Origin: an uncultured Bacteroidota bacterium
Lineage (GTDB): Bacteria > Bacteroidota > Bacteroidia > Flavobacteriales > Flavobacteriaceae
DNA length: 64,000 nucleotides
Assembly (NCBI GenBank): GCA_902517895.1
Contig: CABYEA010000003.1
Span: 1-64,000 of the forward strand
Reading direction: 5' to 3'
The notes beneath the pieces are model-generated. The model was not told the origin of the DNA, made no database searches, and worked only from the letters and a program-made list of their open reading frames with translations. Shown piece after piece: positions 1 to 64,000 of this stretch. Position numbers and translations under genes: made by a program. How positions within the stretch are numbered: position 1 is the stretch's first letter; each line of letters opens with the position of its first letter.

Positions 1-813
1 GATTTTGCAATTAATGCAATCATTAATGAGAATTTGGGTAAAAGAGAGGTAACGGATGTGATAACTATTGGGTATTCATCTACAGATTATGTAGGTCATA
101 ATTTTGGGGTAGCATCCGTAGAAACTCAGGACACATATATCCGTCTAGATAAAGAAATTGAAAAACTTTTATTTTTTTTAGATAACGAAATAGGTGAAAA
201 TCAATATACATTATTTTTGACAGGGGACCATGGTGTATTGGAAATACCAGCATTTTTAACAAGTGGTGGAATTAACGCTAGGGCAGTTAGTGAAAATGAT
301 TTAGCTAAGGGAGTTGTAGAACAATTATATCAAGTTTTTAAAGTTGAGGTTAGTGGTTTAATTGATGATATTGACAACAATCAAATATATTTAAACGATG
401 ATTCAATCATTGATTTAGGTTTGGATAAAAATAAAGTCATTTATGAGCTTATTAGAATATTGAAATCATTTGAGTTTATTTCAGATGCACATTCTGCCAA
501 TTTTATTTTAAATTCAAAAAGCTTAGATGGATATCAAAAACTAATTCAAAATGGTTTTCATCAAAAGAGAAGTGGGGATGTAGCGCTTATCCTAAAACCA
601 AATGTAATTTTTTATGATGGTAAGGGTACTACCCATGGATCGGGTTATAATTATGACACACATGTTCCATTGATTTTTTATGGATGTGGAATTAAGCATG
701 GCGAAACTTTTGAGATTACAGAAATACCTGATATTGCTCCTACGATTTCAAAATTACTCGGTCAAAAAATGAAAAACTCAACAGGAGAGCTTTTAGATTT
801 TATTTTTGAATAA
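1..813 (+). CDS. Alkaline phosphatase superfamily protein (PafA-like), 5' end cut by window
   Basis: The reading frame is open from base 1, so the gene starts upstream and only about the last 270 residues are visible. Metal-site motifs of the alkaline phosphatase / nucleotide pyrophosphatase fold are present: the GYSSTDYVGHNFG segment, then TGDHG, then a late THGSGYNYDTHVPLIFYG segment. Secreted PafA-type phosphomonoesterases of Bacteroidota have these in the same order, and they act in the periplasm on organic phosphate. The catalytic Thr/Ser and the signal peptide lie outside the window. The 3' end overlaps convergent engB by 14 bases. Function as a phosphatase is likely; exact substrate is not visible. 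Confidence 0.85.
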   Translation, partial: DFAINAIINENLGKREVTDVITIGYSSTDYVGHNFGVASVETQDTYIRLDKEIEKLLFFLDNEIGENQYTLFLTGDHGVLEIPAFLTSGGINARAVSENDLAKGVVEQLYQVFKVEVSGLIDDIDNNQIYLNDDSIIDLGLDKNKVIYELIRILKSFEFISDAHSANFILNSKSLDGYQKLIQNGFHQKRSGDVALILKPNVIFYDGKGTTHGSGYNYDTHVPLIFYGCGIKHGETFEITEIPDIAPTISKLLGQKMKNSTGELLDFIFE

Positions 814-1420
814 GATCACTGTTTAGCTTATTTATGTAATACAATATGTTTTCTTTTCCAAGATGCTTTGTGCTTGAGGTAAGAAATATTTCAGGTAGAA
901 ACTCCCAGTTTTCAAGAATTACTTTCTTGTAATTATTTACCTTATTTTCAACACCATCTTTTGGGTTGCCATCCTGTTTTAATTTATCGATTTTAGTAAA
1001 AACAATTGAGAAAGCAATATTATTTAATGTCAACCATCGCATAAATTCAATATCAATCTTTTGTGCCTCGTGTCTTACATCAACTAAAATAAATGCAGAA
1101 ACTAGTTGGTTTCTGTTTAAAAAATAATCTGTAATTAGTTTTTGAAAAATTTTCTTTTCCGATTTTGAAGCTTTAGCATACCCATAGCCAGGAAGATCTA
1201 CAAGATGCCAAGAGGAATCAATTAAGAAGTGATTAATCAACCTTGTTTTCCCTGGTTTTGAAGAAGTTTTTGCTAGTTTTTTATTATTAGTCAACATATT
1301 TATCAATGATGACTTACCTACATTACTTCTACCGATAAAAGCATACTCTAGTAAATTACTTTTTGGGCAATCTTTTGCATATTGATTGCTTATGATAAAT
1401 TTCGCACTTTTAATATTCAT
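800..1420 (-). CDS. engB: Ribosome biogenesis GTPase EngB/YsxC
   Basis: A 206-residue TRAFAC GTPase of the EngB (YihA/YsxC) family, an essential factor for late assembly of the large ribosomal subunit. The G1 P-loop GRSNVGKSS is at residues 30-38, the G3 motif DLPGYG at about 75-80, G4 is TKID, and a G5-like TSS follows near the C-terminus. Length is normal for the family. Its ATG overlaps the stop of the upstream hydrolase by one base (TAATG), so the two are co-transcribed leftward. The tail runs 14 bases into the convergent phosphatase gene. Confidence 0.97.
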   Translation of the reverse strand: MNIKSAKFIISNQYAKDCPKSNLLEYAFIGRSNVGKSSLINMLTNNKKLAKTSSKPGKTRLINHFLIDSSWHLVDLPGYGYAKASKSEKKIFQKLITDYFLNRNQLVSAFILVDVRHEAQKIDIEFMRWLTLNNIAFSIVFTKIDKLKQDGNPKDGVENKVNNYKKVILENWEFLPEIFLTSSTKHLGKENILYYINKLNSDLIQK

Positions 1421-2205
1421 TATTTAAAGACAATTTTTGAAGAAAGCCAATCTATAAGTAATGCATTAAATTGATCTGGGTGCTCCATCATTGGTGCATG
1501 GCCACATTTGTCAATCCAAAAAAGATCTGAGTCAGTAAGAAGCTTGTGAAATTCATCAGCAACTTCAGGAGGTGTTACATTATCATTTTTTCCCCAAATT
1601 ATACATGTAGGAAGCTTCATTTTTGGTAAATCATCAGCCATATTATGTCTAATTGCACTTTTAGCCATTACTAATATTTTAATCAACTTATTTCTGTCAT
1701 TAACCGTTTCAAAAACTTCATCAACAAGTTCTTTGGTTGCAGTTTTTGGACAATAAAATACTTCTTCAACCTTTTTCTTAATTACATTGTAATCACCTCT
1801 TCTAGTGTATCCGCTCCCCATACCTTTTTCGTAAAGCCCTGAGCTTCCTGTTAAAATTAAACCCTTGGCTTTATTAAAAAGCTTGGTGTAATAAAGACCA
1901 ATATGACCTCCTAGGGAATTACCCATTAAAACAAATTCTTTAATTTTTTTATGGATTATAAACCTGTCTAAAAACTTTGCTAATTCTTTTACAGAAGTCT
2001 TAAGGATAGGTAGATCATAAATTGGCAGTACAGGCATTATGACCTTAAAATCCCTTTGTCTAAAAAAATCTGTAACATGATTAAAATTACTTAGGTTGCC
2101 CATGAGACCGTGAAGGATAATAATTGGAAAGCCTTCACCTTCTTCAATGTATTTATAGCCGTTTTCTTCCTTAAGATTAAAATCCATATACAGATTTTTA
2201 ATCAA
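1420..2205 (-). CDS. Alpha/beta hydrolase
   Basis: A 261-residue alpha/beta-hydrolase fold protein. The oxyanion-hole motif HGLMG begins at residue 32, the nucleophile elbow GNSLGG places the Ser at 97, an Asp candidate sits in the WGKNDNVTPP segment, and the catalytic His is in GHAPMMEHP near the C-terminus. No signal peptide is seen, so it is probably cytoplasmic. It is the first gene of a two-gene leftward operon with engB and diverges from mraZ. The substrate cannot be read from sequence; hydrolases beside engB are common in flavobacteria but uncharacterised. An in-frame ATG at residue 7 is an alternative start. Confidence 0.88.
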   Translation of the reverse strand: MIKNLYMDFNLKEENGYKYIEEGEGFPIIILHGLMGNLSNFNHVTDFFRQRDFKVIMPVLPIYDLPILKTSVKELAKFLDRFIIHKKIKEFVLMGNSLGGHIGLYYTKLFNKAKGLILTGSSGLYEKGMGSGYTRRGDYNVIKKKVEEVFYCPKTATKELVDEVFETVNDRNKLIKILVMAKSAIRHNMADDLPKMKLPTCIIWGKNDNVTPPEVADEFHKLLTDSDLFWIDKCGHAPMMEHPDQFNALLIDWLSSKIVFK

Positions 2206-2301
2206 AATTAATCAAATTTATTCAGAAACACTCAATTAAGACTGCTGATTAACAATTAATGAACAATGTGTGTTGATTAATTATAGTTTATTTGTAACTG
2301 C

Positions 2302-2324
2302 CTGTATATAAGTTATTTATACAG
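2302..2324. repeat. Inverted repeat in hydrolase/mraZ divergent region
   Basis: CTGTATA and TATACAG are perfect 7-base inverted arms separated by 9 bases, inside the 242-base region between two divergent genes. It could be an operator or chance in AT-rich DNA; nothing else supports a function. Confidence 0.3.
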
Positions 2325-2380
2325 TTATTTTCTATTATTTAAATCATAAAAATGGGAGAATCTTTAATTTTATTAACAAT

Positions 2381-2410
2381 GTGGTAAAATGTGGTAAAAT
2401 GTGGTAATTT
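2381..2410 (+). promoter_or_regulatory. Tandem GTGG repeats, likely MraZ binding boxes
   Basis: Three consecutive 10-base units start at 2381, 2391 and 2401: two identical copies of GTGGTAAAAT, then GTGGTAATTT. Known MraZ operators are direct repeats with a TGG core at 10-base spacing upstream of mraZ itself. Here the repeats end 6 bases before a TAnnTTTG element and occupy the position where a -33 element would be. Autoregulation of the dcw operon by MraZ is therefore the natural reading. Confidence 0.75.
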
Positions 2411-2416
2411 TTTTAT

Positions 2417-2424
2417 TAAATTTG
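2417..2424 (+). promoter_or_regulatory. Putative -7 promoter element for the dcw operon
   Basis: TAAATTTG matches the Bacteroidota -7 consensus TAnnTTTG, 23 bases before the mraZ start. No TTG -33 element is found at the usual distance; the GTGG repeats are there instead. Confidence 0.5.
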
Positions 2425-2447
2425 AGATTACATAACTGAGAAGGATT

Positions 2448-2903
2448 TTGAATTATTTAATTGGAACATACGAGTGTAAAATTGATGTTAAGGGAAGGCT
2501 TTTAATTCCCTCCGCATTTAAAAAACAGCTTGCACCTGTTATTCCCAAAGGTTTTGTTTTAAAAAGAGCTGTGTTTCAAAATTGCCTAGAGTTGTATCCT
2601 TTGGAACAATGGGAAGAGTTAATAAAAAAGGTCAACTCACTTAACAGATTTAAGAAGAAGAATAATGATTTTATCAGAAGGTTTACTGCTGGAGTAAAAT
2701 TTATTGAACTAGACAGTAACGGAAGGTTGTTAATCCCTAGAGATTTGATAGAATTTTCAAATATTAATAGGGAGGTTACACTCTCTACCTCTGTTAACAT
2801 CATCGAAATATGGGATAAATCAAGTTATGAAAAAGCAATTGCAGATTCCAGAGATGATTTTGCTCAACTGGCTGAAGAAGTAATGGGTGGTGATGAAGAG
2901 TGA
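2448..2903 (+). CDS. mraZ: Transcriptional regulator MraZ
   Basis: A 151-residue MraZ/AbrB-like protein with two copies of the SpoVT-AbrB-type half: YECKIDVKGRLLIPSAFK near the N-terminus and FIELDSNGRLLIPRDL near residue 85. MraZ forms ring-shaped oligomers and binds repeat operators in front of its own operon. The start is TTG at 2448: the family begins a few residues before IGTYE and no ATG fits. It opens the dcw cluster and overlaps rsmH. Confidence 0.95.
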   Translation: MNYLIGTYECKIDVKGRLLIPSAFKKQLAPVIPKGFVLKRAVFQNCLELYPLEQWEELIKKVNSLNRFKKKNNDFIRRFTAGVKFIELDSNGRLLIPRDLIEFSNINREVTLSTSVNIIEIWDKSSYEKAIADSRDDFAQLAEEVMGGDEE

Positions 2904-3795
2904 TTATCATTTACCTGTATTGCTAAAAGAGTCGATTAATGGTTTGAAAATAGATGATGAAGGAATATATGTTGATGCAACTTTTGGAGGAGGTGGTCAT
3001 AGTTTAGAAATATTAAGGAGCCTATCTAAAAAGGGAAGATTAATTTCTTTTGATCAGGATCCAGATTCGATAAATAATTCTTATGAAGAAAGTAATTTTT
3101 ATTTCGTTAATGAAAATTTTAAATACATGAAGAGGTTTTTAAAAAATTTAGGTTTTTCAAAAGTTAACGGAATACTAGCTGACCTTGGAGTTTCTTCTTT
3201 TCAAATTAATACTCCTGCTCGAGGGTTTTCTTACCGATATGATGCAGCTCTTGATATGAGGATGAATAAGAATAATACACTTGATGCGATTAAAGTCATA
3301 AACAGCTATAAGCATGAAAATCTTAGTAAAATTTTATTTGAATATGGAGACATAAAGAACTCAAAAAAAATATCAGAAGAAATTATTAAAGCTAGAGCGG
3401 CAAATAAAATAAATACAACATTTGATTTGAATAAGATACTAAAGCCACTTTACCCTGAGAGGTATTTAAATAAAAATCTTTCTAGAATTTATCAAGCCAT
3501 TAGAATTGAGGTTAATAAAGAATTAGATGTCCTTAAGTCATTTTTAGAACAGTCAAGCGAATTATTATTACCTGGCGGCAGATTATGTGTTATTTCTTAT
3601 CACTCCTTAGAGGACAGAATGGTAAAAAGATATATAAATAATGGAAATTTTTCAACAACTGCTAAAAAAGATTTATACGGAAACTTTTCTGTACCCTTTA
3701 AAAAAATTGGAAAAATGATTCAACCATCAGCTGTAGAGTTAAAAGAAAATATAAGGTCAAGAAGCGCAAAATTGAGAATAGCCGAGAAAATTTAA
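2893..3795 (+). CDS. rsmH: 16S rRNA m4C1402 methyltransferase RsmH (MraW)
   Basis: About 300 residues. It is the SAM-dependent methyltransferase that makes N4-methyl-C1402 in 16S rRNA. The N-terminal HLPVLLKESINGL, the SAM-binding DATFGGGGHS, the LADLGVSS block and the C-terminal VISYHSLEDRMVK are all family hallmarks. The ATG at 2893 gives the usual N-terminus; GTG codons at 2887 and 2890 are alternatives. It overlaps the end of mraZ by 11 bases and is followed after 4 bases by ftsL, the standard dcw order. Confidence 0.97.
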   Translation: MKSDYHLPVLLKESINGLKIDDEGIYVDATFGGGGHSLEILRSLSKKGRLISFDQDPDSINNSYEESNFYFVNENFKYMKRFLKNLGFSKVNGILADLGVSSFQINTPARGFSYRYDAALDMRMNKNNTLDAIKVINSYKHENLSKILFEYGDIKNSKKISEEIIKARAANKINTTFDLNKILKPLYPERYLNKNLSRIYQAIRIEVNKELDVLKSFLEQSSELLLPGGRLCVISYHSLEDRMVKRYINNGNFSTTAKKDLYGNFSVPFKKIGKMIQPSAVELKENIRSRSAKLRIAEKI

Positions 3796-3799
3796 TTAA

Positions 3800-4117
3800 A
3801 TGAAGAATAAGTTATTTAATATCATGAGAGGATCTTTTTTAGTTGATGAAAAATCAACTTCAAATTGGATTTATATTTTCCTTTTTCTAATTCTTTCCTT
3901 GGTTATGATATCATCCTCTCATTCCGTTGACCAGAAGGTCTATAAAATAGCATCATTGAATGAAGAAATTAAATCTCTGAGATCTGAATTTGTAGATACA
4001 AGAACAAGATTGATGATTTACAAAATGGAATCATCTGTAAAAAACAGATTATCTGAGCAGGGAATAAAATCATCAAAAACTCCTCCAGTTAAAATTGTAA
4101 TAAATGTCAATAACTAA
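3800..4117 (+). CDS. ftsL: Cell division protein FtsL-like
   Basis: A 105-residue bitopic membrane protein: short cytoplasmic N-terminus, one membrane helix at about residues 23-40 (WIYIFLFLILSLVMI), then a coiled-coil-like segment with periodic I/L. This architecture between rsmH and ftsI is that of FtsL, which joins FtsQ and DivIC/FtsB and activates FtsWI. Sequence identity in the family is low, so the call rests on position, length and topology. It overlaps ftsI by 14 bases. Confidence 0.85.
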   Translation: MKNKLFNIMRGSFLVDEKSTSNWIYIFLFLILSLVMISSSHSVDQKVYKIASLNEEIKSLRSEFVDTRTRLMIYKMESSVKNRLSEQGIKSSKTPPVKIVINVNN

Positions 4118-6098
4118 GAAAAAAATAACGAACCGACTTTATGTAATCAGCTTGCTTCTGATCGTTATTATTTTTTCTATTGTTTTTAAAATTATTGACT
4201 TACAGTTTTTTAAAGGAGACTATTACATTGACATTTCTGAAAAAAGAGAATTTAAAAATATAGAAATCCCTGCAAACAGAGGTAATATTTATTCTGACAC
4301 TGGAAAACTTCTGGCAAGCTCAGTGCCTAAATATGATATTAGATTTGATGCCCTGGCGCCAAGCGACTCGAACTTTGATAAATATGTTGATGAATTGGCA
4401 TTAGAACTCGCTTCATATTTTGGAGAATCATCAGAGATATATTCTAACAAACTAAGGCAAGCAAGAAAAGATAAAAACAGATATTTATTAATTGCTAGAA
4501 ACCTGGGCTATCTAGATTTTAAGAAATTTAAAAACTTCCCATTATTCAAGCTTGGCGGATTCAAAGGTGGATTTATAACTGAGCAATATACCAAAAGAGA
4601 TTATCCTATAGGTGGAATAGCTCAAAGAACTGTAGGTTACGAAAGGTATGATGATTTTGGGAATGCTATGAGGCCAGGTCTGGATGGTGCATTTGGGCCA
4701 AAGTATCTAAAAGGTGAAAATGGAATTAGGTTCTCTCAGAAAATAGGACTTGGTCAGTGGAAGCCTGTCTTAGATTATAATGAAAAAGAGCCTAGAGATG
4801 GTTACGACTTACACACTACACTAAATATAGAAATTCAAGATTTAGCTCATCATGCACTATTGCGTCAATTAGAATTTTATGAAGCAGAACACGGAAGTGT
4901 AGTGGTAATGGAAACAAAAACTGGTGAAATTAAAGCTATTTCAAATTTAGGAAGAACCTCTGAGGGTAAATATTATGAAAAGTTAAATTATGCAGTTGGT
5001 GAATCTCATGAGCCTGGGTCAACATTTAAGCTAATGGCAATGGTTAGAGCTCTAGAAGACAAGGTGATTGACACCTCAGATATGGTTGATACCAAAAACG
5101 GAATCTTAAGTTTTTATGGAAGAAAGGTAAGGGATTCTAAAAAGGGTGGTTACGGAAAAATATCAGCTGCAAAAGCATTTGAAGTCTCTTCAAATACTGC
5201 TATAGTCCAAATCATTAATGATAATTATAATGAAAAACCCGAAAAATTTGTTGACGGGTTATTTGATATGAAAATCAATGAACCCCTAGGTCTACCAATA
5301 CTTGGTGAAGGTCAGCCAAAATTTACACATCCAAAAGATAAAGTTAATTGGGATGGACTTGACCTGCCATGGATGGCTTTTGGATATGGAATATCATTGA
5401 CCCCTTTACAAACCCTTACTTTTTATAACGCAATTGCTAATGACGGGGTAATGGTAAAGCCAAGATTCATAAAAGAAGTAAAGCAATTTGACCAAGTAAT
5501 AGAAAAATTTGATACTGAAATTATTTCTAATTCAGTTTGCAGCAAAGAAACTATTGACAAGGTTAAAAATATGATGAAAAATGTTGTTGAAAAAGAACAT
5601 GGTACTGCACATAATATTTATTCTGAAGATTTTTCAATGGCAGGAAAAACAGGTACTTGTCAAACTGAATATTGGAAGTCAACGGGTTTATATATTTCAT
5701 CATTTGCTGGATACTTTCCAGCTGAAAATCCTAAATATTCATGCATTGTCGTAATTCACAAACCCGATAAGAAAAAAGGCTACTATGGAAATATAGTTGC
5801 GGCTCCTGTATTTAAAGAAATCGCACAAAAGATATATTCAAATATACCAGAAGTCGAAAGCTATGATGAAATAAAATTTGAGTCTATTGAAGCAATAAGT
5901 AATCAGGAATTTGTTTCAAAGCTAGAAAATATGATAATGCCTGATATTTCTAAATATGAGTTAATGGATATTATTCCGATGATTGAAAACAACGGCTATA
6001 AGTTGTCAATTGAGGGGAATGGAAATAAAGTTAGACAGATAACAAAGTCTGGAGCAAAATTAAAAAAGGGTCAAACAATAAAAATAAATTTGATTTGA
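4104..6098 (+). CDS. ftsI: Penicillin-binding protein 3, septal transpeptidase FtsI
   Basis: A 664-residue class B PBP that cross-links septal peptidoglycan. It has one N-terminal membrane helix (about 12-32), a dimerisation domain, and a transpeptidase domain with EPGSTFK (nucleophile Ser306), SSN (362-364) and KTG (515-517). A C-terminal segment from about residue 610 (MPDISKYELMDIIPMIENNG...) looks like a single PASTA domain. That is typical of Bacteroidota FtsI and lies beyond the E. coli length. It overlaps ftsL by 14 bases and murE by 4. Confidence 0.97.
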   Translation: MSITKKKITNRLYVISLLLIVIIFSIVFKIIDLQFFKGDYYIDISEKREFKNIEIPANRGNIYSDTGKLLASSVPKYDIRFDALAPSDSNFDKYVDELALELASYFGESSEIYSNKLRQARKDKNRYLLIARNLGYLDFKKFKNFPLFKLGGFKGGFITEQYTKRDYPIGGIAQRTVGYERYDDFGNAMRPGLDGAFGPKYLKGENGIRFSQKIGLGQWKPVLDYNEKEPRDGYDLHTTLNIEIQDLAHHALLRQLEFYEAEHGSVVVMETKTGEIKAISNLGRTSEGKYYEKLNYAVGESHEPGSTFKLMAMVRALEDKVIDTSDMVDTKNGILSFYGRKVRDSKKGGYGKISAAKAFEVSSNTAIVQIINDNYNEKPEKFVDGLFDMKINEPLGLPILGEGQPKFTHPKDKVNWDGLDLPWMAFGYGISLTPLQTLTFYNAIANDGVMVKPRFIKEVKQFDQVIEKFDTEIISNSVCSKETIDKVKNMMKNVVEKEHGTAHNIYSEDFSMAGKTGTCQTEYWKSTGLYISSFAGYFPAENPKYSCIVVIHKPDKKKGYYGNIVAAPVFKEIAQKIYSNIPEVESYDEIKFESIEAISNQEFVSKLENMIMPDISKYELMDIIPMIENNGYKLSIEGNGNKVRQITKSGAKLKKGQTIKINLI

Positions 6099-7552
6099 AA
6101 CTGATAAGGGAAATATTATATAAAGTTGAAATTAATTCTGTAATAGGAAATACCTCTCTAACTATAAATAAGATTGAATTTGATTCAAGGTTAATAAATG
6201 AAGGAGACATGTATGTTGCTATAAACGGCGTTAATGTTGATGGCCATGATTTTATTCCACAAGCAATTCAAAGTGGGGCAAATTGTATCATATGCGAAAA
6301 AAAACCCGACCAAAAAGTTGATGATGTAGTATATGTTAACGTTTCTTCATCCAGAAAAGCTCTTGCTATAATCTCATCTAACTATTATGAAAATCCCTCT
6401 TCAAGATTGAATTTGATCGGCGTAACAGGAACAAACGGAAAAACAACCATCACGACATTACTATTTAACTTATATATGAGTCTGGGTATTAAGTCAGGTT
6501 TAATTTCAACAGTGAAAATTTCATATGACGACAAAACTATTCAAGCTAGTCAGACTACTCCAGATTCACTTTCAATTAATCGTTACTTATCTGAAATGGT
6601 AAATTTAGACGTGCGCTATTGTTTTATGGAGGTAAGCTCACATGGGATTGATCAATATAGAATTGAAGGATTAGTTTTTAAGGGAGGGGTTTTTACAAAT
6701 CTAACTCATGATCACTTAGATTATCACGAAAGTTTTGAGAATTACAGGGATACAAAAAAACAATTTTTCGATTCCCTAGGCTCTAATTCATTTGCTTTAA
6801 CCAATAATGATGATAGAAATGGATTGATAATGACTCAAAACACATTGGCAGATACATATACATATTCTTTAAATTCCATCTCAGATTTTAAAGCAAAAAT
6901 TTTAGAATCCTCTTTTGACGGAATGTTGTTGAAAACTAATAATTCACAATTTTGGTCAAAGCTAGTTGGAAAGTTTAATGCATATAATATTTTATCTGTA
7001 TACGCAATTGCTTCAATTTTAGGATTACCAAAAGATGAGTTGCTTAAGGTCTTAAGTTCCTTGGAGGCTGTTGCAGGAAGATTTCAATTTTATAAGAAAA
7101 ATAAAATAACAGCAATTGTTGATTATGCCCATACTCCAGATGCACTTAAAAACATCTTAAAATCTATAAATGAAATTAAGACTCCTAAAAATAATTTAAT
7201 AACAGTTGTTGGATGCGGAGGTAATAGGGATAAAACTAAAAGACCAGTAATGGGAGATATTGCAAGTAATCTTAGTTCAAAGGTAATTTTTACTAGTGAC
7301 AATCCAAGATATGAAGATCCTGACTCAATAATTGAAGAGATGTTAAAAGGTGTAAAGTCTACAAATACGAACAAGACTATATCAATAACAAATAGAAAAG
7401 AAGCAATAAAAACAGCATGTCAATTCGCTCAGTCTAATGATATTATTCTTGTAGCTGGAAAAGGCCATGAATCATATCAAGAGGTCAAAGGTGTTAAAAG
7501 TGATTTTGATGACTTTAAGATTATTAAAGAATTATTAAACCAAAAAAATTAA
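6095..7552 (+). CDS. murE: UDP-MurNAc-tripeptide synthetase MurE
   Basis: A 485-residue cytoplasmic Mur ligase that adds the third amino acid to UDP-MurNAc-L-Ala-D-Glu. The ATP loop GVTGTNGKTT is at about residues 109-118. The DNPRYE sequence matches the DNPR signature of enzymes selecting meso-diaminopimelate, so A1-gamma peptidoglycan is predicted. The start is TTG at 6095, overlapping the ftsI stop by 4 bases. The next gene is mraY directly: murF is missing from its E. coli position. Confidence 0.97.
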   Translation: MKLIREILYKVEINSVIGNTSLTINKIEFDSRLINEGDMYVAINGVNVDGHDFIPQAIQSGANCIICEKKPDQKVDDVVYVNVSSSRKALAIISSNYYENPSSRLNLIGVTGTNGKTTITTLLFNLYMSLGIKSGLISTVKISYDDKTIQASQTTPDSLSINRYLSEMVNLDVRYCFMEVSSHGIDQYRIEGLVFKGGVFTNLTHDHLDYHESFENYRDTKKQFFDSLGSNSFALTNNDDRNGLIMTQNTLADTYTYSLNSISDFKAKILESSFDGMLLKTNNSQFWSKLVGKFNAYNILSVYAIASILGLPKDELLKVLSSLEAVAGRFQFYKKNKITAIVDYAHTPDALKNILKSINEIKTPKNNLITVVGCGGNRDKTKRPVMGDIASNLSSKVIFTSDNPRYEDPDSIIEEMLKGVKSTNTNKTISITNRKEAIKTACQFAQSNDIILVAGKGHESYQEVKGVKSDFDDFKIIKELLNQKN

Positions 7553-7555
7553 TTT

Positions 7556-8767
7556 ATGCTCTACTACTTTTTTGAATTTCTAGAAAATCAATATCAAATC
7601 CCGGGTGCATCATTATTCACGTATATTTCATTTAGAGCTGCAGCTGCAATTATTACTTCATTACTTATTTCAACAATTTTTGGTAAAAGAATAATTGATT
7701 TTTTAAGAAAAAAACAAATTGGAGAATCAATTAGAGACCTAGGGTTAGATGGTCAAATTGAAAAAACTGGTACCCCAACAATGGGAGGGTTGATAATCAT
7801 TATTTCAACAATTATCCCAGTACTCCTTTTTGCTAATCTCAAGAATATATATATCATTTTATTAATTGTGACTTTGGTGTGGATGGGAATTATAGGTTTT
7901 GTTGATGATTATATTAAACTTTACAAAAAAGATAAAGACGGTTTAAGAGGTAAGTATAAAATTATTGGCCAAATAATTTTAGGATTGTTTGTCGGTTTCA
8001 CTTTGTTTTTTCACCCTGAGGTTACAGTCAAAGATCAGAGCCCGTTTGGGATAGAATTACAGTTAGCTGATAATTTGACTGAATATAAATCTACAAAGAC
8101 TACAATTCCTTTTGTTAAGGACAATGTTTTTAATTATTCGGATTTAATAACATGGATTGATCCAGGTTTGGAATCATATACATGGATTGTGTTTATATTT
8201 TTTGTTGTACTAATTATTGCAGCTGTTTCAAATGGAGCCAACTTAACCGATGGTTTAGACGGGCTTGCAGCTGGTTCATCTGCAATAATTATCCTAACAC
8301 TGGGTGTATTTACATGGGTTTCAGGTAATATTATTTTCTCCGATTATTTAAATATAATGTATATCCCCAGGGTTGGTGAGATAACAATATTTATTGGTGC
8401 TTTTGTTGGTGCCTTAGTAGGGTTCTTGTGGTATAATACTTACCCAGCCCAAGTTTTTATGGGTGATACTGGAAGTTTGACAATCGGAGGGATAATAGCA
8501 GTGATATCGATCGCGGTTAGAAAGGAATGGTTAATACCGTTAATCTGTGGAATTTTTCTTGTAGAAAATATCTCTGTTATCATGCAGGTTTTTTATTTCA
8601 AGTATACCAGAAAAAAATACGGAGTAGGAAAAAGAATTTTTTTAATGTCGCCACTACACCATCATTTTCAAAAAAAGGGATATCACGAAAGTAAAATAGT
8701 AACAAGGTTTTGGATTGTAGGAATAGCTCTAGCAATTCTATCAATCATAACTCTTAAAATTAGATAA
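7556..8767 (+). CDS. mraY: Phospho-MurNAc-pentapeptide transferase MraY
   Basis: A 403-residue polytopic membrane enzyme that moves phospho-MurNAc-pentapeptide from UDP to undecaprenyl phosphate, giving lipid I. Family motifs in order are GTPTMGG, the Asp-rich [25 protein letters not shown] and the His-rich [11 protein letters not shown] loop. About ten membrane helices are visible. An extended periplasmic insert at roughly residues 155-205 makes it longer than the 360-residue E. coli enzyme, as is usual in Bacteroidota. Its stop abuts the murD start. Confidence 0.97.
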
Positions 8768-10096
8768 TTGAATAATATTATAATACTTGGAGCAGGAGAA
8801 AGTGGATTAGGTAGCGCATTGCTAGCTAAGAGAAAAAAATATGATGTATTTGTTTCTGACTCTTCAGAAATTTCCGGTCAAGTAAAAAATAAACTAGTTG
8901 AATCAGGTATTGATTTTGAGGAAAATTCACATCAAAAAGCCAAGGCTCTAAAACCTGATTTTATAGTAAAAAGCCCAGGTATTTCTGATTCAAGTGATAT
9001 TGTTAAATTTTTTATATCCACTTCTGTTAAAATAATTTCTGAAATTGAATTTGCTTCCCTCCATTGCAATTCGAAGATTATTGGAGTAACAGGAAGTAAC
9101 GGAAAGACAACAACTACAACATTAGCATATAAGTTAATTTCAGAGGGTGGCTATAATTGTACAATTTCAGGAAATATCGGCAACAGTTTTTCAAGTGTCT
9201 GTGAAAATGATACTGATTTTAGCATTGTAGAAGTAAGTAGTTTTCAATTAGATGGAATAGAAAGTTTTAAGCCACACATTGCAATATTAACAGGAATCAC
9301 TCCAGATCATCTTGATCGCTACAAAAATTTTGAAGCGTATGTTGAATCAAAATTTAAAATAATTAAAAATCAATCGGAGAAAGATTATCTAATCTATGAT
9401 TCCGATTGTGAGATAACAGATAGCTATATAAAATCAAACAAAATTAAGTCAAAGTTGCTCCCTTTTTCAATAAAAAAAAAAGTCGATCAAGGAGCTTACT
9501 TTTTCAACAACGAAATAAATATTATAACTGAAAAAAATAAAATTAATATGCCTACAGAAAACTTTTTAGTCAAAGGAAATCACAACATTAAGAATGCAAT
9601 GGCTGCTGCAACGGTTGCAAACTTATTGAAGATCAGAAAAGAGACAATCAGAAAAAGTCTTGAACATTTTCAGGGTGTTGAACATAGGTTAGAAAATGTT
9701 TTAACTATCAACAAGGTCAAGTACATAAACGATTCAAAAGCTACAAATGTAAATGCCACATATTATGCGCTTGAGTCTATGGAAGCCCCAACCGTTTGGA
9801 TTGTTGGAGGTGTTGATAAAGGGAATGATTACTCAGATTTAAAAAAGGTTGTAGGTAAGAGAGTAAAGGCAATTATTTGTCTTGGTTTAAATAATATGAA
9901 AATAATGGACCAATTTGAAAACATGGTTGAGTATATAATTGACACAAAATCAATGGATGAAGCAGTTAGTGCAGCATATAAAATTTCATCAACAGGGGAT
10001 TGCGTCTTACTTTCTCCAGCATGTGCAAGTTTTGATCTATTTGACGATTTTGAGGATAGGGGTAGGCAATTTAAAGCAGCAGTAAGAAAATTATAA
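8768..10096 (+). CDS. murD: UDP-MurNAc-L-Ala:D-Glu ligase MurD
   Basis: A 442-residue Mur ligase that adds D-glutamate to UDP-MurNAc-L-alanine. The N-terminal Rossmann-like part starts IIILGAGESGLG, the ATP loop is GVTGSNGKTTTT, and NDSKATNVNAT plus LSPACASFDLFDDFEDRG are MurD signatures. The start is TTG, directly after the mraY stop codon. The ftsW ATG overlaps the murD stop by one base, suggesting translational coupling. Confidence 0.97.
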   Translation: MNNIIILGAGESGLGSALLAKRKKYDVFVSDSSEISGQVKNKLVESGIDFEENSHQKAKALKPDFIVKSPGISDSSDIVKFFISTSVKIISEIEFASLHCNSKIIGVTGSNGKTTTTTLAYKLISEGGYNCTISGNIGNSFSSVCENDTDFSIVEVSSFQLDGIESFKPHIAILTGITPDHLDRYKNFEAYVESKFKIIKNQSEKDYLIYDSDCEITDSYIKSNKIKSKLLPFSIKKKVDQGAYFFNNEINIITEKNKINMPTENFLVKGNHNIKNAMAAATVANLLKIRKETIRKSLEHFQGVEHRLENVLTINKVKYINDSKATNVNATYYALESMEAPTVWIVGGVDKGNDYSDLKKVVGKRVKAIICLGLNNMKIMDQFENMVEYIIDTKSMDEAVSAAYKISSTGDCVLLSPACASFDLFDDFEDRGRQFKAAVRKL

Positions 10097-11289
10097 TGAA
10101 TAATATTTTTGAAAATATACAAGGAGATAAAACAATGTGGGCAGTTTTAATATTGCTTGCTGGTTTTTCATTCTTGCCTGTATACAGTGCGGCAAGTAAT
10201 CTTGCATATGTTTCAGCATCAGGAAATACTTTTAATTATTTATTTAAGCATTTCATTCACTTATCCCTAGGATTTACCTTCATGTATTTTATTCAAAAGA
10301 TACCATATCATTACTTCAGGGGAATATCAATTCTCATGATTCCTGTAGTAATTGTTTTACTACTATATACCCTTTTCCAACCAACTATCACAGATTCATT
10401 AACTAATACTAACAGATGGATTAAAATACCTTTTGTAGGTTTTACTTTTCAACCATCAACTTTGGCCGGGGTCATTTTAATGATTTATGTTTCAAGGTAT
10501 TTGGCTAAAATTAAAGACATCGAAATTCGTTTTAGTAAGACTATTTTACCGCTTTGGATTCCAACATTATTAATCTTATTATTAATTCTTCCGGCTAACT
10601 TTTCAACTACAGGAATAATATTTTGTATGGTGGTTTTATTATGTTTTGTTGGAGGATATCCAATAAAACATTTACTAGGTATCATTTTTTCTGGAATTTT
10701 AGTTTTATCAATTTTCATTTTAACGATAAAAGCATATCCTGGAATTTTTCCAAATCGAGTTGATACATGGAAAAGCAGGATTGAAAATTTTGTAAATAAG
10801 GAAAACACTACAGAAAACTATCAAATTGAAAAGGCTAAAATAGCAATTGCAACAGGCGGTGTTAGAGGTTTGGGTCCTGGAAAAAGTGTTCAAAAGAATT
10901 TCCTCCCACAATCGTCATCAGATTTTATTTTTGCAATTATTGTTGAGGAGTATGGCTTAATCGGAGGCTTATCACTTTTATTAGCTTACGTCTTATTTCT
11001 TCTAAGAGTGATAATAATTTCAAATAAAGCAGATAGTGTGTTTGGCTCATTGTTAGTAATTGGTCTCGGTATTCCGATAGTTTTTCAAGCACTGATTAAC
11101 ATTGGCGTTTCGGTTGAGTTGTTTCCCATTACTGGTCAGCCACTTCCTTTGATTAGTAGTGGTGGAACATCAATATGGATGACTTGTATCTCAATAGGAA
11201 TAATACAAAGTGTTAAAAACGGATCTAATCAAAAAATTATCAATTCTGATGAGGATAACCCATTAGAAATATTAAAAGAAACGATTTAA
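10096..11289 (+). CDS. ftsW: Septal peptidoglycan polymerase FtsW
   Basis: A 397-residue SEDS-family membrane glycosyltransferase that polymerises lipid II at the septum with FtsI. About ten membrane helices are visible. The TNRWIKIPFVGFTFQPSTLA segment and the C-terminal FPITGQPLPLISSGGTS are SEDS landmarks. The first ATG gives a short hydrophilic N-terminus typical of flavobacterial FtsW. It sits between murD and murG as in most dcw clusters. Confidence 0.96.
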   Translation: MNNIFENIQGDKTMWAVLILLAGFSFLPVYSAASNLAYVSASGNTFNYLFKHFIHLSLGFTFMYFIQKIPYHYFRGISILMIPVVIVLLLYTLFQPTITDSLTNTNRWIKIPFVGFTFQPSTLAGVILMIYVSRYLAKIKDIEIRFSKTILPLWIPTLLILLLILPANFSTTGIIFCMVVLLCFVGGYPIKHLLGIIFSGILVLSIFILTIKAYPGIFPNRVDTWKSRIENFVNKENTTENYQIEKAKIAIATGGVRGLGPGKSVQKNFLPQSSSDFIFAIIVEEYGLIGGLSLLLAYVLFLLRVIIISNKADSVFGSLLVIGLGIPIVFQALINIGVSVELFPITGQPLPLISSGGTSIWMTCISIGIIQSVKNGSNQKIINSDEDNPLEILKETI

Positions 11290-12378
11290 ATGGAAACAAA
11301 GAGAATAATATTATCAGGCGGAGGAACAGGGGGGCATATTTACCCTGCTATTTCTATTGCCAATGAAATATTATTAATGGATAAGAATACGGAAATTTTA
11401 TTTGTTGGAGCAAAAAATAAAATGGAAATGAATATAGTACCAAAGTATGGATTTAGCATATTAGGATTATGGATTTCGGGAATCAACAGAAATAATTTTT
11501 TAAAGAATATTTTAGTTCCCGTTAAATTAGTCATAAGTTTTTTTCAATCATTACTGATAATTAAAAGGTTTAGTCCAAATGTTGTTATTGGTACTGGAGG
11601 TTATGCAAGTGGCCCAATATTATATGTAGCAAATCTTTTAAAAATTCCCACCCTAATTCAAGAACAAAATTCTTATCCCGGAATAACAAATAAATTATTA
11701 TCAAAGAAAGTTAACACTGTATGTGTAGCATATAATTATTTGGAGAAATATTTTCCAAAAGATAAAATTAAATTAACAGGTAACCCCGTAAGATCAAGTA
11801 TCGCTGAAAATTCTTATTCTTTTGAAAAGGGAATGGAATACTTTGGTTTGGATCCCAATAAAAAAACTATGCTTGTAATGGGAGGCAGTTTGGGCTCAAG
11901 AGAGATTAATAAAGCTATTTACACAATTCAAGATTATCTGAAATACATTAATCTTCAAGTGATATGGCAATGTGGTAAGTTATATTTCGAGGAATACAAA
12001 CAAAAAAACATTCATAGTGAAATCAGATTATATGATTATTTAGATAAAATCGATTTAGCTTATTCTGTTTCTGATTTTATTATTTCTAGGGCAGGAGCAA
12101 GTTCAGTTTCAGAATTATCTATTGTTGGAAAACCCGTAATATTTATACCATCACCAAATGTTGCAGAGGATCATCAACTAAAAAATGCTAAAGCAATAGT
12201 TGAAAACGAGGCAGCTTTGTTGGTTGAGGAAAAAAATATTGATGATTTAAAAAAGACAATTTCAGAATTAAACTCATCATCTGACTTGAGAAATAAATTA
12301 TCAAAGAATATCAAAAAATCTGCATTTAAAAATGCAACAAAAGATATAGTTGATGAAATTAAAATACTAATGAATTAA
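11290..12378 (+). CDS. murG: Lipid II synthase MurG
   Basis: A 362-residue GT28 glycosyltransferase that adds GlcNAc to lipid I at the inner face of the membrane. The N-terminal loop LSGGGTGGHIYPA is diagnostic, GTGGYASGP and QEQNSYPGITNK follow, and the UDP-GlcNAc-binding SRAGASSVSELSIVGKP lies in the C-terminal half. It begins immediately after the ftsW stop and overlaps murC by one base (taATGg). Confidence 0.97.
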   Translation: METKRIILSGGGTGGHIYPAISIANEILLMDKNTEILFVGAKNKMEMNIVPKYGFSILGLWISGINRNNFLKNILVPVKLVISFFQSLLIIKRFSPNVVIGTGGYASGPILYVANLLKIPTLIQEQNSYPGITNKLLSKKVNTVCVAYNYLEKYFPKDKIKLTGNPVRSSIAENSYSFEKGMEYFGLDPNKKTMLVMGGSLGSREINKAIYTIQDYLKYINLQVIWQCGKLYFEEYKQKNIHSEIRLYDYLDKIDLAYSVSDFIISRAGASSVSELSIVGKPVIFIPSPNVAEDHQLKNAKAIVENEAALLVEEKNIDDLKKTISELNSSSDLRNKLSKNIKKSAFKNATKDIVDEIKILMN

Positions 12379-13730
12379 TGGATTTAAGTTCAATAAATAA
12401 AGTATTTTTTATTGGTATAGGAGGTATAGGTATGAGTGCATTGGCGAACTATTTCCTTCAAAAAAATATACAGGTCTATGGTTATGATAGAGAAGCTTCT
12501 TTAATAACAGAAAACTTAACAAATTTAGGCTCTAACATTATATATACTTTTAATGATTTCAATGTAAATGAATTTAAGAGTGATAAAGATAATACATTAG
12601 TCATTTATACTCCTGCAATTTCAAAAGAACATCAGTTACTTATAAAATTTAAAGAAAACGAATTTAATGTTTTTAAAAGAGCAGAAGTTTTACAAAAAAT
12701 TTCAGAGAATAGTAAATGTATAGCTGTTGCAGGTACACATGGAAAAACGACAACGTCATCTATATTGGCGCATATATTAAAAGTTTCTGACTTAAAATTC
12801 AGTGCTTTTGTGGGTGGAATTATGGTTAATTATAATTCTAATTTTCTGTACAATGGTGAAGACTATATACTAGTGGAAGCAGATGAGTTTGATAGATCAT
12901 TTTTAAAGCTAAATCCAAATTATGCATGTATTACATCTTTAGATTCTGATCATTTAGACATTTATGAAGATTCAAATTCACTGATTGAAGCATTTGAACA
13001 ATTCAAAAACAACATAGTAGATGATGGTTTTTTAATTTCACATGAAGATGTAAAAATCAACTCTAAAAAATATGGAATAATTGAATCCTCTGATTACTTA
13101 GCTAAAAATATTACTAATAATAAAAATTTCTCCCAGTTTGACCTCTGTTTTGATGGTGGTATTATAGAAAATTTAAAATTAAACTTACAAGGCTTACATA
13201 ATGTAATGAATTCGGTTGCCGCGGTTTCTATCGCAATTGAGCTCGGTATTTCAGATAAAAAAATCCTAGAGGCTTTAAGTTCTTTTAAAGGTATTGAAAG
13301 AAGATTTTCTTATAAAATTGACAATGAAACCATGGTTCTTATCGATGATTATGCTCACCATCCTGAAGAAATAAAGCAGGTTTATAATACTTTAAAATTA
13401 ATTTATCCGAATGATAATTTATTAGTTGTATTCCAGCCTCATTTATATTCTAGAACCAGAGATATGTTAGACGAATTTGCTGAGGAGCTTTCAAAGTTTG
13501 ATGCTGTGATTCTACTAGAAATATATGCTGCAAGGGAGAATCCAATCGAAGGAATTAGTTCAGGTGTTTTGCTTAAAAGAATTAAATCAAAATATAAATT
13601 TTTATCTGAAAAATCTGGATTATCTAGCCTAATAAAAGATATCGGTTTTAAAGTAAATATAACATTAGGTGCTGGAGATATAGCAAATGAAGTTGAACAA
13701 ATAAAAAATGAATTAGAATATGCGATTTAA
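12378..13730 (+). CDS. murC: UDP-MurNAc:L-Ala ligase MurC
   Basis: A 450-residue Mur ligase that starts the stem peptide by adding L-alanine. The N-terminal FFIGIGGIGMSALA, the ATP loop AVAGTHGKTTTS, EADEFDRSFL and IDDYAHHPEEI are MurC hallmarks. It overlaps murG by 1 base and ftsQ by 11. No ddl or murB lies between murC and ftsQ, unlike in E. coli. Confidence 0.97.
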   Translation: MDLSSINKVFFIGIGGIGMSALANYFLQKNIQVYGYDREASLITENLTNLGSNIIYTFNDFNVNEFKSDKDNTLVIYTPAISKEHQLLIKFKENEFNVFKRAEVLQKISENSKCIAVAGTHGKTTTSSILAHILKVSDLKFSAFVGGIMVNYNSNFLYNGEDYILVEADEFDRSFLKLNPNYACITSLDSDHLDIYEDSNSLIEAFEQFKNNIVDDGFLISHEDVKINSKKYGIIESSDYLAKNITNNKNFSQFDLCFDGGIIENLKLNLQGLHNVMNSVAAVSIAIELGISDKKILEALSSFKGIERRFSYKIDNETMVLIDDYAHHPEEIKQVYNTLKLIYPNDNLLVVFQPHLYSRTRDMLDEFAEELSKFDAVILLEIYAARENPIEGISSGVLLKRIKSKYKFLSEKSGLSSLIKDIGFKVNITLGAGDIANEVEQIKNELEYAI

Positions 13731-14430
13731 TTGGGGTAAAATATTTTTGGTGCTTAGTTTAATTTTTTCAATAGGTGTTTTTTATGCTTCCAATATGAAA
13801 AACAACAGTAGAATTATTAATAAAATTCATGTGAAAATTATACCAAACTCGTCATATTTTATCTCAGCAGATTCTATTCAAAATAGTATAAATAAACACA
13901 TTCTAACATCCAAAGATTCTATTTCATTATCCACAATTGAACAGGAAATTGATAAAAATACTTATATAGAAAAGTCTCAGGTTTATATGAAGATTGGACA
14001 AGAGTTAAATGTAGATATAAAGCAAAAAGAGCCTATTGCAAGAGTAATTACATCTGACAGTATTTTCTATTTAGATAAAAATTCAAATTTTATGAGTCTA
14101 TCAAAATTAAAATCGTCAAATGTTCCTGTAGTTTTTGGATTTAATGAAAAATCTGATTTAAAATATTTAACAGAGATTTCATTAATTATAAAAAAGGACG
14201 AGTTTTTAAATAAAAGCATATCTCAGATTTTCATCAAAGATGATCAGAAAATTGATTTGAAAATAAGAGGAAATAATACAATAATTGAATTTGGCAATAA
14301 CAATAGGTTCAAAAATAAAGTTCAAAATTTAAAAGCATTTTATAATAGATCTATTTCAAAAAATGAAATTGACAAATACAAAAAAATAAATCTACGATTT
14401 GAAAATCAGGTTGTGGTGGTAAAAAAATAA
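13720..14430 (+). CDS. ftsQ: Cell division protein FtsQ
   Basis: A 236-residue bitopic protein with a membrane helix at about residues 6-24 and a periplasmic domain. The first part (KIIPNSSYFISADSIQNSI) fits a POTRA-like domain, followed by a beta-rich FtsQ domain with the KQKEPIARVI strand. It links FtsL/DivIC to the divisome. The call rests on topology, length and place between murC and ftsA; primary sequence is poorly conserved. A 5-base gap leads to ftsA. Confidence 0.9.
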   Translation: MRFNWGKIFLVLSLIFSIGVFYASNMKNNSRIINKIHVKIIPNSSYFISADSIQNSINKHILTSKDSISLSTIEQEIDKNTYIEKSQVYMKIGQELNVDIKQKEPIARVITSDSIFYLDKNSNFMSLSKLKSSNVPVVFGFNEKSDLKYLTEISLIIKKDEFLNKSISQIFIKDDQKIDLKIRGNNTIIEFGNNNRFKNKVQNLKAFYNRSISKNEIDKYKKINLRFENQVVVVKK

Positions 14431-14435
14431 AGCTT

Positions 14436-15782
14436 ATGAAAGAAAATACGATTTCAATTGGATTAGATATAGGAACAACAAAGATAGTTGCTATGATTGG
14501 GCAAACGAATGAATATAATAAAATGAAAATTTTAGGAGTTGGAAAATCAATCAGCTTGGGGGTTCATCGAGGTGTTGTTAATAATATTACTCAAACAATT
14601 CAATCCATTCAACAAGCTGTATCTGAAGCTGAGGGACTTTCGGGAATTAAAGTAGACGGTGTAACAGTTGGAATTGCTGGACAGCATATAAGGAGCTTAC
14701 AGCATAGTGACTATATCACTAGAGAAAATTCAGAACAGGTAATCGATGAAAATGATATAGAAAAATTAATTAATCAAGTACATAAACTAGTAATGCTTCC
14801 CGGAGAGGAAATTATTCATGTTTTACCACAAGAATTTAAGGTTGATGGTCAAGCTGAAATCAAAGAGCCAATTGGAATGTATGGGGGTAGATTGGAGGCT
14901 AACTTTCATGTTGTTGTTGGTCAAGTTTCGTCCATTAGAAATATCGGAAGATGCATAAAAAGTGCTGGTTTGGATTTAGACGGAATTACCCTTGAACCTT
15001 TAGCATCAGCTAATGCGGTTTTAAGTCATGAGGAAAAAGAAGCTGGAGTTGCTTTAATCGATATAGGTGGGGGTACTACCGATTTAGCAATATTCAAAGA
15101 CGGAATTATAAGACATACTGCAGTTATTCCATTTGGTGGAAATGTTGTTACAGAGGATATAAAAGGGGGTTGCTCAATTATTGAAAAGCAAGCGGAATTA
15201 TTGAAGGTAAAATTTGGCTCTGCATGGCCGGGAGAAAATAAAGAGAATGAAATAGTTTCTATTCCCGGATTGAGAGGCAGAGACCCTAAAGAAATTTCCC
15301 TTAAAAATCTCTCCAAAATTATTAATGCAAGAACTGTAGAAATTATTGAGCAAGTCTATTTGGAGATAAAGAATTATGGACATGAAGAGCAAAAGAAAAA
15401 ATTGATTGCTGGAATCGTACTAACTGGCGGAGGAAGTCAATTAAAACATCTTAAACAATTAGTTGAATTCGTAACAGGTATGGATACCAGAGTTGGTTAT
15501 CCAAATGAACATTTAGCTGGTGATACAGATAAAAATGTAACTAGTCCACTATATGCTACAGCCGTAGGGTTGGTGATGGACGGTCTTTCAAAAATTGAAA
15601 AAAATAACATCGAAAATCTCGAATCAGAAAACTCAACTCAAGAAGATAGTTTGACTGAAACTGACGATGAGGATAATTCAAAAGAAAAAGAACAAAAACC
15701 CGAAAAAACAAAAATTAAAAGAGAGTCTTTTTTAGAAAAACTAACCAAGAATCTTCAAGATTTTTTAGATAACGCTGAATAA
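14436..15782 (+). CDS. ftsA: Cell division actin-like protein FtsA
   Basis: A 448-residue actin/Hsp70-fold ATPase that tethers FtsZ to the membrane. The phosphate-1 loop GLDIGTTKIVAMIG is at the N-terminus, the second phosphate loop is ALIDIGGGTTDLAIF, and the adenosine motif is GIVLTGGGSQLKHL. The last 70 residues form a charged, Glu/Lys-rich linker ending in a helix with FLEKLTKNLQDFLDN, which fits the membrane-targeting amphipathic helix. ftsZ follows after 18 bases. Confidence 0.96.
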   Translation: MKENTISIGLDIGTTKIVAMIGQTNEYNKMKILGVGKSISLGVHRGVVNNITQTIQSIQQAVSEAEGLSGIKVDGVTVGIAGQHIRSLQHSDYITRENSEQVIDENDIEKLINQVHKLVMLPGEEIIHVLPQEFKVDGQAEIKEPIGMYGGRLEANFHVVVGQVSSIRNIGRCIKSAGLDLDGITLEPLASANAVLSHEEKEAGVALIDIGGGTTDLAIFKDGIIRHTAVIPFGGNVVTEDIKGGCSIIEKQAELLKVKFGSAWPGENKENEIVSIPGLRGRDPKEISLKNLSKIINARTVEIIEQVYLEIKNYGHEEQKKKLIAGIVLTGGGSQLKHLKQLVEFVTGMDTRVGYPNEHLAGDTDKNVTSPLYATAVGLVMDGLSKIEKNNIENLESENSTQEDSLTETDDEDNSKEKEQKPEKTKIKRESFLEKLTKNLQDFLDNAE

Positions 15783-15800
15783 TAATATAAATAATGTACC

Positions 15801-17717
15801 ATGGATGAAAATTTAGATTTAGGAATTAGCTTTGATTTACCAAAAAATCAATCAAATGTAATTAAAGCTATTGGTGTTGGTGGAGGAGGTAGTAATGCTA
15901 TCAACCACATGTACCGACAAGGAATTAAAGGAGTTGATTTTGTTATTTGTAACACAGATGCTCAAGCACTAAATAATAGTGGCGTTCCAAATAAAATACA
16001 ATTGGGCGTTAATTTAACCGAAGGTTTAGGAGCTGGAGCAAATCCTGAAATTGGTGAAAAGGCTGCCCTAGAAAGTGCAGAGGATATAATGGCTATGCTT
16101 AATGTCAATACAAAAATGATATTTATCACTGCTGGAATGGGTGGAGGAACAGGGACTGGTGCTGCTCCCATAATTGCCCAGATGGCTAGAGAAATGAACA
16201 TATTGACTGTGGGAATTGTTACCACTCCATTTAGTTTTGAGGGAAAATTGAGGAATGATCAAGCTCAAGCAGGAATAGAAAAATTAAGAAATCATGTTGA
16301 TTCATTAATTATCATAAATAATAATAAGCTGAGAGAAGTATATGGTAATTTAGGTTTTAAGGCTGGCTTTTCAAAAGCTGATGAAGTATTATCAACTGCA
16401 TCTAAGGGGATTGCCGAAGTTATCACACATCATTACACGCAGAATATTGATTTGAAAGACGCAAAAACAGTGCTAAGTAATAGTGGCACGGCTATTATGG
16501 GCGCTGCTTCATCTTCTGGCAGTAATCGTGCTAATGATGCAATAACAAAGGCACTAGATTCACCGCTTTTAAATGATAACCGTATTACTGGTGCAAAAAA
16601 TGTGCTATTGTTAATTGTTTCTGGAAATGAGGAAATAACCATTGATGAAATTGGCGAAATAAATGATTATATACAAGAGCAAGCGGGTTATGGTGCTAAT
16701 ATTATTATGGGTGTTGGTGAAGATCCTGAGTTATTTGATTCAATTTCAGTCACAGTCATAGCCACCGGATTTAATGTAGATCAACAAAATGAAATTTCAA
16801 ACACTGAACCAGAAAAAATAGTTCATGAGTTAGAGGGAGATAATTTATTTTCTCAGGTTTCTGAAATTAACGAATCAAAATCGAATAGTAATCAAGATGT
16901 TGAAATTGAAAATAGCGATAAGATTATTCACGTTTTAGTGGAAGAAGATGAAATTGAGAATCAAAATGAAATTAGTTTAGATGAGGAATTTGAAAATAAA
17001 CTTGATTTTGAAAGTAAAGAATATTCAGAAGAAAAAATAGTTCATATCCTTGATGAGGTAGAAGAAGTTGAGGAAGATATTGACTTCGATATTGAGGATG
17101 AAATATCTGCATTAAATACATCAGAAACCAATCAAATTGATATCGATTCATTAAAGATTGAATCTGAAGAAGAAATTGAGAAATTTGATAATGAATATGA
17201 CAACGAATCTTCATCAATTGAATGGTCATTATTTGATGAAAAAGAAAAAAATAATATTTCCATAGATGAACAACCAGAAATTGACGACGATATAAATCAA
17301 ATTTATAATGAAGAAGAAAAGTTTCATAATGAAAATGAAGAAAATCATTTAGTTGAATCTGTAATTGAAATAGAAAGTAAAATGAATTCATCTGAAATAG
17401 ATACAACTACCATTGAAGCTATTCATGAATCTCAGAATAATAGCTCACATGATCCTTTTAATTCTTCGGTTTCAGATTTCCAAAAACAAAGGTCTGAAGA
17501 AAGAAGGTTGCGTATGAAAGAATTTAATTATAAGTTTAATAAATCAAAAGTTGATGACATTGAAAAAGAGCCAGCCTTCAGACGTATGGGAATTGAATTA
17601 GAGGATAAAAATTATTCTGAGGATAATGAAATTTCTAGATCATCACTTACATTAGATGAAAATGATGACATTAAGATTAGAAAAAATAATTCATTTCTAC
17701 ATGACAACGTAGATTAA
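15801..17717 (+). CDS. ftsZ: Cell division tubulin-like GTPase FtsZ with long acidic C-terminal linker
   Basis: A 638-residue FtsZ, nearly twice the E. coli length. The GTPase core (about 1-325) carries GVGGGGSNAINHM, the tubulin signature GGGTGTGAAP and the T7 loop. The remaining roughly 300 residues are a very acidic, low-complexity linker. Within it a short [ED]KI[VI]HxL motif recurs at residues about 338, 373 and 411. A conserved C-terminal patch (RRMGIELED, then IKIRKNNSFLHDN) probably binds FtsA. Long linkers are known in Bacteroidota FtsZ. It is the last gene of the dcw cluster. Confidence 0.97.
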   Translation: MDENLDLGISFDLPKNQSNVIKAIGVGGGGSNAINHMYRQGIKGVDFVICNTDAQALNNSGVPNKIQLGVNLTEGLGAGANPEIGEKAALESAEDIMAMLNVNTKMIFITAGMGGGTGTGAAPIIAQMAREMNILTVGIVTTPFSFEGKLRNDQAQAGIEKLRNHVDSLIIINNNKLREVYGNLGFKAGFSKADEVLSTASKGIAEVITHHYTQNIDLKDAKTVLSNSGTAIMGAASSSGSNRANDAITKALDSPLLNDNRITGAKNVLLLIVSGNEEITIDEIGEINDYIQEQAGYGANIIMGVGEDPELFDSISVTVIATGFNVDQQNEISNTEPEKIVHELEGDNLFSQVSEINESKSNSNQDVEIENSDKIIHVLVEEDEIENQNEISLDEEFENKLDFESKEYSEEKIVHILDEVEEVEEDIDFDIEDEISALNTSETNQIDIDSLKIESEEEIEKFDNEYDNESSSIEWSLFDEKEKNNISIDEQPEIDDDINQIYNEEEKFHNENEENHLVESVIEIESKMNSSEIDTTTIEAIHESQNNSSHDPFNSSVSDFQKQRSEERRLRMKEFNYKFNKSKVDDIEKEPAFRRMGIELEDKNYSEDNEISRSSLTLDENDDIKIRKNNSFLHDNVD

Positions 17718-17749
17718 TATAAGTCAAGAATCAAGATTGAATTATTTTT

Positions 17750-18754
17750 ATGAATAAAAGAAAGATTTTAGTTACTGGGGGTGCTGGATATATAGGCTCA
17801 CATACTTTAGTAGAGTTATATAACTCTGGCTTTAATCCAGTTGTAGTTGATAATTTGTCAAACAGCTTACATAATAATATTACAGGGGCTGAGCAAATAA
17901 TTAAAAGTAAGATAGATTTTTATAAAGTTGATTGCACAGATTTTGAGCAAATGAATAAGGTTTTTAAGGAGCAAAAAAATATTGATGCAGTAATACATTT
18001 TGCTGCCTTTAAATCTGTTGAGGAATCTGTGAGACAACCAGATAAATATTTCTCTAATAACATTGGATCAATGGAAACATTGATAAATTTAATGAATAGT
18101 CATAATGTTAATAATATTATTTTTTCTTCTTCTTGTACCGTGTATGGAACCCCTGAATTTTTACCAGTAAATGAGCTGGTGCCTTTTGGAAAAGCGGAAT
18201 CTCCCTACGGAGAAACAAAACAATTATGTGAAAAATTAATTGAAAAGTCTGCAATTAATAGTATTTCATTGAGGTATTTCAACCCAGTTGGCTCTCATCC
18301 TTCTGCTTTGATTGGTGATTGCTCAGCTGATAAACCAAACAATCTAGTCCCCATTATTTGTGAGGTAGCTAGTGGTAAAAGGAAGTCAATGCAAATATTT
18401 GGTAACAATTATAAAACTCCTGATGGTACTTGTATAAGAGATTATATCCACGTAGTTGACTTAGCAAAGGCACATGTAATGGCTGTAAATCATGTTTTGA
18501 ATAATACTAAAATAAAAACTGCTTATAATTTAGGCGTTGGAAAAGGTGTAAGTGTTCTCGAGGTTATTGACTCATTTCAAAAAGTTAATAATTTAGAAAT
18601 TTCATATGAATTAGGTCCAAGAAGAGCTGGTGATATTGAAAAAATTTATTCAGATAACACTAAAATTAATGACGAATTAGGTTGGTTTCCAGTTATGAGT
18701 TTTGAGTCAGCGCTAGAAACCGCTTGGAATTGGGAAAAATTAAAAAATTTGTAA
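17750..18754 (+). CDS. galE: UDP-glucose 4-epimerase
   Basis: A 334-residue extended short-chain dehydrogenase that interconverts UDP-glucose and UDP-galactose using bound NAD. The Rossmann motif is TGGAGYIGSH, the catalytic Ser region is FSSSCTVYG, the YGETK motif supplies the Tyr and Lys, and RYFNPVGSHPS and the C-terminal RRAGDIEKIYSD are GalE features. It starts 32 bases after ftsZ on the same strand and could be read from the same transcript. A role in feeding UDP-Gal to the later glycan locus is possible. Confidence 0.93.
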   Translation: MNKRKILVTGGAGYIGSHTLVELYNSGFNPVVVDNLSNSLHNNITGAEQIIKSKIDFYKVDCTDFEQMNKVFKEQKNIDAVIHFAAFKSVEESVRQPDKYFSNNIGSMETLINLMNSHNVNNIIFSSSCTVYGTPEFLPVNELVPFGKAESPYGETKQLCEKLIEKSAINSISLRYFNPVGSHPSALIGDCSADKPNNLVPIICEVASGKRKSMQIFGNNYKTPDGTCIRDYIHVVDLAKAHVMAVNHVLNNTKIKTAYNLGVGKGVSVLEVIDSFQKVNNLEISYELGPRRAGDIEKIYSDNTKINDELGWFPVMSFESALETAWNWEKLKNL

Positions 18755-18784
18755 ACAGTATAATTAAAATTTAAACATGTCAAT

Positions 18785-19234
18785 ATGAGTTTAGAATTAA
18801 AAATTACAAACGCTCTCAAAGAGGCAATGAAAAGTAAAAATCAAACGGCGTTAACAGCCCTAAGAGCAGTTAAGTCAGCTATTTTATTACATAAAACTCA
18901 GAAGTCATATGACGGTGAATTGTCTCAGGAAAACGAAATGAAAATCCTACAAAAGCTGGTTAAACAGAGAAAAGACAGTGCTGATATTTACAAAGGTCAA
19001 GGTAGAAATGATTTAGCTGATCCAGAGTTAAAAGAGGCAGAATTAATACAGCAATTCTTACCCAAAGCACTTTCTGAAGAAGAGGTAAGATTGATTGTAA
19101 AATCTGTCATTGATGAAATAGGAGCAGAGGGAATGAAAGATATGGGTAAAGTTATGGGTATATCAACAAAGAAACTTATGGGTAAGGCTGATGGAAAGAT
19201 GATATCTGCAATAGTTAGAGAATTTTTATCATGA
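18785..19234 (+). CDS. GatB/YqeY domain protein
   Basis: A 149-residue all-helical YqeY-family protein, homologous to the C-terminal tRNA-binding domain of GatB. The sequence ALRAVKSAILLHK, the LPKALSEEEV stretch and the C-terminal GKVMGISTKKLMGKADGK are family signatures. Some homologues influence tRNA charging, but the free-standing protein has no settled function. It ends directly in front of a tRNA-Arg gene, which is suggestive but not proof of a functional link. Confidence 0.92.
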   Translation: MSLELKITNALKEAMKSKNQTALTALRAVKSAILLHKTQKSYDGELSQENEMKILQKLVKQRKDSADIYKGQGRNDLADPELKEAELIQQFLPKALSEEEVRLIVKSVIDEIGAEGMKDMGKVMGISTKKLMGKADGKMISAIVREFLS

Positions 19235-19242
19235 AAAAAAAA

Positions 19243-19316
19243 GGCTCAGTAGTTCAACTGGATAGAATATCAGATTTCGGCTCTGAGGGTTGGGGGTTCG
19301 AATCCTCCCTGGGCCA
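19243..19316 (+). tRNA. tRNA-Arg (anticodon TCG)
   Basis: A 74-base cloverleaf can be folded by eye. The acceptor stem GGCTCAG pairs with CTGGGCC (one G-U) with discriminator A. The D stem is GTTC/GAAT, the anticodon stem TCAGA/TCTGA encloses loop TTTCGGC with anticodon TCG, the variable loop is five bases and the T stem is GGGGG/CCTCC with loop TTCGAAT. CCA is not encoded. It lies 8 bases after the yqeY stop and within the continuous frame of the next gene. Confidence 0.95.
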
Positions 19317-19317
19317 C

Positions 19318-20130
19318 TTACTTATATTTTTTTTTATTATTACGAGACTAGACGCACAAACAATTGTTTCTGAAACAGAACTTCCAATTTCAGTCTATGA
19401 AACCTCTGGATTAGAGATTGTTGATAATTATTTAATTACTATTAATGATTCAGGAAACCCATCAAATTTATATTATTTAAATAAAGATGGTGAAATGCTC
19501 AATAAAAGAATGTTTAATGATTTAAAAAATAATGATTGGGAAGATTTGACTGCTGATGAAGAATTTATTTACATAGCTGACATAGGAAATAATATTGATA
19601 CAAGAGAAAATTTACGAATTATTAAGATCCCGATAAATTCTGAAAACAACTCTTTTGAGATTATTAATTTCCATTATCCTGAACAGGTTAAATTTATCAC
19701 ACTTCAAAAATCATCTCAGTACGATGCAGAAGGGTTAATTACAATAGATGATAATTTAATAATATTTACAAAAAATAAGCTTAAAAAAATTACAGAAATC
19801 TATACTTTACCAAAAACAGCTGGCACGTATGAAGCCAAAAAAATAGGGAGTTTAAATACACAATCAATTATTACCGCAGCAGATTATGATTCTAAAACCA
19901 AACTTTTGGCATTAACAGGAAGTCGTTCTTTTAAAGGTGATAAATATTATATTCTCAAAATTGAAGATTTTGATCTTGAAAGTAAGAAAGACTACAAAAT
20001 AAACATGTATGAAATTCCGATTGAAAAAACTCAGGTTGAATCAATTAAAATAATAGATAAAAATAATTTTTTGATTACTTCAGAAGCTGAATTATTTGGC
20101 AAACCAATGATGTATAAAATTTCTTTGTAA
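19318..20130 (+). CDS. Secreted beta-propeller-like hypothetical protein, start unresolved
   Basis: About 270 residues follow the tRNA in frame. They begin with a hydrophobic run (LLIFFFIITRLDAQ) that looks like a signal peptide and continue with repeated blades such as WEDLTADEEFIYIADIGNN. Similar domains, often with type IX secretion tails, are common in flavobacteria, but no tail is seen here. No ATG, GTG or TTG exists between the tRNA and the mature part. The only in-frame start, ATG at 19231, would translate the whole tRNA. A non-canonical start, or translation of an unprocessed transcript, must be invoked. Function unknown. Confidence 0.7.
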   Translation, partial: LLIFFFIITRLDAQTIVSETELPISVYETSGLEIVDNYLITINDSGNPSNLYYLNKDGEMLNKRMFNDLKNNDWEDLTADEEFIYIADIGNNIDTRENLRIIKIPINSENNSFEIINFHYPEQVKFITLQKSSQYDAEGLITIDDNLIIFTKNKLKKITEIYTLPKTAGTYEAKKIGSLNTQSIITAADYDSKTKLLALTGSRSFKGDKYYILKIEDFDLESKKDYKINMYEIPIEKTQVESIKIIDKNNFLITSEAELFGKPMMYKISL

Positions 20131-20169
20131 ATATTTTATTTTCATTTTCATCTCGAATAATAATTTTCA

Positions 20170-20177
20170 TAGATTTG
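20170..20177 (+). promoter_or_regulatory. Putative -7 promoter element upstream of cysC
   Basis: TAGATTTG matches TAnnTTTG, 19 bases before the cysC ATG in a 66-base gap. No clear TTG -33 element is present. Confidence 0.45.
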
Positions 20178-20196
20178 CGTTCTTTGTTTATCATCT

Positions 20197-20769
20197 ATGC
20201 CAACTAATTTAACCAAACATAGCTTTACAGTCTCTAGGGAAAAAAGAGAGCAAATATGTGGTCACAAAGGAAAAGTGCTTTGGTTCACCGGTTTATCTGG
20301 ATCGGGAAAATCTACATTAGCTAATGCACTTGACGAAAAACTAAATTTAAAAAATTACAACACATATATTTTAGATGGAGATAATATTAGAATTGGTTTA
20401 AACAAAGATCTTGGATTTTCCCCAGAAGACAGAAAGGAAAATATAAGAAGAATAAGTGAGGTTGCTAAGTTGTTTGCTGATTCAGGAAAAGTTGTGATGA
20501 CTGCATTTATTTCACCCTATAAAGACGATAGATATGAAGCTAGAAAATTAATTGGTGAAGATTTTATTGAAATCTTTGTTAATACCCCAATTGATGAATG
20601 TATTGAAAGAGACCCTAAGGGTTTATACAAAAAAGCTCTTAACAGTGAAATAAAAGGTTTTACAGGTATTGACGCACCTTATGAAGAGCCTCAAAACCCT
20701 GAGATTGAAATAAAGAACATGACTATTGATGAATCTGTAAATTTCATTATTAATTCATTAAAAATTTAG
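20197..20769 (+). CDS. cysC: Adenylyl-sulfate kinase CysC
   Basis: A 190-residue APS kinase that phosphorylates adenylyl sulfate at the 3' position to give PAPS, the universal sulfuryl donor. The P-loop GLSGSGKST is at residues 32-40, LDGDNIRIGLNKDLGFS binds the substrate, and the lid and FVNTPIDECIERDPKGLY follow. No CysD, CysN or CysH is nearby, so it is not in an assimilation operon. Two small HxGH-type nucleotidyltransferases follow within 3 bases of each other, so the three are probably one operon. Confidence 0.95.
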   Translation: MPTNLTKHSFTVSREKREQICGHKGKVLWFTGLSGSGKSTLANALDEKLNLKNYNTYILDGDNIRIGLNKDLGFSPEDRKENIRRISEVAKLFADSGKVVMTAFISPYKDDRYEARKLIGEDFIEIFVNTPIDECIERDPKGLYKKALNSEIKGFTGIDAPYEEPQNPEIEIKNMTIDESVNFIINSLKI

Positions 20770-20770
20770 G

Positions 20771-21169
20771 ATGAAAAAAGGATTTGTAGCTGGAAATTTT
20801 GATGTAATTCACCCTGGATATATAAAGATGTTTAAAGAATGTAATGCAAACTGTGATCATTTTACAATCCTTCTTCACTCTGATCCATCGATTGAACGTC
20901 CTGAAAAATTAAAACCGATACTAACTTTAGATGAAAGAATTGAAGTTTTATCATCCATAAAATATATTGATGATATTCAATCTTACACTTATGAAAGTGA
21001 ATTATATAAGCTTATAAATAAAGGAGAATATTCAGTTCGATTTCTTGGGGATGACTATAAAAATAAATCATTTACCGGAGTTGATTTAAATATCAATATT
21101 CATTATTTGAACAGAGACCATGGATGGTCAACAACAAAATTTAAAAACCTTATTGCTAAAACAATCTGA
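20771..21169 (+). CDS. Cytidylyltransferase-like nucleotidyltransferase
   Basis: A 132-residue protein of the HIGH-superfamily nucleotidyltransferases (RfaE domain II / glycerol-3-phosphate cytidylyltransferase type). The N-terminal GNFDVIHPGYIKMF holds the first signature, with the second His replaced by Tyr (HPGY instead of HxGH). LTLDERIEVLSSIKYID is the usual follow-up helix, and the C-terminal STTKFKNLI resembles the ISSSxIR motif with Thr replacements. It lies 1 base after cysC. The substrate is unknown; the changed motif could mean altered activity. Confidence 0.8.
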   Translation: MKKGFVAGNFDVIHPGYIKMFKECNANCDHFTILLHSDPSIERPEKLKPILTLDERIEVLSSIKYIDDIQSYTYESELYKLINKGEYSVRFLGDDYKNKSFTGVDLNINIHYLNRDHGWSTTKFKNLIAKTI

Positions 21170-21171
21170 AA

Positions 21172-21624
21172 ATGTGGAAAAAAATTAATCATGGAGGTGA
21201 ACCAACTAAAAATATTGATAAAAAGTATGCAATATTTGTTGGGAGATATCAGCCTTATCATTTTGGTCATATTGAGCTGATTAAACAAAAATTAAATCAG
21301 GGAATACCAGCTCTTATTATGGTAAGAAATATTGAGCCAGATGATAGAAATCCTTTCACAACTGAACAAACAGTAAAAATGATAAAAAAGTATCATGCTG
21401 CCCACGGTGATGATGTTGAAGTAATGATTATTCCTGATATTGAATCTGTTAATTACGGCAGAGGAGTAGGTTATGAAATCAATGAATACCAACCCCCCGC
21501 AGATAGTGGAGCATTGTTTATTTCTGCAACAAAAATCAGAGAGTCTATTAAAAATGGTGATGATACTTGGAAGTCAATGGTTGATGAATCACTACATACA
21601 GAAATAGAGGGTTTCCTGTCCTAA
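21172..21624 (+). CDS. NMN/phosphopantetheine adenylyltransferase-like protein
   Basis: A 150-residue HIGH-superfamily nucleotidyltransferase with an intact GRYQPYHFGHIELI motif near residue 21 and the C-terminal FISATKIRESI motif. The fold is shared by NMN adenylyltransferase and phosphopantetheine adenylyltransferase, but the middle part is not diagnostic. It follows its smaller relative by 2 bases and cysC by one gene. Three clustered enzymes that all handle adenylate or cytidylate groups suggest one pathway; which one is not visible. Confidence 0.8.
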   Translation: MWKKINHGGEPTKNIDKKYAIFVGRYQPYHFGHIELIKQKLNQGIPALIMVRNIEPDDRNPFTTEQTVKMIKKYHAAHGDDVEVMIIPDIESVNYGRGVGYEINEYQPPADSGALFISATKIRESIKNGDDTWKSMVDESLHTEIEGFLS

Positions 21625-21661
21625 TTTTTAATATTTATTTTTTTATTGTTTGTTTAAGAGG

Positions 21662-21669
21662 TATTTTTG
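21662..21669 (+). promoter_or_regulatory. Putative -7 promoter element of metK
   Basis: TATTTTTG matches TAnnTTTG and ends only 6 bases before the metK ATG. If used, the message would be leaderless or nearly so. It also explains why the in-frame TTG at 21667 is an unlikely start codon. Confidence 0.45.
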
Positions 21670-21675
21670 CGCCCT

Positions 21676-22932
21676 ATGAGTTATTTGTTTACTTCTGAAT
21701 CTGTAAGTGAAGGTCATCCAGATAAAATCGCTGATCAAATCAGTGATGCAATATTAGATAATTTTCTTGCTTTTGACCTCGACTCAAAAGTTGCTTGTGA
21801 AACACTAGTAACTACTGGTCAAGTAATTCTATCTGGTGAAGTCAATTCAAGAACTTATATTGATGTACAGAAAGTTGCAAGAGATGTAATAAAGAAAATA
21901 GGGTATACTAAAAGCGAATATAAGTTTGATTATAAATCATGTGGAATTCTATCAATGATACATGAGCAGTCTGAAGATATAAATCGAGGAGTTGTTAAAA
22001 GTAATAATGAAGATCAGGGTGCTGGTGATCAGGGAATTATGTTTGGTTACGCTACTAATGAAACTAAAAACTATATGCCCCTTGCTCTAGATATTTCAAA
22101 TAAAATACTACAGGAATTGGCTGATCTGAGAAGAGAGGATAAAGAAATAAAATATCTTAGACCCGATTCGAAGTCTCAAGTTACAATTGAATATTCAGAT
22201 TACAACAAACCAGAGAAAATAAAAACAATTGTTATTTCTACCCAACATGATGATTTTGATGTTGAAGATGTTATGCTCAAAAAAATCAAATCTGATATGA
22301 TTGATACAGTTATTCCAAGAATATTAAATAAAAATCCTGATTTGGAAAATCTATTTAACGATAATGTGGAATACTTAATTAATCCTACAGGAAAGTTTGT
22401 GATAGGTGGACCACATGGAGACACCGGATTGACAGGTAGAAAAATTATAGTTGACACATATGGAGGTAAGGGTGCGCATGGTGGAGGAGCCTTTTCTGGA
22501 AAAGATCCATCTAAAGTTGATAGAAGTGGAGCATATGCGGCAAGACATATTGCAAAAAATATAGTAGCAGCTGGAATTTGTGACGAAGCTCTCGTTCAAA
22601 TCAGTTATGCAATAGGAGTTGCAGAGCCAATAGCATTATATGTTAACACATATGGTTCTTCAAAAGTTAACTTTTCTGACGGAGATATTTCAGAGATGAT
22701 TTTAAGTATGTTTGATTTAAGACCATATTCAATTGAAAAATTATTTGACTTAAGAAAGCCAATATATTTGGAAACTGCAGCCTATGGTCATATGGGTAGG
22801 GAACCCAAAAAAGTCAAAAAAACTTTTGTTAATTCAGAGGGCAAGTCTATATACTTTGACTTAGAATTATTTAATTGGGAAAAACTAGATTACGTAGAAA
22901 AGATTAAAAAAGTTTTTAAATTAGCAAAATGA
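21676..22932 (+). CDS. metK: S-adenosylmethionine synthetase
   Basis: A 418-residue methionine adenosyltransferase, forming SAM from methionine and ATP. The start is ATG at 21676 because the family begins [19 protein letters not shown]. The Pro-rich [12 protein letters not shown] loop, [16 protein letters not shown] and the late [10 protein letters not shown] are signatures of the domains. Length is normal for Bacteroidota. It overlaps ahcY by 4 bases (ATGA), making a methylation-cycle operon. Confidence 0.97.
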
Positions 22933-24245
22933 TTAAAAGCAATATAAAATATACCCCCTACAAGGTCAAAGATATTAATCAGGCAAAATGGGGTAGAGAT
23001 GAGATTAAATTAGCTGAAGCTGAAATGCCAGGATTAATGGCTTTGAGGATTGAGTACAGAAAACAAAAGCCTCTTAAGGGAGCTAGAATCGCTGGTTGTC
23101 TTCACATGACCATACAAACAGCTGTATTAATAGAAACTTTAATTGAACTCGGAGCTGAAGTCACATGGAGTTCATGTAATATATTTTCAACACAAGATCA
23201 TGCAGCTGCTGCAATCGCTGATACAGGTGTTCAAGTTTATGCATGGAAAGGAATGAATGAAGAGGATTTTGATTGGTGTATTGAACAAACTTTATTTTTT
23301 GGGAAGGAAAGAAAGCCTCTTAATATGATTTTAGATGATGGTGGAGATTTGACAAATATGGTTCTAGACAATTTTCCAGAGCTTGTAAAAAACATAAAAG
23401 GTTTATCTGAAGAGACTACAACCGGAGTTTTGAGATTATACGACAGAATGAAAGAAGGGACATTGAGTCTGCCAGCAATTAATGTAAACGACTCGGTTAC
23501 TAAAAGCAAGTTTGATAATAAATATGGCTGTAAGGAAAGTGCTGTAGATGCTGTTAGAAGAGCAACAGATATTATGATGGCAGGAAAGAGAGTCGTGGTA
23601 TGCGGCTACGGAGATGTTGGAAAAGGAACTGCCGCTTCATTTAAATCAGCAGGAAGTATAGTAACCGTTACAGAAATAGATCCCATTTGTGCATTGCAAG
23701 CTGCAATGGATGGTTATGAGGTCAAAAAATTAGAAACAGTAATAGACCATTCAGATATTATTATAACAGCTACCGGCAATAGAGATATCGTTAAAGACAT
23801 TCATTTTAAATCTATGAAGGATAAAGCTATAGTTTGTAATATTGGTCATTTTGACAACGAAATAGATATGGCTTGGTTAAATAAAAACTATGGTCATACC
23901 AAAAAAGAAATAAAGCCCCAGGTAGATTTATACACTGTTAACGGCAATGATATTGTGATTTTGGCTGAGGGGAGACTAGTGAATTTAGGCTGTGCAACAG
24001 GGCACCCAAGTTTTGTAATGAGTAATTCTTTTACTAATCAAGTTTTAGCTCAAATTGAACTTTGGAATAATTCCTCAAAATATGTAAATAAGGTCTACAC
24101 TCTTCCTAAACAATTAGATGAAAAAGTTGCAAAGTTGCATCTTGAAAAACTAGGTGTTGAGCTTACTAAACTTAATGAAATTCAGTCTAAATATATAGGA
24201 GTAGATAAAGAAGGCCCATATAAATCTGACGAATACAGATATTAG
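22929..24245 (+). CDS. ahcY: S-adenosylhomocysteine hydrolase
   Basis: A 438-residue NAD-dependent enzyme that splits S-adenosylhomocysteine into adenosine and homocysteine, relieving product inhibition of methyltransferases. [13 protein letters not shown] lies in the substrate domain. The NAD loop is [21 protein letters not shown] follows, and the C-terminal [18 protein letters not shown] ends as in all AhcY, with its Lys and Tyr for NAD contacts. It is coupled to metK. Confidence 0.97.
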
Positions 24246-24306
24246 ACATTGTAATTCAGAGTAATTTTCAATTTAAATAATACATTTTTACACATTTTTG
24301 TATTAC

Positions 24307-24337
24307 AAGTACTTTTTTTACTTAAAAATAAGTACTT
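24307..24337. repeat. Two AAGTACTT palindromes upstream of the regulator gene
   Basis: The palindrome AAGTACTT occurs at 24307-24314 and 24330-24337, 23 bases apart, and the second overlaps the -7-like element. The pair could be an operator for the winged-helix protein encoded just downstream. Confidence 0.4.
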
Positions 24338-24340
24338 TTG
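24333..24340 (+). promoter_or_regulatory. Putative -7 promoter element of the regulator/upxY pair
   Basis: TACTTTTG matches TAnnTTTG, 12 bases before the ATG at 24353. It disfavours the in-frame TTG at 24338 as a start. Confidence 0.45.
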
Positions 24341-24352
24341 TTACTTAATATT

Positions 24353-24865
24353 ATGTTAGGTTCATTAATTACATCTAAAACCAGGCTAAGGATGCTTATT
24401 AAATTCTTTGTTAGCGCCGCTAATAATGGATATTTAAATGGTCTTGCCAACGAATTCAACGAATCTACCAATTCTATAAGAAAGGAATTAAACAACCTAT
24501 CAGGTGCAGGATACCTATTAAAATCAAAAGAAAATAACAGAGTTATATATAATGCGAATACATCACATCCTATGTTTAGCGTTTTACAAAAAATTGTTAG
24601 GCAACATCTTGGTTTAGAAGATATTGTTGAAACTGTAATAGAAAGAATTGGCGATGTTGATCAGATTGCTTTGACTGGAGAATATGCCATGGGAATTGAT
24701 AGCGGAAATATTGAAATTATTATAAATGGATCAAAAGTAAATGAAGAATATTTGGAAAATATAAAACCAAAAATTAAAAAGAAAATTGGTAGAGAAGTTA
24801 GTTTCATGTTAAATCAAAAACTAGATTCAAATTCGATTATTCTTTACAAGAAAACTAGCAGATGA
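24353..24865 (+). CDS. Winged-helix regulator with nucleotidyltransferase-like tail
   Basis: About 170 residues. The N-terminal half is a winged helix (TKTR-like start, LANEFNESTNSIRKELNNLSGAGYL as the helix-turn-helix, then a wing). The C-terminal half (QIALTGEYAMGIDSGNIEIIING) resembles a small nucleotidyltransferase-fold domain without obvious catalytic carboxylates. Proteins of this layout sit in front of NusG-like upxY genes at the head of flavobacterial polysaccharide loci, and are usually annotated ArsR-like. It overlaps upxY by 4 bases. A regulatory role is likely; the ligand is unknown. Confidence 0.8.
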   Translation: MLGSLITSKTRLRMLIKFFVSAANNGYLNGLANEFNESTNSIRKELNNLSGAGYLLKSKENNRVIYNANTSHPMFSVLQKIVRQHLGLEDIVETVIERIGDVDQIALTGEYAMGIDSGNIEIIINGSKVNEEYLENIKPKIKKKIGREVSFMLNQKLDSNSIILYKKTSR

Positions 24866-25323
24866 ATTGGTACATTTTACATACAAAACCAAGGAGTGAG
24901 AAAAAAGTAGAAGAACAGCTTTTATCTTTGGGTATTAATGCATATTGCCCTACACGATCTGAATTTAAAATTTGGAGTGATCGCAAAAAAAAAATAGATA
25001 GACCAATTCTACCGTCGATGGTCATGGTTAAAATAGACGAGAAAGATATTAATAGGGTTTTTGAATCCCCTTTAGTTGTTAGATATATGTTTTGGCTAGG
25101 AAAAAGAGCTGTAGTTAGACAATCTGAGATTGATGCTCTGAAAAAATATTTAAATGGAAGTTGCAATTTAATAAGAAGTAAATCTTCTTGTATAAATGTT
25201 GGTGATGATTTTAAGTTATCATCCTTTAATAATGAAAATGGAATTGTTGATAGGATTTCTAATAATAATGTTTGGATTTATTTGAAATCTATTGGTTATA
25301 GTATTAAGCTAAAATTGGCTTAA
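24862..25323 (+). CDS. NusG-like antitermination factor UpxY family
   Basis: A 153-residue NusG paralogue. The NGN domain starts WYILHTKPRSEKKVEEQL and continues ILPSMVMVKI and VVRYMFWLGKRAVV. A short KOW-like domain at the C-terminus (GDDFKLSSFNNENGIVDRI) completes it. UpxY proteins in Bacteroides and RfaH in enterics bind RNA polymerase at the start of a polysaccharide operon and prevent termination. The gene stands immediately before a roughly 28-32 kb co-directional glycan locus, exactly where such a factor is expected. Confidence 0.92.
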   Translation: MNWYILHTKPRSEKKVEEQLLSLGINAYCPTRSEFKIWSDRKKKIDRPILPSMVMVKIDEKDINRVFESPLVVRYMFWLGKRAVVRQSEIDALKKYLNGSCNLIRSKSSCINVGDDFKLSSFNNENGIVDRISNNNVWIYLKSIGYSIKLKLA

Positions 25324-25341
25324 TTAACAATAAATAAGTAT

Positions 25342-25349
25342 TATTTTTG
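25342..25349 (+). promoter_or_regulatory. Putative -7 promoter element of the polysaccharide operon
   Basis: TATTTTTG matches TAnnTTTG. A TTG lies at 25315-25317 at a spacing of 24, one base longer than the usual range. The element is 46 bases before the first structural gene of the locus. Confidence 0.45.
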
Positions 25350-25384
25350 TTAGTCATAATTGTGACTGACGTTGGCGAAGCCGT
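25349..25384 (+). promoter_or_regulatory. Two small hairpins in the leader of the glycan operon
   Basis: GTTAGTCA (25349-25356) pairs with TGACTGAC (25363-25370) with one G-T pair around a six-base loop. GGC-GAA-GCC at 25374-25382 forms a second, GC-rich hairpin. In an otherwise AT-rich 72-base gap right after upxY, these are candidates for the pause/recruitment signal of the antiterminator, like ops for RfaH. No T-run follows either, so they are not obvious terminators. Confidence 0.45.
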
Positions 25385-25395
25385 AAATAAAGTAA

Positions 25396-26517
25396 ATGAA
25401 AAAAAATAATATTCAAATGGTTGATTTAATGAGTCAATACTCTAAAATCAAGAATGAAATTGACAGAAATATTATATCATCAATTGAATCAGGTCGATTT
25501 GTAAATGGACCGATCGTTAAGGAATTCTCAGAAAATCTATCAGATTATTTGAATGTGAAAAATGTAATTCCATGTGCAAACGGCACCGACGCATTACAAA
25601 TTGCTTTTATGGCATTAGATTTAAAACCTGGGGATGAGATAATATGTCCATCATGGACATATATTGCTACAGCCGAGGCTGCAGCAATACTGGGAATAAG
25701 GGTTGTTTTTTGTGATATTGATTTAGATACTTTTAATACAACTGCAGATTTGATCGAACCTCATATAACTGAATACACAAAGGCTATAGTTCCTGTTCAT
25801 TTATATGGACAATCATGTGATATGGAACCAATTATTAAACTTGCTGAAAATTATAATCTTAAAATTATTGAAGATAATGCCCAGGCAATTGGTTGTAAAT
25901 ATAGCTTTCCAAACGGAAAAATTAAGTTTACAGGTACCCTAGGTCATATTGGTACCACATCATTTTATCCCTCAAAAAATTTAGGTTGTTATGGGGACGG
26001 CGGTGCAATTTTCACAGATGATAATGATTTAGCTGATAGAATTAGAATGATAGTAAATCATGGTGAAAAAATTAAATATCATCATGAAATTATTGGTTGT
26101 AATTCTAGATTAGATTCTATACAGGCAGAAATATTAAATGTTAAGTTAAATTATCTTGATGAATATAATTCAAACAGACAAATCATGGCTAATAATTATA
26201 ATTTAGCATTTAAAGATATAGATGAAATTAAAATACCAAAAATTATTTCAAGTTCTGAGCACGTATATCACCAATATACATTAAGAGTTTTAAACGGTAA
26301 AAGAGATCAGGTGAAAAATTATTTAAATGATTTAGGAATACCAACAATGATTTATTATCCGATTCCAATTCACAAACAAAAACCTTACAGAAATAATCAA
26401 ATTTTAGAAAATACTGATATTCTTTCTAAGGAAGTTATTTCGATACCTATACACACAGAATTAGAAAACTCTAATCAGGATTATATAATCGATAAAGTAG
26501 TTAAATTTTTCGTATGA
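25396..26517 (+). CDS. DegT/DnrJ/EryC1/StrS sugar aminotransferase (WbpE-like)
   Basis: A 373-residue PLP-dependent aminotransferase acting on a keto-sugar nucleotide. IQMVDLMSQYSKIKNEID and CANGTDALQIAFMAL open the fold, and TTSFYPSKNLGCYGDGG holds the PLP Lys194. The start resembles the WbpE/WlbC group, which transaminates 3-keto-glucuronic UDP sugars. No partner WbpB oxidoreductase lies beside it, so the exact substrate is open. First structural gene after upxY, overlapping the UDP-glucose dehydrogenase gene by 4 bases. Confidence 0.9.
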   Translation: MKKNNIQMVDLMSQYSKIKNEIDRNIISSIESGRFVNGPIVKEFSENLSDYLNVKNVIPCANGTDALQIAFMALDLKPGDEIICPSWTYIATAEAAAILGIRVVFCDIDLDTFNTTADLIEPHITEYTKAIVPVHLYGQSCDMEPIIKLAENYNLKIIEDNAQAIGCKYSFPNGKIKFTGTLGHIGTTSFYPSKNLGCYGDGGAIFTDDNDLADRIRMIVNHGEKIKYHHEIIGCNSRLDSIQAEILNVKLNYLDEYNSNRQIMANNYNLAFKDIDEIKIPKIISSSEHVYHQYTLRVLNGKRDQVKNYLNDLGIPTMIYYPIPIHKQKPYRNNQILENTDILSKEVISIPIHTELENSNQDYIIDKVVKFFV

Positions 26518-27899
26518 AAATAAATAATATTTGTTGTATTGGTGCTGGATATGTTGGTGGACCAACAATGTCGATTATCGCTCAGAAAAATCCAGATATT
26601 AAAGTTAATGTTGTGGATATGAACGCTGATAAAATATCAGCTTGGAATTCCAAAGATTTAGACAATTTACCTGTTTATGAGCCTGGACTTTCAAAAGTTG
26701 TTAAAGAGGCACGAGGTAGAAATTTGTTTTTTTCTGATGATGTAAATAAACATATTTACGATGCGGAAATGATTTTTATTTCTGTAAATACACCAACAAA
26801 AATATCTGGTGAAGGAAAGGGTTATGCAGCAGATTTAAAATATGTTGAAGCTTGCGCAAAACAAATTGCAGAAGTTTCAAAAACGGATAAAATAATTGTA
26901 GAAAAATCTACTGTTCCTGTAAGAACATCAGAAAAAATCAAACAAATTCTAAGATTAAATAATAGTGATGTTGACTTTCAAATTCTTTCTAATCCTGAAT
27001 TTTTAGCCGAAGGAACAGCAATGAGAGATTTAGAAATTCCTGACAGAGTTCTAATAGGCGGAGATAAAACTAAGCAAGGAAAAAAAGCAATCGAATCTTT
27101 GGTTAAAATTTATTCTTCCTGGGTTCCCAAAGAAAATATTTTAACTACTAACTTGTGGTCATCAGAATTATCAAAATTAACAGCCAATGCTTTTTTAGCT
27201 CAAAGAATATCATCCATAAATTCTTTATCCGAACTTTGTGAAGAAACAGGAGCTGATATTGAGGAAGTTTCAAAAGCAATAGGAATGGATTCAAGAATAG
27301 GTAGCAGTTTTTTGAAAACGTCTGTCGGGTTTGGTGGAAGCTGTTTTCAAAAAGATATTCTTAATTTAGTTTATATCGCTCGATCTTCAGGACTAGTCAA
27401 AGTTGCAGACTACTGGGAACAAATTCTTTTAATAAATAAACATCAGAGAGACAGATTTTCAAATAAGATAGTTGAGTGTGTAAAAAACAATGATTTGCAT
27501 CAAAATATTTTGTTATTGGGTTGGGCTTTCAAAAAAGACACTAACGATTCTAGGGAATCAGCTGCAATCTATGTAGCTAATAATTTGTTAAATAACAAAA
27601 TTAGAATTGACATTTATGATCCGAAGGTAAATAAAGATCAGGTTGATTTTGACTTATCATATTTAAATGAAAATTATGATAAATCTATGGTAAAATTTAT
27701 TGAAGATCCTGTTTCAAATATTTTTAATTACAATTTAATTGCTATTATGACTGAGTGGGATGAATTTAAAGAATATGATTGGCAATATATTTATTCAAAA
27801 ATCAAAAAACCTGCTTACATATTTGACGGAAGAAATATTTTGAATTTTGAGAAAATAAAAAAAATAGGATTTAATTACATTGGTATTGGAAGAAAATAA
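26514..27899 (+). CDS. UDP-glucose 6-dehydrogenase
   Basis: A 461-residue enzyme that oxidises UDP-glucose to UDP-glucuronate with two [19 protein letters not shown] is the NAD loop, [10 protein letters not shown] follows, and the catalytic Cys277 sits in [11 protein letters not shown]. The sequence is of the animal/plant-like long type (INAWNS-like region, [13 protein letters not shown]), which is also found in many Bacteroidota. The product feeds the UXS gene directly downstream, which overlaps it. Confidence 0.95.
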
Positions 27900-28827
27900 A
27901 TTAAAAAATATTTTGATTACTGGGGGTGCGGGCTTTATCGGATCACATTTGTGTAAAATCTTAGTTGAATCTGGTCATAATGTTATTTGTTTAGACAATT
28001 TATTAACAGGCTCTCTCAGTAATATACAGAATTTGAAAAAGTACAAAAATTTTGAATTTGTAAAACATGATATAATAGAACCATATTTTAGAGATGATAT
28101 TGATGAGATATACAATTTAGCCTGCCCGGCTTCACCAGTGCACTATCAATATAACCCTATTAAAACTATCAAAACATGTACAATTGGTGTTATCAATATG
28201 CTAGGTCTGGCAAAAAAAAATAATGCTAAAATATTACAGGCAAGTACAAGTGAAATATATGGTGACCCTGAAATTCATCCTCAGAGAGAAGATTATAATG
28301 GAAATGTTAACACACTTGGGTTTAGGTCATGTTATGATGAAGGCAAAAGATGTGCTGAGACCCTATTTATGGATTATAATAGAGAACATAATTTGAACAT
28401 AAAAATTGTTCGAATATTTAACACATATGGCCCAAATATGACCAAAAACGATGGTAGAGTAGTATCAAACTTTATTTTACAAGCTTTGAATAATGAAATT
28501 ATCACTATATATGGGGATGGTTCACAAACTAGATCTTTTCAATATATTGATGACTTAATCGAAGGGCTAATCAAAATGATGAATAGCGATAATATAGGAC
28601 CAATAAATTTAGGAAACCCTGAAGAATTGTCTATGACAGATCTTTCTGCTATGGTAATTAGGCTAACCAATTCATCATCTAAAATAGTTTACAAAAAACT
28701 ACCTCAGGATGATCCTAAAAGAAGACAGCCAGATATTAATTTAGCAAAGTCTATTTTAGATTGGAGACCAACCATTGATTTAGAAACTGGCCTTCAAAAA
28801 ACAATTAATTATTTTACTCATTATTAA
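27880..28827 (+). CDS. UDP-glucuronate decarboxylase (UDP-xylose synthase)
   Basis: A 315-residue extended short-chain dehydrogenase. [11 protein letters not shown] binds [21 protein letters not shown] and [14 protein letters not shown] are UXS signatures with the YxxxK pair, and [10 protein letters not shown] follows. It converts UDP-glucuronate to UDP-xylose and sits just after the dehydrogenase. The start is one of two TTG codons (27880 or 27886) within the end of the previous gene; no ATG fits the conserved N-terminus. Confidence 0.93.
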
Positions 28828-28851
28828 ATGAAAATATATAAAATTTAACTT

Positions 28852-29979
28852 ATGAAAGTAGCTTTAATTACTGGTATTACAGGCCAAGATGGTTCTTATT
28901 TAGCTGAGCTATTATTAGAAAAGGGGTATAAGGTACACGGAATCAAAAGAAGATCTTCTTCATTAAATACTGATCGTATTGATCACATATATCAAGACCC
29001 TCATCATCCTAATCAACGATTAAAATTGCACTATGGAGATTTGACAGATCCAATGAATCTCACAAGAATTATTGAAGAATGTCAGCCTGATGAAATTTAT
29101 AATTTAGGAGCTATGTCTCATGTGAAAGTTTCTTTTGAGACACCTGAATATGTAGGAAATGTCGACGCATTAGGTACTTTACGTATATTAGAATCGGTTC
29201 GTTTATTAGGTTTAGAAAAGAAAACTAGAATATACCAAGCTTCTACCTCAGAACTTTATGGCGGAATGCCAGAAAATAAAAATGATAAAGGATTTTATGA
29301 TGAAAATTCACCATTTTACCCAAGATCACCATACGGAGTTGCAAAAATATATGGTTTTTGGATAACCAAAAACTACAGAGAAGCTTATGATATGTTTGCG
29401 TGTAATGGTATTTTATTCAATCATGAATCTCCAAGAAGAGGAGAAACTTTTGTAACACGTAAAATTACACGTGCTACTGCCAGAATTGCACTGGGGCTCC
29501 AGGATAAATTTTATTTAGGAAATTTAGATGCCAAACGCGATTGGGGTCATGCCAAAGATTATGTGCGTATGATGTGGATGATTCTCCAAGCAAAAGAGCC
29601 TGAAGATTGGGTAATTGCCACAGGAAAGACCACAACAGTTAGAGATTTTGTAAGAATGAGTTTTGCAGAAGTTGGCATTGAATTAGAATTTACAGGAGTA
29701 GGTGTCAACGAAAAAGCGACTATTGTAAAATGTGTCAATCCTTTATATCAAATTGAAATAGGAAAAGAAGTGTTATCTATAGACCCTTCGTATTTTAGGC
29801 CCACAGAAGTAGATTTATTAATTGGAGATCCTACCAAGGCAAAAGAAAAATTAGGATGGGTTTCAGAACATGATTTGGCATCGTTGGTAAAAGACATGAT
29901 GCAATCGGATGTGAAGTTGATGCAAAAAGAACAGTATTTGAAAGCGGGAGGTTATCTTTCTAATAAACACTTAGAATAA
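28852..29979 (+). CDS. gmd: GDP-mannose 4,6-dehydratase
   Basis: A 375-residue enzyme forming GDP-4-keto-6-deoxymannose. [47 protein letters not shown] and [21 protein letters not shown] are nearly invariant Gmd blocks. Its DNA, especially the 3' half, is noticeably richer in G+C (about 43% in two 60-base lines counted) than its neighbours. No GDP-fucose synthase gene is in the window, so the keto-sugar must be used by an enzyme elsewhere or by another route. A hairpin terminator follows. Confidence 0.97.
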
Positions 29980-29990
29980 TTAAATTAACT

Positions 29991-30012
29991 AAAGCCTATC
30001 ATTAGGTTTTTT
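29991..30012 (+). terminator. Intrinsic terminator-like hairpin after gmd
   Basis: AAAGCCTA (29991-29998) pairs with TAGGTTTT (30003-30010, one G-T) around the loop TCAT, and the stem runs into TTTTTT (30007-30012). It lies 12 bases after the gmd stop, inside the locus. Confidence 0.65.
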
Positions 30013-30057
30013 AATTTAAGCCTTATTTTCAAAAATATTTAGAAAAATTAATTAAAT

Positions 30058-30696
30058 ATGACTAGTAAAAAAATATGTATTGTTGGTGCCGAAGGTTGTG
30101 GGAGAGAAACACTGATGTGTTTAATTGATATAATTGCATCAACAAATTTAAAAATTAATGAAGTTTGTTGTTTTATGCTTCTAGATAAAGATATTAAGGA
30201 AAAAACAATAATGGGTATTAATGTTATCCCTCAATCAACTTTTGATCCAAAATTATATAAAGTTGTAGTAGCAATTGCAGACGTATTGACAAGAAAATCA
30301 GTAGTAAAAAGTTTACCCATTGAAACAGAATACACTAAGATCATTCATCCCAATGCAATAATTTCAGAATCCGTAGAAATAGGTGAAGGATCAATTATTA
30401 CAGCAGGAGTTATTTTAACTCATAATATCAAGATTGGAAATCATGCACTTATAAATCTGCATACAACAATAGCACATGATTGTACAATTGGAAATTATTT
30501 TACAACCGCACCTGGAGTTAGAGTTAGTGGAAACTGTAAATTTGGAGATAATATATATTTAGGTACTAATTCTGCTGTACGACAAGGAGTTACAATTTGT
30601 AACGATGTTACTGTTGCCATGGGGGGATTGGTAATTAAAAATATTGTTCACTCTGGTGAATATTTTGGAAATTCTTTTTTAAAAAGAATACGTTAG
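30058..30696 (+). CDS. NeuD/PglD-type left-handed beta-helix acyltransferase
   Basis: A 212-residue sugar acyltransferase. The N-terminal part is a small Rossmann-like sugar-binding domain (KICIVGAEGCGRETL), and hexapeptide repeats form the C-terminal beta-helix (IIHPNAIISESVEIGEGSIITAG onward), with HTTIAHDCTIGNY carrying the catalytic His. PglD, NeuD and LegH have this fold and acetylate UDP-4-amino sugars or sialic acid. Its place just before an ACP/ketoreductase/ligase set and LegC makes a role in N-acylating the nonulosonic acid precursor plausible. Confidence 0.88.
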   Translation: MTSKKICIVGAEGCGRETLMCLIDIIASTNLKINEVCCFMLLDKDIKEKTIMGINVIPQSTFDPKLYKVVVAIADVLTRKSVVKSLPIETEYTKIIHPNAIISESVEIGEGSIITAGVILTHNIKIGNHALINLHTTIAHDCTIGNYFTTAPGVRVSGNCKFGDNIYLGTNSAVRQGVTICNDVTVAMGGLVIKNIVHSGEYFGNSFLKRIR

Positions 30697-30757
30697 AAGA
30701 TTTTAAAAAAATATTAATTTAAAATAAAAAAGTTAATTTATATAAATAATAATAAAA

Positions 30758-31045
30758 ATGAAAAACTTAGATAGTGATTTAATCACTTTATTAAAAGCTT
30801 TTATAAAAGAAAATGAAATTCAAGTAGATAATAAAATTGATAGTAATTCAAGGTTATTCGGATCTAATTCGGTTTTTGACTCAATGGAATTAGTTCAGTT
30901 TATTGTAGAGGTAGAACAATTTTTGGATGAAGAATATGATATAGAAATTGAATTGACGTCCGACAAAGCTATGTCTAGAAGGTCAAGTCCTTTTATAAGT
31001 CTTAATACCCTAAGCAAGTTTATAATTGAAGAAACCAATGAGTAA
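30758..31045 (+). CDS. Acyl carrier protein
   Basis: A 95-residue acidic carrier protein with the phosphopantetheine attachment Ser42 in FDSMELV, followed by the helix VQFIVEVEQFLDEEYDIEI. It is longer than the fatty-acid ACP and more divergent, typical of dedicated carriers in polysaccharide or secondary-metabolite loci. It overlaps the following reductase by 8 bases. A role in carrying the acyl group activated by the AMP-ligase two genes on is inferred. Confidence 0.85.
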   Translation: MKNLDSDLITLLKAFIKENEIQVDNKIDSNSRLFGSNSVFDSMELVQFIVEVEQFLDEEYDIEIELTSDKAMSRRSSPFISLNTLSKFIIEETNE

Positions 31046-31733
31046 TACAATATTAATTACAGGTAATAGAAAAGGTATTGGAAGATATTTGACTGAATAC
31101 TATTTAAAAAAAGGATTTAATCTCGTAGGGTGCTCTAGAAGTAAATCTGATTTAATTCATAATAATTATTTACATGTAATAGGTGATGTAACTTCAGAAC
31201 AAGACGTTAAAAGAGTTGTTAAAGAATCTAGAAATAAATTTGGGTCTGTTGATGTTTTAATAAATAATGCTGGTAAAGCATCAATGAATCATTCTATATT
31301 AACTCCGGTTTCATCAGTAAAAGATCTTTTTGAAACAAATTATCTAGGAACTTTTCTTTTTTCAAGAGAATGCTCAAAATTGATGATGAAACAAAAATTT
31401 GGTAGAATCATAAATTTTTCTACCGTTGCTGTTCCATTAAACTTAGAGGGGGAAATGGTTTATGCCTCAAGTAAAAGTGCTATAGAAACTATGACTAAAA
31501 TATTGTCAAAGGAAATTTCTAATTATAATATAACCGTCAATGTAATTGGCCCAACACCAATCATGACAGATTTAATTAAAGTAGTTCCAAAAGATAAAAT
31601 TGAAGAAATACTCAATAAGCAGACTTTAAAAAGATTCGGAACCTTTGAAGATGTTTCAAATGTAATTGATTTTTTTATTAGTGATAATAGTTCTTTTGTT
31701 ACAGGTCAGAAAATATATTTAGGAGGGTTATGA
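31038..31733 (+). CDS. Short-chain dehydrogenase, 3-oxoacyl-ACP reductase-like
   Basis: About 231 residues of the classical SDR family: ITGNRKGIGRYLTEYYL at the N-terminus, NNAG, a Ser region, YASSKSAIETM with the catalytic Tyr and Lys, and VIGPTPIMT. The start is ATG at 31038 inside the ACP gene rather than the TTG at 31026. The FabG-like features and the neighbouring ACP suggest reduction of a carrier-bound 3-keto acid to a 3-hydroxy acid, but sugar reduction cannot be excluded. Confidence 0.85.
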   Translation: MSNTILITGNRKGIGRYLTEYYLKKGFNLVGCSRSKSDLIHNNYLHVIGDVTSEQDVKRVVKESRNKFGSVDVLINNAGKASMNHSILTPVSSVKDLFETNYLGTFLFSRECSKLMMKQKFGRIINFSTVAVPLNLEGEMVYASSKSAIETMTKILSKEISNYNITVNVIGPTPIMTDLIKVVPKDKIEEILNKQTLKRFGTFEDVSNVIDFFISDNSSFVTGQKIYLGGL

Positions 31734-33055
31734 TAAATTCAATTATTTCAAAATATGAAGGAATTTGTTTGTATGATGAAAGAGGTTCTTACACTTATTC
31801 TGATTTAAAAAATCAAATTGAAAAATTTAGAACTATTTTAAATAAAGAAATATTAAAAAATCAAAACATAGTTATATACTCAGATTATAATTTTTATTCA
31901 ATATCTCTTCTTCTTTTATTATCAGAATTTCCTGTAAATATTATACCTATTGTAAAGACAACAGAAAAAGAGTTTTCAGAAAAAATAAATTCTTGTATGC
32001 CAAACAAAATTATCTCCTTTGATAATAATGGCTCATTAGATATTAAAAATATAGATATTATTTCAAATAATTCGAAAGATTATTCAATTTATACTATTAA
32101 GGGTGATACAGGAATTGTGCTTTTTTCTAGTGGAACAACAGGAAGCCCCAAAATAATGATTCAGAATTTTTCTAAACTTATTAGTTCTATTAATAAGCCT
32201 CGAAAGAAAAGATCACTAATATTTATTATTTTATTAATGTTTGATCACATTGGAGGCTTAAATACATTATTAAATTGTTTAATTTCTGGATCTCCTTTTG
32301 TTATTCCCAAAGATAGAGCTCCATCGACTATTTTAGACTTAATAGAAAAAAATCAAATAAATGTATTACCTACAACTCCAACTTTTCTTAATTTATTATT
32401 AATTGATGATAATTTTGAGCTAAGCAGATTATCATCTCTTAAGTTAATCACATATGGAACCGAAAGAATGTCTGAAGTCTTATTAAAAAAATTAAATACT
32501 TTTTTACCAAACGTAAAACTTTTACAAACATTTGGTACTAGTGAAACAGGCATATTACAAACTGTAAGTAAATCTTCAAATAGTCTTTATTTTAAAATTG
32601 TTGATGAAAACAAGGATTTCAAGATAGAAAATGGAGAATTATTTCTAAGATCAACAACTTCTGTTAAGGGATATTTGAATCATAGTAATGAGAATTTTAA
32701 AGAAGATGGATGGTATGCTACAGGTGATTTGGTAGAAATTGATAAAGACAACTTCATAAAAATTATAGGAAGAAAAAGTAAAATAATTAATGTCGGTGGT
32801 TTAAAAGTTTTTCCATCTGAGATTGAAGAAGTTTTAAATTCGATTGAAGGTGTTCTAGATTCTACTGTTTACGGACAGAAGAATAATATCACTGGAAATA
32901 TTGTATGCGCAAAAATACAGACTAACTCTAATGAAAAAAAATTACTAAAAGTTTTGATAAAAAAAATATGTAGAAAAAAATTAGACAAGTTTAAAATACC
33001 TGTAAAAATACAATTTGAGGAATTAGCAATTAATAATAGAGGAAAAAAGGCCTAG
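31730..33055 (+). CDS. AMP-dependent acyl/amino acid ligase
   Basis: A 441-residue ANL-superfamily adenylating enzyme. The P-loop SSGTTGSPK begins at residue 133, TFGTSETG and GWYATGDLVEID are the A5/A7 motifs, and IGRKSKIINVGGLKVFPSEIEEVL leads to the C-terminal subdomain. NRGKKA at the very end holds the likely catalytic Lys (the A10 region). It would activate a carboxylic acid and load it on the ACP. It overlaps the SDR by 4 bases, closing a four-gene acyl module. Confidence 0.9.
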   Translation: MINSIISKYEGICLYDERGSYTYSDLKNQIEKFRTILNKEILKNQNIVIYSDYNFYSISLLLLLSEFPVNIIPIVKTTEKEFSEKINSCMPNKIISFDNNGSLDIKNIDIISNNSKDYSIYTIKGDTGIVLFSSGTTGSPKIMIQNFSKLISSINKPRKKRSLIFIILLMFDHIGGLNTLLNCLISGSPFVIPKDRAPSTILDLIEKNQINVLPTTPTFLNLLLIDDNFELSRLSSLKLITYGTERMSEVLLKKLNTFLPNVKLLQTFGTSETGILQTVSKSSNSLYFKIVDENKDFKIENGELFLRSTTSVKGYLNHSNENFKEDGWYATGDLVEIDKDNFIKIIGRKSKIINVGGLKVFPSEIEEVLNSIEGVLDSTVYGQKNNITGNIVCAKIQTNSNEKKLLKVLIKKICRKKLDKFKIPVKIQFEELAINNRGKKA

Positions 33056-33220
33056 TTTTACTATCAAATTAAATGTTTTATCAATTGTTTTTCAGCTGTG
33101 AATTTAAAATTGAAAATATCCGATGATTTTGCAGTAAAAATAGTGAAAAATTTAACTAAATTGAAAAATCAATAAGTTTCAAACATATAAAAAAACAGAT
33201 ATAATTTTAAAATCAAAATA

Positions 33221-34363
33221 ATGAATAACGATATTATAAATTTTATAAGGGAATTATATCATTCAAACGATTTCATTCAATTACATAGACCAATTTTTTC
33301 AGAAATAGATAAGAGTTTTGTTCTTGACGCTATTAATTCTAGCTATGTATCTTCTGTAGGAAAATATGTAGATGAGTTTGAAGAGAGGATGTCTACTTAT
33401 ATAGGTTCAAAACATGCAATTGCTGTTGTTAACGGAACATCTGCACTTCACATTGCATTACATTTAGCAGGAGTAAAAAAAAATGATTTAGTTATAACTC
33501 AAGCATTATCATTTGTGGCAACCGCTAATTCAATTAAATATTTAGATGCATATCCAGTTTTTTTAGATATAAATAAAAGTACGCATGGATTATGTCATTT
33601 AGAATTGGAACAATATTTAAAAGATAATGCTAGAATTTCTAAAAATGGAACTTTTCATAAATTAACTGGACAAAGAATTTCTGCATGCGTTCCAATGCAT
33701 ACATTTGGATTTCCTACAAAAATTGATAAAATTATAGATATTTGCAATAATTACGGAATTCATGTTGTTGAAGATGCAGCTGAGTCACTTGGATCAGAGT
33801 ATTTTGGAAAAAAAACAGGTTCTTTTGGCCTTTTAGGAATTTTTAGCTTTAACGGTAATAAAACAATTACTTGTGGTGGCGGTGGTATAATAGTTACAGA
33901 TGATTCTAAGTTAGCTGCTGAAGCAAAATATATAACAACTCAAGCAAAAGTTCCTCATAAGTGGGATTATGTTCACGATAAGATAGGATATAACTATAGG
34001 CTTCCAAATCTTAATGCAGCACTTGCATGTGCACAATTAAACCAACTTGAAGAAATTCTAGAAAATAAAAGAGAAACTGCTTATAGATACAGTAATTTCT
34101 TTAAAAGTATTGGCGTAACATTTTTAAGTGAATTAGAAAATACAAAGTCAAATTATTGGTTAAATTCAATTGTTTTTAATGATGAAGCTTCACGTAATAA
34201 ATTTTTAAAAGAGTCAAATGAATCCGGAGTAATGACAAGGCCTAGTTGGAGATTATTAAACAAACTTAAAATGTTTTCTGATTGTTTAAAGGGAAGTTTA
34301 ATAAATAGTAATTTATTAGAAACTAGACTGGTCAATATACCAAGCGGTTATAGATATAAATAA
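33221..34363 (+). CDS. legC: LegC-family sugar aminotransferase
   Basis: A 380-residue DegT-family PLP aminotransferase. SSYVSSVGKYVDEFEERM, VNGTSALHIALHLAGV, TQALSFVATANSI and CVPMHTFGFP are typical of the LegC group, and the PLP Lys214 is in SFNGNKTITCGGGG. LegC adds the 4-amino group to UDP- or GDP-linked 4-keto-6-deoxy-GlcNAc on the way to legionaminic acid. It is preceded by a 165-base gap in which no clear promoter was found. Next genes are NeuB- and NeuC-like. Confidence 0.88.
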   Translation: MNNDIINFIRELYHSNDFIQLHRPIFSEIDKSFVLDAINSSYVSSVGKYVDEFEERMSTYIGSKHAIAVVNGTSALHIALHLAGVKKNDLVITQALSFVATANSIKYLDAYPVFLDINKSTHGLCHLELEQYLKDNARISKNGTFHKLTGQRISACVPMHTFGFPTKIDKIIDICNNYGIHVVEDAAESLGSEYFGKKTGSFGLLGIFSFNGNKTITCGGGGIIVTDDSKLAAEAKYITTQAKVPHKWDYVHDKIGYNYRLPNLNAALACAQLNQLEEILENKRETAYRYSNFFKSIGVTFLSELENTKSNYWLNSIVFNDEASRNKFLKESNESGVMTRPSWRLLNKLKMFSDCLKGSLINSNLLETRLVNIPSGYRYK

Positions 34364-34388
34364 TTTGTGATAATTCAAATATAAAAAA

Positions 34389-35405
34389 ATGACTACAATA
34401 ATTGCAGAAGCGGGGGTTAATCATAATGGAGATATAGAACTTGCCAAGAAACTTATAGATGTTGCAGTAGATGCAGGTGTAGATTATGTAAAGTTTCAAA
34501 CATTTAAGTCTAATAAAGTGGTAAGTCCCTTTGCAAAAAAAGCTAATTATCAAATTAAGAATGATATTAATGAAGATGACTCTCAGTTAAATATGTTAAA
34601 AAAATTAGAGTTAAGCGAAGAAAATCACATAGAATTAATTAGTTATTGTAAATTAAAGGATATTAAATTTTTTTCTACAGCTTTTGATATGGAAAGTATT
34701 CTATATTTAAATTCCTTAAACTTAGGTATTTTTAAAATCCCAAGTGGTGAAATAACTAATTTCCCTTATTTGAAAGCAGTTGGCAAAACAAAACTTCCAG
34801 TAATATTATCAACTGGAATGGCAAAATTATATGAGATTGAAAATGCAATAAATGTCTTAATTTCTTTTGGAACCTTAAAAAATCAAATTACAGTTTTACA
34901 TTGTAATACTGAATATCCAACCCCAATGATAGATGTTAACCTAAAGGCTATGTTAACAATTAAAGAAAGCCTTGGTGTAGCTGTAGGCTATTCAGATCAC
35001 ACATTAGGAATCGAAGTGCCAATAGCAGCTGTAACGTTGGGTGCTACTGTAATAGAGAAACATTTTACCTTAGATAGAAACCTAAATGGACCTGATCATA
35101 AGGCTTCATTAGAACCAAATGAGCTTAAAGAGATGGTCAATTCTATTAGAAATATTGAAAAGGCAATTTCAGGAAATGGTATTAAAGAGCCATCAAAAAG
35201 CGAAAAAAAGAATATACAAATAGCTAGAAAAAGTATTCATTCATCTAGATATTTAAAATCTGGAACTGTAATTTCTGAATCAGATATAATTTCTTTACGT
35301 CCTGGCGATGGGATATGTTCCATGCAATGGGAAACTATAATTGGTAAAACAATTAATAAAGATATTGAGAAATTTTCAATGTTAAGTTTTAATGATTTTT
35401 TATGA
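34389..35405 (+). CDS. neuB: Nonulosonic acid synthase (NeuB/LegI family)
   Basis: A 338-residue enzyme that condenses phosphoenolpyruvate with a six-carbon amino sugar to give a nine-carbon sialic-type acid. The barrel starts IIAEAGVNHNGD and contains VDYVKFQTFKSN, FKIPSGEITNFPYL, HCNTEYPTP and VGYSDHTLGIE. A C-terminal SAF (antifreeze-like) domain begins near residue 280 (ARKSIHSSRYLKSGTVIS). In context with LegC the product is likely legionaminic acid or a relative rather than Neu5Ac. It overlaps neuC by 4 bases. Confidence 0.93.
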   Translation: MTTIIAEAGVNHNGDIELAKKLIDVAVDAGVDYVKFQTFKSNKVVSPFAKKANYQIKNDINEDDSQLNMLKKLELSEENHIELISYCKLKDIKFFSTAFDMESILYLNSLNLGIFKIPSGEITNFPYLKAVGKTKLPVILSTGMAKLYEIENAINVLISFGTLKNQITVLHCNTEYPTPMIDVNLKAMLTIKESLGVAVGYSDHTLGIEVPIAAVTLGATVIEKHFTLDRNLNGPDHKASLEPNELKEMVNSIRNIEKAISGNGIKEPSKSEKKNIQIARKSIHSSRYLKSGTVISESDIISLRPGDGICSMQWETIIGKTINKDIEKFSMLSFNDFL

Positions 35406-36511
35406 AAATTGGAATTTTAACAAGTTCAAGAGCTGATTATGGGGTTTATTTGCCATTATTAGAGGACTTAAAAAAAGATCATTTTTTTGATCTGCAAATA
35501 ATAGCTTTTGGGACACACCTTTCTGAAAAGCACGGCTTCACCCTCAAAAATATTATAAGAGATGAATATAAAATAATTCATAAGATTAATACTTTTATAA
35601 ACGATGACAGTAAAAAAGGAATTGTAGACTCATATGCTAAAACAATAAATGAATTTTCAAGATTTTGGAATAATAATAATTTTGATTTAGTTTTTTGTCT
35701 AGGTGATCGATTTGAGATGAGTGCAGCTGTTCAATCAAGTATTCCTTTTGGTATTACATTAGCCCATATTGCGGGTGGAGAAACTACACTTGGAGCTATA
35801 GATAATATATATAGGCATCAAATTTCTTTAGCCTCAAAAATTCATTTTGTTTCAACAAAATGTAATCTGAAAAAAGTAATTCAAATTACAGGATGTTCAA
35901 ATTATTTATATAATGTAGGTTCCTTAAGTTTAAGTAAAATAAAACATTTTAAGGCAATAGACAAGTCTATTTTCTTTAAAAAATTTGGCATTAAAAATGA
36001 CCCATATATTTTGGTAACATTTCATCCTGAAACTGTTTCATTAGATTCCAATTTATTATACGTAAAAGAGATTAGTAAAGCATTATCAGAGATTTGCAGA
36101 GAAATAAACGTAATCATCACTATGCCTAATGCTGATACTTTAGGAAGTGTTTACAGAAAAGAAATCAATGATTTGAGAGACAATAATAAAAATTCTATTT
36201 TTTTGATTGAAAATTTTGGTAAAAAATATTACTTCAATGCAATGCATTATTCAACTTTATTACTTGGAAACACATCTAGTGGTATTATTGAAGCAGCATC
36301 ATTTGGTAAATATGTGATTAATGTTGGCGATAGGCAAAAAGGAAGGACTCAGAGTTTAAATGTCCATGATGTGAATTTTAATTCAAATAATATTATTAAA
36401 ACCACTCTTAAATTATTATCCTATGATCCATACTCCGGTGAAAATATTTATTTCAAAACTAACCCTGAAAAGAAAATAATTAAAATACTAAAAAATAATT
36501 TTCACCTTTAG
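35402..36511 (+). CDS. neuC: Hydrolysing UDP-N-acetylhexosamine 2-epimerase (NeuC/LegG family)
   Basis: A 369-residue GT-B-fold epimerase that releases UDP or GDP and inverts C2 to give the free mannosamine-type substrate of NeuB. SSRADYGVYLPLL, CLGDRFEMSAAV, HIAGGETTLGAIDN and GNTSSGIIEAASFGK...VGDRQKGR are conserved blocks. With the preceding aminotransferase and synthase it forms the core of the nonulosonate pathway. Confidence 0.93.
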   Translation: MKIGILTSSRADYGVYLPLLEDLKKDHFFDLQIIAFGTHLSEKHGFTLKNIIRDEYKIIHKINTFINDDSKKGIVDSYAKTINEFSRFWNNNNFDLVFCLGDRFEMSAAVQSSIPFGITLAHIAGGETTLGAIDNIYRHQISLASKIHFVSTKCNLKKVIQITGCSNYLYNVGSLSLSKIKHFKAIDKSIFFKKFGIKNDPYILVTFHPETVSLDSNLLYVKEISKALSEICREINVIITMPNADTLGSVYRKEINDLRDNNKNSIFLIENFGKKYYFNAMHYSTLLLGNTSSGIIEAASFGKYVINVGDRQKGRTQSLNVHDVNFNSNNIIKTTLKLLSYDPYSGENIYFKTNPEKKIIKILKNNFHL

Positions 36512-36551
36512 CAAATTTCAACCAATTATTTAATAAATAATTTAAAATAAA

Positions 36552-37775
36552 TTGATTCAACTAAAATATAAATTAACAGACACTTTTTTTAAGTCTTTAT
36601 TTTCTCTAATTATTGTATATCTTTTTCCAATTGAAATATCAGGAGTTTTTGGATTTTTTCTTGTAATTGTTGGAATAGGTTCTGTATTAATAGGGTTTGA
36701 AAGATATATTAGTTTTCAAATTCAAACAGTAGATATGAATCAGAGAAATATACAACAAAAGCTATCAAATCTATTTTTATTTTATTCTTTTAACTTATTG
36801 ATAGTAGCTCCAATTTTTTCAATAATTGTCTACTTGAAAGTTGTTCAATCTCCATTAATGCTACTTTTGTGTATTTTAATTTTATTTGCAGAAATGCTTT
36901 CTACTAATATATATAATATTGGTGTAGTTCATAAGAAATATATTATTGGAATGAGGGTGGTGATTATTAAAAACTTATTATTAGTCTTATTTTCTCTACA
37001 AATATACTCTCTAAATTTAAACGAGTCTTTAGTTTATATTTTTTCATTTTGGTCATTGCTATCAATGTGTCAAATTATAATTTTCATTTATTTTTTTTTT
37101 AAATTTCAAAAATTTTATAAAATTGATATTTTTTCTACTAGTTTTTTAGAAATATTTAATCAATATAAAATATCTAAATTTCACTTTTTAATAGGTATAG
37201 TTGCTATAGTATGGATACAAGCTGATAGACTATTAGTTGGGTTTTGGTTTGATGCTAAGATGATGGGTGTGTATTACAGACATGTTGCTATTACAAGCCT
37301 TTTACATCAAATTTTTTTTATCACCTCATTTAATAGGCTCGTTCCAAAAATATATAGCTTAGCAAAAAAAAATGGATATAATATTTTAAACAAAATAATT
37401 ATCAAAGAGTATAAAATCATTTTAATTACATTATTATTTATTGTTTCATTTATTTTAATTTCTTACTACACCATTTTAAAAGAATACTTCTTGTATTTTC
37501 TTCTACAAATTGATATAATTTTAACACTCATTTTTATCTTATCTATTAGAATATATGCAGATTTTCAATCTATGATTATAAACGCATATAAATTAGAAAA
37601 AAATATATTTATTTATCAAATAATTTGTTTATCTATTTTTTTATTACTTATGATATTTTTAGCTCCTTTTTTCAAAATAAAAGGTGTTGTTTTAGCACTT
37701 TTTATTTCTACAATTGTATATGCAATTGTAATTTCTAAATTTAATAAATCAAATAGTTTAAAATCAAAATTATAG
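36552..37775 (+). CDS. Wzx-type polysaccharide flippase
   Basis: A 407-residue very hydrophobic protein with about 12 membrane helices, in the MOP-exporter size range. The N-terminal KYKLTDTFFKSLFSLIIVYLFP and the regularly spaced helices fit Wzx, which flips lipid-linked repeat units. The start is TTG at 36552. No motif is decisive; the call rests on topology and on the adjacent polymerase-like gene 4 bases on. Confidence 0.75.
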   Translation: MIQLKYKLTDTFFKSLFSLIIVYLFPIEISGVFGFFLVIVGIGSVLIGFERYISFQIQTVDMNQRNIQQKLSNLFLFYSFNLLIVAPIFSIIVYLKVVQSPLMLLLCILILFAEMLSTNIYNIGVVHKKYIIGMRVVIIKNLLLVLFSLQIYSLNLNESLVYIFSFWSLLSMCQIIIFIYFFFKFQKFYKIDIFSTSFLEIFNQYKISKFHFLIGIVAIVWIQADRLLVGFWFDAKMMGVYYRHVAITSLLHQIFFITSFNRLVPKIYSLAKKNGYNILNKIIIKEYKIILITLLFIVSFILISYYTILKEYFLYFLLQIDIILTLIFILSIRIYADFQSMIINAYKLEKNIFIYQIICLSIFLLLMIFLAPFFKIKGVVLALFISTIVYAIVISKFNKSNSLKSKL

Positions 37776-37779
37776 AATT

Positions 37780-39051
37780 ATGTTGGCACCACATAAGTTA
37801 ATGTTTTTAGTTTGGTTTTCTTCTCTTTTTTTATTGATAATGCTTCCTTTTCAACTTCTTGACCGTGAGGTTTCAGCATATGGAATTATAATTTTCTTAT
37901 TTTTTTTGTTATCCTTTTTTTTCGGAACCATTTCAAATAAGAAAAAAAGTTTTATATATACGAAATCTATAGTTTTTAAAAAAAAGGCATATAGACTAAT
38001 TTCTTTAGTTTCATTTCTTTCACTGGTTTGCTTATTAATTGATTTTGATTTTTCAAATTTAAATTTGGTTTCTATTGCTCAAGAAAGAGAGGGAATTTCC
38101 ATCTCGCTTTTAACTGGTGGTTTGTCAAATAGTTCAATAGCTTTTAAAATAGCTTTTTTAACTTACCCATCTGCATATGTATTAATCGCTCTATCTATAA
38201 TTTATTCAAAGAAAATTAATTATTTACCTCTATTTTGCTTCGGTTATTTACCGGTCATTTTAAGTACAGTTGTTATGGGAGGAAGAAACCCATTATTTTT
38301 TGCTATGGCAATTACTTTTTTTTCCATCAAAATAAGATCTAATTATTCAGAGGAATTAAATGTTTATAAACCTAAATCTAATAAACTCAGTTTTAAGCAG
38401 ACATTTGTTAAATTTATGGTGTTATCATTTATTGTTATTGCTATTTTTTATTTCATAAACGTCTTTTTCAGTAGAGCTGAGCTTGCTGGAGGTACATCAT
38501 CAATGTTTGCCTTAGCTGAATCTAAATGGGGAGTTGGTTTTAATGGCTATGGTTCAAAGTTCTTTTATGACCTGTTTGGTGAAAAAATATCTTTTTTGAT
38601 ATTTATTACCTCTTGGTATATTGTTCAAGGTACAATTATGTCATTAACTATTTTCGAAAACTTTAATGGTTCAGCTCATTTAGGCTCATATGGAATAGAA
38701 TTAGTTACAGCACTATTTAGAAGAATTGATAGCTATACAATTTTTGAAAATTATGATTTATTAAATGAATTTAATGTAGTTGGGTTTTATCCGAGTGTTT
38801 TTGGAAGTTTGTTTGTAGATTTTAAATTTATAGGAATATTTATAATTTTTTTATGGGGTAAATGGTGCGGTAGTGTCTATAATAACGTAAAAAAAAATAA
38901 ACTTAATTCAATGTTGCTATATCCATTTATGTGTACCGGGATATTATTGTCATTTGTAAATACCCCTTTTGGCGTTGCAAATGGCTTTGTTACGTATATT
39001 TGGCTATTTGTTGCATATTACATGATAAAACATGTAAAAATTAATTTATAA
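37780..39051 (+). CDS. Wzy-type oligosaccharide repeat polymerase
   Basis: A 423-residue membrane protein with about 11-12 helices and a larger hydrophilic loop in the second half (FSRAELAGGTSSMFALAES...), as in O-antigen polymerases. Late GFYPSVFGSLFVDF resembles the conserved C-terminal segment of the OAG-polymerase family in flavobacteria. It follows the flippase gene. Sequence similarity in Wzy proteins is low, so this is inference from topology and place. Confidence 0.72.
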   Translation: MLAPHKLMFLVWFSSLFLLIMLPFQLLDREVSAYGIIIFLFFLLSFFFGTISNKKKSFIYTKSIVFKKKAYRLISLVSFLSLVCLLIDFDFSNLNLVSIAQEREGISISLLTGGLSNSSIAFKIAFLTYPSAYVLIALSIIYSKKINYLPLFCFGYLPVILSTVVMGGRNPLFFAMAITFFSIKIRSNYSEELNVYKPKSNKLSFKQTFVKFMVLSFIVIAIFYFINVFFSRAELAGGTSSMFALAESKWGVGFNGYGSKFFYDLFGEKISFLIFITSWYIVQGTIMSLTIFENFNGSAHLGSYGIELVTALFRRIDSYTIFENYDLLNEFNVVGFYPSVFGSLFVDFKFIGIFIIFLWGKWCGSVYNNVKKNKLNSMLLYPFMCTGILLSFVNTPFGVANGFVTYIWLFVAYYMIKHVKINL

Positions 39052-39117
39052 ATTTAAAAATATCAATTAAGATAATAGACATTGTTATTTCTTATAAAAA
39101 AGAAAATTAAAAGTTAT

Positions 39118-39125
39118 TAAATTTG
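39118..39125 (+). promoter_or_regulatory. Possible -7 promoter element inside the locus
   Basis: TAAATTTG matches TAnnTTTG in the 154-base AT-rich gap between the polymerase and the CBS-nucleotidyltransferase, 80 bases before the latter's ATG. No -33 element is seen. Confidence 0.3.
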
Positions 39126-39205
39126 AATATGTTTCTGATATTTTATGTAATATTTTAGAAATATAAAAATATGTTATTAGATAATCCATAAAATTAAAAC
39201 AGATT

Positions 39206-40264
39206 ATGAGTGATAATTTTACAGAACACCTTATCAATAAAGAAGAAACAGTAACATCTGCTCTTGTTAAATTAAATAAATTAGCATCTAACGCTATATT
39301 ATTTCTTGTTGATGCTGATTTTAAATTATATGGATCTCTTACAGATGGAGACCTTAGAAGGGGATTGATAAATGGTAAAACATTACAAACTGATTTAACT
39401 GCTTTTATCCAAAAAAACCCAAAAAAAATAATTCAAAATAATTATTCGGTTAATGATATTATAAAATATAGAAATGATGGCTTTAATATAATTCCATTGG
39501 TTAATAATGATGATATAATTATTGACATAATTAATTTCAATAATCTAAAATCATATTTACCACTTAGTGTTTTTATTGTAGCTGGTGGTAAAGGTGTCAG
39601 GCTTAAGCCTTTAACTAATAATATTCCTAAACCATTATTGAAGATTGGTAAAAAACCAATCCTAGAGCATAATATAGACAGTTTGATAAAATATGGAATA
39701 AAAAATATTGATATTTCTATCAAATATTTAGGCAATCAAATTGAAAAATATTTTGGGGATGGTTCTGCAAAAGGAATTAATATAAATTATATTAAAGAAG
39801 ATAAGCCATTGGGAACTTTAGGTTCTATCACAAAAGCTGAGTCTTTTTTTGATGATGATATTTTATTAATAAACTCTGATTTATTAACTACAATTAATTA
39901 CGAAAAATTATATCTTTTTTTTAAAGAAAATGAAGCCGATATGGTTGTTGCTGGTGTTCCATATAAGGTTAATGTTCCATACGGGGTTCTTGAATCTAAA
40001 ATCGATAATAATATTATTTCAATAAAAGAAAAACCAACATATACTTATTATTCAAATGCAGGTATATATATTTTTAAGAAAAAATTTATTGATTTAATTC
40101 CTTCAAATACTCATTATAATGCTACGGATTTAATAGATAAATTATTATCCCTCAACTTAAAAGTAATGAAATATCAAATGACTGAGTATTGGCTAGATAT
40201 TGGAAAAAAAGATGATTTTGTTAAGGCGCAAAATGATATAGAAAATTTAGAATATTTTAAATGA
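39206..40264 (+). CDS. CBS-domain sugar nucleotidyltransferase (PtmE-like)
   Basis: A 352-residue two-domain protein. Residues about 1-115 form a CBS pair (LLVDADFKLYGSLTDGDLRRGLI-like segment), and from 118 a nucleotidyltransferase domain starts VFIVAGGKGVRLKPLT with IPKPLLKIGKKPILEH. The same fusion in Campylobacter PtmE makes GDP-glucosamine from glucosamine-1-phosphate for legionaminic acid. That match supports a GDP-linked pathway here. It overlaps the CMP-transferase gene by 4 bases. Confidence 0.85.
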   Translation: MSDNFTEHLINKEETVTSALVKLNKLASNAILFLVDADFKLYGSLTDGDLRRGLINGKTLQTDLTAFIQKNPKKIIQNNYSVNDIIKYRNDGFNIIPLVNNDDIIIDIINFNNLKSYLPLSVFIVAGGKGVRLKPLTNNIPKPLLKIGKKPILEHNIDSLIKYGIKNIDISIKYLGNQIEKYFGDGSAKGININYIKEDKPLGTLGSITKAESFFDDDILLINSDLLTTINYEKLYLFFKENEADMVVAGVPYKVNVPYGVLESKIDNNIISIKEKPTYTYYSNAGIYIFKKKFIDLIPSNTHYNATDLIDKLLSLNLKVMKYQMTEYWLDIGKKDDFVKAQNDIENLEYFK

Positions 40265-40968
40265 AAGTACTAAAATTAATATTAGCTAGAGGTGGAAGTA
40301 AAGGATTACCAAGGAAAAATATAAAAAAATTATTGGATAAACCCCTAATTCAATATTCTATTGAAGCTGGGAAAAAAAGTAAATATGGGTCAGATGTATA
40401 TGTTTCAACTGATTGTTCAAGTATTGCCAAGGTAGCTAAATCTTGTGGAGCCATAGTGCCATTTTTAAGACCTAGTGAATTTGCAAGAGATCAATCTACT
40501 AGTGCGGATGCAATCTTGCATATGATAAACTATTTAGAAAGTGAAAATAAAATATTTGAATATATCTTACTGCTAGAACCAACATCTCCACTAAGAGATT
40601 ACATTGATATAAATAAAAGTCTAGATTTTTTTAAATCGAATAATAATGCAAAATGTTGTGTTTCAGTAGTAAAATCAGAAATCTCTCATCCTTCATTTTT
40701 ATTTTCAAAAAAAAATAATTTTTTAATGTCATATTCGTCCAGTAATAAAGTGGTTAGAAGACAAGACTTAAATGATTTGTATTACCCTGAAGGAAGTATT
40801 TACATCAGTCAAATTGAAACTTATAAAAAAACTAAGACTTTCTATAACGATGATTTGACTGTTGGTTATGAAATTCCCTATTGGAAATCTTTTGAAATAG
40901 ATACAATTGAAGATTTTTTAATTATAGAAAGTATAATGAAAAATAATAATATCAAAAAACTAAAATAA
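40261..40968 (+). CDS. neuA: CMP-nonulosonic acid cytidylyltransferase (NeuA/LegF family)
   Basis: A 235-residue cytidylyltransferase that activates the nine-carbon acid as CMP-sugar. LILARGGSKGLPRKNIKKL is the CTP-binding signature, VYVSTDCSSIAKVAK follows, and LLEPTSPLRDYIDI is the usual middle motif. The C-terminal FEIDTIEDFLIIE completes it. It lacks a C-terminal SGNH/acetylesterase domain. Overlaps the preceding gene by 4 bases. Confidence 0.93.
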   Translation: MKVLKLILARGGSKGLPRKNIKKLLDKPLIQYSIEAGKKSKYGSDVYVSTDCSSIAKVAKSCGAIVPFLRPSEFARDQSTSADAILHMINYLESENKIFEYILLLEPTSPLRDYIDINKSLDFFKSNNNAKCCVSVVKSEISHPSFLFSKKNNFLMSYSSSNKVVRRQDLNDLYYPEGSIYISQIETYKKTKTFYNDDLTVGYEIPYWKSFEIDTIEDFLIIESIMKNNNIKKLK

Positions 40969-40972
40969 TAAT

Positions 40973-42151
40973 ATGGAAGAATTGAGAAAGTGTAAAAAAT
41001 GTTTATTACCAGAAACTTACGAAACATTATCTCTTAATGATGATAATAATGGGTGTAATATGTGCAGCACCAGTTCATTTAAAAAAGAAAGTATTGATTG
41101 GAATAAAAGAAAGTTGATGCTTGATGAAGTCATAGAAAAACATAGGGGAAAATATGAATATGATTGTATTGTTCCTTTTAGTGGAGGAAAAGATAGTTCA
41201 TATACACTGTATTATTTAATGAAGGAGTATAAAATTAAACCGCTAGTTGTTAGATTTAATCATGGTTTTATGAGGTCTAATCATGAAAAAAATTCTAAAA
41301 GAGTTTTAAAAAAGTTAGGTGCTGATTTTATAGATTTCACTTCAAATTGGAAAATTGTTAAAAAACTAATGTTTGAGTCATTTGAAAGAAAAACTGATTT
41401 TTGTTGGCATTGTCACACAGGAATTTATTCTTTTCCTTTGCAAATTGCTATAAAATTTAATGTCCCCTTAATATTATGGGGAGAACCGTTAGCTGAAATG
41501 TCTGCTTATTATACATATGAAGATAATGAAATTGAATGGGAAGATGAAGAGAAATTTAACATGGTAAGAAATCTTGGTATTACTGCTGATGATATGTGGG
41601 GTATGATTAATAGTGAAGAAGATCCGATAGATAAAAGAGATCTTATTCCTTATACATATCCTAAATTAGAGGACCTTCAAAAAATGAATTATCATTCTGT
41701 TTGTTTAGGTAGTTATATCCCATGGGATTACAAAAAAAATACAGAAATAATTATGAATGAACTAGGATGGGAATCAGATGAATTAGAAGGAGTTCCGTCT
41801 GAGATTAATCAAGAAGGAGCAAAAATTGAATGTTGGATGCAAGCTACAAGAGATTATATCAAATACCTTAAACGCGGTTATAGTAGAGTTACACAATTGA
41901 CAAATTTTGAATTAAGAAATGGTAAGATGTCTGTTGAAGAAGCCCAACGGTGGATTGACAATTTTGAAGGTAAAAAGCCTGCATCACTCGAAATTTTTTT
42001 GGAATATATGGGCATGACTGAGGATGAGTTTAACTCTAAGATATCTGATTTTGTTGTACCTCCGTTTAAACCTAATTTTGATAATCTAAAAACTGGTAAA
42101 CCCGCTCACGATATGGATGAATGGTACAGAGAAAATAATATTAAAAAATGA
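40973..42151 (+). CDS. N-acetyl sugar amidotransferase (WbpG/PseA family)
   Basis: A 392-residue protein with an N-terminal CxxC...CxxC cluster (Cys7, 10, 28, 31) and a PP-loop SGGKDS at residues 70-75, as in ATP-pyrophosphatase amidotransferases. In Pseudomonas WbpG and Campylobacter PseA, it turns an N-acetyl group into an acetimidoyl (amidino) group using ammonia. HisH- and HisF-like partners follow immediately (4-base overlap, then 2-base gap), which is the known arrangement. The likely substrate here is the legionaminic-type acid, by inference. Confidence 0.9.
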   Translation: MEELRKCKKCLLPETYETLSLNDDNNGCNMCSTSSFKKESIDWNKRKLMLDEVIEKHRGKYEYDCIVPFSGGKDSSYTLYYLMKEYKIKPLVVRFNHGFMRSNHEKNSKRVLKKLGADFIDFTSNWKIVKKLMFESFERKTDFCWHCHTGIYSFPLQIAIKFNVPLILWGEPLAEMSAYYTYEDNEIEWEDEEKFNMVRNLGITADDMWGMINSEEDPIDKRDLIPYTYPKLEDLQKMNYHSVCLGSYIPWDYKKNTEIIMNELGWESDELEGVPSEINQEGAKIECWMQATRDYIKYLKRGYSRVTQLTNFELRNGKMSVEEAQRWIDNFEGKKPASLEIFLEYMGMTEDEFNSKISDFVVPPFKPNFDNLKTGKPAHDMDEWYRENNIKK

Positions 42152-42756
42152 TAGGTGTTATTGATTGTGGGGTCGGGAATTTATCATCAGTAAAAAACGC
42201 ATTAGATTTCATAGGTGCTGAGTCGATAATAATTAAAGATCCTAATCTTGTTAAATCTGTGGACAAGCTCTTGCTCCCTGGCGTAGGTTCATTTAAGGTT
42301 GCTATGGATAGTTTAACAGCAGAAGGTTTTGTCTCAGAAATAAAGAATTTTGCAGATACAGGAAAATATATTTTAGGTATTTGTCTTGGAATGCAGTTGC
42401 TAGCAGAAACAGGATATGAGTCTGGGATTACAAAAGGCTTAGGCTTAATTAAAGGTAAAGTAGAGTTATTCAAATCTATTAGTTTAAGAATACCTCACAT
42501 GGGTTGGAATGGAATAAAATTAAATAACGAACATCCAATTTTAAACAATGTTAAATTAAAAGCAGATTTTTATTTTGTACATTCTTATTTTTTCAACACT
42601 AGTTCTGTAAATAATATATTAACATATACTGATTATGGGTCTGAGTTTCCGTCTATTGTATGCAACGATAGGAAAAATGTTATTGGAATACAGTTTCACC
42701 CTGAAAAGAGTCAAAAACAAGGAATAAAAATCCTTCAAAACTTTTTAAGTTTATAG
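42148..42756 (+). CDS. hisH: HisH-like glutamine amidotransferase partner
   Basis: A 202-residue class I glutamine amidotransferase that releases ammonia from glutamine. IDCGVGNLSSVKNAL, LPGVGSF, the nucleophile Cys79 in GICLGMQLL and the IQFHPEKS His/Glu pair are all present, so it should be active. It is not in a histidine operon. Its neighbours WbpG and HisF point to sugar amidation. Confidence 0.92.
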   Translation: MIGVIDCGVGNLSSVKNALDFIGAESIIIKDPNLVKSVDKLLLPGVGSFKVAMDSLTAEGFVSEIKNFADTGKYILGICLGMQLLAETGYESGITKGLGLIKGKVELFKSISLRIPHMGWNGIKLNNEHPILNNVKLKADFYFVHSYFFNTSSVNNILTYTDYGSEFPSIVCNDRKNVIGIQFHPEKSQKQGIKILQNFLSL

Positions 42757-42758
42757 GC

Positions 42759-43517
42759 ATGTTAAAAAAAAGATTAATACCAACACTTCTTTTAAGAAAT
42801 AGTAGAATGGTAAAAGGAGTTAATTTTGATAATTACCGGGATACAGGAGATCCTATTTTCGCGTCAAAAGTATATAATTCTCAATATGTAGATGAGTTAG
42901 TGTTTATTGATATAGATGCTACAAATGAATCTAGATTAACGAATAAAGAAATAATAAAAAGTGTTTCCAAAGAATGTTTTATGCCATTAACTATCGGAGG
43001 CGGTGTTAATTCGGTTGGAGTCATTAGAGATTTACTTTTAGTTGGAGCAGATAAAGTTATGATAAACTCTGCTGCATATAATGATGAAAATTTAATTAAA
43101 AAAAGTTCAGAAATTTTTGGTTCTCAATGTATTGTTATCGGAGTTGATGTTAGATTTGAAAAAGATGAATATGTTCTTTACAAAAATTCCGGAAAAATAA
43201 AATTAAAGACAAAATTAACTGATCATTTAAAAAGAATGGAGGAGTTAGGAGCTGGTGAGTTTTTTATAAATAATATTACTAACGATGGAGTAATGAAAGG
43301 TTATGATCTAAATTTAATTAATATTGTAACATCAAATACAAATGTCCCTGTTATTGCGAGTGGAGGAGCTGGTAATTTTAAACATTTAGTAGATGCCTAT
43401 AAATCTACCAATGTCAGTGGATTAGCAATGGCTAGTATTTTTCATTTTGGGGATAATAATCCTATTAGAGCAAGATTTCATTTAAAAAATAACAAGGTAA
43501 ATATTAAAGAAGTTTAA
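42759..43517 (+). CDS. hisF: HisF-like barrel lacking the catalytic Asp11
   Basis: A 252-residue TIM barrel of the HisF family. The N-terminal KRLIPTLLLRNSRMVKG aligns with the canonical (C/A)LDVKDGR segment, but the catalytic Asp11 is Leu and Cys9 is Thr. The ammonia-gate Arg5, the interface GADKVMINSAA (Lys of the tunnel), Asp in IGVDVRF and phosphate loop ASGGAG are kept. This suggests a subunit that passes ammonia from HisH to WbpG but no longer makes imidazoleglycerol phosphate. Confidence 0.9.
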   Translation: MLKKRLIPTLLLRNSRMVKGVNFDNYRDTGDPIFASKVYNSQYVDELVFIDIDATNESRLTNKEIIKSVSKECFMPLTIGGGVNSVGVIRDLLLVGADKVMINSAAYNDENLIKKSSEIFGSQCIVIGVDVRFEKDEYVLYKNSGKIKLKTKLTDHLKRMEELGAGEFFINNITNDGVMKGYDLNLINIVTSNTNVPVIASGGAGNFKHLVDAYKSTNVSGLAMASIFHFGDNNPIRARFHLKNNKVNIKEV

Positions 43518-43533
43518 AATAATAATTTGATAA

Positions 43534-44214
43534 ATGAGAAAATTAATTACTAGTATAACTAATTCGTCAATTTGTGATTATTTGTCTAAACAATTGGATA
43601 CTTTTTATCCTGATGAAAATAATATTAATAAGATATCTTTATTAGAAATAGTTAATTTGGCAATGGAAAATATTGAAATATGTTTTTCAAAGATAGTTAG
43701 CCCTTACTATATTAAAAATAATAATTCTTATTTTAACCACTTAAATGGTGATCACTATTGTTCTTTCTTATATCAAGTTTCTAGAAGAGCTTATTTAAAA
43801 AATGAAATAGATATAGCCACTAAGACATTTCTCTTGAACAAATTATTGTTTGGAATTGATGTGTTTTACACAGTAGACTTGCCTAAGCATTATATTTTTG
43901 TTCACCCAATTGGAACTGTATTAGGATCTGGAGCGATTTATTCAAATTATTTTGTTGTTTATCAAGGGGTCACCGTTGGATCAAATTATAACGGAATCTA
44001 TCCGAAGTTTTCTAATAAAACAATATTATTTTCTAATTCATCAGTTATTGGAAACTCAGAAATAGGTGAGAATTTTGTTCTAGGTGGAAAGTCCTCGATT
44101 ATAAATATGGCTATTGATAAAAACAAAGTTGTTATGGGCAACTTTCCAAATAATAAAATATTGAATAATGAAAAAAATGGAATACACAAATACTTTTGTT
44201 TAAAAGATAATTAA
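43534..44214 (+). CDS. Serine-acetyltransferase-like hexapeptide protein
   Basis: A 226-residue protein. The first 120 residues are helical; the C-terminal part has hexapeptide-like turns starting HPIGTVLGSGAIYSNYFVVYQGVTVG, in the style of CysE. The sequence ends VIGNSEIGENFVLGGKSSI. It might O- or N-acetylate a sugar in this pathway. It does not carry a complete CysE N-terminal domain of familiar sequence. Placed between HisF and a PtmA-like gene. Confidence 0.75.
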   Translation: MRKLITSITNSSICDYLSKQLDTFYPDENNINKISLLEIVNLAMENIEICFSKIVSPYYIKNNNSYFNHLNGDHYCSFLYQVSRRAYLKNEIDIATKTFLLNKLLFGIDVFYTVDLPKHYIFVHPIGTVLGSGAIYSNYFVVYQGVTVGSNYNGIYPKFSNKTILFSNSSVIGNSEIGENFVLGGKSSIINMAIDKNKVVMGNFPNNKILNNEKNGIHKYFCLKDN

Positions 44215-44228
44215 TTTAATAATACATC

Positions 44229-44969
44229 ATGTGCAGATTAGAAAATAAGATCATTATTGTAACAGGAGGTAATGGACTCATCGGAAAGCAGTTAGTTGAA
44301 AAAATAACAAAGGAAGGTGCTGTTTGTTATAATGCTGACATTAAGGTAAATAATTCACTCGACAGCGAAATATATTGTGATATAAATGATGTTAAATCTG
44401 TTGATTCATTAATCAAGGAAGTATTCAATAAACACGGTAGAATAGATGGTTTAGTAAATAACGCTTATCCAAGAACTAAGGATTGGGGCAATAAATTTGA
44501 AGATGTAAAATTAGAATCGTGGAAAAAAAATATTGACATGCAATTAAACAGCGTATTTTATATTTGCCAACAAGTTTTAAAGATTATGAAAAAACAACAA
44601 TATGGTTCCATAGTTAATATTTCATCAATTTATGGAGTTGTAGCTAGTGATTTTTCTGTATATGAAAATACTGATGGTATGACATCTCCAGCGGCATATT
44701 CAGCTATCAAATCCGGTTTAATTAATTTTAGTCGTTATATGGCATCCTATTATGGAAAAAATGGTATTAGAGTTAATTGTGTTTCACCAGGTGGAATTCT
44801 GGATAATCAAAACACTACTTTTGTTGAAAACTATTCAAAAAAAGTTCCATTAAAAAGATTAGGAAAAGCAAGTGAAATTTCTCCAGCTGTTTCTTTTTTA
44901 CTTTCGGAGGAGGCTTCATATATAACCGGTCAAAATTTAATAGTTGATGGGGGTTGGACTAGCATATAA
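44229..44969 (+). CDS. Short-chain dehydrogenase, PtmA-like
   Basis: A 246-residue classical SDR. VTGGNGLIGKQLVEKI is the cofactor loop, NNAYPRTKDWGNKFEDV and SSIYGVVASDFSVYE are like the flagellin modification protein PtmA, YSAIKSGL holds Tyr and Lys, and the end is GQNLIVDGGWTSI. PtmA belongs to the legionaminic acid (GDP-glucosamine branch) gene set of Campylobacter. The reaction is not settled here. Confidence 0.85.
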   Translation: MCRLENKIIIVTGGNGLIGKQLVEKITKEGAVCYNADIKVNNSLDSEIYCDINDVKSVDSLIKEVFNKHGRIDGLVNNAYPRTKDWGNKFEDVKLESWKKNIDMQLNSVFYICQQVLKIMKKQQYGSIVNISSIYGVVASDFSVYENTDGMTSPAAYSAIKSGLINFSRYMASYYGKNGIRVNCVSPGGILDNQNTTFVENYSKKVPLKRLGKASEISPAVSFLLSEEASYITGQNLIVDGGWTSI

Positions 44970-44977
44970 TTTCTTGT

Positions 44978-46330
44978 ATGAAGAAGAAAATATTTTTTTA
45001 CGCTATAAATAATACCTTTTTATGGTGGAAATATTTCTCAGATTCGCTATCAAATGAATATGAAACTTTAGTAATAACCGAACATAAATCTTCCGAATTA
45101 TATTCGTTAAAAAACAGGTTTTATTCTTATTATAAGAAAAAACTAACAACTTGCTTTAGAAAAGATGAAATTGAAAACATTGTAGATAGATGTAGAGTTC
45201 TAAGGAATATTGATAGGAGTAAATCAAGAAAAATGGTAATTGTGTATGAAAATGTTTTCGAAGATTTGTTCAAAGACAATAGTTATTCAACTATTATTAG
45301 TTTTCCAATAGATAGATATCCAATGGATGTAATGAATAGAGTTGCTAGAAGATATAATATTGACCATATAGAAGTTACTGTTTCTGTTTTCAATAATTGT
45401 AGTATGCTTTTATCGTTAGGAGAAATATTAAGTTTGCCTGATGATTTATCCAACACAATAGATGAAAAAGATGCTTATAATCAATTAATCGATGACAATT
45501 ATCAACCTAATTATATTAGTAAGTCAAAGTTTAGCATGTTAAGGTGGTTATACATTTATATATATCAAAATATTAGAGCTTTAGCGTTCAAGTTTATTAT
45601 GTTAATAGAAAATGACCATCTCAGTTTACATTACTTAGATTCTCAGATGTATCTAGGCCATAAAATATCACTAAATGATATAAAAGTATTTAAATTTATT
45701 AATTATAATTATTTAGATATAATTAAACAAAAAGATAAAACTAACGTGATTATCGCCCTACAATTATATCCTGAGGCTTCTATTGATTACTGGGTTAGAA
45801 ATATGGGTATTGTGGATTATGAAAATTTCTTAATCCATGTAATAAAGAGTTTTTCAAATTTAGGCTACAACATTTTCTTAAAAGATCATCCACTTCAATT
45901 TGGATACAGAACAACTGAATTTCTAGAAAAAACTTCTTTAATCGATAATGTCTTTTTTCTACCTTATGAATCTGATATTAATTATCTAATGAAATTTTGT
46001 AAAATTTCATTTACAACCACAGGGACAATCGGTTTACAGGCATCAATAAATGGACTTATATCTTTTGTAACTCCTTCTTATTATTCAAATGAAAGGGATT
46101 TTAAGGTATATAGTAATAAAGAGGAATTTGATAATCATCTTAAAAATATAAATTTAGACAGCATATCTAAAAATAATCTTAAAAATAGAAGAAAAAGAAT
46201 AGTTACTCATTTGCATAAAACATCTTTTTATGGATCTATTTTGACATGGTTTAAAAAATCAAACTTTAAAGAAGATAATTATTTTGTTAGCCTGATTAAT
46301 AATATAAGATTTTACCTTAAAAATAAATAA
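44978..46330 (+). CDS. Capsule-synthesis-type glycosyltransferase candidate
   Basis: A 450-residue protein, not recognised with certainty. The C-terminal half has LQLYPEASIDYWV, a KDHP motif and TTGTIGLQASINGLIS, features of the capsule-synthesis/surface-carbohydrate GT-B family (Kdo or sialic acid transferases). The N-terminal part has no clear match. The place between the CMP-nonulosonate genes and a GT2 fits a transferase adding the nonulosonic acid, which is inference. Confidence 0.65.
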   Translation: MKKKIFFYAINNTFLWWKYFSDSLSNEYETLVITEHKSSELYSLKNRFYSYYKKKLTTCFRKDEIENIVDRCRVLRNIDRSKSRKMVIVYENVFEDLFKDNSYSTIISFPIDRYPMDVMNRVARRYNIDHIEVTVSVFNNCSMLLSLGEILSLPDDLSNTIDEKDAYNQLIDDNYQPNYISKSKFSMLRWLYIYIYQNIRALAFKFIMLIENDHLSLHYLDSQMYLGHKISLNDIKVFKFINYNYLDIIKQKDKTNVIIALQLYPEASIDYWVRNMGIVDYENFLIHVIKSFSNLGYNIFLKDHPLQFGYRTTEFLEKTSLIDNVFFLPYESDINYLMKFCKISFTTTGTIGLQASINGLISFVTPSYYSNERDFKVYSNKEEFDNHLKNINLDSISKNNLKNRRKRIVTHLHKTSFYGSILTWFKKSNFKEDNYFVSLINNIRFYLKNK

Positions 46331-46331
46331 A

Positions 46332-47078
46332 ATGAAATTTAGTATAATAACTGTTGTTTACAATAATGAGGATAGTGTTGAGGAAGCTATAAAATCAGTT
46401 TTATCACAAACTTATGATAATATTGAGTTTATTGTTGTTGATGGTTTATCTAAAGATGGAACTCTGCAAATTATAAATAAATATAGAATTAAGATTAATA
46501 AATTTATTTCAGAAAAAGATAGAAGTAATTATGATGCTTATAATAAGGGTCTTAAATTAGCAACTGGAGATATAATCGGTTTTCTAAACTCTGATGATTT
46601 ATTTGAAAACGATAATATTATAAGTTCGATAGCTGAAAAATTTAAGAATAATCCAAATATTGACATGGTTTATGGAAACATTAAATATGTTAATAAGGAC
46701 TATCCTAATATAGTTGTCAGAAAGTGGAAATCTTTAAAATATTATGATAAATTTTTTGAAAATGGTAATGTTCCTCCTCACCCAGGTCTTTTTATTAAAT
46801 CTTATGTTTACAAAGAATCAGGCAACTTTGACCTTAACTTTAACCTTGTAGCTGATCATGACTTTATGTTTAGAGTTTTTAAGATTAAGCAATACCGTTC
46901 TTTATTTGTTGATAAGTATTATGTTAAAATGAGATTAGGCGGTAGAACAAATCAATCCTGGAAAAATATTTATTTACAAAATATTGAAATTTTAAATGTG
47001 TGGAAAAAATATAATTTGAAGGCTCCTATATATTTAATGCCAATTAGAATAATTAAAAGACTAATACAATATATATAA
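46332..47078 (+). CDS. GT2 family glycosyltransferase
   Basis: A 248-residue GT-A enzyme. FSIITVVYNNEDSVEEAIKS and QTYDNIEFIVVDGLSKDGT are the N-terminal nucleotide-binding blocks and LNSDDLF is the metal-binding DxD-like motif. It resembles WcaA/WcaE-type transferases. It is the only clear GT2 in the locus. The next gene's ATG overlaps its stop. Confidence 0.92.
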   Translation: MKFSIITVVYNNEDSVEEAIKSVLSQTYDNIEFIVVDGLSKDGTLQIINKYRIKINKFISEKDRSNYDAYNKGLKLATGDIIGFLNSDDLFENDNIISSIAEKFKNNPNIDMVYGNIKYVNKDYPNIVVRKWKSLKYYDKFFENGNVPPHPGLFIKSYVYKESGNFDLNFNLVADHDFMFRVFKIKQYRSLFVDKYYVKMRLGGRTNQSWKNIYLQNIEILNVWKKYNLKAPIYLMPIRIIKRLIQYI

Positions 47079-47602
47079 TGTATAACGAATTTAAAATTAA
47101 AGAATCAAAGTTTCTTCAAGAAGTTAAAATAATTTCACCAGACATCTTTAGAGATAACAGAGGAATTATTTATACTGATTATATAGAATCATTTTTTAAT
47201 AATAAATTTGAGCCTAAACTGAAATTTAATCATAGTAAGTTTGCCTACAATGTTCATAATGTTTTAAGAGGAATTCATGGAGATTATAAATCATATAAAC
47301 TTGTTCAATGTGTATACGGGGAAATATTTCAAGTTGTAGTTGACTGTAGGAAAGATTCTGCAAATTACTTATCTCATGAATGTTATATGCTTAATTATAA
47401 AGTTCCTAAGATGATTTTAATACCACCTGGATTCGGAAATGCTTTTTATGTTAAGTCTGATATTGCTATTTACAATTATAAACTTTCGTATTCTGGAGAA
47501 TATAATGACCATGATAAACAATTTACATATAAATGGGATAATAAATTGATTAATATAAAGTGGCCAAGCAACTCACCTATTCTTTCATCAAGAGACAAAT
47601 AA
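47078..47602 (+). CDS. RmlC-like cupin, sugar 3,5-epimerase-type
   Basis: A 174-residue cupin of the dTDP-4-dehydrorhamnose 3,5-epimerase superfamily. It keeps RDNRGIIYTDYIE, the NVLRGIHGDYKSYKLVQC segment (RGxH, the catalytic His) and IPPGFGNAF. It is clearly distinct from the true RmlC at 54888. The lineage of WbpX/FdtA-like homologues can be isomerases or epimerases, so the sugar is open. Confidence 0.8.
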   Translation: MYNEFKIKESKFLQEVKIISPDIFRDNRGIIYTDYIESFFNNKFEPKLKFNHSKFAYNVHNVLRGIHGDYKSYKLVQCVYGEIFQVVVDCRKDSANYLSHECYMLNYKVPKMILIPPGFGNAFYVKSDIAIYNYKLSYSGEYNDHDKQFTYKWDNKLINIKWPSNSPILSSRDK

Positions 47603-47621
47603 ACCATATTTAATTTATTTT

Positions 47622-48821
47622 ATGAAAAACTTCAACGAAACAAATTTTTTAAATTATTTTTTAAATAGAACCAGTTTTTTTCAAATTGATATTGATAATA
47701 ATTTTCAATTTATTTTGAAAAAAATACGTAATAAATCATTATTAGTAATCGGTGGAGCTGGAACAATAGGCTCAAATTATATTAAAGAAATATTAAAATT
47801 TCAACCTTCAAAGATTGTTGTTGTAGATACAAATGAAAATGGACTTACAGAATTAACACGAGATCTAAGAAGTAGTGGGAGTTTAGATTATGAAATTGAT
47901 TATAGAACTTATCCGATTAATTTAAATGATTTAGTATTTGATAAACTATTTTTATCTGAAAATAATTTTGATACTATTGCTAATTTTGCTGCTCATAAAC
48001 ATGTTAGATCTGAAAAAGATATATATTCAATAGAAGCCCTAATTAAGAATAATGTTTACGGAGCTATCAAATTACTAAAGTTACTAGAGCTAAAGCCGCC
48101 AAAACAATTTTTTAGTGTATCAACTGACAAGGCAGCTAATCCAGTCAATGTTATGGGGGCTTCTAAAAGTATAATGGAAAACATAATTTTAACTTACCAA
48201 AATAAATTTAAAGTTATCACTGCAAGGTTTGCTAATGTTGCATTTTCTAATGGAAGTTTATTAGACGGTTTTACTTATAGAATTAATAAAAATCAACCTT
48301 TAGCATGCCCTACAAACATCAAAAGATTTTTTGTTACTCCTCAAGAATCCGGTCAAATATGTATGTTGGCTACTTTTTTAGGAGATTCAGGAAATATTTT
48401 TTTTCCAAATTTCAATTTTAATGAAGATCAAATCTTTTTTAAAGACATAGCTATAAAATTTATTCAGCAAATTGGTCTTAAGCCTTTAATTTGTGATTCA
48501 GAGAAAGAGGCTAAAATTCGTATGAAGAATTTTGACAGCTCTAGTTATCCAATTTATTTTTTTAACTCTGAAACTTCTGGTGAAAAAGAATATGAGGAAT
48601 TTTTTACCGATCAGGAGGAGGTGGATTTAAAATCTTATAAATCTTTAGGTTTTATAATAAAAGATAATATATCACTTGATACATCTAAGCTTGTTAATGA
48701 TTTTGATAATTTATTTTCTTCTGCTGATCTGACCAAGAAAGAAATTATTAAATTAATGCAAAAATATGTATTGAATTTTAATCATATTGAAAAAGGAAAA
48801 AATTTAGATCAAAAAATGTAG
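47622..48821 (+). CDS. CapD-like soluble sugar 4,6-dehydratase/epimerase
   Basis: A 399-residue protein of the CapD family without the N-terminal membrane domain. VIGGAGTIGSNYIKEIL is the NAD loop, AAHKHVRSEKD, STDKAANPVNVMGASKSIME and FAN are family signatures. Such enzymes act as UDP- or GDP-GlcNAc 4,6-dehydratases (FlaA1/PglF-like). It could supply the 4-keto-6-deoxy substrate for LegC, as no typical LegB gene is in the window. An additional 60-70 residue C-terminal tail is unassigned. Confidence 0.82.
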   Translation: MKNFNETNFLNYFLNRTSFFQIDIDNNFQFILKKIRNKSLLVIGGAGTIGSNYIKEILKFQPSKIVVVDTNENGLTELTRDLRSSGSLDYEIDYRTYPINLNDLVFDKLFLSENNFDTIANFAAHKHVRSEKDIYSIEALIKNNVYGAIKLLKLLELKPPKQFFSVSTDKAANPVNVMGASKSIMENIILTYQNKFKVITARFANVAFSNGSLLDGFTYRINKNQPLACPTNIKRFFVTPQESGQICMLATFLGDSGNIFFPNFNFNEDQIFFKDIAIKFIQQIGLKPLICDSEKEAKIRMKNFDSSSYPIYFFNSETSGEKEYEEFFTDQEEVDLKSYKSLGFIIKDNISLDTSKLVNDFDNLFSSADLTKKEIIKLMQKYVLNFNHIEKGKNLDQKM

Positions 48822-48828
48822 TTTAATC

Positions 48829-49806
48829 ATGAAAATTTTAATAACGGGAAGTAACGGTTTTGTTGGCTCAGCATTAATCCAAAAATTAGATGATTTAGGC
48901 CATGATGTATTGGGTGTTGACAATAATTTTGAAACAAATTATAAAATTCATAATAAAACTATAAATGCTGATTTAGCATTAGATAATTTAACTAAAATTC
49001 TTCCTAAGAATATAGAATTAATTGTTCATTGTGCTGCTGCAAAGAGTGATTTTGGTATTTCAAATGATGAATACTATAAAGATAATGTTGTGGCAACTCG
49101 TAAATTAATGGATTTTGCTGTTGATAATAAAGTTTCAAAAGTAATTTATTTTAGTACTGTCTCTGTGTATGGACATGATAATATTTTAAAAGATGAAACT
49201 CAGCAACTAAATAGTAATACTGTTTATGGAGACACTAAATTAGAAGGTGAGTATGAGGTTAGAAGATGGGTTTCAGAATGCGATGATTATAAATTAATAA
49301 TTCTTAGACCATCATTGATTTACGGAGTTAATAATTTTACAAACATGTATAATTTAATCAATTCAATGAATAAAAATATGTTTTTTAAAATTGGCACTGG
49401 TAATCATATTAAATCTATGGTTTCTATCAATAATCTAATTGAGATGACATTATTTATTTTTAATTCAAGTTTTAAATCAAATGTTCAAGTTTTTAATTGT
49501 ATTGATAAACCATATTTAACTGTTAATAATCTTATGAAGATTATATCAAATGATAAGTCTTTTCACATGCCATATATTTCTATACCAGTATGGGTAGCAT
49601 ATCTCTTGATTTTACCTTTTGAATTATTATCTTATATTTCAGGAAAGGATTTTAAATATAATTGGAATAGATTAGCTAAATTTTGTAAAGCAACTGATTA
49701 TAGATCTAAAAAACTATATTCTTTGGGTTATATTCAAAAATTTAAAACAAATGATGAAATTAAAAATGTAGTAGAATGGTATAAGCAAATAAATAAAATT
49801 AAATAA
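48829..49806 (+). CDS. NAD-dependent sugar epimerase/dehydratase
   Basis: A 325-residue extended SDR: ITGSNGFVGSALIQKLDD at the N-terminus, FSTVSVYGHDN, YGDTKLEGEYEVR with Tyr and Lys, and RPSLIYGVNN. Like many 4-ketoreductases/epimerases in polysaccharide loci its substrate is not predictable. The 200-230 region contains two hydrophobic stretches (VWVAYLLILPFELL) found in this group. It follows the CapD-like gene by 7 bases. Confidence 0.82.
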   Translation: MKILITGSNGFVGSALIQKLDDLGHDVLGVDNNFETNYKIHNKTINADLALDNLTKILPKNIELIVHCAAAKSDFGISNDEYYKDNVVATRKLMDFAVDNKVSKVIYFSTVSVYGHDNILKDETQQLNSNTVYGDTKLEGEYEVRRWVSECDDYKLIILRPSLIYGVNNFTNMYNLINSMNKNMFFKIGTGNHIKSMVSINNLIEMTLFIFNSSFKSNVQVFNCIDKPYLTVNNLMKIISNDKSFHMPYISIPVWVAYLLILPFELLSYISGKDFKYNWNRLAKFCKATDYRSKKLYSLGYIQKFKTNDEIKNVVEWYKQINKIK

Positions 49807-49809
49807 TAT

Positions 49810-51102
49810 ATGAAAACAATTTTAATCGGATTAAACGAACTTAATTTTACGTATATAGAGTATTATATTAGTAAAGGTCTATTGCCAAATTTTAAAAAAT
49901 ATTTTGAAACTCAAAAACCCATAATAACTGAGTCAGAAAATAAATACGAATTACTTGAGCCATGGATTCAGTGGGTTACAATATACACAGGTAAAACATT
50001 TAATGAACATAAAGTATTTAGACTTGGAGATATTATTAATAAAAAAGACCTGAATCAAATTTTTGAAGAAATTGAAAACAATAATAAAACAGTTGGCTTA
50101 GTTTCACCATTCAATGCTGATAATAGATTAAAAAAACCTGCTTTTTTTATTCCAGACCCCTGGACTAAAACTAAATTTTCTGGAAATTTTATTAGTAAAA
50201 AAGTTTATCAATCTATCGCGGAATTGGTCAACAACAATGCACGATCTAAATTTAATATCAAATCTTTATTTTTTTTAGCTTTAGGTTTTATTTTATATGT
50301 TCCATTATCTAGGTGGTTTGTGTATTTAAAAAATATTACTAGAATAAAAATGCCTGGAATTAAGGCGGTTATTTTGGATAGTTTATTAATTGATATTTTT
50401 ATCAAATTAGAAAAAAAATCTAATCCTGACTTTTCACATTTGTTTTTAAATTCTGGCGCGCATATTCAACATCATTATCTTTTTAACTCAATAGCATACA
50501 AAGGAAATTTAAAAAACCCTAATTGGTATTGTCCAGAAGGATATGACCCGTTAATTAAGATACTAACTGAATATGATAATTTTATAGGAAGGATTTCTAA
50601 TTTAAAAAATACAAATATTTTATTGGCTACAGGTTTGCATCAAGTTCCACATAAACATGTAACTTTCTATTGGAGGCTAAATAATCATGAACATTTTATT
50701 AAGAAAATTAATATCAAATCTTATTTAAACGTACTTCCGAGAATGTCTAGAGACTTTTTAATTAATTTTAACTCACCAGAAGATGCTTTATTTGCTCAAA
50801 AAATATTAGATAGTTATTACTGCTCTCATGATAATCAAAAGTTTTTCAAAATAGATAACCGAAAAAATAGTCTTTTTGTCGAGCTAATTTATGCTAGCGA
50901 TATTGGTGAAAAATACTCAATCTACTCTAAAATTGATGGAAATATTATTAAAAACATTAAGGAATACGTGTCATTTGTAGCTATAAAAAATGGAGAGCAT
51001 AATGGTAATGGTTACATTTCATCAAATTTCAAACTAAATTTAACTTCTAAAATTAAACTTACTAGTGTAAAAAGTTTAATTATCAATTTGATAAAAAAAT
51101 AA
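49810..51102 (+). CDS. Alkaline-phosphatase-fold protein with degenerate metal site
   Basis: A 430-residue protein whose start, ILIGLNELNFTYIEYY and GLLPNFKKYF, matches the phosphodiesterase/alkaline phosphatase superfamily (normally GlDGl...lPNl). EPWIQWVTIYTGKTFNEHKV aligns with the nucleophile region. The expected GxDG is GLNE, the nucleophile Thr appears to be absent, and TGDHG is TGLHQ. Histidines cluster in HIQHHY and HQVPHKH. Activity is therefore doubtful or different. A hydrophobic run at about 150-170 is present. Function unknown. Confidence 0.6.
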   Translation: MKTILIGLNELNFTYIEYYISKGLLPNFKKYFETQKPIITESENKYELLEPWIQWVTIYTGKTFNEHKVFRLGDIINKKDLNQIFEEIENNNKTVGLVSPFNADNRLKKPAFFIPDPWTKTKFSGNFISKKVYQSIAELVNNNARSKFNIKSLFFLALGFILYVPLSRWFVYLKNITRIKMPGIKAVILDSLLIDIFIKLEKKSNPDFSHLFLNSGAHIQHHYLFNSIAYKGNLKNPNWYCPEGYDPLIKILTEYDNFIGRISNLKNTNILLATGLHQVPHKHVTFYWRLNNHEHFIKKINIKSYLNVLPRMSRDFLINFNSPEDALFAQKILDSYYCSHDNQKFFKIDNRKNSLFVELIYASDIGEKYSIYSKIDGNIIKNIKEYVSFVAIKNGEHNGNGYISSNFKLNLTSKIKLTSVKSLIINLIKK

Positions 51103-51106
51103 TTTT

Positions 51107-52414
51107 ATGTTAAAAGGTCAATCCCTATACAAAGAAGCAAAAAAAATTATTCCAGGAGGTACTATGTTATTGTCAAAACGGCCTGAACTATTTTCACCCA
51201 ATAATTGGCCATCATATTTTTCTAAAACTAGTGGATGTAACGTTTGGGATCTTGATAATAATAAATACACTGACATGTCTCATATGTCTGTTGGAACTAA
51301 TTCTTTAGGATATAACAACAAGAATGTAGATGCTCAGGTTAAATTAATTATTGAGAAAGGAAATCTATCTACTTTAAATTGCCCCGAAGAAGTAAAACTA
51401 GCAGAAAAACTAATTGAACTTCATGACTGGGCTGATATGGTTAGACTAGCCAGAACTGGAGGTGAAGCTAATTCCATAGCAATAAGAATTGCTCGTGCAG
51501 CTTCTGGCAAAGATAAAATTGCAATTTGTGGTTATCATGGTTGGCATGATTGGTACCTATCAGCAAATATTCAAAGTAAACAAAATCTTAACGATCACTT
51601 ACTGACTGGTTTAAGCTCTAACGGTGTGCCTAAAGGCTTAGAGGGAACAGTGATTCCGTTTAGATATAATGATATTAATGAAATAAGAGAAATTGTAAAA
51701 AATAACCCAGATCTAGCAGCTATTAAGATGGAGGTAGTTAGGAGTGTTGAACCTAAAAATGGCTATTTAGAAGAAATTAGAAAAATCTGTGATAATAATA
51801 ATATTATATTAATTTTTGACGAATGTACATCTGGTTTTAGAGAAACCTATGGTGGAGTTCATAAAAAATATAAGGTTTATCCGGACATTTGTATGTTTGG
51901 AAAAGCCCTTGGTAATGGTTATGCTATTACAGCAGTCATAGGTAGGAGAAATATAATGGAGGCGGCACAAAATACGTTTATTAGTAGTACTTTTTGGACT
52001 GAAAGAATTGGACCAACTGCCGCTTTAGCTTCACTTAAAGAAATGAAAAGATTAGATTCATGGAATTTCATTACCAATCAGGGAAAATATTTAAAAAAAA
52101 GATGGTTGAAAATGGCATCTGATGAAGGAGTGAAGATTTCAATTACAGGTATGGACGCATTAGCTACATTCACTATAAATTCTGATAAATGGCTTAATTA
52201 TAAAACTTATATCACTGAATCAATGTTGAAAAATTACTATCTAGCTGCTAATGTTGTTTATTTGTCAACTAAGCATACAGATGATGTTATTAATAAGTAT
52301 ATAGATTCAATGTATCCAATATTTAAAAAAATCAGTGAATTTGAGAATGGTTATGATACAGTGGATAATTATATTAAAAACGTTTGCCATGGAGGATTTA
52401 AGAGGTTAAACTAG
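51107..52414 (+). CDS. Class III aminotransferase, glutamate-1-semialdehyde aminomutase-like
   Basis: A 435-residue PLP enzyme. KIIPGGTMLLSKRPELF, RTGGEANSIAIRIARAASG, YHGWHDWY, FDECTSGFRETYGG and the Lys in FGKALGNGYAITAVIG resemble HemL, but the context is a glycan locus and it lacks full HemL motifs. Relatives in polysaccharide loci probably transaminate a sugar-linked or three/four-carbon ketone. It follows the phosphatase-fold gene by 4 bases, suggesting a joint pathway. Confidence 0.8.
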   Translation: MLKGQSLYKEAKKIIPGGTMLLSKRPELFSPNNWPSYFSKTSGCNVWDLDNNKYTDMSHMSVGTNSLGYNNKNVDAQVKLIIEKGNLSTLNCPEEVKLAEKLIELHDWADMVRLARTGGEANSIAIRIARAASGKDKIAICGYHGWHDWYLSANIQSKQNLNDHLLTGLSSNGVPKGLEGTVIPFRYNDINEIREIVKNNPDLAAIKMEVVRSVEPKNGYLEEIRKICDNNNIILIFDECTSGFRETYGGVHKKYKVYPDICMFGKALGNGYAITAVIGRRNIMEAAQNTFISSTFWTERIGPTAALASLKEMKRLDSWNFITNQGKYLKKRWLKMASDEGVKISITGMDALATFTINSDKWLNYKTYITESMLKNYYLAANVVYLSTKHTDDVINKYIDSMYPIFKKISEFENGYDTVDNYIKNVCHGGFKRLN

Positions 52415-52500
52415 GTTTATAAATCTATCTAATTATTTCTTACCAAAAATAAATTCTGTATATTAAATATTCACCTTTAAAAATTAGAATAGAAAAAAGA

Positions 52501-52521
52501 AGATCTTTTTAATCAAGATCT
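52501..52521. repeat. Inverted repeat between two glycan-locus genes
   Basis: AGATCTT and AAGATCT are perfect 7-base arms with a seven-base spacer, in the 145-base gap before the nucleotidyltransferase gene. No T-run follows, so a terminator is not clear; an operator is as likely. Confidence 0.35.
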
Positions 52522-52532
52522 AATCTCTAAAA

Positions 52533-52540
52533 TAATTTTG
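52533..52540 (+). promoter_or_regulatory. Putative -7 promoter element before the nucleotidyltransferase
   Basis: TAATTTTG matches TAnnTTTG, 19 bases before the TTG start at 52560. Confidence 0.35.
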
Positions 52541-52559
52541 TTTTAAAAAAGCTATACAA

Positions 52560-53702
52560 TTGAATTACAAAGAAACTTTATTTTTTGTTGCAAGATCACT
52601 TACAATTTCTTTCGAAGAAAAAAATAAAAATGAAATAGAGATGATTCTTAAAACAAAAGATTTAGATTGGGATGCAGTTGTTAAATTAAGTACAAGCCAT
52701 TGTGTCTTTCCTGCAATCTACTGTAATTTTAAAAGAGCTAATTTTTTAAGATACCTTCCTAATGATTTGGTTGATTATATGAAATATATTACTGATTTAA
52801 ACAGGGAAAGAAATACACAAATAATTAAACAAGCAAAAGAGCTAAATAGTTTATTATTAGAGAATTCTATTAAACCTATTTTTTTAAAAGGAACAGGTAA
52901 TTTATTAGCGGGAATATACTGTGATATTGCCGAGCGTATGGTTGGGGATATTGATTTTATTTTTTCAAAAGATGACTATCTAAAAGCAATTACAGTTTTA
53001 AGAAATAGAGGTTACTTTGATGTTTTAAACACTGACATTGAATATCCTCAGTTTAAACATTATCAAAGGTTAATAAATGACAATAATATAGCTGCTATAG
53101 AAATTCATAAAGAACTTTTAATTGAAAAATACGCTAACGAATTTAATTATAGTTTTGTAGAGAAGGATAATCAGTTTAAAAACGGAGCTTTTGTTCTAAG
53201 TTATGAAAATAAACTAAACTTGTCCATTATTTCAAATCAAATAGACGATAATGCCTATTATTATAAAACCATTAATTTAAGAAATGCCTATGATATTTTT
53301 TTATTATCTAAAAAAATAAATGCAAAAGCTGCTATTAATAAAGTAGATAAACTAAACCGAAAATTAAACTATTATTTAGCAGTCTGTTATGAAGTTTTTA
53401 ACAAGGTATCTACTTTAGAATATAATAGAACAAAAAAAACATCAGCCTATTTAAGCATTTTTAAAAGTCAGTATACTAATTGGGAAAAAACTAAAAGAAA
53501 ACACAATATAATTAGAATATTAATACGTTTAAAAGTTAGACTTATTTTTCTTTATAATTGTACTCATCGTAAAGATTATATTTCCTATTTATTAATGAAA
53601 GTAAGGCAGAATCCAGTAGATGCTTTTTTAAGATTTTTAGGTTTTAATTTTAACAAACCTGATACGTCACTGACAAATTCCAAATCCTATAAAAGATTTT
53701 GA
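52560..53702 (+). CDS. Nucleotidyltransferase family protein (uncharacterised, NTP_transf_5-like)
   Basis: A 380-residue protein with KPIFLKGTGNLLAGIYCDIAERMVGDIDFIF at about residues 103-135, whose GDIDFIF carries the D-x-D of Pol-beta-like nucleotidyltransferases. Similar genes are scattered in flavobacterial polysaccharide loci without known function. The start is TTG at 52560; no ATG fits. A rather divergent, basic C-terminal half follows. Confidence 0.75.
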   Translation: MNYKETLFFVARSLTISFEEKNKNEIEMILKTKDLDWDAVVKLSTSHCVFPAIYCNFKRANFLRYLPNDLVDYMKYITDLNRERNTQIIKQAKELNSLLLENSIKPIFLKGTGNLLAGIYCDIAERMVGDIDFIFSKDDYLKAITVLRNRGYFDVLNTDIEYPQFKHYQRLINDNNIAAIEIHKELLIEKYANEFNYSFVEKDNQFKNGAFVLSYENKLNLSIISNQIDDNAYYYKTINLRNAYDIFLLSKKINAKAAINKVDKLNRKLNYYLAVCYEVFNKVSTLEYNRTKKTSAYLSIFKSQYTNWEKTKRKHNIIRILIRLKVRLIFLYNCTHRKDYISYLLMKVRQNPVDAFLRFLGFNFNKPDTSLTNSKSYKRF

Positions 53703-54015
53703 TAGCTATTTTGTATTAAATTTTATAATAAACTTTAATTACTTAATTGCTTTGATTTTAAGCTGATTTAAAATGTGAATCCTTTAATTTAAACTATTTT
53801 GTTTAAAAAACCATATATAATATTATCAAGGAAGTGATTTTAAACGATTCAATTAACATATAATAATTTTCATCACATTTTTCTATAAGACTTTAATCAA
53901 CCTAATTCATTAAATATATTTTTTGTTATTATTCAAATTCATAAATTTAATTTATAGAACTTTTATTACTTTTATCATTTAAGATATAAATCTACTATCG
54001 CTCAAAATATAGAGA
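53703..54015. other. 313-base AT-rich gap before rmlA
   Basis: No gene, tRNA, terminator or TAnnTTTG element was recognised here. It is very AT-rich with scattered short T and A runs. A promoter for rmlACDB of a kind not recognised is possible. Confidence 0.5.
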
Positions 54016-54891
54016 ATGAAAGGAATAATTCTTGCAGGAGGTAATGGTACAAGAATGTACCCGATAACAAAAAGTATTTCAAAACAACTTTTGTGTGTGT
54101 ATGATAAGCCTATGGTTTATTATCCGCTTGCTACTTTACTTTCGGCTGGGATTACAGATATTCTTCTTATTTCTAATCCAAATGACTTGCCTAGCTATAT
54201 TAAATTATTAGGTTCTGGAACTCAGTTGGGTATTAAAATATCTTATATTGAACAATTAAAACCAGAGGGTCTGGCACAAGCATTTATCATTGCTGCAGAT
54301 TTTATTGGGTCTGAAGATGTTTGTATGGTGCTTGGAGATAATATTTTTCATGGAAATGGTTTTAATGAGTTGTTAGTTAATTCCGTTGTAAAAGTTAAAC
54401 AATCTCAAAATGCCACTGTTTTCGGTTATTATGTAAATGATCCTAATAGATATGGAGTTTTAAATTTTGATAAATCAAACAAAATTAGTTCAATTAAAGA
54501 AAAACCATTAAACCCAAATAGTAATTACGCTGTTATTGGTTTATACTTTTATCCTAACTCAATTATTAAAATAGCTAAAAGTATTAAGCCTAGTAAACGT
54601 GGTGAGCTTGAAATTACATCAATTAATAATATTTATTTAGATAATAACAAGCTTAATGTTGAACTTTTAGGTAGTGGTTATACGTGGCTTGATGCAGGAA
54701 ATCCAGATTCACTTTTGGAAGCTTCAAATTTTATACAAACTATAGAAAAACGTCAAGGAAAAAAAGTAGCCTGTATTGAAGAAATTGCTTTTAATAAGGG
54801 ATATATAAATTTTGACCAATTAAAACATTTGGCTCACACTTTGTCAACTAGTGAATATGGTCAGTATTTATTAAATATCAAAAGTAAATGA
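54016..54891 (+). CDS. rmlA: Glucose-1-phosphate thymidylyltransferase RmlA
   Basis: A 291-residue enzyme making dTDP-glucose, first step of dTDP-L-rhamnose. ILAGGNGTRMYPITKSISKQLL is the nucleotide-binding signature, VYDKPMVYYPLATLLSAGI, LGDNIFHGNG and IKEKP follow. Length is normal. It overlaps rmlC by 4 bases. Confidence 0.97.
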   Translation: MKGIILAGGNGTRMYPITKSISKQLLCVYDKPMVYYPLATLLSAGITDILLISNPNDLPSYIKLLGSGTQLGIKISYIEQLKPEGLAQAFIIAADFIGSEDVCMVLGDNIFHGNGFNELLVNSVVKVKQSQNATVFGYYVNDPNRYGVLNFDKSNKISSIKEKPLNPNSNYAVIGLYFYPNSIIKIAKSIKPSKRGELEITSINNIYLDNNKLNVELLGSGYTWLDAGNPDSLLEASNFIQTIEKRQGKKVACIEEIAFNKGYINFDQLKHLAHTLSTSEYGQYLLNIKSK

Positions 54892-55436
54892 ATTTAATTA
54901 AAACAAAGATTGATGGTTTACTTATATTAAAACCAACTATTATTAATGACTATAGAGGTTATTTTATGGAGTCTTACAATAAAGAAAAAGTAAATAAGTT
55001 ATTAGGAAATATAAATTTTATTCAAGAAAACGAATCAGAGTCTTCTAGGGGTGTTTTAAGAGGTTTGCATTTTCAAAAGCCCCCACACACCCAAGCTAAG
55101 CTAGTTCGCTGTCTAAAAGGCAGTGTGCTAGATGTAGCCTTAGACTTAAGAAAGGATTCAAAATCATATGGTATGTTTGAAACCACTCTACTCACTGATA
55201 AAAATAAAAATCAACTATTTGTTCCTAGGGGTTTTGCTCATGGCTTTATAGTGCTTAGTGAATCTGCAGTTTTTTCCTATAAAGTTGATAATTATTATAA
55301 TTTGAAATCAGAAAGTGGCGTTTTGTGGAATGACTCAGCTTTAGATATCGATTGGAAAATAAATAATAAGGAAATTATTGTTTCAAAAAAAGACAAAAGT
55401 CTACCTACTTTTAATGATGTTATTAATCCATTTTAA
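54888..55436 (+). CDS. rmlC: dTDP-4-dehydrorhamnose 3,5-epimerase RmlC
   Basis: A 182-residue cupin. DYRGYFMESYNKEKVN, QENESESSRGVLRGLHFQ (catalytic His), LVRCLKGSVLDVALDLR and FVPRGFAHGF are diagnostic. It overlaps rmlD by one base. It is the third enzyme of the pathway and differs in these segments from the RmlC-like gene at 47078. Confidence 0.97.
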   Translation: MNLIKTKIDGLLILKPTIINDYRGYFMESYNKEKVNKLLGNINFIQENESESSRGVLRGLHFQKPPHTQAKLVRCLKGSVLDVALDLRKDSKSYGMFETTLLTDKNKNQLFVPRGFAHGFIVLSESAVFSYKVDNYYNLKSESGVLWNDSALDIDWKINNKEIIVSKKDKSLPTFNDVINPF

Positions 55437-56296
55437 TGAAAATATTAGTTACAGGTGGAAAAGGTCAATTGGGTTCTGAATTAAAAAGACAATCATTAAA
55501 AAATAATAATTTTGAGTGGTTATTCACAAATCGTCAATCTTTTGATATTTCTATATTAAAGAATATTAATTCCTTTTTAAACGAATATAATCCTGACATA
55601 ATTATTAATTGTGCTGCATATACTGCGGTTGATAACGCCGAGGTTGATTTTGAAAATGCAAATACTATAAATCATAAAGCGGTTGAGTTAATATCAAAAT
55701 GGAGTAATAATAACAACTGTAGGTTAATACATATTTCTACTGATTATGTTTATAACGAGACCTCGTTGATTCCAGTCAAAGAAGATAATGTGGTTAACCC
55801 ATTGAATAATTATGGTAAAACTAAATTATTTGGAGATTTATCCTGCCTGAAAAATAATCCATCATCAATAATCATTCGTACCGCATGGCTTTACTCTATT
55901 TTTGGTAATAATTTTGTTACAAACATGGTTGATTTAATGCAAAAGAGAGATGAAATTCAGGTTGTGAATGATCACTTTGGCTCACCTACTTATGCTGGTG
56001 ACCTGGCTAAAACAATCTTAGATTTAATAAATTACAAAAAATGGATTCCAGGTATATATCATTATACAAATTTAGGTAAAGTTTCCTGGTTTGATTTAGC
56101 TAATGATATAAAATCGATATATGGTTTTGATATTAATATATCTCCAGTACCATCAAGTGAATATTTTCAAAAAGCTAAACGTCCAAAATATTCACTTTTA
56201 GACAATTCTAAGATTAAAAACACGTTTAATTTTAAACAAATTAAATACAAAGAGAGTTTAATAAAGTGTCTTAAAATTTTACAAAATGAGTTATAA
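55436..56296 (+). CDS. rmlD: dTDP-4-dehydrorhamnose reductase RmlD
   Basis: A 286-residue SDR that makes the final reduction to dTDP-L-rhamnose. VTGGKGQLGSELKRQSL, NCAAYTAVDNAE, ISTDYVYN, the NYGKTKLFGD Tyr/Lys pair and RTAWLYSIFGNNFV are present. It overlaps rmlB by 11 bases. Confidence 0.96.
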   Translation: MKILVTGGKGQLGSELKRQSLKNNNFEWLFTNRQSFDISILKNINSFLNEYNPDIIINCAAYTAVDNAEVDFENANTINHKAVELISKWSNNNNCRLIHISTDYVYNETSLIPVKEDNVVNPLNNYGKTKLFGDLSCLKNNPSSIIIRTAWLYSIFGNNFVTNMVDLMQKRDEIQVVNDHFGSPTYAGDLAKTILDLINYKKWIPGIYHYTNLGKVSWFDLANDIKSIYGFDINISPVPSSEYFQKAKRPKYSLLDNSKIKNTFNFKQIKYKESLIKCLKILQNEL

Positions 56297-57278
56297 TATA
56301 TTAATTACAGGTGGAGCAGGTTTTATTGGCTCACACGTAGTTCGTCATTTTGTAATGAATTACCCCAAATATCATATTTATAATTTAGACATTCTTTCTT
56401 ATGCGAGTAATCTAGAAAATTTGATAGATATTAAAAATAAAGAGAACTATACTTTTATTAAAGGAGATATACTTGATAGTAAATTAATTAACAATATTTT
56501 TAAAAAGTATAAAATCTCGAGAGTTATACATTTAGCTGCTGAATCTCATGTTGATCGTTCCATAGAAGACCCATTTTCTTTTGCTAAAACCAATGTAATG
56601 GGAACTTTAAATTTATTAAATAAAGCTAAAGAGTCTTGGAAGGGTAATTATTTTGATAAATTATTTTATCATATTTCTACAGATGAAGTTTATGGATCTC
56701 TTGGTAAAGAAGGATTATTTTTAGAAACTTCTAAATACGATCCACATTCACCTTATGCAGCATCTAAAGCATCTTCAGATCATTTTGTTAGATCATATAA
56801 AGATACTTATGGATTGCCAGTTGTAATATCCCATTGTTCAAATAATTTTGGACCAAATCAATTTACTGAAAAGCTGATTCCTATGGTAGTTCAAAATATT
56901 ATTAATAATTGTCCAATTCCAGTTTATGGTAATGGTGAAAACATACGAGATTGGATATATATTGATGATCATGTAAATGCAATTGACTTAATATTTCATA
57001 GTTGTCAAATAGGTGAGACTTATAATATTGGAGGTTCTAACGAGTTAAAAAATATAGATTTAATTTATGAGCTTATAAATATTACAGATTCCTTATTAGG
57101 AAGAATTAAAGGCACCTCAAAAAAACTAATAAATTATGTTTCGGATCGTCCCGGACATGATTTTAGATATGCAATAGATTCTAGTAAAATAACTAATGAG
57201 TTATATTGGAAGTCTACACGAAATTTTAAGCAAAATATTCAAAAAACTGTATCCTGGTATATTAAAAAATTTAACTAA
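56286..57278 (+). CDS. rmlB: dTDP-glucose 4,6-dehydratase RmlB
   Basis: A 330-residue [58 protein letters not shown] and RPGHDFRYAIDSSK are RmlB signatures. It completes rmlA-C-D-B. The gene ends facing the minus-strand wzz gene with a 34-base gap containing an imperfect dyad. Confidence 0.97.
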   Translation: MSYNILITGGAGFIGSHVVRHFVMNYPKYHIYNLDILSYASNLENLIDIKNKENYTFIKGDILDSKLINNIFKKYKISRVIHLAAESHVDRSIEDPFSFAKTNVMGTLNLLNKAKESWKGNYFDKLFYHISTDEVYGSLGKEGLFLETSKYDPHSPYAASKASSDHFVRSYKDTYGLPVVISHCSNNFGPNQFTEKLIPMVVQNIINNCPIPVYGNGENIRDWIYIDDHVNAIDLIFHSCQIGETYNIGGSNELKNIDLIYELINITDSLLGRIKGTSKKLINYVSDRPGHDFRYAIDSSKITNELYWKSTRNFKQNIQKTVSWYIKKFN

Positions 57279-57316
57279 GGAAACAATTATTATTTTTCAC
57301 AATTAAATTGCCTTAA
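57277..57316. terminator. Possible shared terminator between rmlB and wzz
   Basis: TAAGG near 57277 and CCTTA near 57312 are inverted, with inner CAATT and AATTG arms, between two convergent genes. The pairing is imperfect and AT-rich. Confidence 0.3.
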
Positions 57317-58425
57317 TCATTAATTTCTTTAATTAAATTAATTAGTGGTTCTTTTAAAAGGATATAGCTAATCGAAAGAACTAATCCAAGAAATACATAA
57401 ATAACAACTAATAAGCTTCTCTTTGGTTTAGATTTTAAAATAGGTACAGATACTTCGTCAATAACTGAGAAAATAGGAGTGTTTTTATTTAGTTTTATCT
57501 TATTATTGTTATATTCTGAGGCTAAGTTCATTAATATGTTTTCTTGTAATTGAACTTCAGATTCTAGTTTTTGTAATTCTGACATAAAAATGGCAGTAGA
57601 AATATTTTTATTAGAATCTTTAAATTCTCCTAATTTTTTTTGTAACAAATCAAACTCAACTTGTTTCAAATCATACTGTTCCTTAGAGAATTTTAACCTT
57701 TCTTTTACTTTATTAGTTCTAATATTAATTATTTTAGTCTGCAAACTTTTGGTTATTAACTCCACTAGTTGACTACTAATAAAAGCATTCCTGTCTATTG
57801 CTAAAACTTTAATAAATCCTTCTTTTGCGTTTAGCTCTATTGAAAATTTCTGTCTAAAAGAATAAAGTAGTTGATAATCCTCTTCACTTATAAAGTTGTA
57901 ATTTTCAAAAATATCACTATCAACTTCATTAGTTTCTTTTTTTAAAAATAAATCAATTGTATATTTTTTAATTAATCCAATTAAGTTAAAATTGAATATA
58001 CTTTTTTGTGATAATAAATATTCTTTGACAGTTAATTTTTCAGCATTTGAATTTATTAATTCTGCTGAAAGTAATTTAAGAGAAAATTCCTCTGAATCTA
58101 TAATATTTGAATAAAGTAGTGGAGACAGGTAGGAATCACTTGTCATCTGATTTGTATTTAATTTAATTCCAGTTAATGAAGAGGCTAAATCCCCTAATTT
58201 ACTACTATTAGATGAAATTTGATCATCACTAACTTGTGGAACAAAAGTAGTTTGGGATGTGTATATGACAGGACTTAGAAGAGCTATAATACATCCAATT
58301 AAAAAAAATGATATAGTAGTTTTAATTATTAATTCTCTTCCTTTCCAAATTTTTTTTAAAATATCTATAATTTCTATGGAATCTTCGTCGAAATTATTTT
58401 GCAAATTTGTTTTGTTAACCATCAT
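57313..58425 (-). CDS. Wzz-type chain length determinant
   Basis: A 370-residue polysaccharide co-polymerase. A membrane helix at about 33-55 (TTISFFLIGCIIALLSPVIY) is followed by QTTFVPQVS, a long periplasmic coiled-coil part, and a C-terminal helix (LLVVIYVFLGLVLSISYILL) preceded by the PKRSL of the Pro-rich region. It sets the chain length of the polymer made by Wzy. No tyrosine kinase domain is fused. wza lies 5 bases upstream. Confidence 0.88.
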   Translation of the reverse strand: MMVNKTNLQNNFDEDSIEIIDILKKIWKGRELIIKTTISFFLIGCIIALLSPVIYTSQTTFVPQVSDDQISSNSSKLGDLASSLTGIKLNTNQMTSDSYLSPLLYSNIIDSEEFSLKLLSAELINSNAEKLTVKEYLLSQKSIFNFNLIGLIKKYTIDLFLKKETNEVDSDIFENYNFISEEDYQLLYSFRQKFSIELNAKEGFIKVLAIDRNAFISSQLVELITKSLQTKIINIRTNKVKERLKFSKEQYDLKQVEFDLLQKKLGEFKDSNKNISTAIFMSELQKLESEVQLQENILMNLASEYNNNKIKLNKNTPIFSVIDEVSVPILKSKPKRSLLVVIYVFLGLVLSISYILLKEPLINLIKEIND

Positions 58426-58430
58426 AACTA

Positions 58431-61061
58431 TTATAATTTTGTTGCAATTAAAACAGATGTTAGAGTAGCAGTTATAAAATTAATAGTCCCGGAAATCTCT
58501 TCAATAACTCTTTGGACACGAACTTTAACATCTTCACCTTCTGGTCTGAAGTCAGTTATGATAATCGAATTAGGAAGAACTCTGGGGTTTTTAAAAAACC
58601 CAATTTTCTTAGTTTTTCCGTTTGGTAAAATAACATATGACTTTCCGCCCTTTCTAAATAATTTACCACCAGAGTTTTTAATGTATTTCTTAGCTTTTAA
58701 TCCTTTTTGCCAAATAAAATTAGATTCATTTGTTACAGCTCCGGTGGTAGAAACAATTCCTTTGTCAGATGCTATATTTATAATATCACCGTTTTCAAAT
58801 ATTTCTTCAGCATTTAAATCTTTAAAATTAAGAGTAATTACTTTTCCGTCTCTGATTAAAGAAGAAGCCTCTAAATTGGCATATAATGTCAATCCACCAG
58901 CATAATTAATTATGTCCTTTAAGGATGAATTTTTAAATTCAGAAACCACAGTTTGCGGAAAATTAACTTCTCCAGTAATACTAATTCTTATAGTTTCTTG
59001 AAAACCAAGTATTTGTCTAACCGCTAAAATGTCTCTGTCTTTTAATAAAAATCCATTATCAGGTTTTTCTTTTAATCCAAGTAGATAATCTTTGTCAATT
59101 TTAACATTGAACTTTCTAATAACTCTTTCATTTGACACATCCAATTCGGGCCTATTAACAATTAACTCTTCTTGATCAGCGCTAATTTCAAATCCACCAG
59201 CAAGTAACAAAAGATCTTCTACGTACATATTTTCATCTAAAGCATATAAATTTGGATTATTGACATAGCCAAATATTCCAACTGTTTTATTAATATTTTT
59301 TGTTGCACTAGTACTATATAACATGATTTTGTCTCTTGGGTATAATAGAGTAGTCTTTAATTCTTCTAAATTATCAAACTCAAATCTTAAGGTATTGAAA
59401 TCTCCTGTTTCATTATTAAATCTTTTAATATCAATCCTTGATTTTAAAAAATTTACAAGAAAATCAGGATTATTAATCTGAGAAGCACTAAAAATAAGAT
59501 CATATATAGTTAAATTTTCTTTCCAAGATGTAGTTAGATTTTCGACACCATAGCCACTGATAGATACATATTTAGCTCCTTCAACTCTTTGGTTACTATA
59601 AATTTGTACTTCATCCATATCATTTAATGGCACATATTTAGTAGAATTTAAAATATCATTCAAATTGTATGAATTACTAACTGTTATTCCATTTACAATA
59701 CTATTCACATCTACCTTTTCCATATATACATCAGGTAAAACACCTTTTGCAGCATCAATTATTAATGATTTTAAATCTTTATAAGTTCCAAGTGAATATA
59801 TTCCGGGTTCAACAATATGGCCTGAAATAGTTACTTGATTTAATTCCAGATCTAAGATTGGAAAGAATGTAATTTTATCTCCGTCAGAAAGAACAACTTT
59901 TTTACCATTAACTTTAGCTTCTTGATAATTAAAAGTTATTAATTCTCTATCAGCTATAATATCCCTAGATCTTTTATCAGCAGGAGTAATTCTGCTAATA
60001 TTTACTTTAGTTGTTTGAGCTGTTACTGGTAAACCTCCAGAATATTTTAATAATTCTGAAAGCCCCTCATTTTCTTTTAACTCAAAAACAGCATTGTTAT
60101 AAACCTCTCCTTGTAAAAGAAATCTGTTTTTTCTAGTATCAACAAAAACAATATCATTATTTGTTAGTCTAACATCTTCTCTAAGTTGACCTTTTGTAAT
60201 GTAATCATAAAGATCAATCGTTTTATAAAGTTTATTGTTTCTGTAAATTTTTATCTCTCTTAAAGATCCACTTGTTTTTACTCCACCAGCAGCATAAATG
60301 GCTGATAAGGCAGAACCTGAGGTATTTAAGATATGTGGCCCTGGTGCATAAACCTGACCTAATACTACAACCTTTACAGGTCTAAGCTGTGTTAGTGAAA
60401 CGTCCATGAAGGTTTTTTGTGGATCACTGGTTAGTCCAGATAAAAATTTACCTAAAAATATTTTTAATCTAGATTTTAATGTTTTAAAAGAATTCCCTGA
60501 AGCAAAAAATAAACCATAACCTCTAATGTTAATGTTCCCGTTTCTATCTACTTTTACATTTTGCTCAAAAGAGTTATCCCCGTAGGTAATGATTCTTAGT
60601 TCATCCCCTGGAGCTATTAGATATCCTTCATCTATATTTCCAAGAAGATATTCTTTGTCTAAATAAGGGTTATTATTAAAAATATCATAACCAAAATATC
60701 TCGGTCCCGCTAATTTATTATCTCCACCGTCTTCTTCTTCTTCTTCTTCTTCTTCTTCTTCTTCTTCTTCACTGTCTTCATTTTCTTCTCCGTCTTCAGT
60801 ATCTGAATTTTCTTCAGGATTTTCAGAATTCTGATCCGAGAAAAAATCGTTTAGTAATTGATCATAGCTAAGTCCTCTTTGAGCAGCTAATTGTCTCGCT
60901 TGTGCTTCTGTCAATCCGCTAGCTTTAAGCGCCTGAGCAGCTTGGGCAGGAGTTGTGATATTTTGTGCCTTAGCTTGTTGTATAGCTTGATTAATGACGG
61001 CTTCATTAGTTTGGGAGTAACCAAACATTGAAAACAATAATAAAATACATAAATATCTCAT
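58431..61061 (-). CDS. Wza-type outer-membrane polysaccharide export protein with SLBB domains
   Basis: An 876-residue secreted protein. It has a signal peptide (about residues 1-16), an Ala/Gln-rich helical segment, then an acidic run of 12 or more Glu encoded by a GAA/TTC repeat, a polysaccharide export (PES) domain starting YLIAPGDELRIITYGD, and several SLBB domains (for example VVLGQVYAPGPHIL, TISGHIVEPGIYSL, ISITGEVNFPQTVV). A C-terminal hydrophobic tail follows. It is much longer than E. coli Wza and matches the multi-SLBB type of flavobacteria. It precedes wzz. Confidence 0.93.
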   Translation of the reverse strand: MRYLCILLLFSMFGYSQTNEAVINQAIQQAKAQNITTPAQAAQALKASGLTEAQARQLAAQRGLSYDQLLNDFFSDQNSENPEENSDTEDGEENEDSEEEEEEEEEEEEEDGGDNKLAGPRYFGYDIFNNNPYLDKEYLLGNIDEGYLIAPGDELRIITYGDNSFEQNVKVDRNGNINIRGYGLFFASGNSFKTLKSRLKIFLGKFLSGLTSDPQKTFMDVSLTQLRPVKVVVLGQVYAPGPHILNTSGSALSAIYAAGGVKTSGSLREIKIYRNNKLYKTIDLYDYITKGQLREDVRLTNNDIVFVDTRKNRFLLQGEVYNNAVFELKENEGLSELLKYSGGLPVTAQTTKVNISRITPADKRSRDIIADRELITFNYQEAKVNGKKVVLSDGDKITFFPILDLELNQVTISGHIVEPGIYSLGTYKDLKSLIIDAAKGVLPDVYMEKVDVNSIVNGITVSNSYNLNDILNSTKYVPLNDMDEVQIYSNQRVEGAKYVSISGYGVENLTTSWKENLTIYDLIFSASQINNPDFLVNFLKSRIDIKRFNNETGDFNTLRFEFDNLEELKTTLLYPRDKIMLYSTSATKNINKTVGIFGYVNNPNLYALDENMYVEDLLLLAGGFEISADQEELIVNRPELDVSNERVIRKFNVKIDKDYLLGLKEKPDNGFLLKDRDILAVRQILGFQETIRISITGEVNFPQTVVSEFKNSSLKDIINYAGGLTLYANLEASSLIRDGKVITLNFKDLNAEEIFENGDIINIASDKGIVSTTGAVTNESNFIWQKGLKAKKYIKNSGGKLFRKGGKSYVILPNGKTKKIGFFKNPRVLPNSIIITDFRPEGEDVKVRVQRVIEEISGTINFITATLTSVLIATKL
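60730..60770. repeat. TTC/GAA trinucleotide repeat in wza
   Basis: Thirteen to fourteen tandem TTC units on the plus strand (GAA on the coding strand) encode a run of Glu between the N-terminal helices and the PES domain. Changes in copy number keep the frame, so the repeat would alter linker length, not switch the gene off. Confidence 0.9.
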
Positions 61062-61078
61062 ATAACTATTTTGGTTTG

Positions 61079-61086
61079 CAAATATA
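61079..61086 (-). promoter_or_regulatory. Putative -7 promoter element of wza-wzz
   Basis: On the minus strand TATATTTG matches TAnnTTTG, 17 bases before the wza ATG. No -33 element was found at the usual spacing. Confidence 0.45.
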
Positions 61087-61184
61087 TGAAAAAACTCAAA
61101 AACACCCTTTTTATTGCCTTTCTATAACTAATTATTTAATCGATTATATTATCTAATTAAATAAATATTATGAAATTAAATTCC

Positions 61185-61192
61185 TAAATTTG
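61185..61192 (+). promoter_or_regulatory. Putative -7 promoter element of the wecA-like gene
   Basis: TAAATTTG matches TAnnTTTG and ends 8 bases before the ATG. The transcript would have almost no leader. Confidence 0.45.
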
Positions 61193-61200
61193 AATGAATT

Positions 61201-62304
61201 ATGAATGTAGAATTTCCGTTTTCACTTTATTATTTAGGTGTTTTTATCAGTACTGTTTTTTTATCAAGATTTATTTTTAGAAAATACATTCAATTTGCAA
61301 AGACTTATAATCTTGTAAAAGCTACAAATTCAAGGGCAGCCCATAAAGGAATAGTATTCACAGGGGGTGGGGTTGTTTATGCTGCTGTAGTAATGGTTGC
61401 CGCTTTAATTTTAGACAATGTGGATTTTGTTGAGTTTTCTAATTTTAGCCCAATTATTGCAACGGCTATTTTAGTGTCAATTCTTGGTTTTTATGATGAC
61501 TTTATTGAAATTTCAGCATTTAATAAATATATAGTACTTACTTTTTTAATTTTAATGCTCTTGTATGCAAATTCGACCTTACCAATTATTCAAAATTTGA
61601 ATGGATTTTTGGGAATATATGAGATTGGATATATTCCGGGTTTAATATTCACTTGTTTCGTTTATTTATCCATTATGAATGCTATAAATTTAACCGATGG
61701 CATCGATGGCTATTTAGCAATTTTTTCAATTTTCTTTTTTACATCTCTATTATATAATTTTGATATAAATAAATTTTATACTCTTAACACTGTTTCAGCG
61801 ATTATAATTGGTTGTAGCGCTATGTTTATGAAATATAATTTTTCGAAGGGTAAAAAATTATTTGTAGGAGATGCCGGTTCACTATTCATTGGATTTTGGA
61901 TTGCCACATACTTAATTACATACATTACAAGTGCTCAAGATTCGATACTTGTTGATGTTTATTCGATTCAGCTTGAGAATATTCCTGTTATTGCAATTTC
62001 AATGATTTCACTTCCTGTTTTAGATACACTAAGAGTTATGCTAGTCAGGATTCTAAGTAAAAAATCCCCTTTTATTGCTGACAGAAATCATTTACATCAC
62101 ATATTACTAGATAGTGGTATGACACATCTCAGAACATCATTATTTTTAACCGTCATTAATTGGTTTAATTGTATCGCAATTTTCTTAATTGAGCAAAATT
62201 TTAACTCAAAAGAACTTACAATAATCTATATTTTGATGAGTTTATTTTGGTTTTTCTTCTTTGAGTATATAAATAGAAAAAATCTTATTCCTTCAAAAGG
62301 CTAA
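61201..62304 (+). CDS. WecA-type undecaprenyl-phosphate sugar-1-phosphate transferase
   Basis: A 367-residue polytopic membrane enzyme of the MraY/WecA/TagO family, starting glycan synthesis on undecaprenyl phosphate. HKGIVFTGGG, FYDDFIEI, NLTDGIDGYLAI, FVGDAGSLFIGF and DRNHLHHILLD are the family blocks (two Asp motifs and the His-rich loop). The sugar is probably a HexNAc-1-phosphate. It is the only initiating transferase in the window. Its 3' end overlaps the convergent next gene by 20 bases. Confidence 0.93.
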   Translation: MNVEFPFSLYYLGVFISTVFLSRFIFRKYIQFAKTYNLVKATNSRAAHKGIVFTGGGVVYAAVVMVAALILDNVDFVEFSNFSPIIATAILVSILGFYDDFIEISAFNKYIVLTFLILMLLYANSTLPIIQNLNGFLGIYEIGYIPGLIFTCFVYLSIMNAINLTDGIDGYLAIFSIFFFTSLLYNFDINKFYTLNTVSAIIIGCSAMFMKYNFSKGKKLFVGDAGSLFIGFWIATYLITYITSAQDSILVDVYSIQLENIPVIAISMISLPVLDTLRVMLVRILSKKSPFIADRNHLHHILLDSGMTHLRTSLFLTVINWFNCIAIFLIEQNFNSKELTIIYILMSLFWFFFFEYINRKNLIPSKG

Positions 62305-63754
62305 GTATCTGAATTCTTTTGTCTTGTGGGCTTTTACTTATACTTATAAATGACTCAGATGAGTTAGTTATAAATTCAAACTTTTCGTTTAAGGATTCTA
62401 TAATTTTATTTTTCACTTTGGATGCATAATCATATGATAATCCATTTTCAACAAGCTTTGCAACAATATCATTACTTGTAATTTGATCATTTTCTAAAAG
62501 CATTTTTAATATCTCAATTGAATTATTATCTATATTAATCTGTGTTCCTAGAAAGAAAAGTTCATCATTTTCGAAATTATATAACTTACTTTTTGTTAAA
62601 ATTTTATCTCTTTTTAGGCCTTTATAAAATAAATTAATTATAATAACTAATAGAATAATTAGCATTGGAACAAAGAATTGATTCCTTGATTGCTCATATT
62701 TCAAAAGAGGTATTTCTGAAATTGAGTCAAGATCAATTATATTGCTAAGTTTATATTTTGATAAAATTACTGTTTCTGATTTTGAGTTATGGTTTTTAAA
62801 TATATTTAGTATTACATTTGATAGGTCAAGAGTGTTGATGTTTTCAAATGTATTGTTGTAGGATATAAATGATTTAATTGAACTTAAATCTGCGGGGGAA
62901 AACCCTAGTTTGTATTTATACTTGTAAATTGAGGATTTTTCCATATCAATAAAATGAAAAAATTCTTGACCAAAAACATAAAACCAATTTCCACTTCCAA
63001 TAATCAGAGGTTCATTAGAAAGATCTAAATTAATATTTCCAAGTTCTGTCCAAAAAAAATTTTCAAAATTGAATCTTAAAATTGATTGATTTTTTGACTT
63101 TCTCCCATTATTAAATTTATTCCCTCCGAAAATATAATAGTCATCTTTTGTCAAAAGAGAATGAAATGATGAGATACCAAATGACAATTCATTAGGAATT
63201 TCATTTTGAAAAGTAATTTCATCCCACTGATTGGTGTTATTTTCATCAAAATTAAGCATAGTATTATTTGTCCTAAATAATCCATATCCACCAAAGTGAT
63301 ATACTTTTTTATTGTGAAGGATAAAATCCCCCAAAAATTTATTCATAAATGGAAAACTGTTATCCCGTCTTTTAAGTTTATTGTCAATCAAGGTCATTAC
63401 AAGACCTCCACCATCATGAAAAATATAGAATTCATCGTTTTCTGATTTCTTGAGAACTAAATTATCCATAAGTCCATTCATAACAGATTTTGATAAAGAA
63501 AATTCACCTGTGTAGAAACCACCCCATGTTTCATTATTAAAATCGGGTAAATATGCTTCATATTGATATTTAGATTTTATTGAATCGTTGATTAAATCAT
63601 AAGTTGTTAATGAAATTCTATTATCAAATACGTAAAGTTCATTTTTTTCAATATCTATATCATAAATAAATTTTCCGTTTATTTCATTATTTGGAGATGA
63701 AAAAATAAACTTAGAGTTAATTAATATTAAAAATGATATTAACCGAACTAACAT
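62285..63754 (-). CDS. Membrane beta-propeller protein with cytoplasmic winged-helix-like tail
   Basis: A 489-residue protein of unknown function. An N-terminal signal sequence is followed by about 340 residues of Kelch-like repeats (for example KVYHFGGYGLF and DDYYIFGGNKFNNG). One membrane helix at about 358-378 (FFVPMLIILLVIIINLFY) follows, then a 110-residue cytoplasmic tail with helices ILKMLLENDQITSNDIVAKL and SYDYASKVKNKIIESL, which look like a helix-turn-helix. The layout suggests a one-component periplasmic sensor. No kinase or known output domain is seen. Confidence 0.7.
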   Translation of the reverse strand: MLVRLISFLILINSKFIFSSPNNEINGKFIYDIDIEKNELYVFDNRISLTTYDLINDSIKSKYQYEAYLPDFNNETWGGFYTGEFSLSKSVMNGLMDNLVLKKSENDEFYIFHDGGGLVMTLIDNKLKRRDNSFPFMNKFLGDFILHNKKVYHFGGYGLFRTNNTMLNFDENNTNQWDEITFQNEIPNELSFGISSFHSLLTKDDYYIFGGNKFNNGRKSKNQSILRFNFENFFWTELGNINLDLSNEPLIIGSGNWFYVFGQEFFHFIDMEKSSIYKYKYKLGFSPADLSSIKSFISYNNTFENINTLDLSNVILNIFKNHNSKSETVILSKYKLSNIIDLDSISEIPLLKYEQSRNQFFVPMLIILLVIIINLFYKGLKRDKILTKSKLYNFENDELFFLGTQINIDNNSIEILKMLLENDQITSNDIVAKLVENGLSYDYASKVKNKIIESLNEKFEFITNSSESFISISKSPQDKRIQILSLLKE

Positions 63755-63776
63755 AAATGAAGTTTTTTAAGCACAT

Positions 63777-63784
63777 CAAATATA
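63777..63784 (-). promoter_or_regulatory. Putative -7 promoter element of the beta-propeller gene
   Basis: On the minus strand TATATTTG matches TAnnTTTG, 22 bases before the ATG at 63754. No TTG -33 element is seen, and a direct repeat lies just upstream. Confidence 0.4.
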
Positions 63785-63800
63785 TGTAAATTAAATTAAT

Positions 63801-63832
63801 ATGTCGGATATTATCGATTAAATGTCCGATAT
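63801..63832. repeat. Direct repeat upstream of the beta-propeller gene
   Basis: ATGTCGGATAT at 63801-63811 and ATGTCCGATAT at 63822-63832 differ at one base and are exactly 21 bases apart, two helical turns. The pair lies 17-48 bases upstream of the -7 element, where an activator would bind. Confidence 0.5.
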
Positions 63833-63894
63833 TTTAATCTGTAATTTAAATAAGATGTCTATTATTTTTATGTTAAATCCTTATTAAAAAACTG

Positions 63895-64000
63895 TTAAAT
63901 CTGCTTTAATTTTGATATAATTTCTTTTGGATTTTCAGCCTTAAATACATGACTGCCAGAAACTAACACATCTGCTCCATTTTCTAATAGTTTTTTTGCA
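63895..64000 (-). CDS. rpe: Ribulose-phosphate 3-epimerase, C-terminal fragment
   Basis: Only the last 35 residues are in the window; the gene runs off the right edge. The reading LLENGADVLVSGSHVFKAEN matches the end of Rpe, where GADvlVaGsavF binds phosphate. Rpe interconverts ribulose-5-phosphate and xylulose-5-phosphate in the pentose phosphate pathway. The stop is at 63895-63897, 140 bases before the next minus-strand gene. Confidence 0.85.
   Translation of the reverse strand, partial: AKKLLENGADVLVSGSHVFKAENPKEIISKLKQI

What the first reader, a model, noticed from the sequence alone, without database searches (positions are those of the whole stretch)
30058..33055. Dedicated acyl module (acyltransferase, ACP, ketoreductase, AMP-ligase) in front of the nonulosonate genes
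A carrier with intact Ser42, a FabG-like reductase and an adenylating ligase overlap each other and follow a PglD/NeuD-type acyltransferase. Together they could build, reduce and transfer a small hydroxy-acid onto an amino sugar. Nonulosonic acids and flavobacterial amino sugars with 3-hydroxybutyryl-type N-acyl groups are known. This looks like a route to such a group using an ACP rather than CoA, and I know of no described pathway with exactly this set.
Basis: partly seen in the sequence, partly recalled or inferred. Interest (0 to 1): 0.62.

Follow-up and report, generated by a model that had tools for sequence, protein, structure and literature searches.

The report
Mobile acyl-ACP cassette in sugar cluster
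In front of a bacterium's sialic-acid-like sugar genes lies a widespread three-gene cassette that probably builds an unusual small hydroxy-acid on its own carrier protein and hands it to an amino sugar, using a ligase of the kind that starts the antibiotics mupirocin and thiomarinol.

Summary
In detail: a PglD/NeuD-like acyltransferase (30058-30696), an acyl carrier protein with Ser42 (30758-31045), a short-chain dehydrogenase (31038-31733) and an adenylate-forming ligase (31730-33055) precede legC-neuB-neuC. ACP-SDR-ligase is the real unit: 72 of 80 relatives examined (best 80 of 536) keep that order. The PglD gene is one of several exchangeable acyltransferases (6 of 75 other trios have one within 300 bp). 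Nine of the 80 loci carry neuB within about 10 kb; the link to nonulosonate genes arose several times, and the window's nearest three relatives lack it. Sets with the same annotations beside nonulosonate genes are in print for Aeromonas and Enterobacteriaceae flagellar islands, read as fatty-acid genes. The best precedent is MupQ-MupS-MacpD of mupirocin, which makes 3-hydroxypropionyl-ACP from malonyl-CoA: ligases of that type (thiomarinol plasmid and two others) fall among the trio ligases, but reductase and ACP do not group with theirs. No condensing enzyme was found in the window. I favour a small omega-hydroxyacyl-ACP (4-hydroxybutyryl or 3-hydroxypropionyl) transferred by the PglD-like enzyme to the LegC amine; 3-hydroxybutyryl remains open. 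The acyl group is inferred, not shown. New variant of a known kind.

The parts
30058..30696 (+). PglD/NeuD-like left-handed beta-helix N-acyltransferase, proposed to move the acyl group from the ACP to the 4-amino group of the LegC product
   Evidence: Hexapep and PglD_N; TIGR03570 below cut-off, LpxD-type model second-best; VioB and other sugar N-acetyltransferase chains in PDB, 'AHDCTIG' aligned to 'AHDCVIG' of 4m9c. Function in this pathway inferred.
30758..31045 (+). acyl carrier protein of a divergent family (DS..LV ... KAMS...SPF), Ser42 for phosphopantetheine
31038..31733 (+). SDR reductase of the AGxASMNH subfamily; NNAG-motif N76, T129 at the usual catalytic Ser position, Y142, K146
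31730..33055 (+). adenylate-forming (ANL) ligase related to MupQ-type ligases, proposed to load the dedicated ACP
33221..34363 (+). LegC-family aminotransferase, makes the proposed amine acceptor
   Evidence: TIGR04181 510.9 bits over cut-off 420
34389..35405 (+). NeuB-family nonulosonate synthase
   Evidence: TIGR03569 474.7 bits over cut-off
35402..36511 (+). NeuC-type hydrolysing 2-epimerase
   Evidence: TIGR03568 350.8 bits over cut-off
39206..40264 (+). PtmE-like nucleotidyltransferase, suggests the GDP-sugar legionaminate route
   Evidence: NTP_transferase; residues 10-114 match the end of GutQ/KpsF models; the name PtmE is by recalled likeness
40261..40968 (+). CMP-nonulosonate synthetase (NeuA/PseF-like)
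   Evidence: CTP_transf_3, PseF model below cut-off
40973..43517 (+). WbuX-type N-acetyl sugar amidotransferase with HisH- and HisF-like partners: a likely acetamidino group as a second N-substituent
   Evidence: TIGR03573 299.4 bits over cut-off for the first protein; the HisH/HisF names rest on reading the translations, no profile search

Best explanation
A portable acyl-ACP supply cassette. The ligase adenylates a small acid (most likely the free carboxylate of a dicarboxylic acid or its CoA half-thioester, as MupQ is reported to do with malonyl-CoA) and loads it on the dedicated ACP; the SDR reduces the other end or a keto group while it is ACP-bound, giving a short hydroxyacyl-ACP, most likely omega-hydroxy (4-hydroxybutyryl from succinyl, or 3-hydroxypropionyl from malonyl). 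The PglD-like enzyme then acylates the 4-amino group of the LegC product, so the group ends up as the 7-N-acyl of a legionaminic-type nonulosonate. Shown: the genes, kept catalytic residues, conservation of the trio, kinship of the ligase to MupQ-type ligases. Inferred: carrier loading, order of steps, acceptor. Least certain: the identity of the acyl group.
For: Trio in the same order and strand in 72 of 80 loci examined. Of 76 trios: ACP Ser 76, SDR NNAG Asn, Tyr and Lys 76, ligase A3 Lys 76 and A10 Lys 75. Pairwise identities of the three proteins correlate (Mantel r 0.49, 0.35, 0.43; highest of 999 permutations 0.145; shared species history may contribute). Ligases beside an SDR and an ACP on the thiomarinol plasmid and in two polyketide loci fall among the trio ligases (fork 95/93; one clade of 28 trio, MupQ-type and Rhizobium rows against 5 outgroup rows not rejected, p-AU 0.619) and share DHIGG and YG[TS]E.M with them (3 of 3 MupQ-type and Rhizobium; 62 and 60 of 76 trios; 0 of 5 outgroup ligases). 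MupQ, MupS and MacpD make 3-hydroxypropionyl-ACP from malonyl-CoA, and thiomarinol uses a 4-hydroxybutanoyl starter (PMC10098928). No FabH- or KS-like ORF in the window by BLAST, so the ligase should supply the carbon. Hexapeptide and GNAT acyltransferases are the commonest acyl-transferring neighbours among the families listed. A 4-hydroxybutyramido sugar is listed for Pseudoalteromonas (PMC3210612, passage).
Against: The SDR forms its own clade (99/95) while MupS-type SDRs fall with the cell's FabG and the PtmA-like SDR (97/94; a joint clade is not rejected, p-AU 0.158), and the MupS-side ACPs have no BLAST match among 76 trio ACPs, so the reduction may be a different one. The SDR has Thr in 72 of 76 where the MupS-type and Rhizobium ones have Ser. 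In the free ligase tree a very long outgroup row (L148) falls inside the fork that joins MupQ-type and 10 trio ligases; only the constrained tree keeps it out. MupQ itself was not in hand. Nineteen of 80 loci have a FabH-like enzyme near by, which would fit chain building. The window's nearest three relatives are not near neuB. Close homologues of the PglD protein occur in two genomes without the trio. No chemistry of this glycan is known.
Confidence: 0.42

Rival explanations
1. Beta-hydroxyacyl version: the ligase (or the cell's fatty acid synthesis) puts acetoacetate or another beta-keto acid on the ACP and the SDR reduces it FabG-like to (R)- or (S)-3-hydroxybutyryl-ACP, which the PglD-like enzyme transfers to the sugar amine.
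For: SDR best NCBIfam model is 3-oxoacyl-ACP reductase, below cut-off (158.5 of 297.75 bits); in P. syringae vioS-vioB-vioR-acp serve an N-(3-hydroxy-1-oxobutyl) viosamine and the vioR mutant loses modified viosamine (PMC3927599, passages); Flexibacter maritimus LPS has a nonulosonate with a 3-hydroxybutyramido group (PMC3210612, passage); FabH-like genes in 19 of 80 loci.
Against: No condensing enzyme found in the window; 3-hydroxybutanoyl nonulosonates are made in Acinetobacter by modules for which no such trio is listed in the passages read (PMC9676051), so a dedicated ligase and ACP would be superfluous.
Confidence: 0.25
2. Another small acid, not a simple hydroxybutyrate: for example a dihydroxy-acid, 2-hydroxyglutarate, malate or an amino acid, loaded by the ligase and adjusted by the SDR.
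For: N-acyl groups of this kind are listed for marine bacteria (malyl, 2-hydroxyglutaryl; PMC3210612, passages). Nearest carrier-protein fold match is the partner of a stand-alone glycine:carrier-protein ligase (Z 9.9), though Z of this size is common for helical bundles. Contexts of the trio are very varied.
Against: Nothing in the sequence points to one of these; the nearest ligases with known context are MupQ-type.
Confidence: 0.18
3. Lipid version: the trio makes a fatty acyl or aldehyde for a liposugar, as suggested for Aeromonas and enterobacterial flagellar islands.
For: Authors' reading of ACP, reductase, AMP-synthetase, luxE and luxC sets (PMC7874193, PMC4875605, passages).
Against: No condensing enzyme found in the window; no LuxC or LuxE among the best families of the 20 window proteins scanned with NCBIfam (other window proteins not scanned); in the tree the ligase lies with starter-unit ligases and apart from three of the cell's four other ANL ligases, the fourth being a very long branch.
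Confidence: 0.07
4. The trio serves a different product and sits in the polysaccharide locus by accident of insertion; the PglD-like enzyme is an ordinary CoA-dependent acetyltransferase.
For: Nearest relatives L030, L031, L032 are not near neuB; PglD homologues occur without the trio.
Against: The trio lies inside a run of same-strand ORFs from 25396 to 57278, directly before legC; nonulosonate association arose repeatedly (6 changes on the SDR tree, at least 4 forced, 0 of 500 shuffles as low).
Confidence: 0.08

Closest known systems
MupQ-MupS-MacpD (mupirocin) and the inferred counterpart on the thiomarinol plasmid pTML1 (L006)
   Same: Ligase, SDR and stand-alone ACP side by side; ligases fall together and share two motifs.
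   Different: In L006 the order is ligase-SDR-ACP; SDR and ACP not shown to be of the same families; the product goes to a ketosynthase (750-aa KS protein in L006), not to a sugar acyltransferase.
ACP, 3-oxoacyl-ACP reductase and AMP-dependent synthetase (orf1-3) of Aeromonas group II flagellar glycosylation islands
   Same: Same three annotated functions, numbered in the same order, next to nonulosonate genes (PMC7874193, passages).
   Different: Pseudaminic, not legionaminic, genes; pseH (recalled as a GNAT) instead of PglD; luxE and luxC in the set; sequence relation not tested here.
P. syringae viosamine island vioS-vioB-vioR-acp
   Same: ACP, reductase and a VioB acyltransferase for a 3-hydroxybutyryl-type amino sugar (PMC3927599, passages).
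   Different: A FabH-type synthase in place of the ligase; sugar is viosamine; sequences not compared.
Acinetobacter lgaABCHIFG and psaABCGHF, Shigella boydii 7 psb genes
   Same: 7-N-(R)-3-hydroxybutanoyl legionaminic and pseudaminic acids (PMC9676051, PMC3628348, passages).
   Different: No dedicated ACP, SDR or ligase listed in the passages read.
LpxD
   Same: Left-handed beta-helix enzyme that N-acylates a sugar amine from a 3-hydroxyacyl-ACP (recalled); its model PRK00892 is the second-best NCBIfam match of the window protein.
   Different: Long acyl chains, lipid A acceptor, far below the model cut-off (70.3 against 207 bits).

Membership tests
Acyl carrier protein | Ser in a DSx motif at the start of helix II | tested here: met
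   Ser42; 76 of 76 trios; model helix 41-59 in Met-less numbering
Acyl carrier protein | recognised by the PP-binding profile PF00550 | tested here: inconclusive
   Window protein not matched; 8 of 54 family members match at E 0.01
Acyl carrier protein | four-helix carrier fold | tested here: inconclusive
   Model pLDDT 86.7; Foldseek list led by carrier proteins but no E under 0.001; VIA Z 9.9, rmsd 2.1, 77 aligned, a Z that helical bundles can reach by arrangement alone
ANL adenylate-forming ligase | AMP-binding and C-terminal domains with A3 and A10 lysines | tested here: met
MupQ-MupS-MacpD type cassette | ligase of the MupQ type | tested here: met
   tree and motifs, with the thiomarinol-plasmid ligase standing in for MupQ, which was not in hand; one long outgroup row disturbs the free tree
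MupQ-MupS-MacpD type cassette | reductase of the MupS type | tested here: inconclusive
   separate clade favoured, joint clade not rejected, p-AU 0.158
MupQ-MupS-MacpD type cassette | ACP of the MacpD type | tested here: not met
   no BLAST match at E 0.001 between two MupS-side ACPs (L005, L006) and 76 trio ACPs
MupQ-MupS-MacpD type cassette | ketosynthase that extends the starter | tested here: not met
   no ORF of 60 aa or more in the window matches three FabH-like proteins or the L006 KS by BLAST at E 0.001
MupQ-MupS-MacpD type cassette | conversion of malonyl-CoA (or succinyl) to an omega-hydroxyacyl-ACP | not testable with these tools
   needs an assay
PglD/NeuD acyltransferase | PglD_N plus hexapeptide repeats | tested here: met
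   PF17836 25.6 bits over 23.4, PF00132 47 over 27; TIGR03570 below its own cut-off
Legionaminic acid pathway | LegC, NeuB and NeuC families together | tested here: met
   all three over cut-off
Legionaminic acid pathway | LegB dehydratase (TIGR04180) | tested here: inconclusive
   6 matches in the genome, none over the cut-off of 475 bits; genome 68% complete; a protein at 47622 that I call CapD-like by recall (no NCBIfam match) has a 41% relative beside LegC in L048 and may replace it

The most novel reading that the evidence does not exclude
A widespread, horizontally moving cassette (dedicated ACP, AGxASMNH-type SDR, MupQ-type ligase) turns dicarboxylyl-CoA into omega-hydroxyacyl-ACP for surface sugars: the long-known 4-hydroxybutyryl (and perhaps 3-hydroxypropionyl) N-acyl groups of bacterial glycans and the starter units of mupirocin and thiomarinol would then come from one ligase family, and phages carry the cassette together with neuB.
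Probability: 0.33. Interest if true: 0.7.

Novelty: new variant of a known kind. Interest (0 to 1): 0.5.

Why it matters
N-acyl groups decide how nonulosonates and other surface sugars are recognised, yet for the rarer ones such as 4-hydroxybutyryl I met no described gene set in the searches that asked for hydroxybutanoyl groups beside sugar terms (listings and some passages, open-licence papers only). A cassette recognisable by three signatures (ACP KAMS...SPF, SDR AGxASMNH, ligase DHIGG + YG[TS]E.M) makes the question testable in one in vitro assay and lets one flag candidate glycans in hundreds of genomes and in phage contigs.

Tried and rejected
Considered and set aside: that the SDR is PtmA (a PtmA-like SDR is at 44229-44969, PtmA model below cut-off; the trio SDR is a separate clade); that it is the cell's FabG; that the acyltransferase is a fixed partner (6 of 75 other trios have a PglD-like gene within 300 bp, one of them on the other strand; two close homologues stand alone); that Shewanella SfmC is the same SDR (its authors liken it weakly to PtmA, PMC3765264; abstract, outline and passages seen; not tested by sequence); that the Vibrionaceae nonulosonate survey describes the trio (PMC7371886: 'acyl carrier', 'ACP' and 'ligase' do not occur). 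Led nowhere: ACP search of viral contigs (36 stretches, no relative); E. coli genomes with the Vibrio SDR DNA (no match); phage records with the SDR (138 records, the 20 listed at 32.1% identity or less); ACP against PDB sequences (none at E 10). PMC8159325 was opened but held none of the terms I asked for. I could not test whether the Aeromonas, enterobacterial or Yersinia ruckeri O1 sets are homologous: I had no named protein search over those genomes left. Y. ruckeri O1-specific genes include legionaminic genes and a phosphopantetheine-site protein, AMP-dependent synthetase and 3-oxoacyl-ACP reductase (BI323_13885-13895, PMC5552943, passages); that its O antigen carries 4-hydroxybutyryl on a legionaminic-type acid is recalled only. 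The 376-Da pseudaminic derivative and 102-Da cap of A. piscicola (PMC7874193) were considered as hints to a C4 dihydroxyacyl group, but cannot be tied to these genes.

L046, a neuB locus with the ligase on the other side of the ACP, is not in the 76. The bootstrap of the first SDR tree had not settled.
Full report
What is there. The window lies in an unnamed assembly (1.26 Mb in 41 contigs, 68% complete). From 25396 to 57278 the picked ORFs of 120 aa or more lie on the + strand and read as one polysaccharide locus. The stretch in question holds a PglD/NeuD-like acyltransferase (30058-30696), a 95-aa carrier protein (30758-31045), an SDR (31038-31733) and an ANL ligase (31730-33055); ACP and SDR genes overlap by 8 nt, SDR and ligase by 4 nt. 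LegC, NeuB and NeuC follow, then proteins that read as flippase and polymerase (no profile search), a PtmE-like nucleotidyltransferase, a CMP-sugar synthetase, a WbuX-type amidotransferase over its cut-off, HisH- and HisF-like partners, and a PtmA-like SDR at 44229.

The carrier protein. No curated profile finds it at E 0.001 and the PDB has no sequence relative at E 10, but 8 of 54 of its family match PF00550 at E 0.01. The AlphaFold2 model (pLDDT 86.7) is a four-helix bundle with Ser42 at the start of the second helix; its best structural matches are carrier proteins (Z 9.9 to the partner of a stand-alone glycine:carrier-protein ligase; helical bundles can reach such Z by arrangement alone, and Foldseek gives no E under 0.001). 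Ser is invariant in 76 of 76.

It is a cassette, and it moves. The ACP was found in 1 of 100 relatives (the window itself); in 4 of 397 genomes of the family, three of them only at E 3e-4 or worse; and at E below 1e-10 in 6 of 395 genomes of the phylum, the window included (8 of 395 at E 0.001). The SDR profile at E 1e-60 found 5 of the same number, the window included. A plasmid search found the set in Rhizobium sp. T136, with a GNAT-like gene (just under its Pfam cut-off) between ACP and SDR and with a hexapeptide acyltransferase and a CmlS-named halogenase downstream. Module SDRs share N[NC]AGxASMN(H) (AGxASMNH in 60 of 80). A scan of the species-genome collection with that profile gave 536 relatives, of which the best 80 were kept and examined. 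In these the ACP lies within 200 bp upstream of the SDR in 78, the ligase within 200 bp downstream in 74, and all three in order in 72. Identities of the three proteins correlate above 999 permutations, which shared species history may partly explain. Carriers span Bacteroidota, Campylobacterota, Verrucomicrobiota, Chloroflexota, Planctomycetota, Pseudomonadota, Bacillota and others.

Neighbours. Upstream genes (52 of 53 scanned) include hexapeptide acyltransferases in 8, GNAT (Acetyltransf_3) in 5, initiating sugar transferases in 6, sulfotransferases in 3; downstream genes (53 of 57) include hexapeptide in 7 (PglD_N in 3), GNAT in 3, AAC(3)-type in 2, MBOAT in 2, Acyl_transf_3 in 1; FabH-type domains are in 3 and 3 and FabH-like genes in 19 of 80 loci. 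NeuB lies in 9 of 80 loci, with about 10 kb seen on each side where the contig allows: four Campylobacterota, Vibrio sp. CAU 1672, Sediminibacterium, an Alteromonadaceae MAG, Gayadomonas, a Bacillota MAG. On the SDR tree the nonulosonate label (9 rows) needs 6 changes, at least 4 forced by well-supported branches, 0 of 500 shuffles as low; the bootstrap had not settled. The window's clade (with L030, Bergeyella L031 and Chryseobacterium L032; 100/96) has no other member near neuB. So nonulosonate clusters seem to have recruited the cassette more than once. A PglD-like gene lies within 300 bp of 6 of 75 other trios, one of them (L020, same phylum) 42% identical to the window's; two closer homologues (55 and 50%) stand alone in genomes where the trio SDR was not found. 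The fourth gene is therefore an exchangeable acyltransferase.

What it does. I found no FabH- or KS-like ORF in the window; the cell's FabH-type and FabG genes are elsewhere. The ligase should bring the acid. Its nearest ligases of known context are those next to polyketide synthases on plasmid pTML1 of Pseudoalteromonas SANK 73390, in Burkholderia stagnalis and in Bradyrhizobium, each followed by an SDR and an ACP or ACP-like gene. In the ligase tree these fall with 10 trio ligases under one fork (95/93); that fork also takes in a very long row from the cell's own genome (L148), but holding trio, MupQ-type and Rhizobium ligases together against all five outgroup rows gives a tree that is slightly better (lnL 3.44 higher; p-AU 0.619). 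They share two motifs that the five outgroup ligases lack. On pTML1 the set is followed by a 750-aa ketosynthase; [quoted passage not shown] thiomarinol is primed with 4-hydroxybutanoyl (PMC10098928: abstract, Introduction and passages read), and labelled succinate and 4-hydroxybutyrate are built in (PMC4685789, passage). That L006 is the thiomarinol counterpart is my inference from plasmid, position and size. By analogy the trio should give a small hydroxyacyl-ACP, most likely omega-hydroxy. Against a full equation: the SDR is a separate clade with Thr in place of the catalytic Ser in 72 of 76, and the ACPs are not alike. The analogy is fair for the ligase and weaker for the reduction.

Acceptor. 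The gene order (acyltransferase, trio, legC, neuB, neuC) and the recalled pathway LegB-LegC-LegH-LegG-LegI-LegF put the acyl group on the C4 amine, later N-7 of the nonulosonate. A left-handed beta-helix enzyme taking a hydroxyacyl from an ACP to a sugar amine has a precedent in LpxD (recalled; its model is also the second-best NCBIfam match). The WbuX-type protein with HisH- and HisF-like partners suggests an acetimidoyl group at the other amine. No LegB model passes its cut-off in the 68% complete genome; the CapD-like protein at 47622, with a relative next to LegC in Vibrio L048, may serve.

Known or new. A set with these annotations beside nonulosonate genes is in print: PMC7874193 lists ACP, 3-oxoacyl-ACP reductase and AMP-dependent synthetase with luxE and luxC next to pse genes in group II islands (98 Aeromonas strains), and PMC4875605 ACP (72 strains), CaiC-type ligase (71) and FabG (71) in enterobacterial islands; both speak of fatty acid synthesis and suggest a liposugar (passages). 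I matched them by annotation and order only. In ten full-text searches, seen as listings with passages of 15 papers, I met no paper that describes the cassette as a family or assigns it an acyl product; the library lacks most subscription journals. Hence 'new variant of a known kind'.

Noticed in passing
L025/L116, L027/L114, L028/L115 (IMG/VR contigs): Contigs filed as viral carry NeuB-family synthases (L025 and L027 scanned, Pfam E about 1e-31), a GNAT and an ACP-SDR-ligase trio; the ligase frame is full length (444 aa) in L025 but shorter (337-342 aa) in the other two. L027 also has terminase and portal genes. Nonulosonate-type acyl sugars may be phage-encoded.
   Followed up: partly
L029/L117: Another contig filed as viral has a GNAT, a CMP-sugar synthetase-like gene, ACP-SDR-ligase (ligase frame 374 aa) and an AAC(3)-type domain fused to DUF4910/DUF2172.
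   Followed up: partly
L003 11911-18123 (Rhizobium sp. T136 plasmid pT136b): Trio variant with a GNAT-like gene, a hexapeptide acyltransferase, a CmlS-named halogenase and a hydrolase: looks like an unstudied small-molecule pathway.
   Followed up: no
L007 5937-8204 (Tistrella mobilis pTM3): An ACP of this family lies at the end of one open frame whose front reads like a B12/radical-SAM protein (by eye), with a methyltransferase-like frame downstream.
   Followed up: no
L030 9703-13843: Closest trio to the window (SDR 75%, ligase 63%, ACP 63% identity) is followed by a 306-aa protein without a Pfam match and a polysaccharide deacetylase: perhaps deacetylate, then re-acylate a sugar.
   Followed up: partly
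window 51107-52414: Glutamate-1-semialdehyde-aminomutase-like aminotransferase (models below cut-off) inside the polysaccharide locus; might make an amino sugar, for instance an 8-amino nonulosonate.
   Followed up: no
G401 C1:1718724-1719335 and G424 C1:1813639-1814256 (L142, L143): Close homologues (55 and 50%) of the PglD-like protein stand alone, with no trio and none of the window's sugar genes within about 9 kb.
   Followed up: yes
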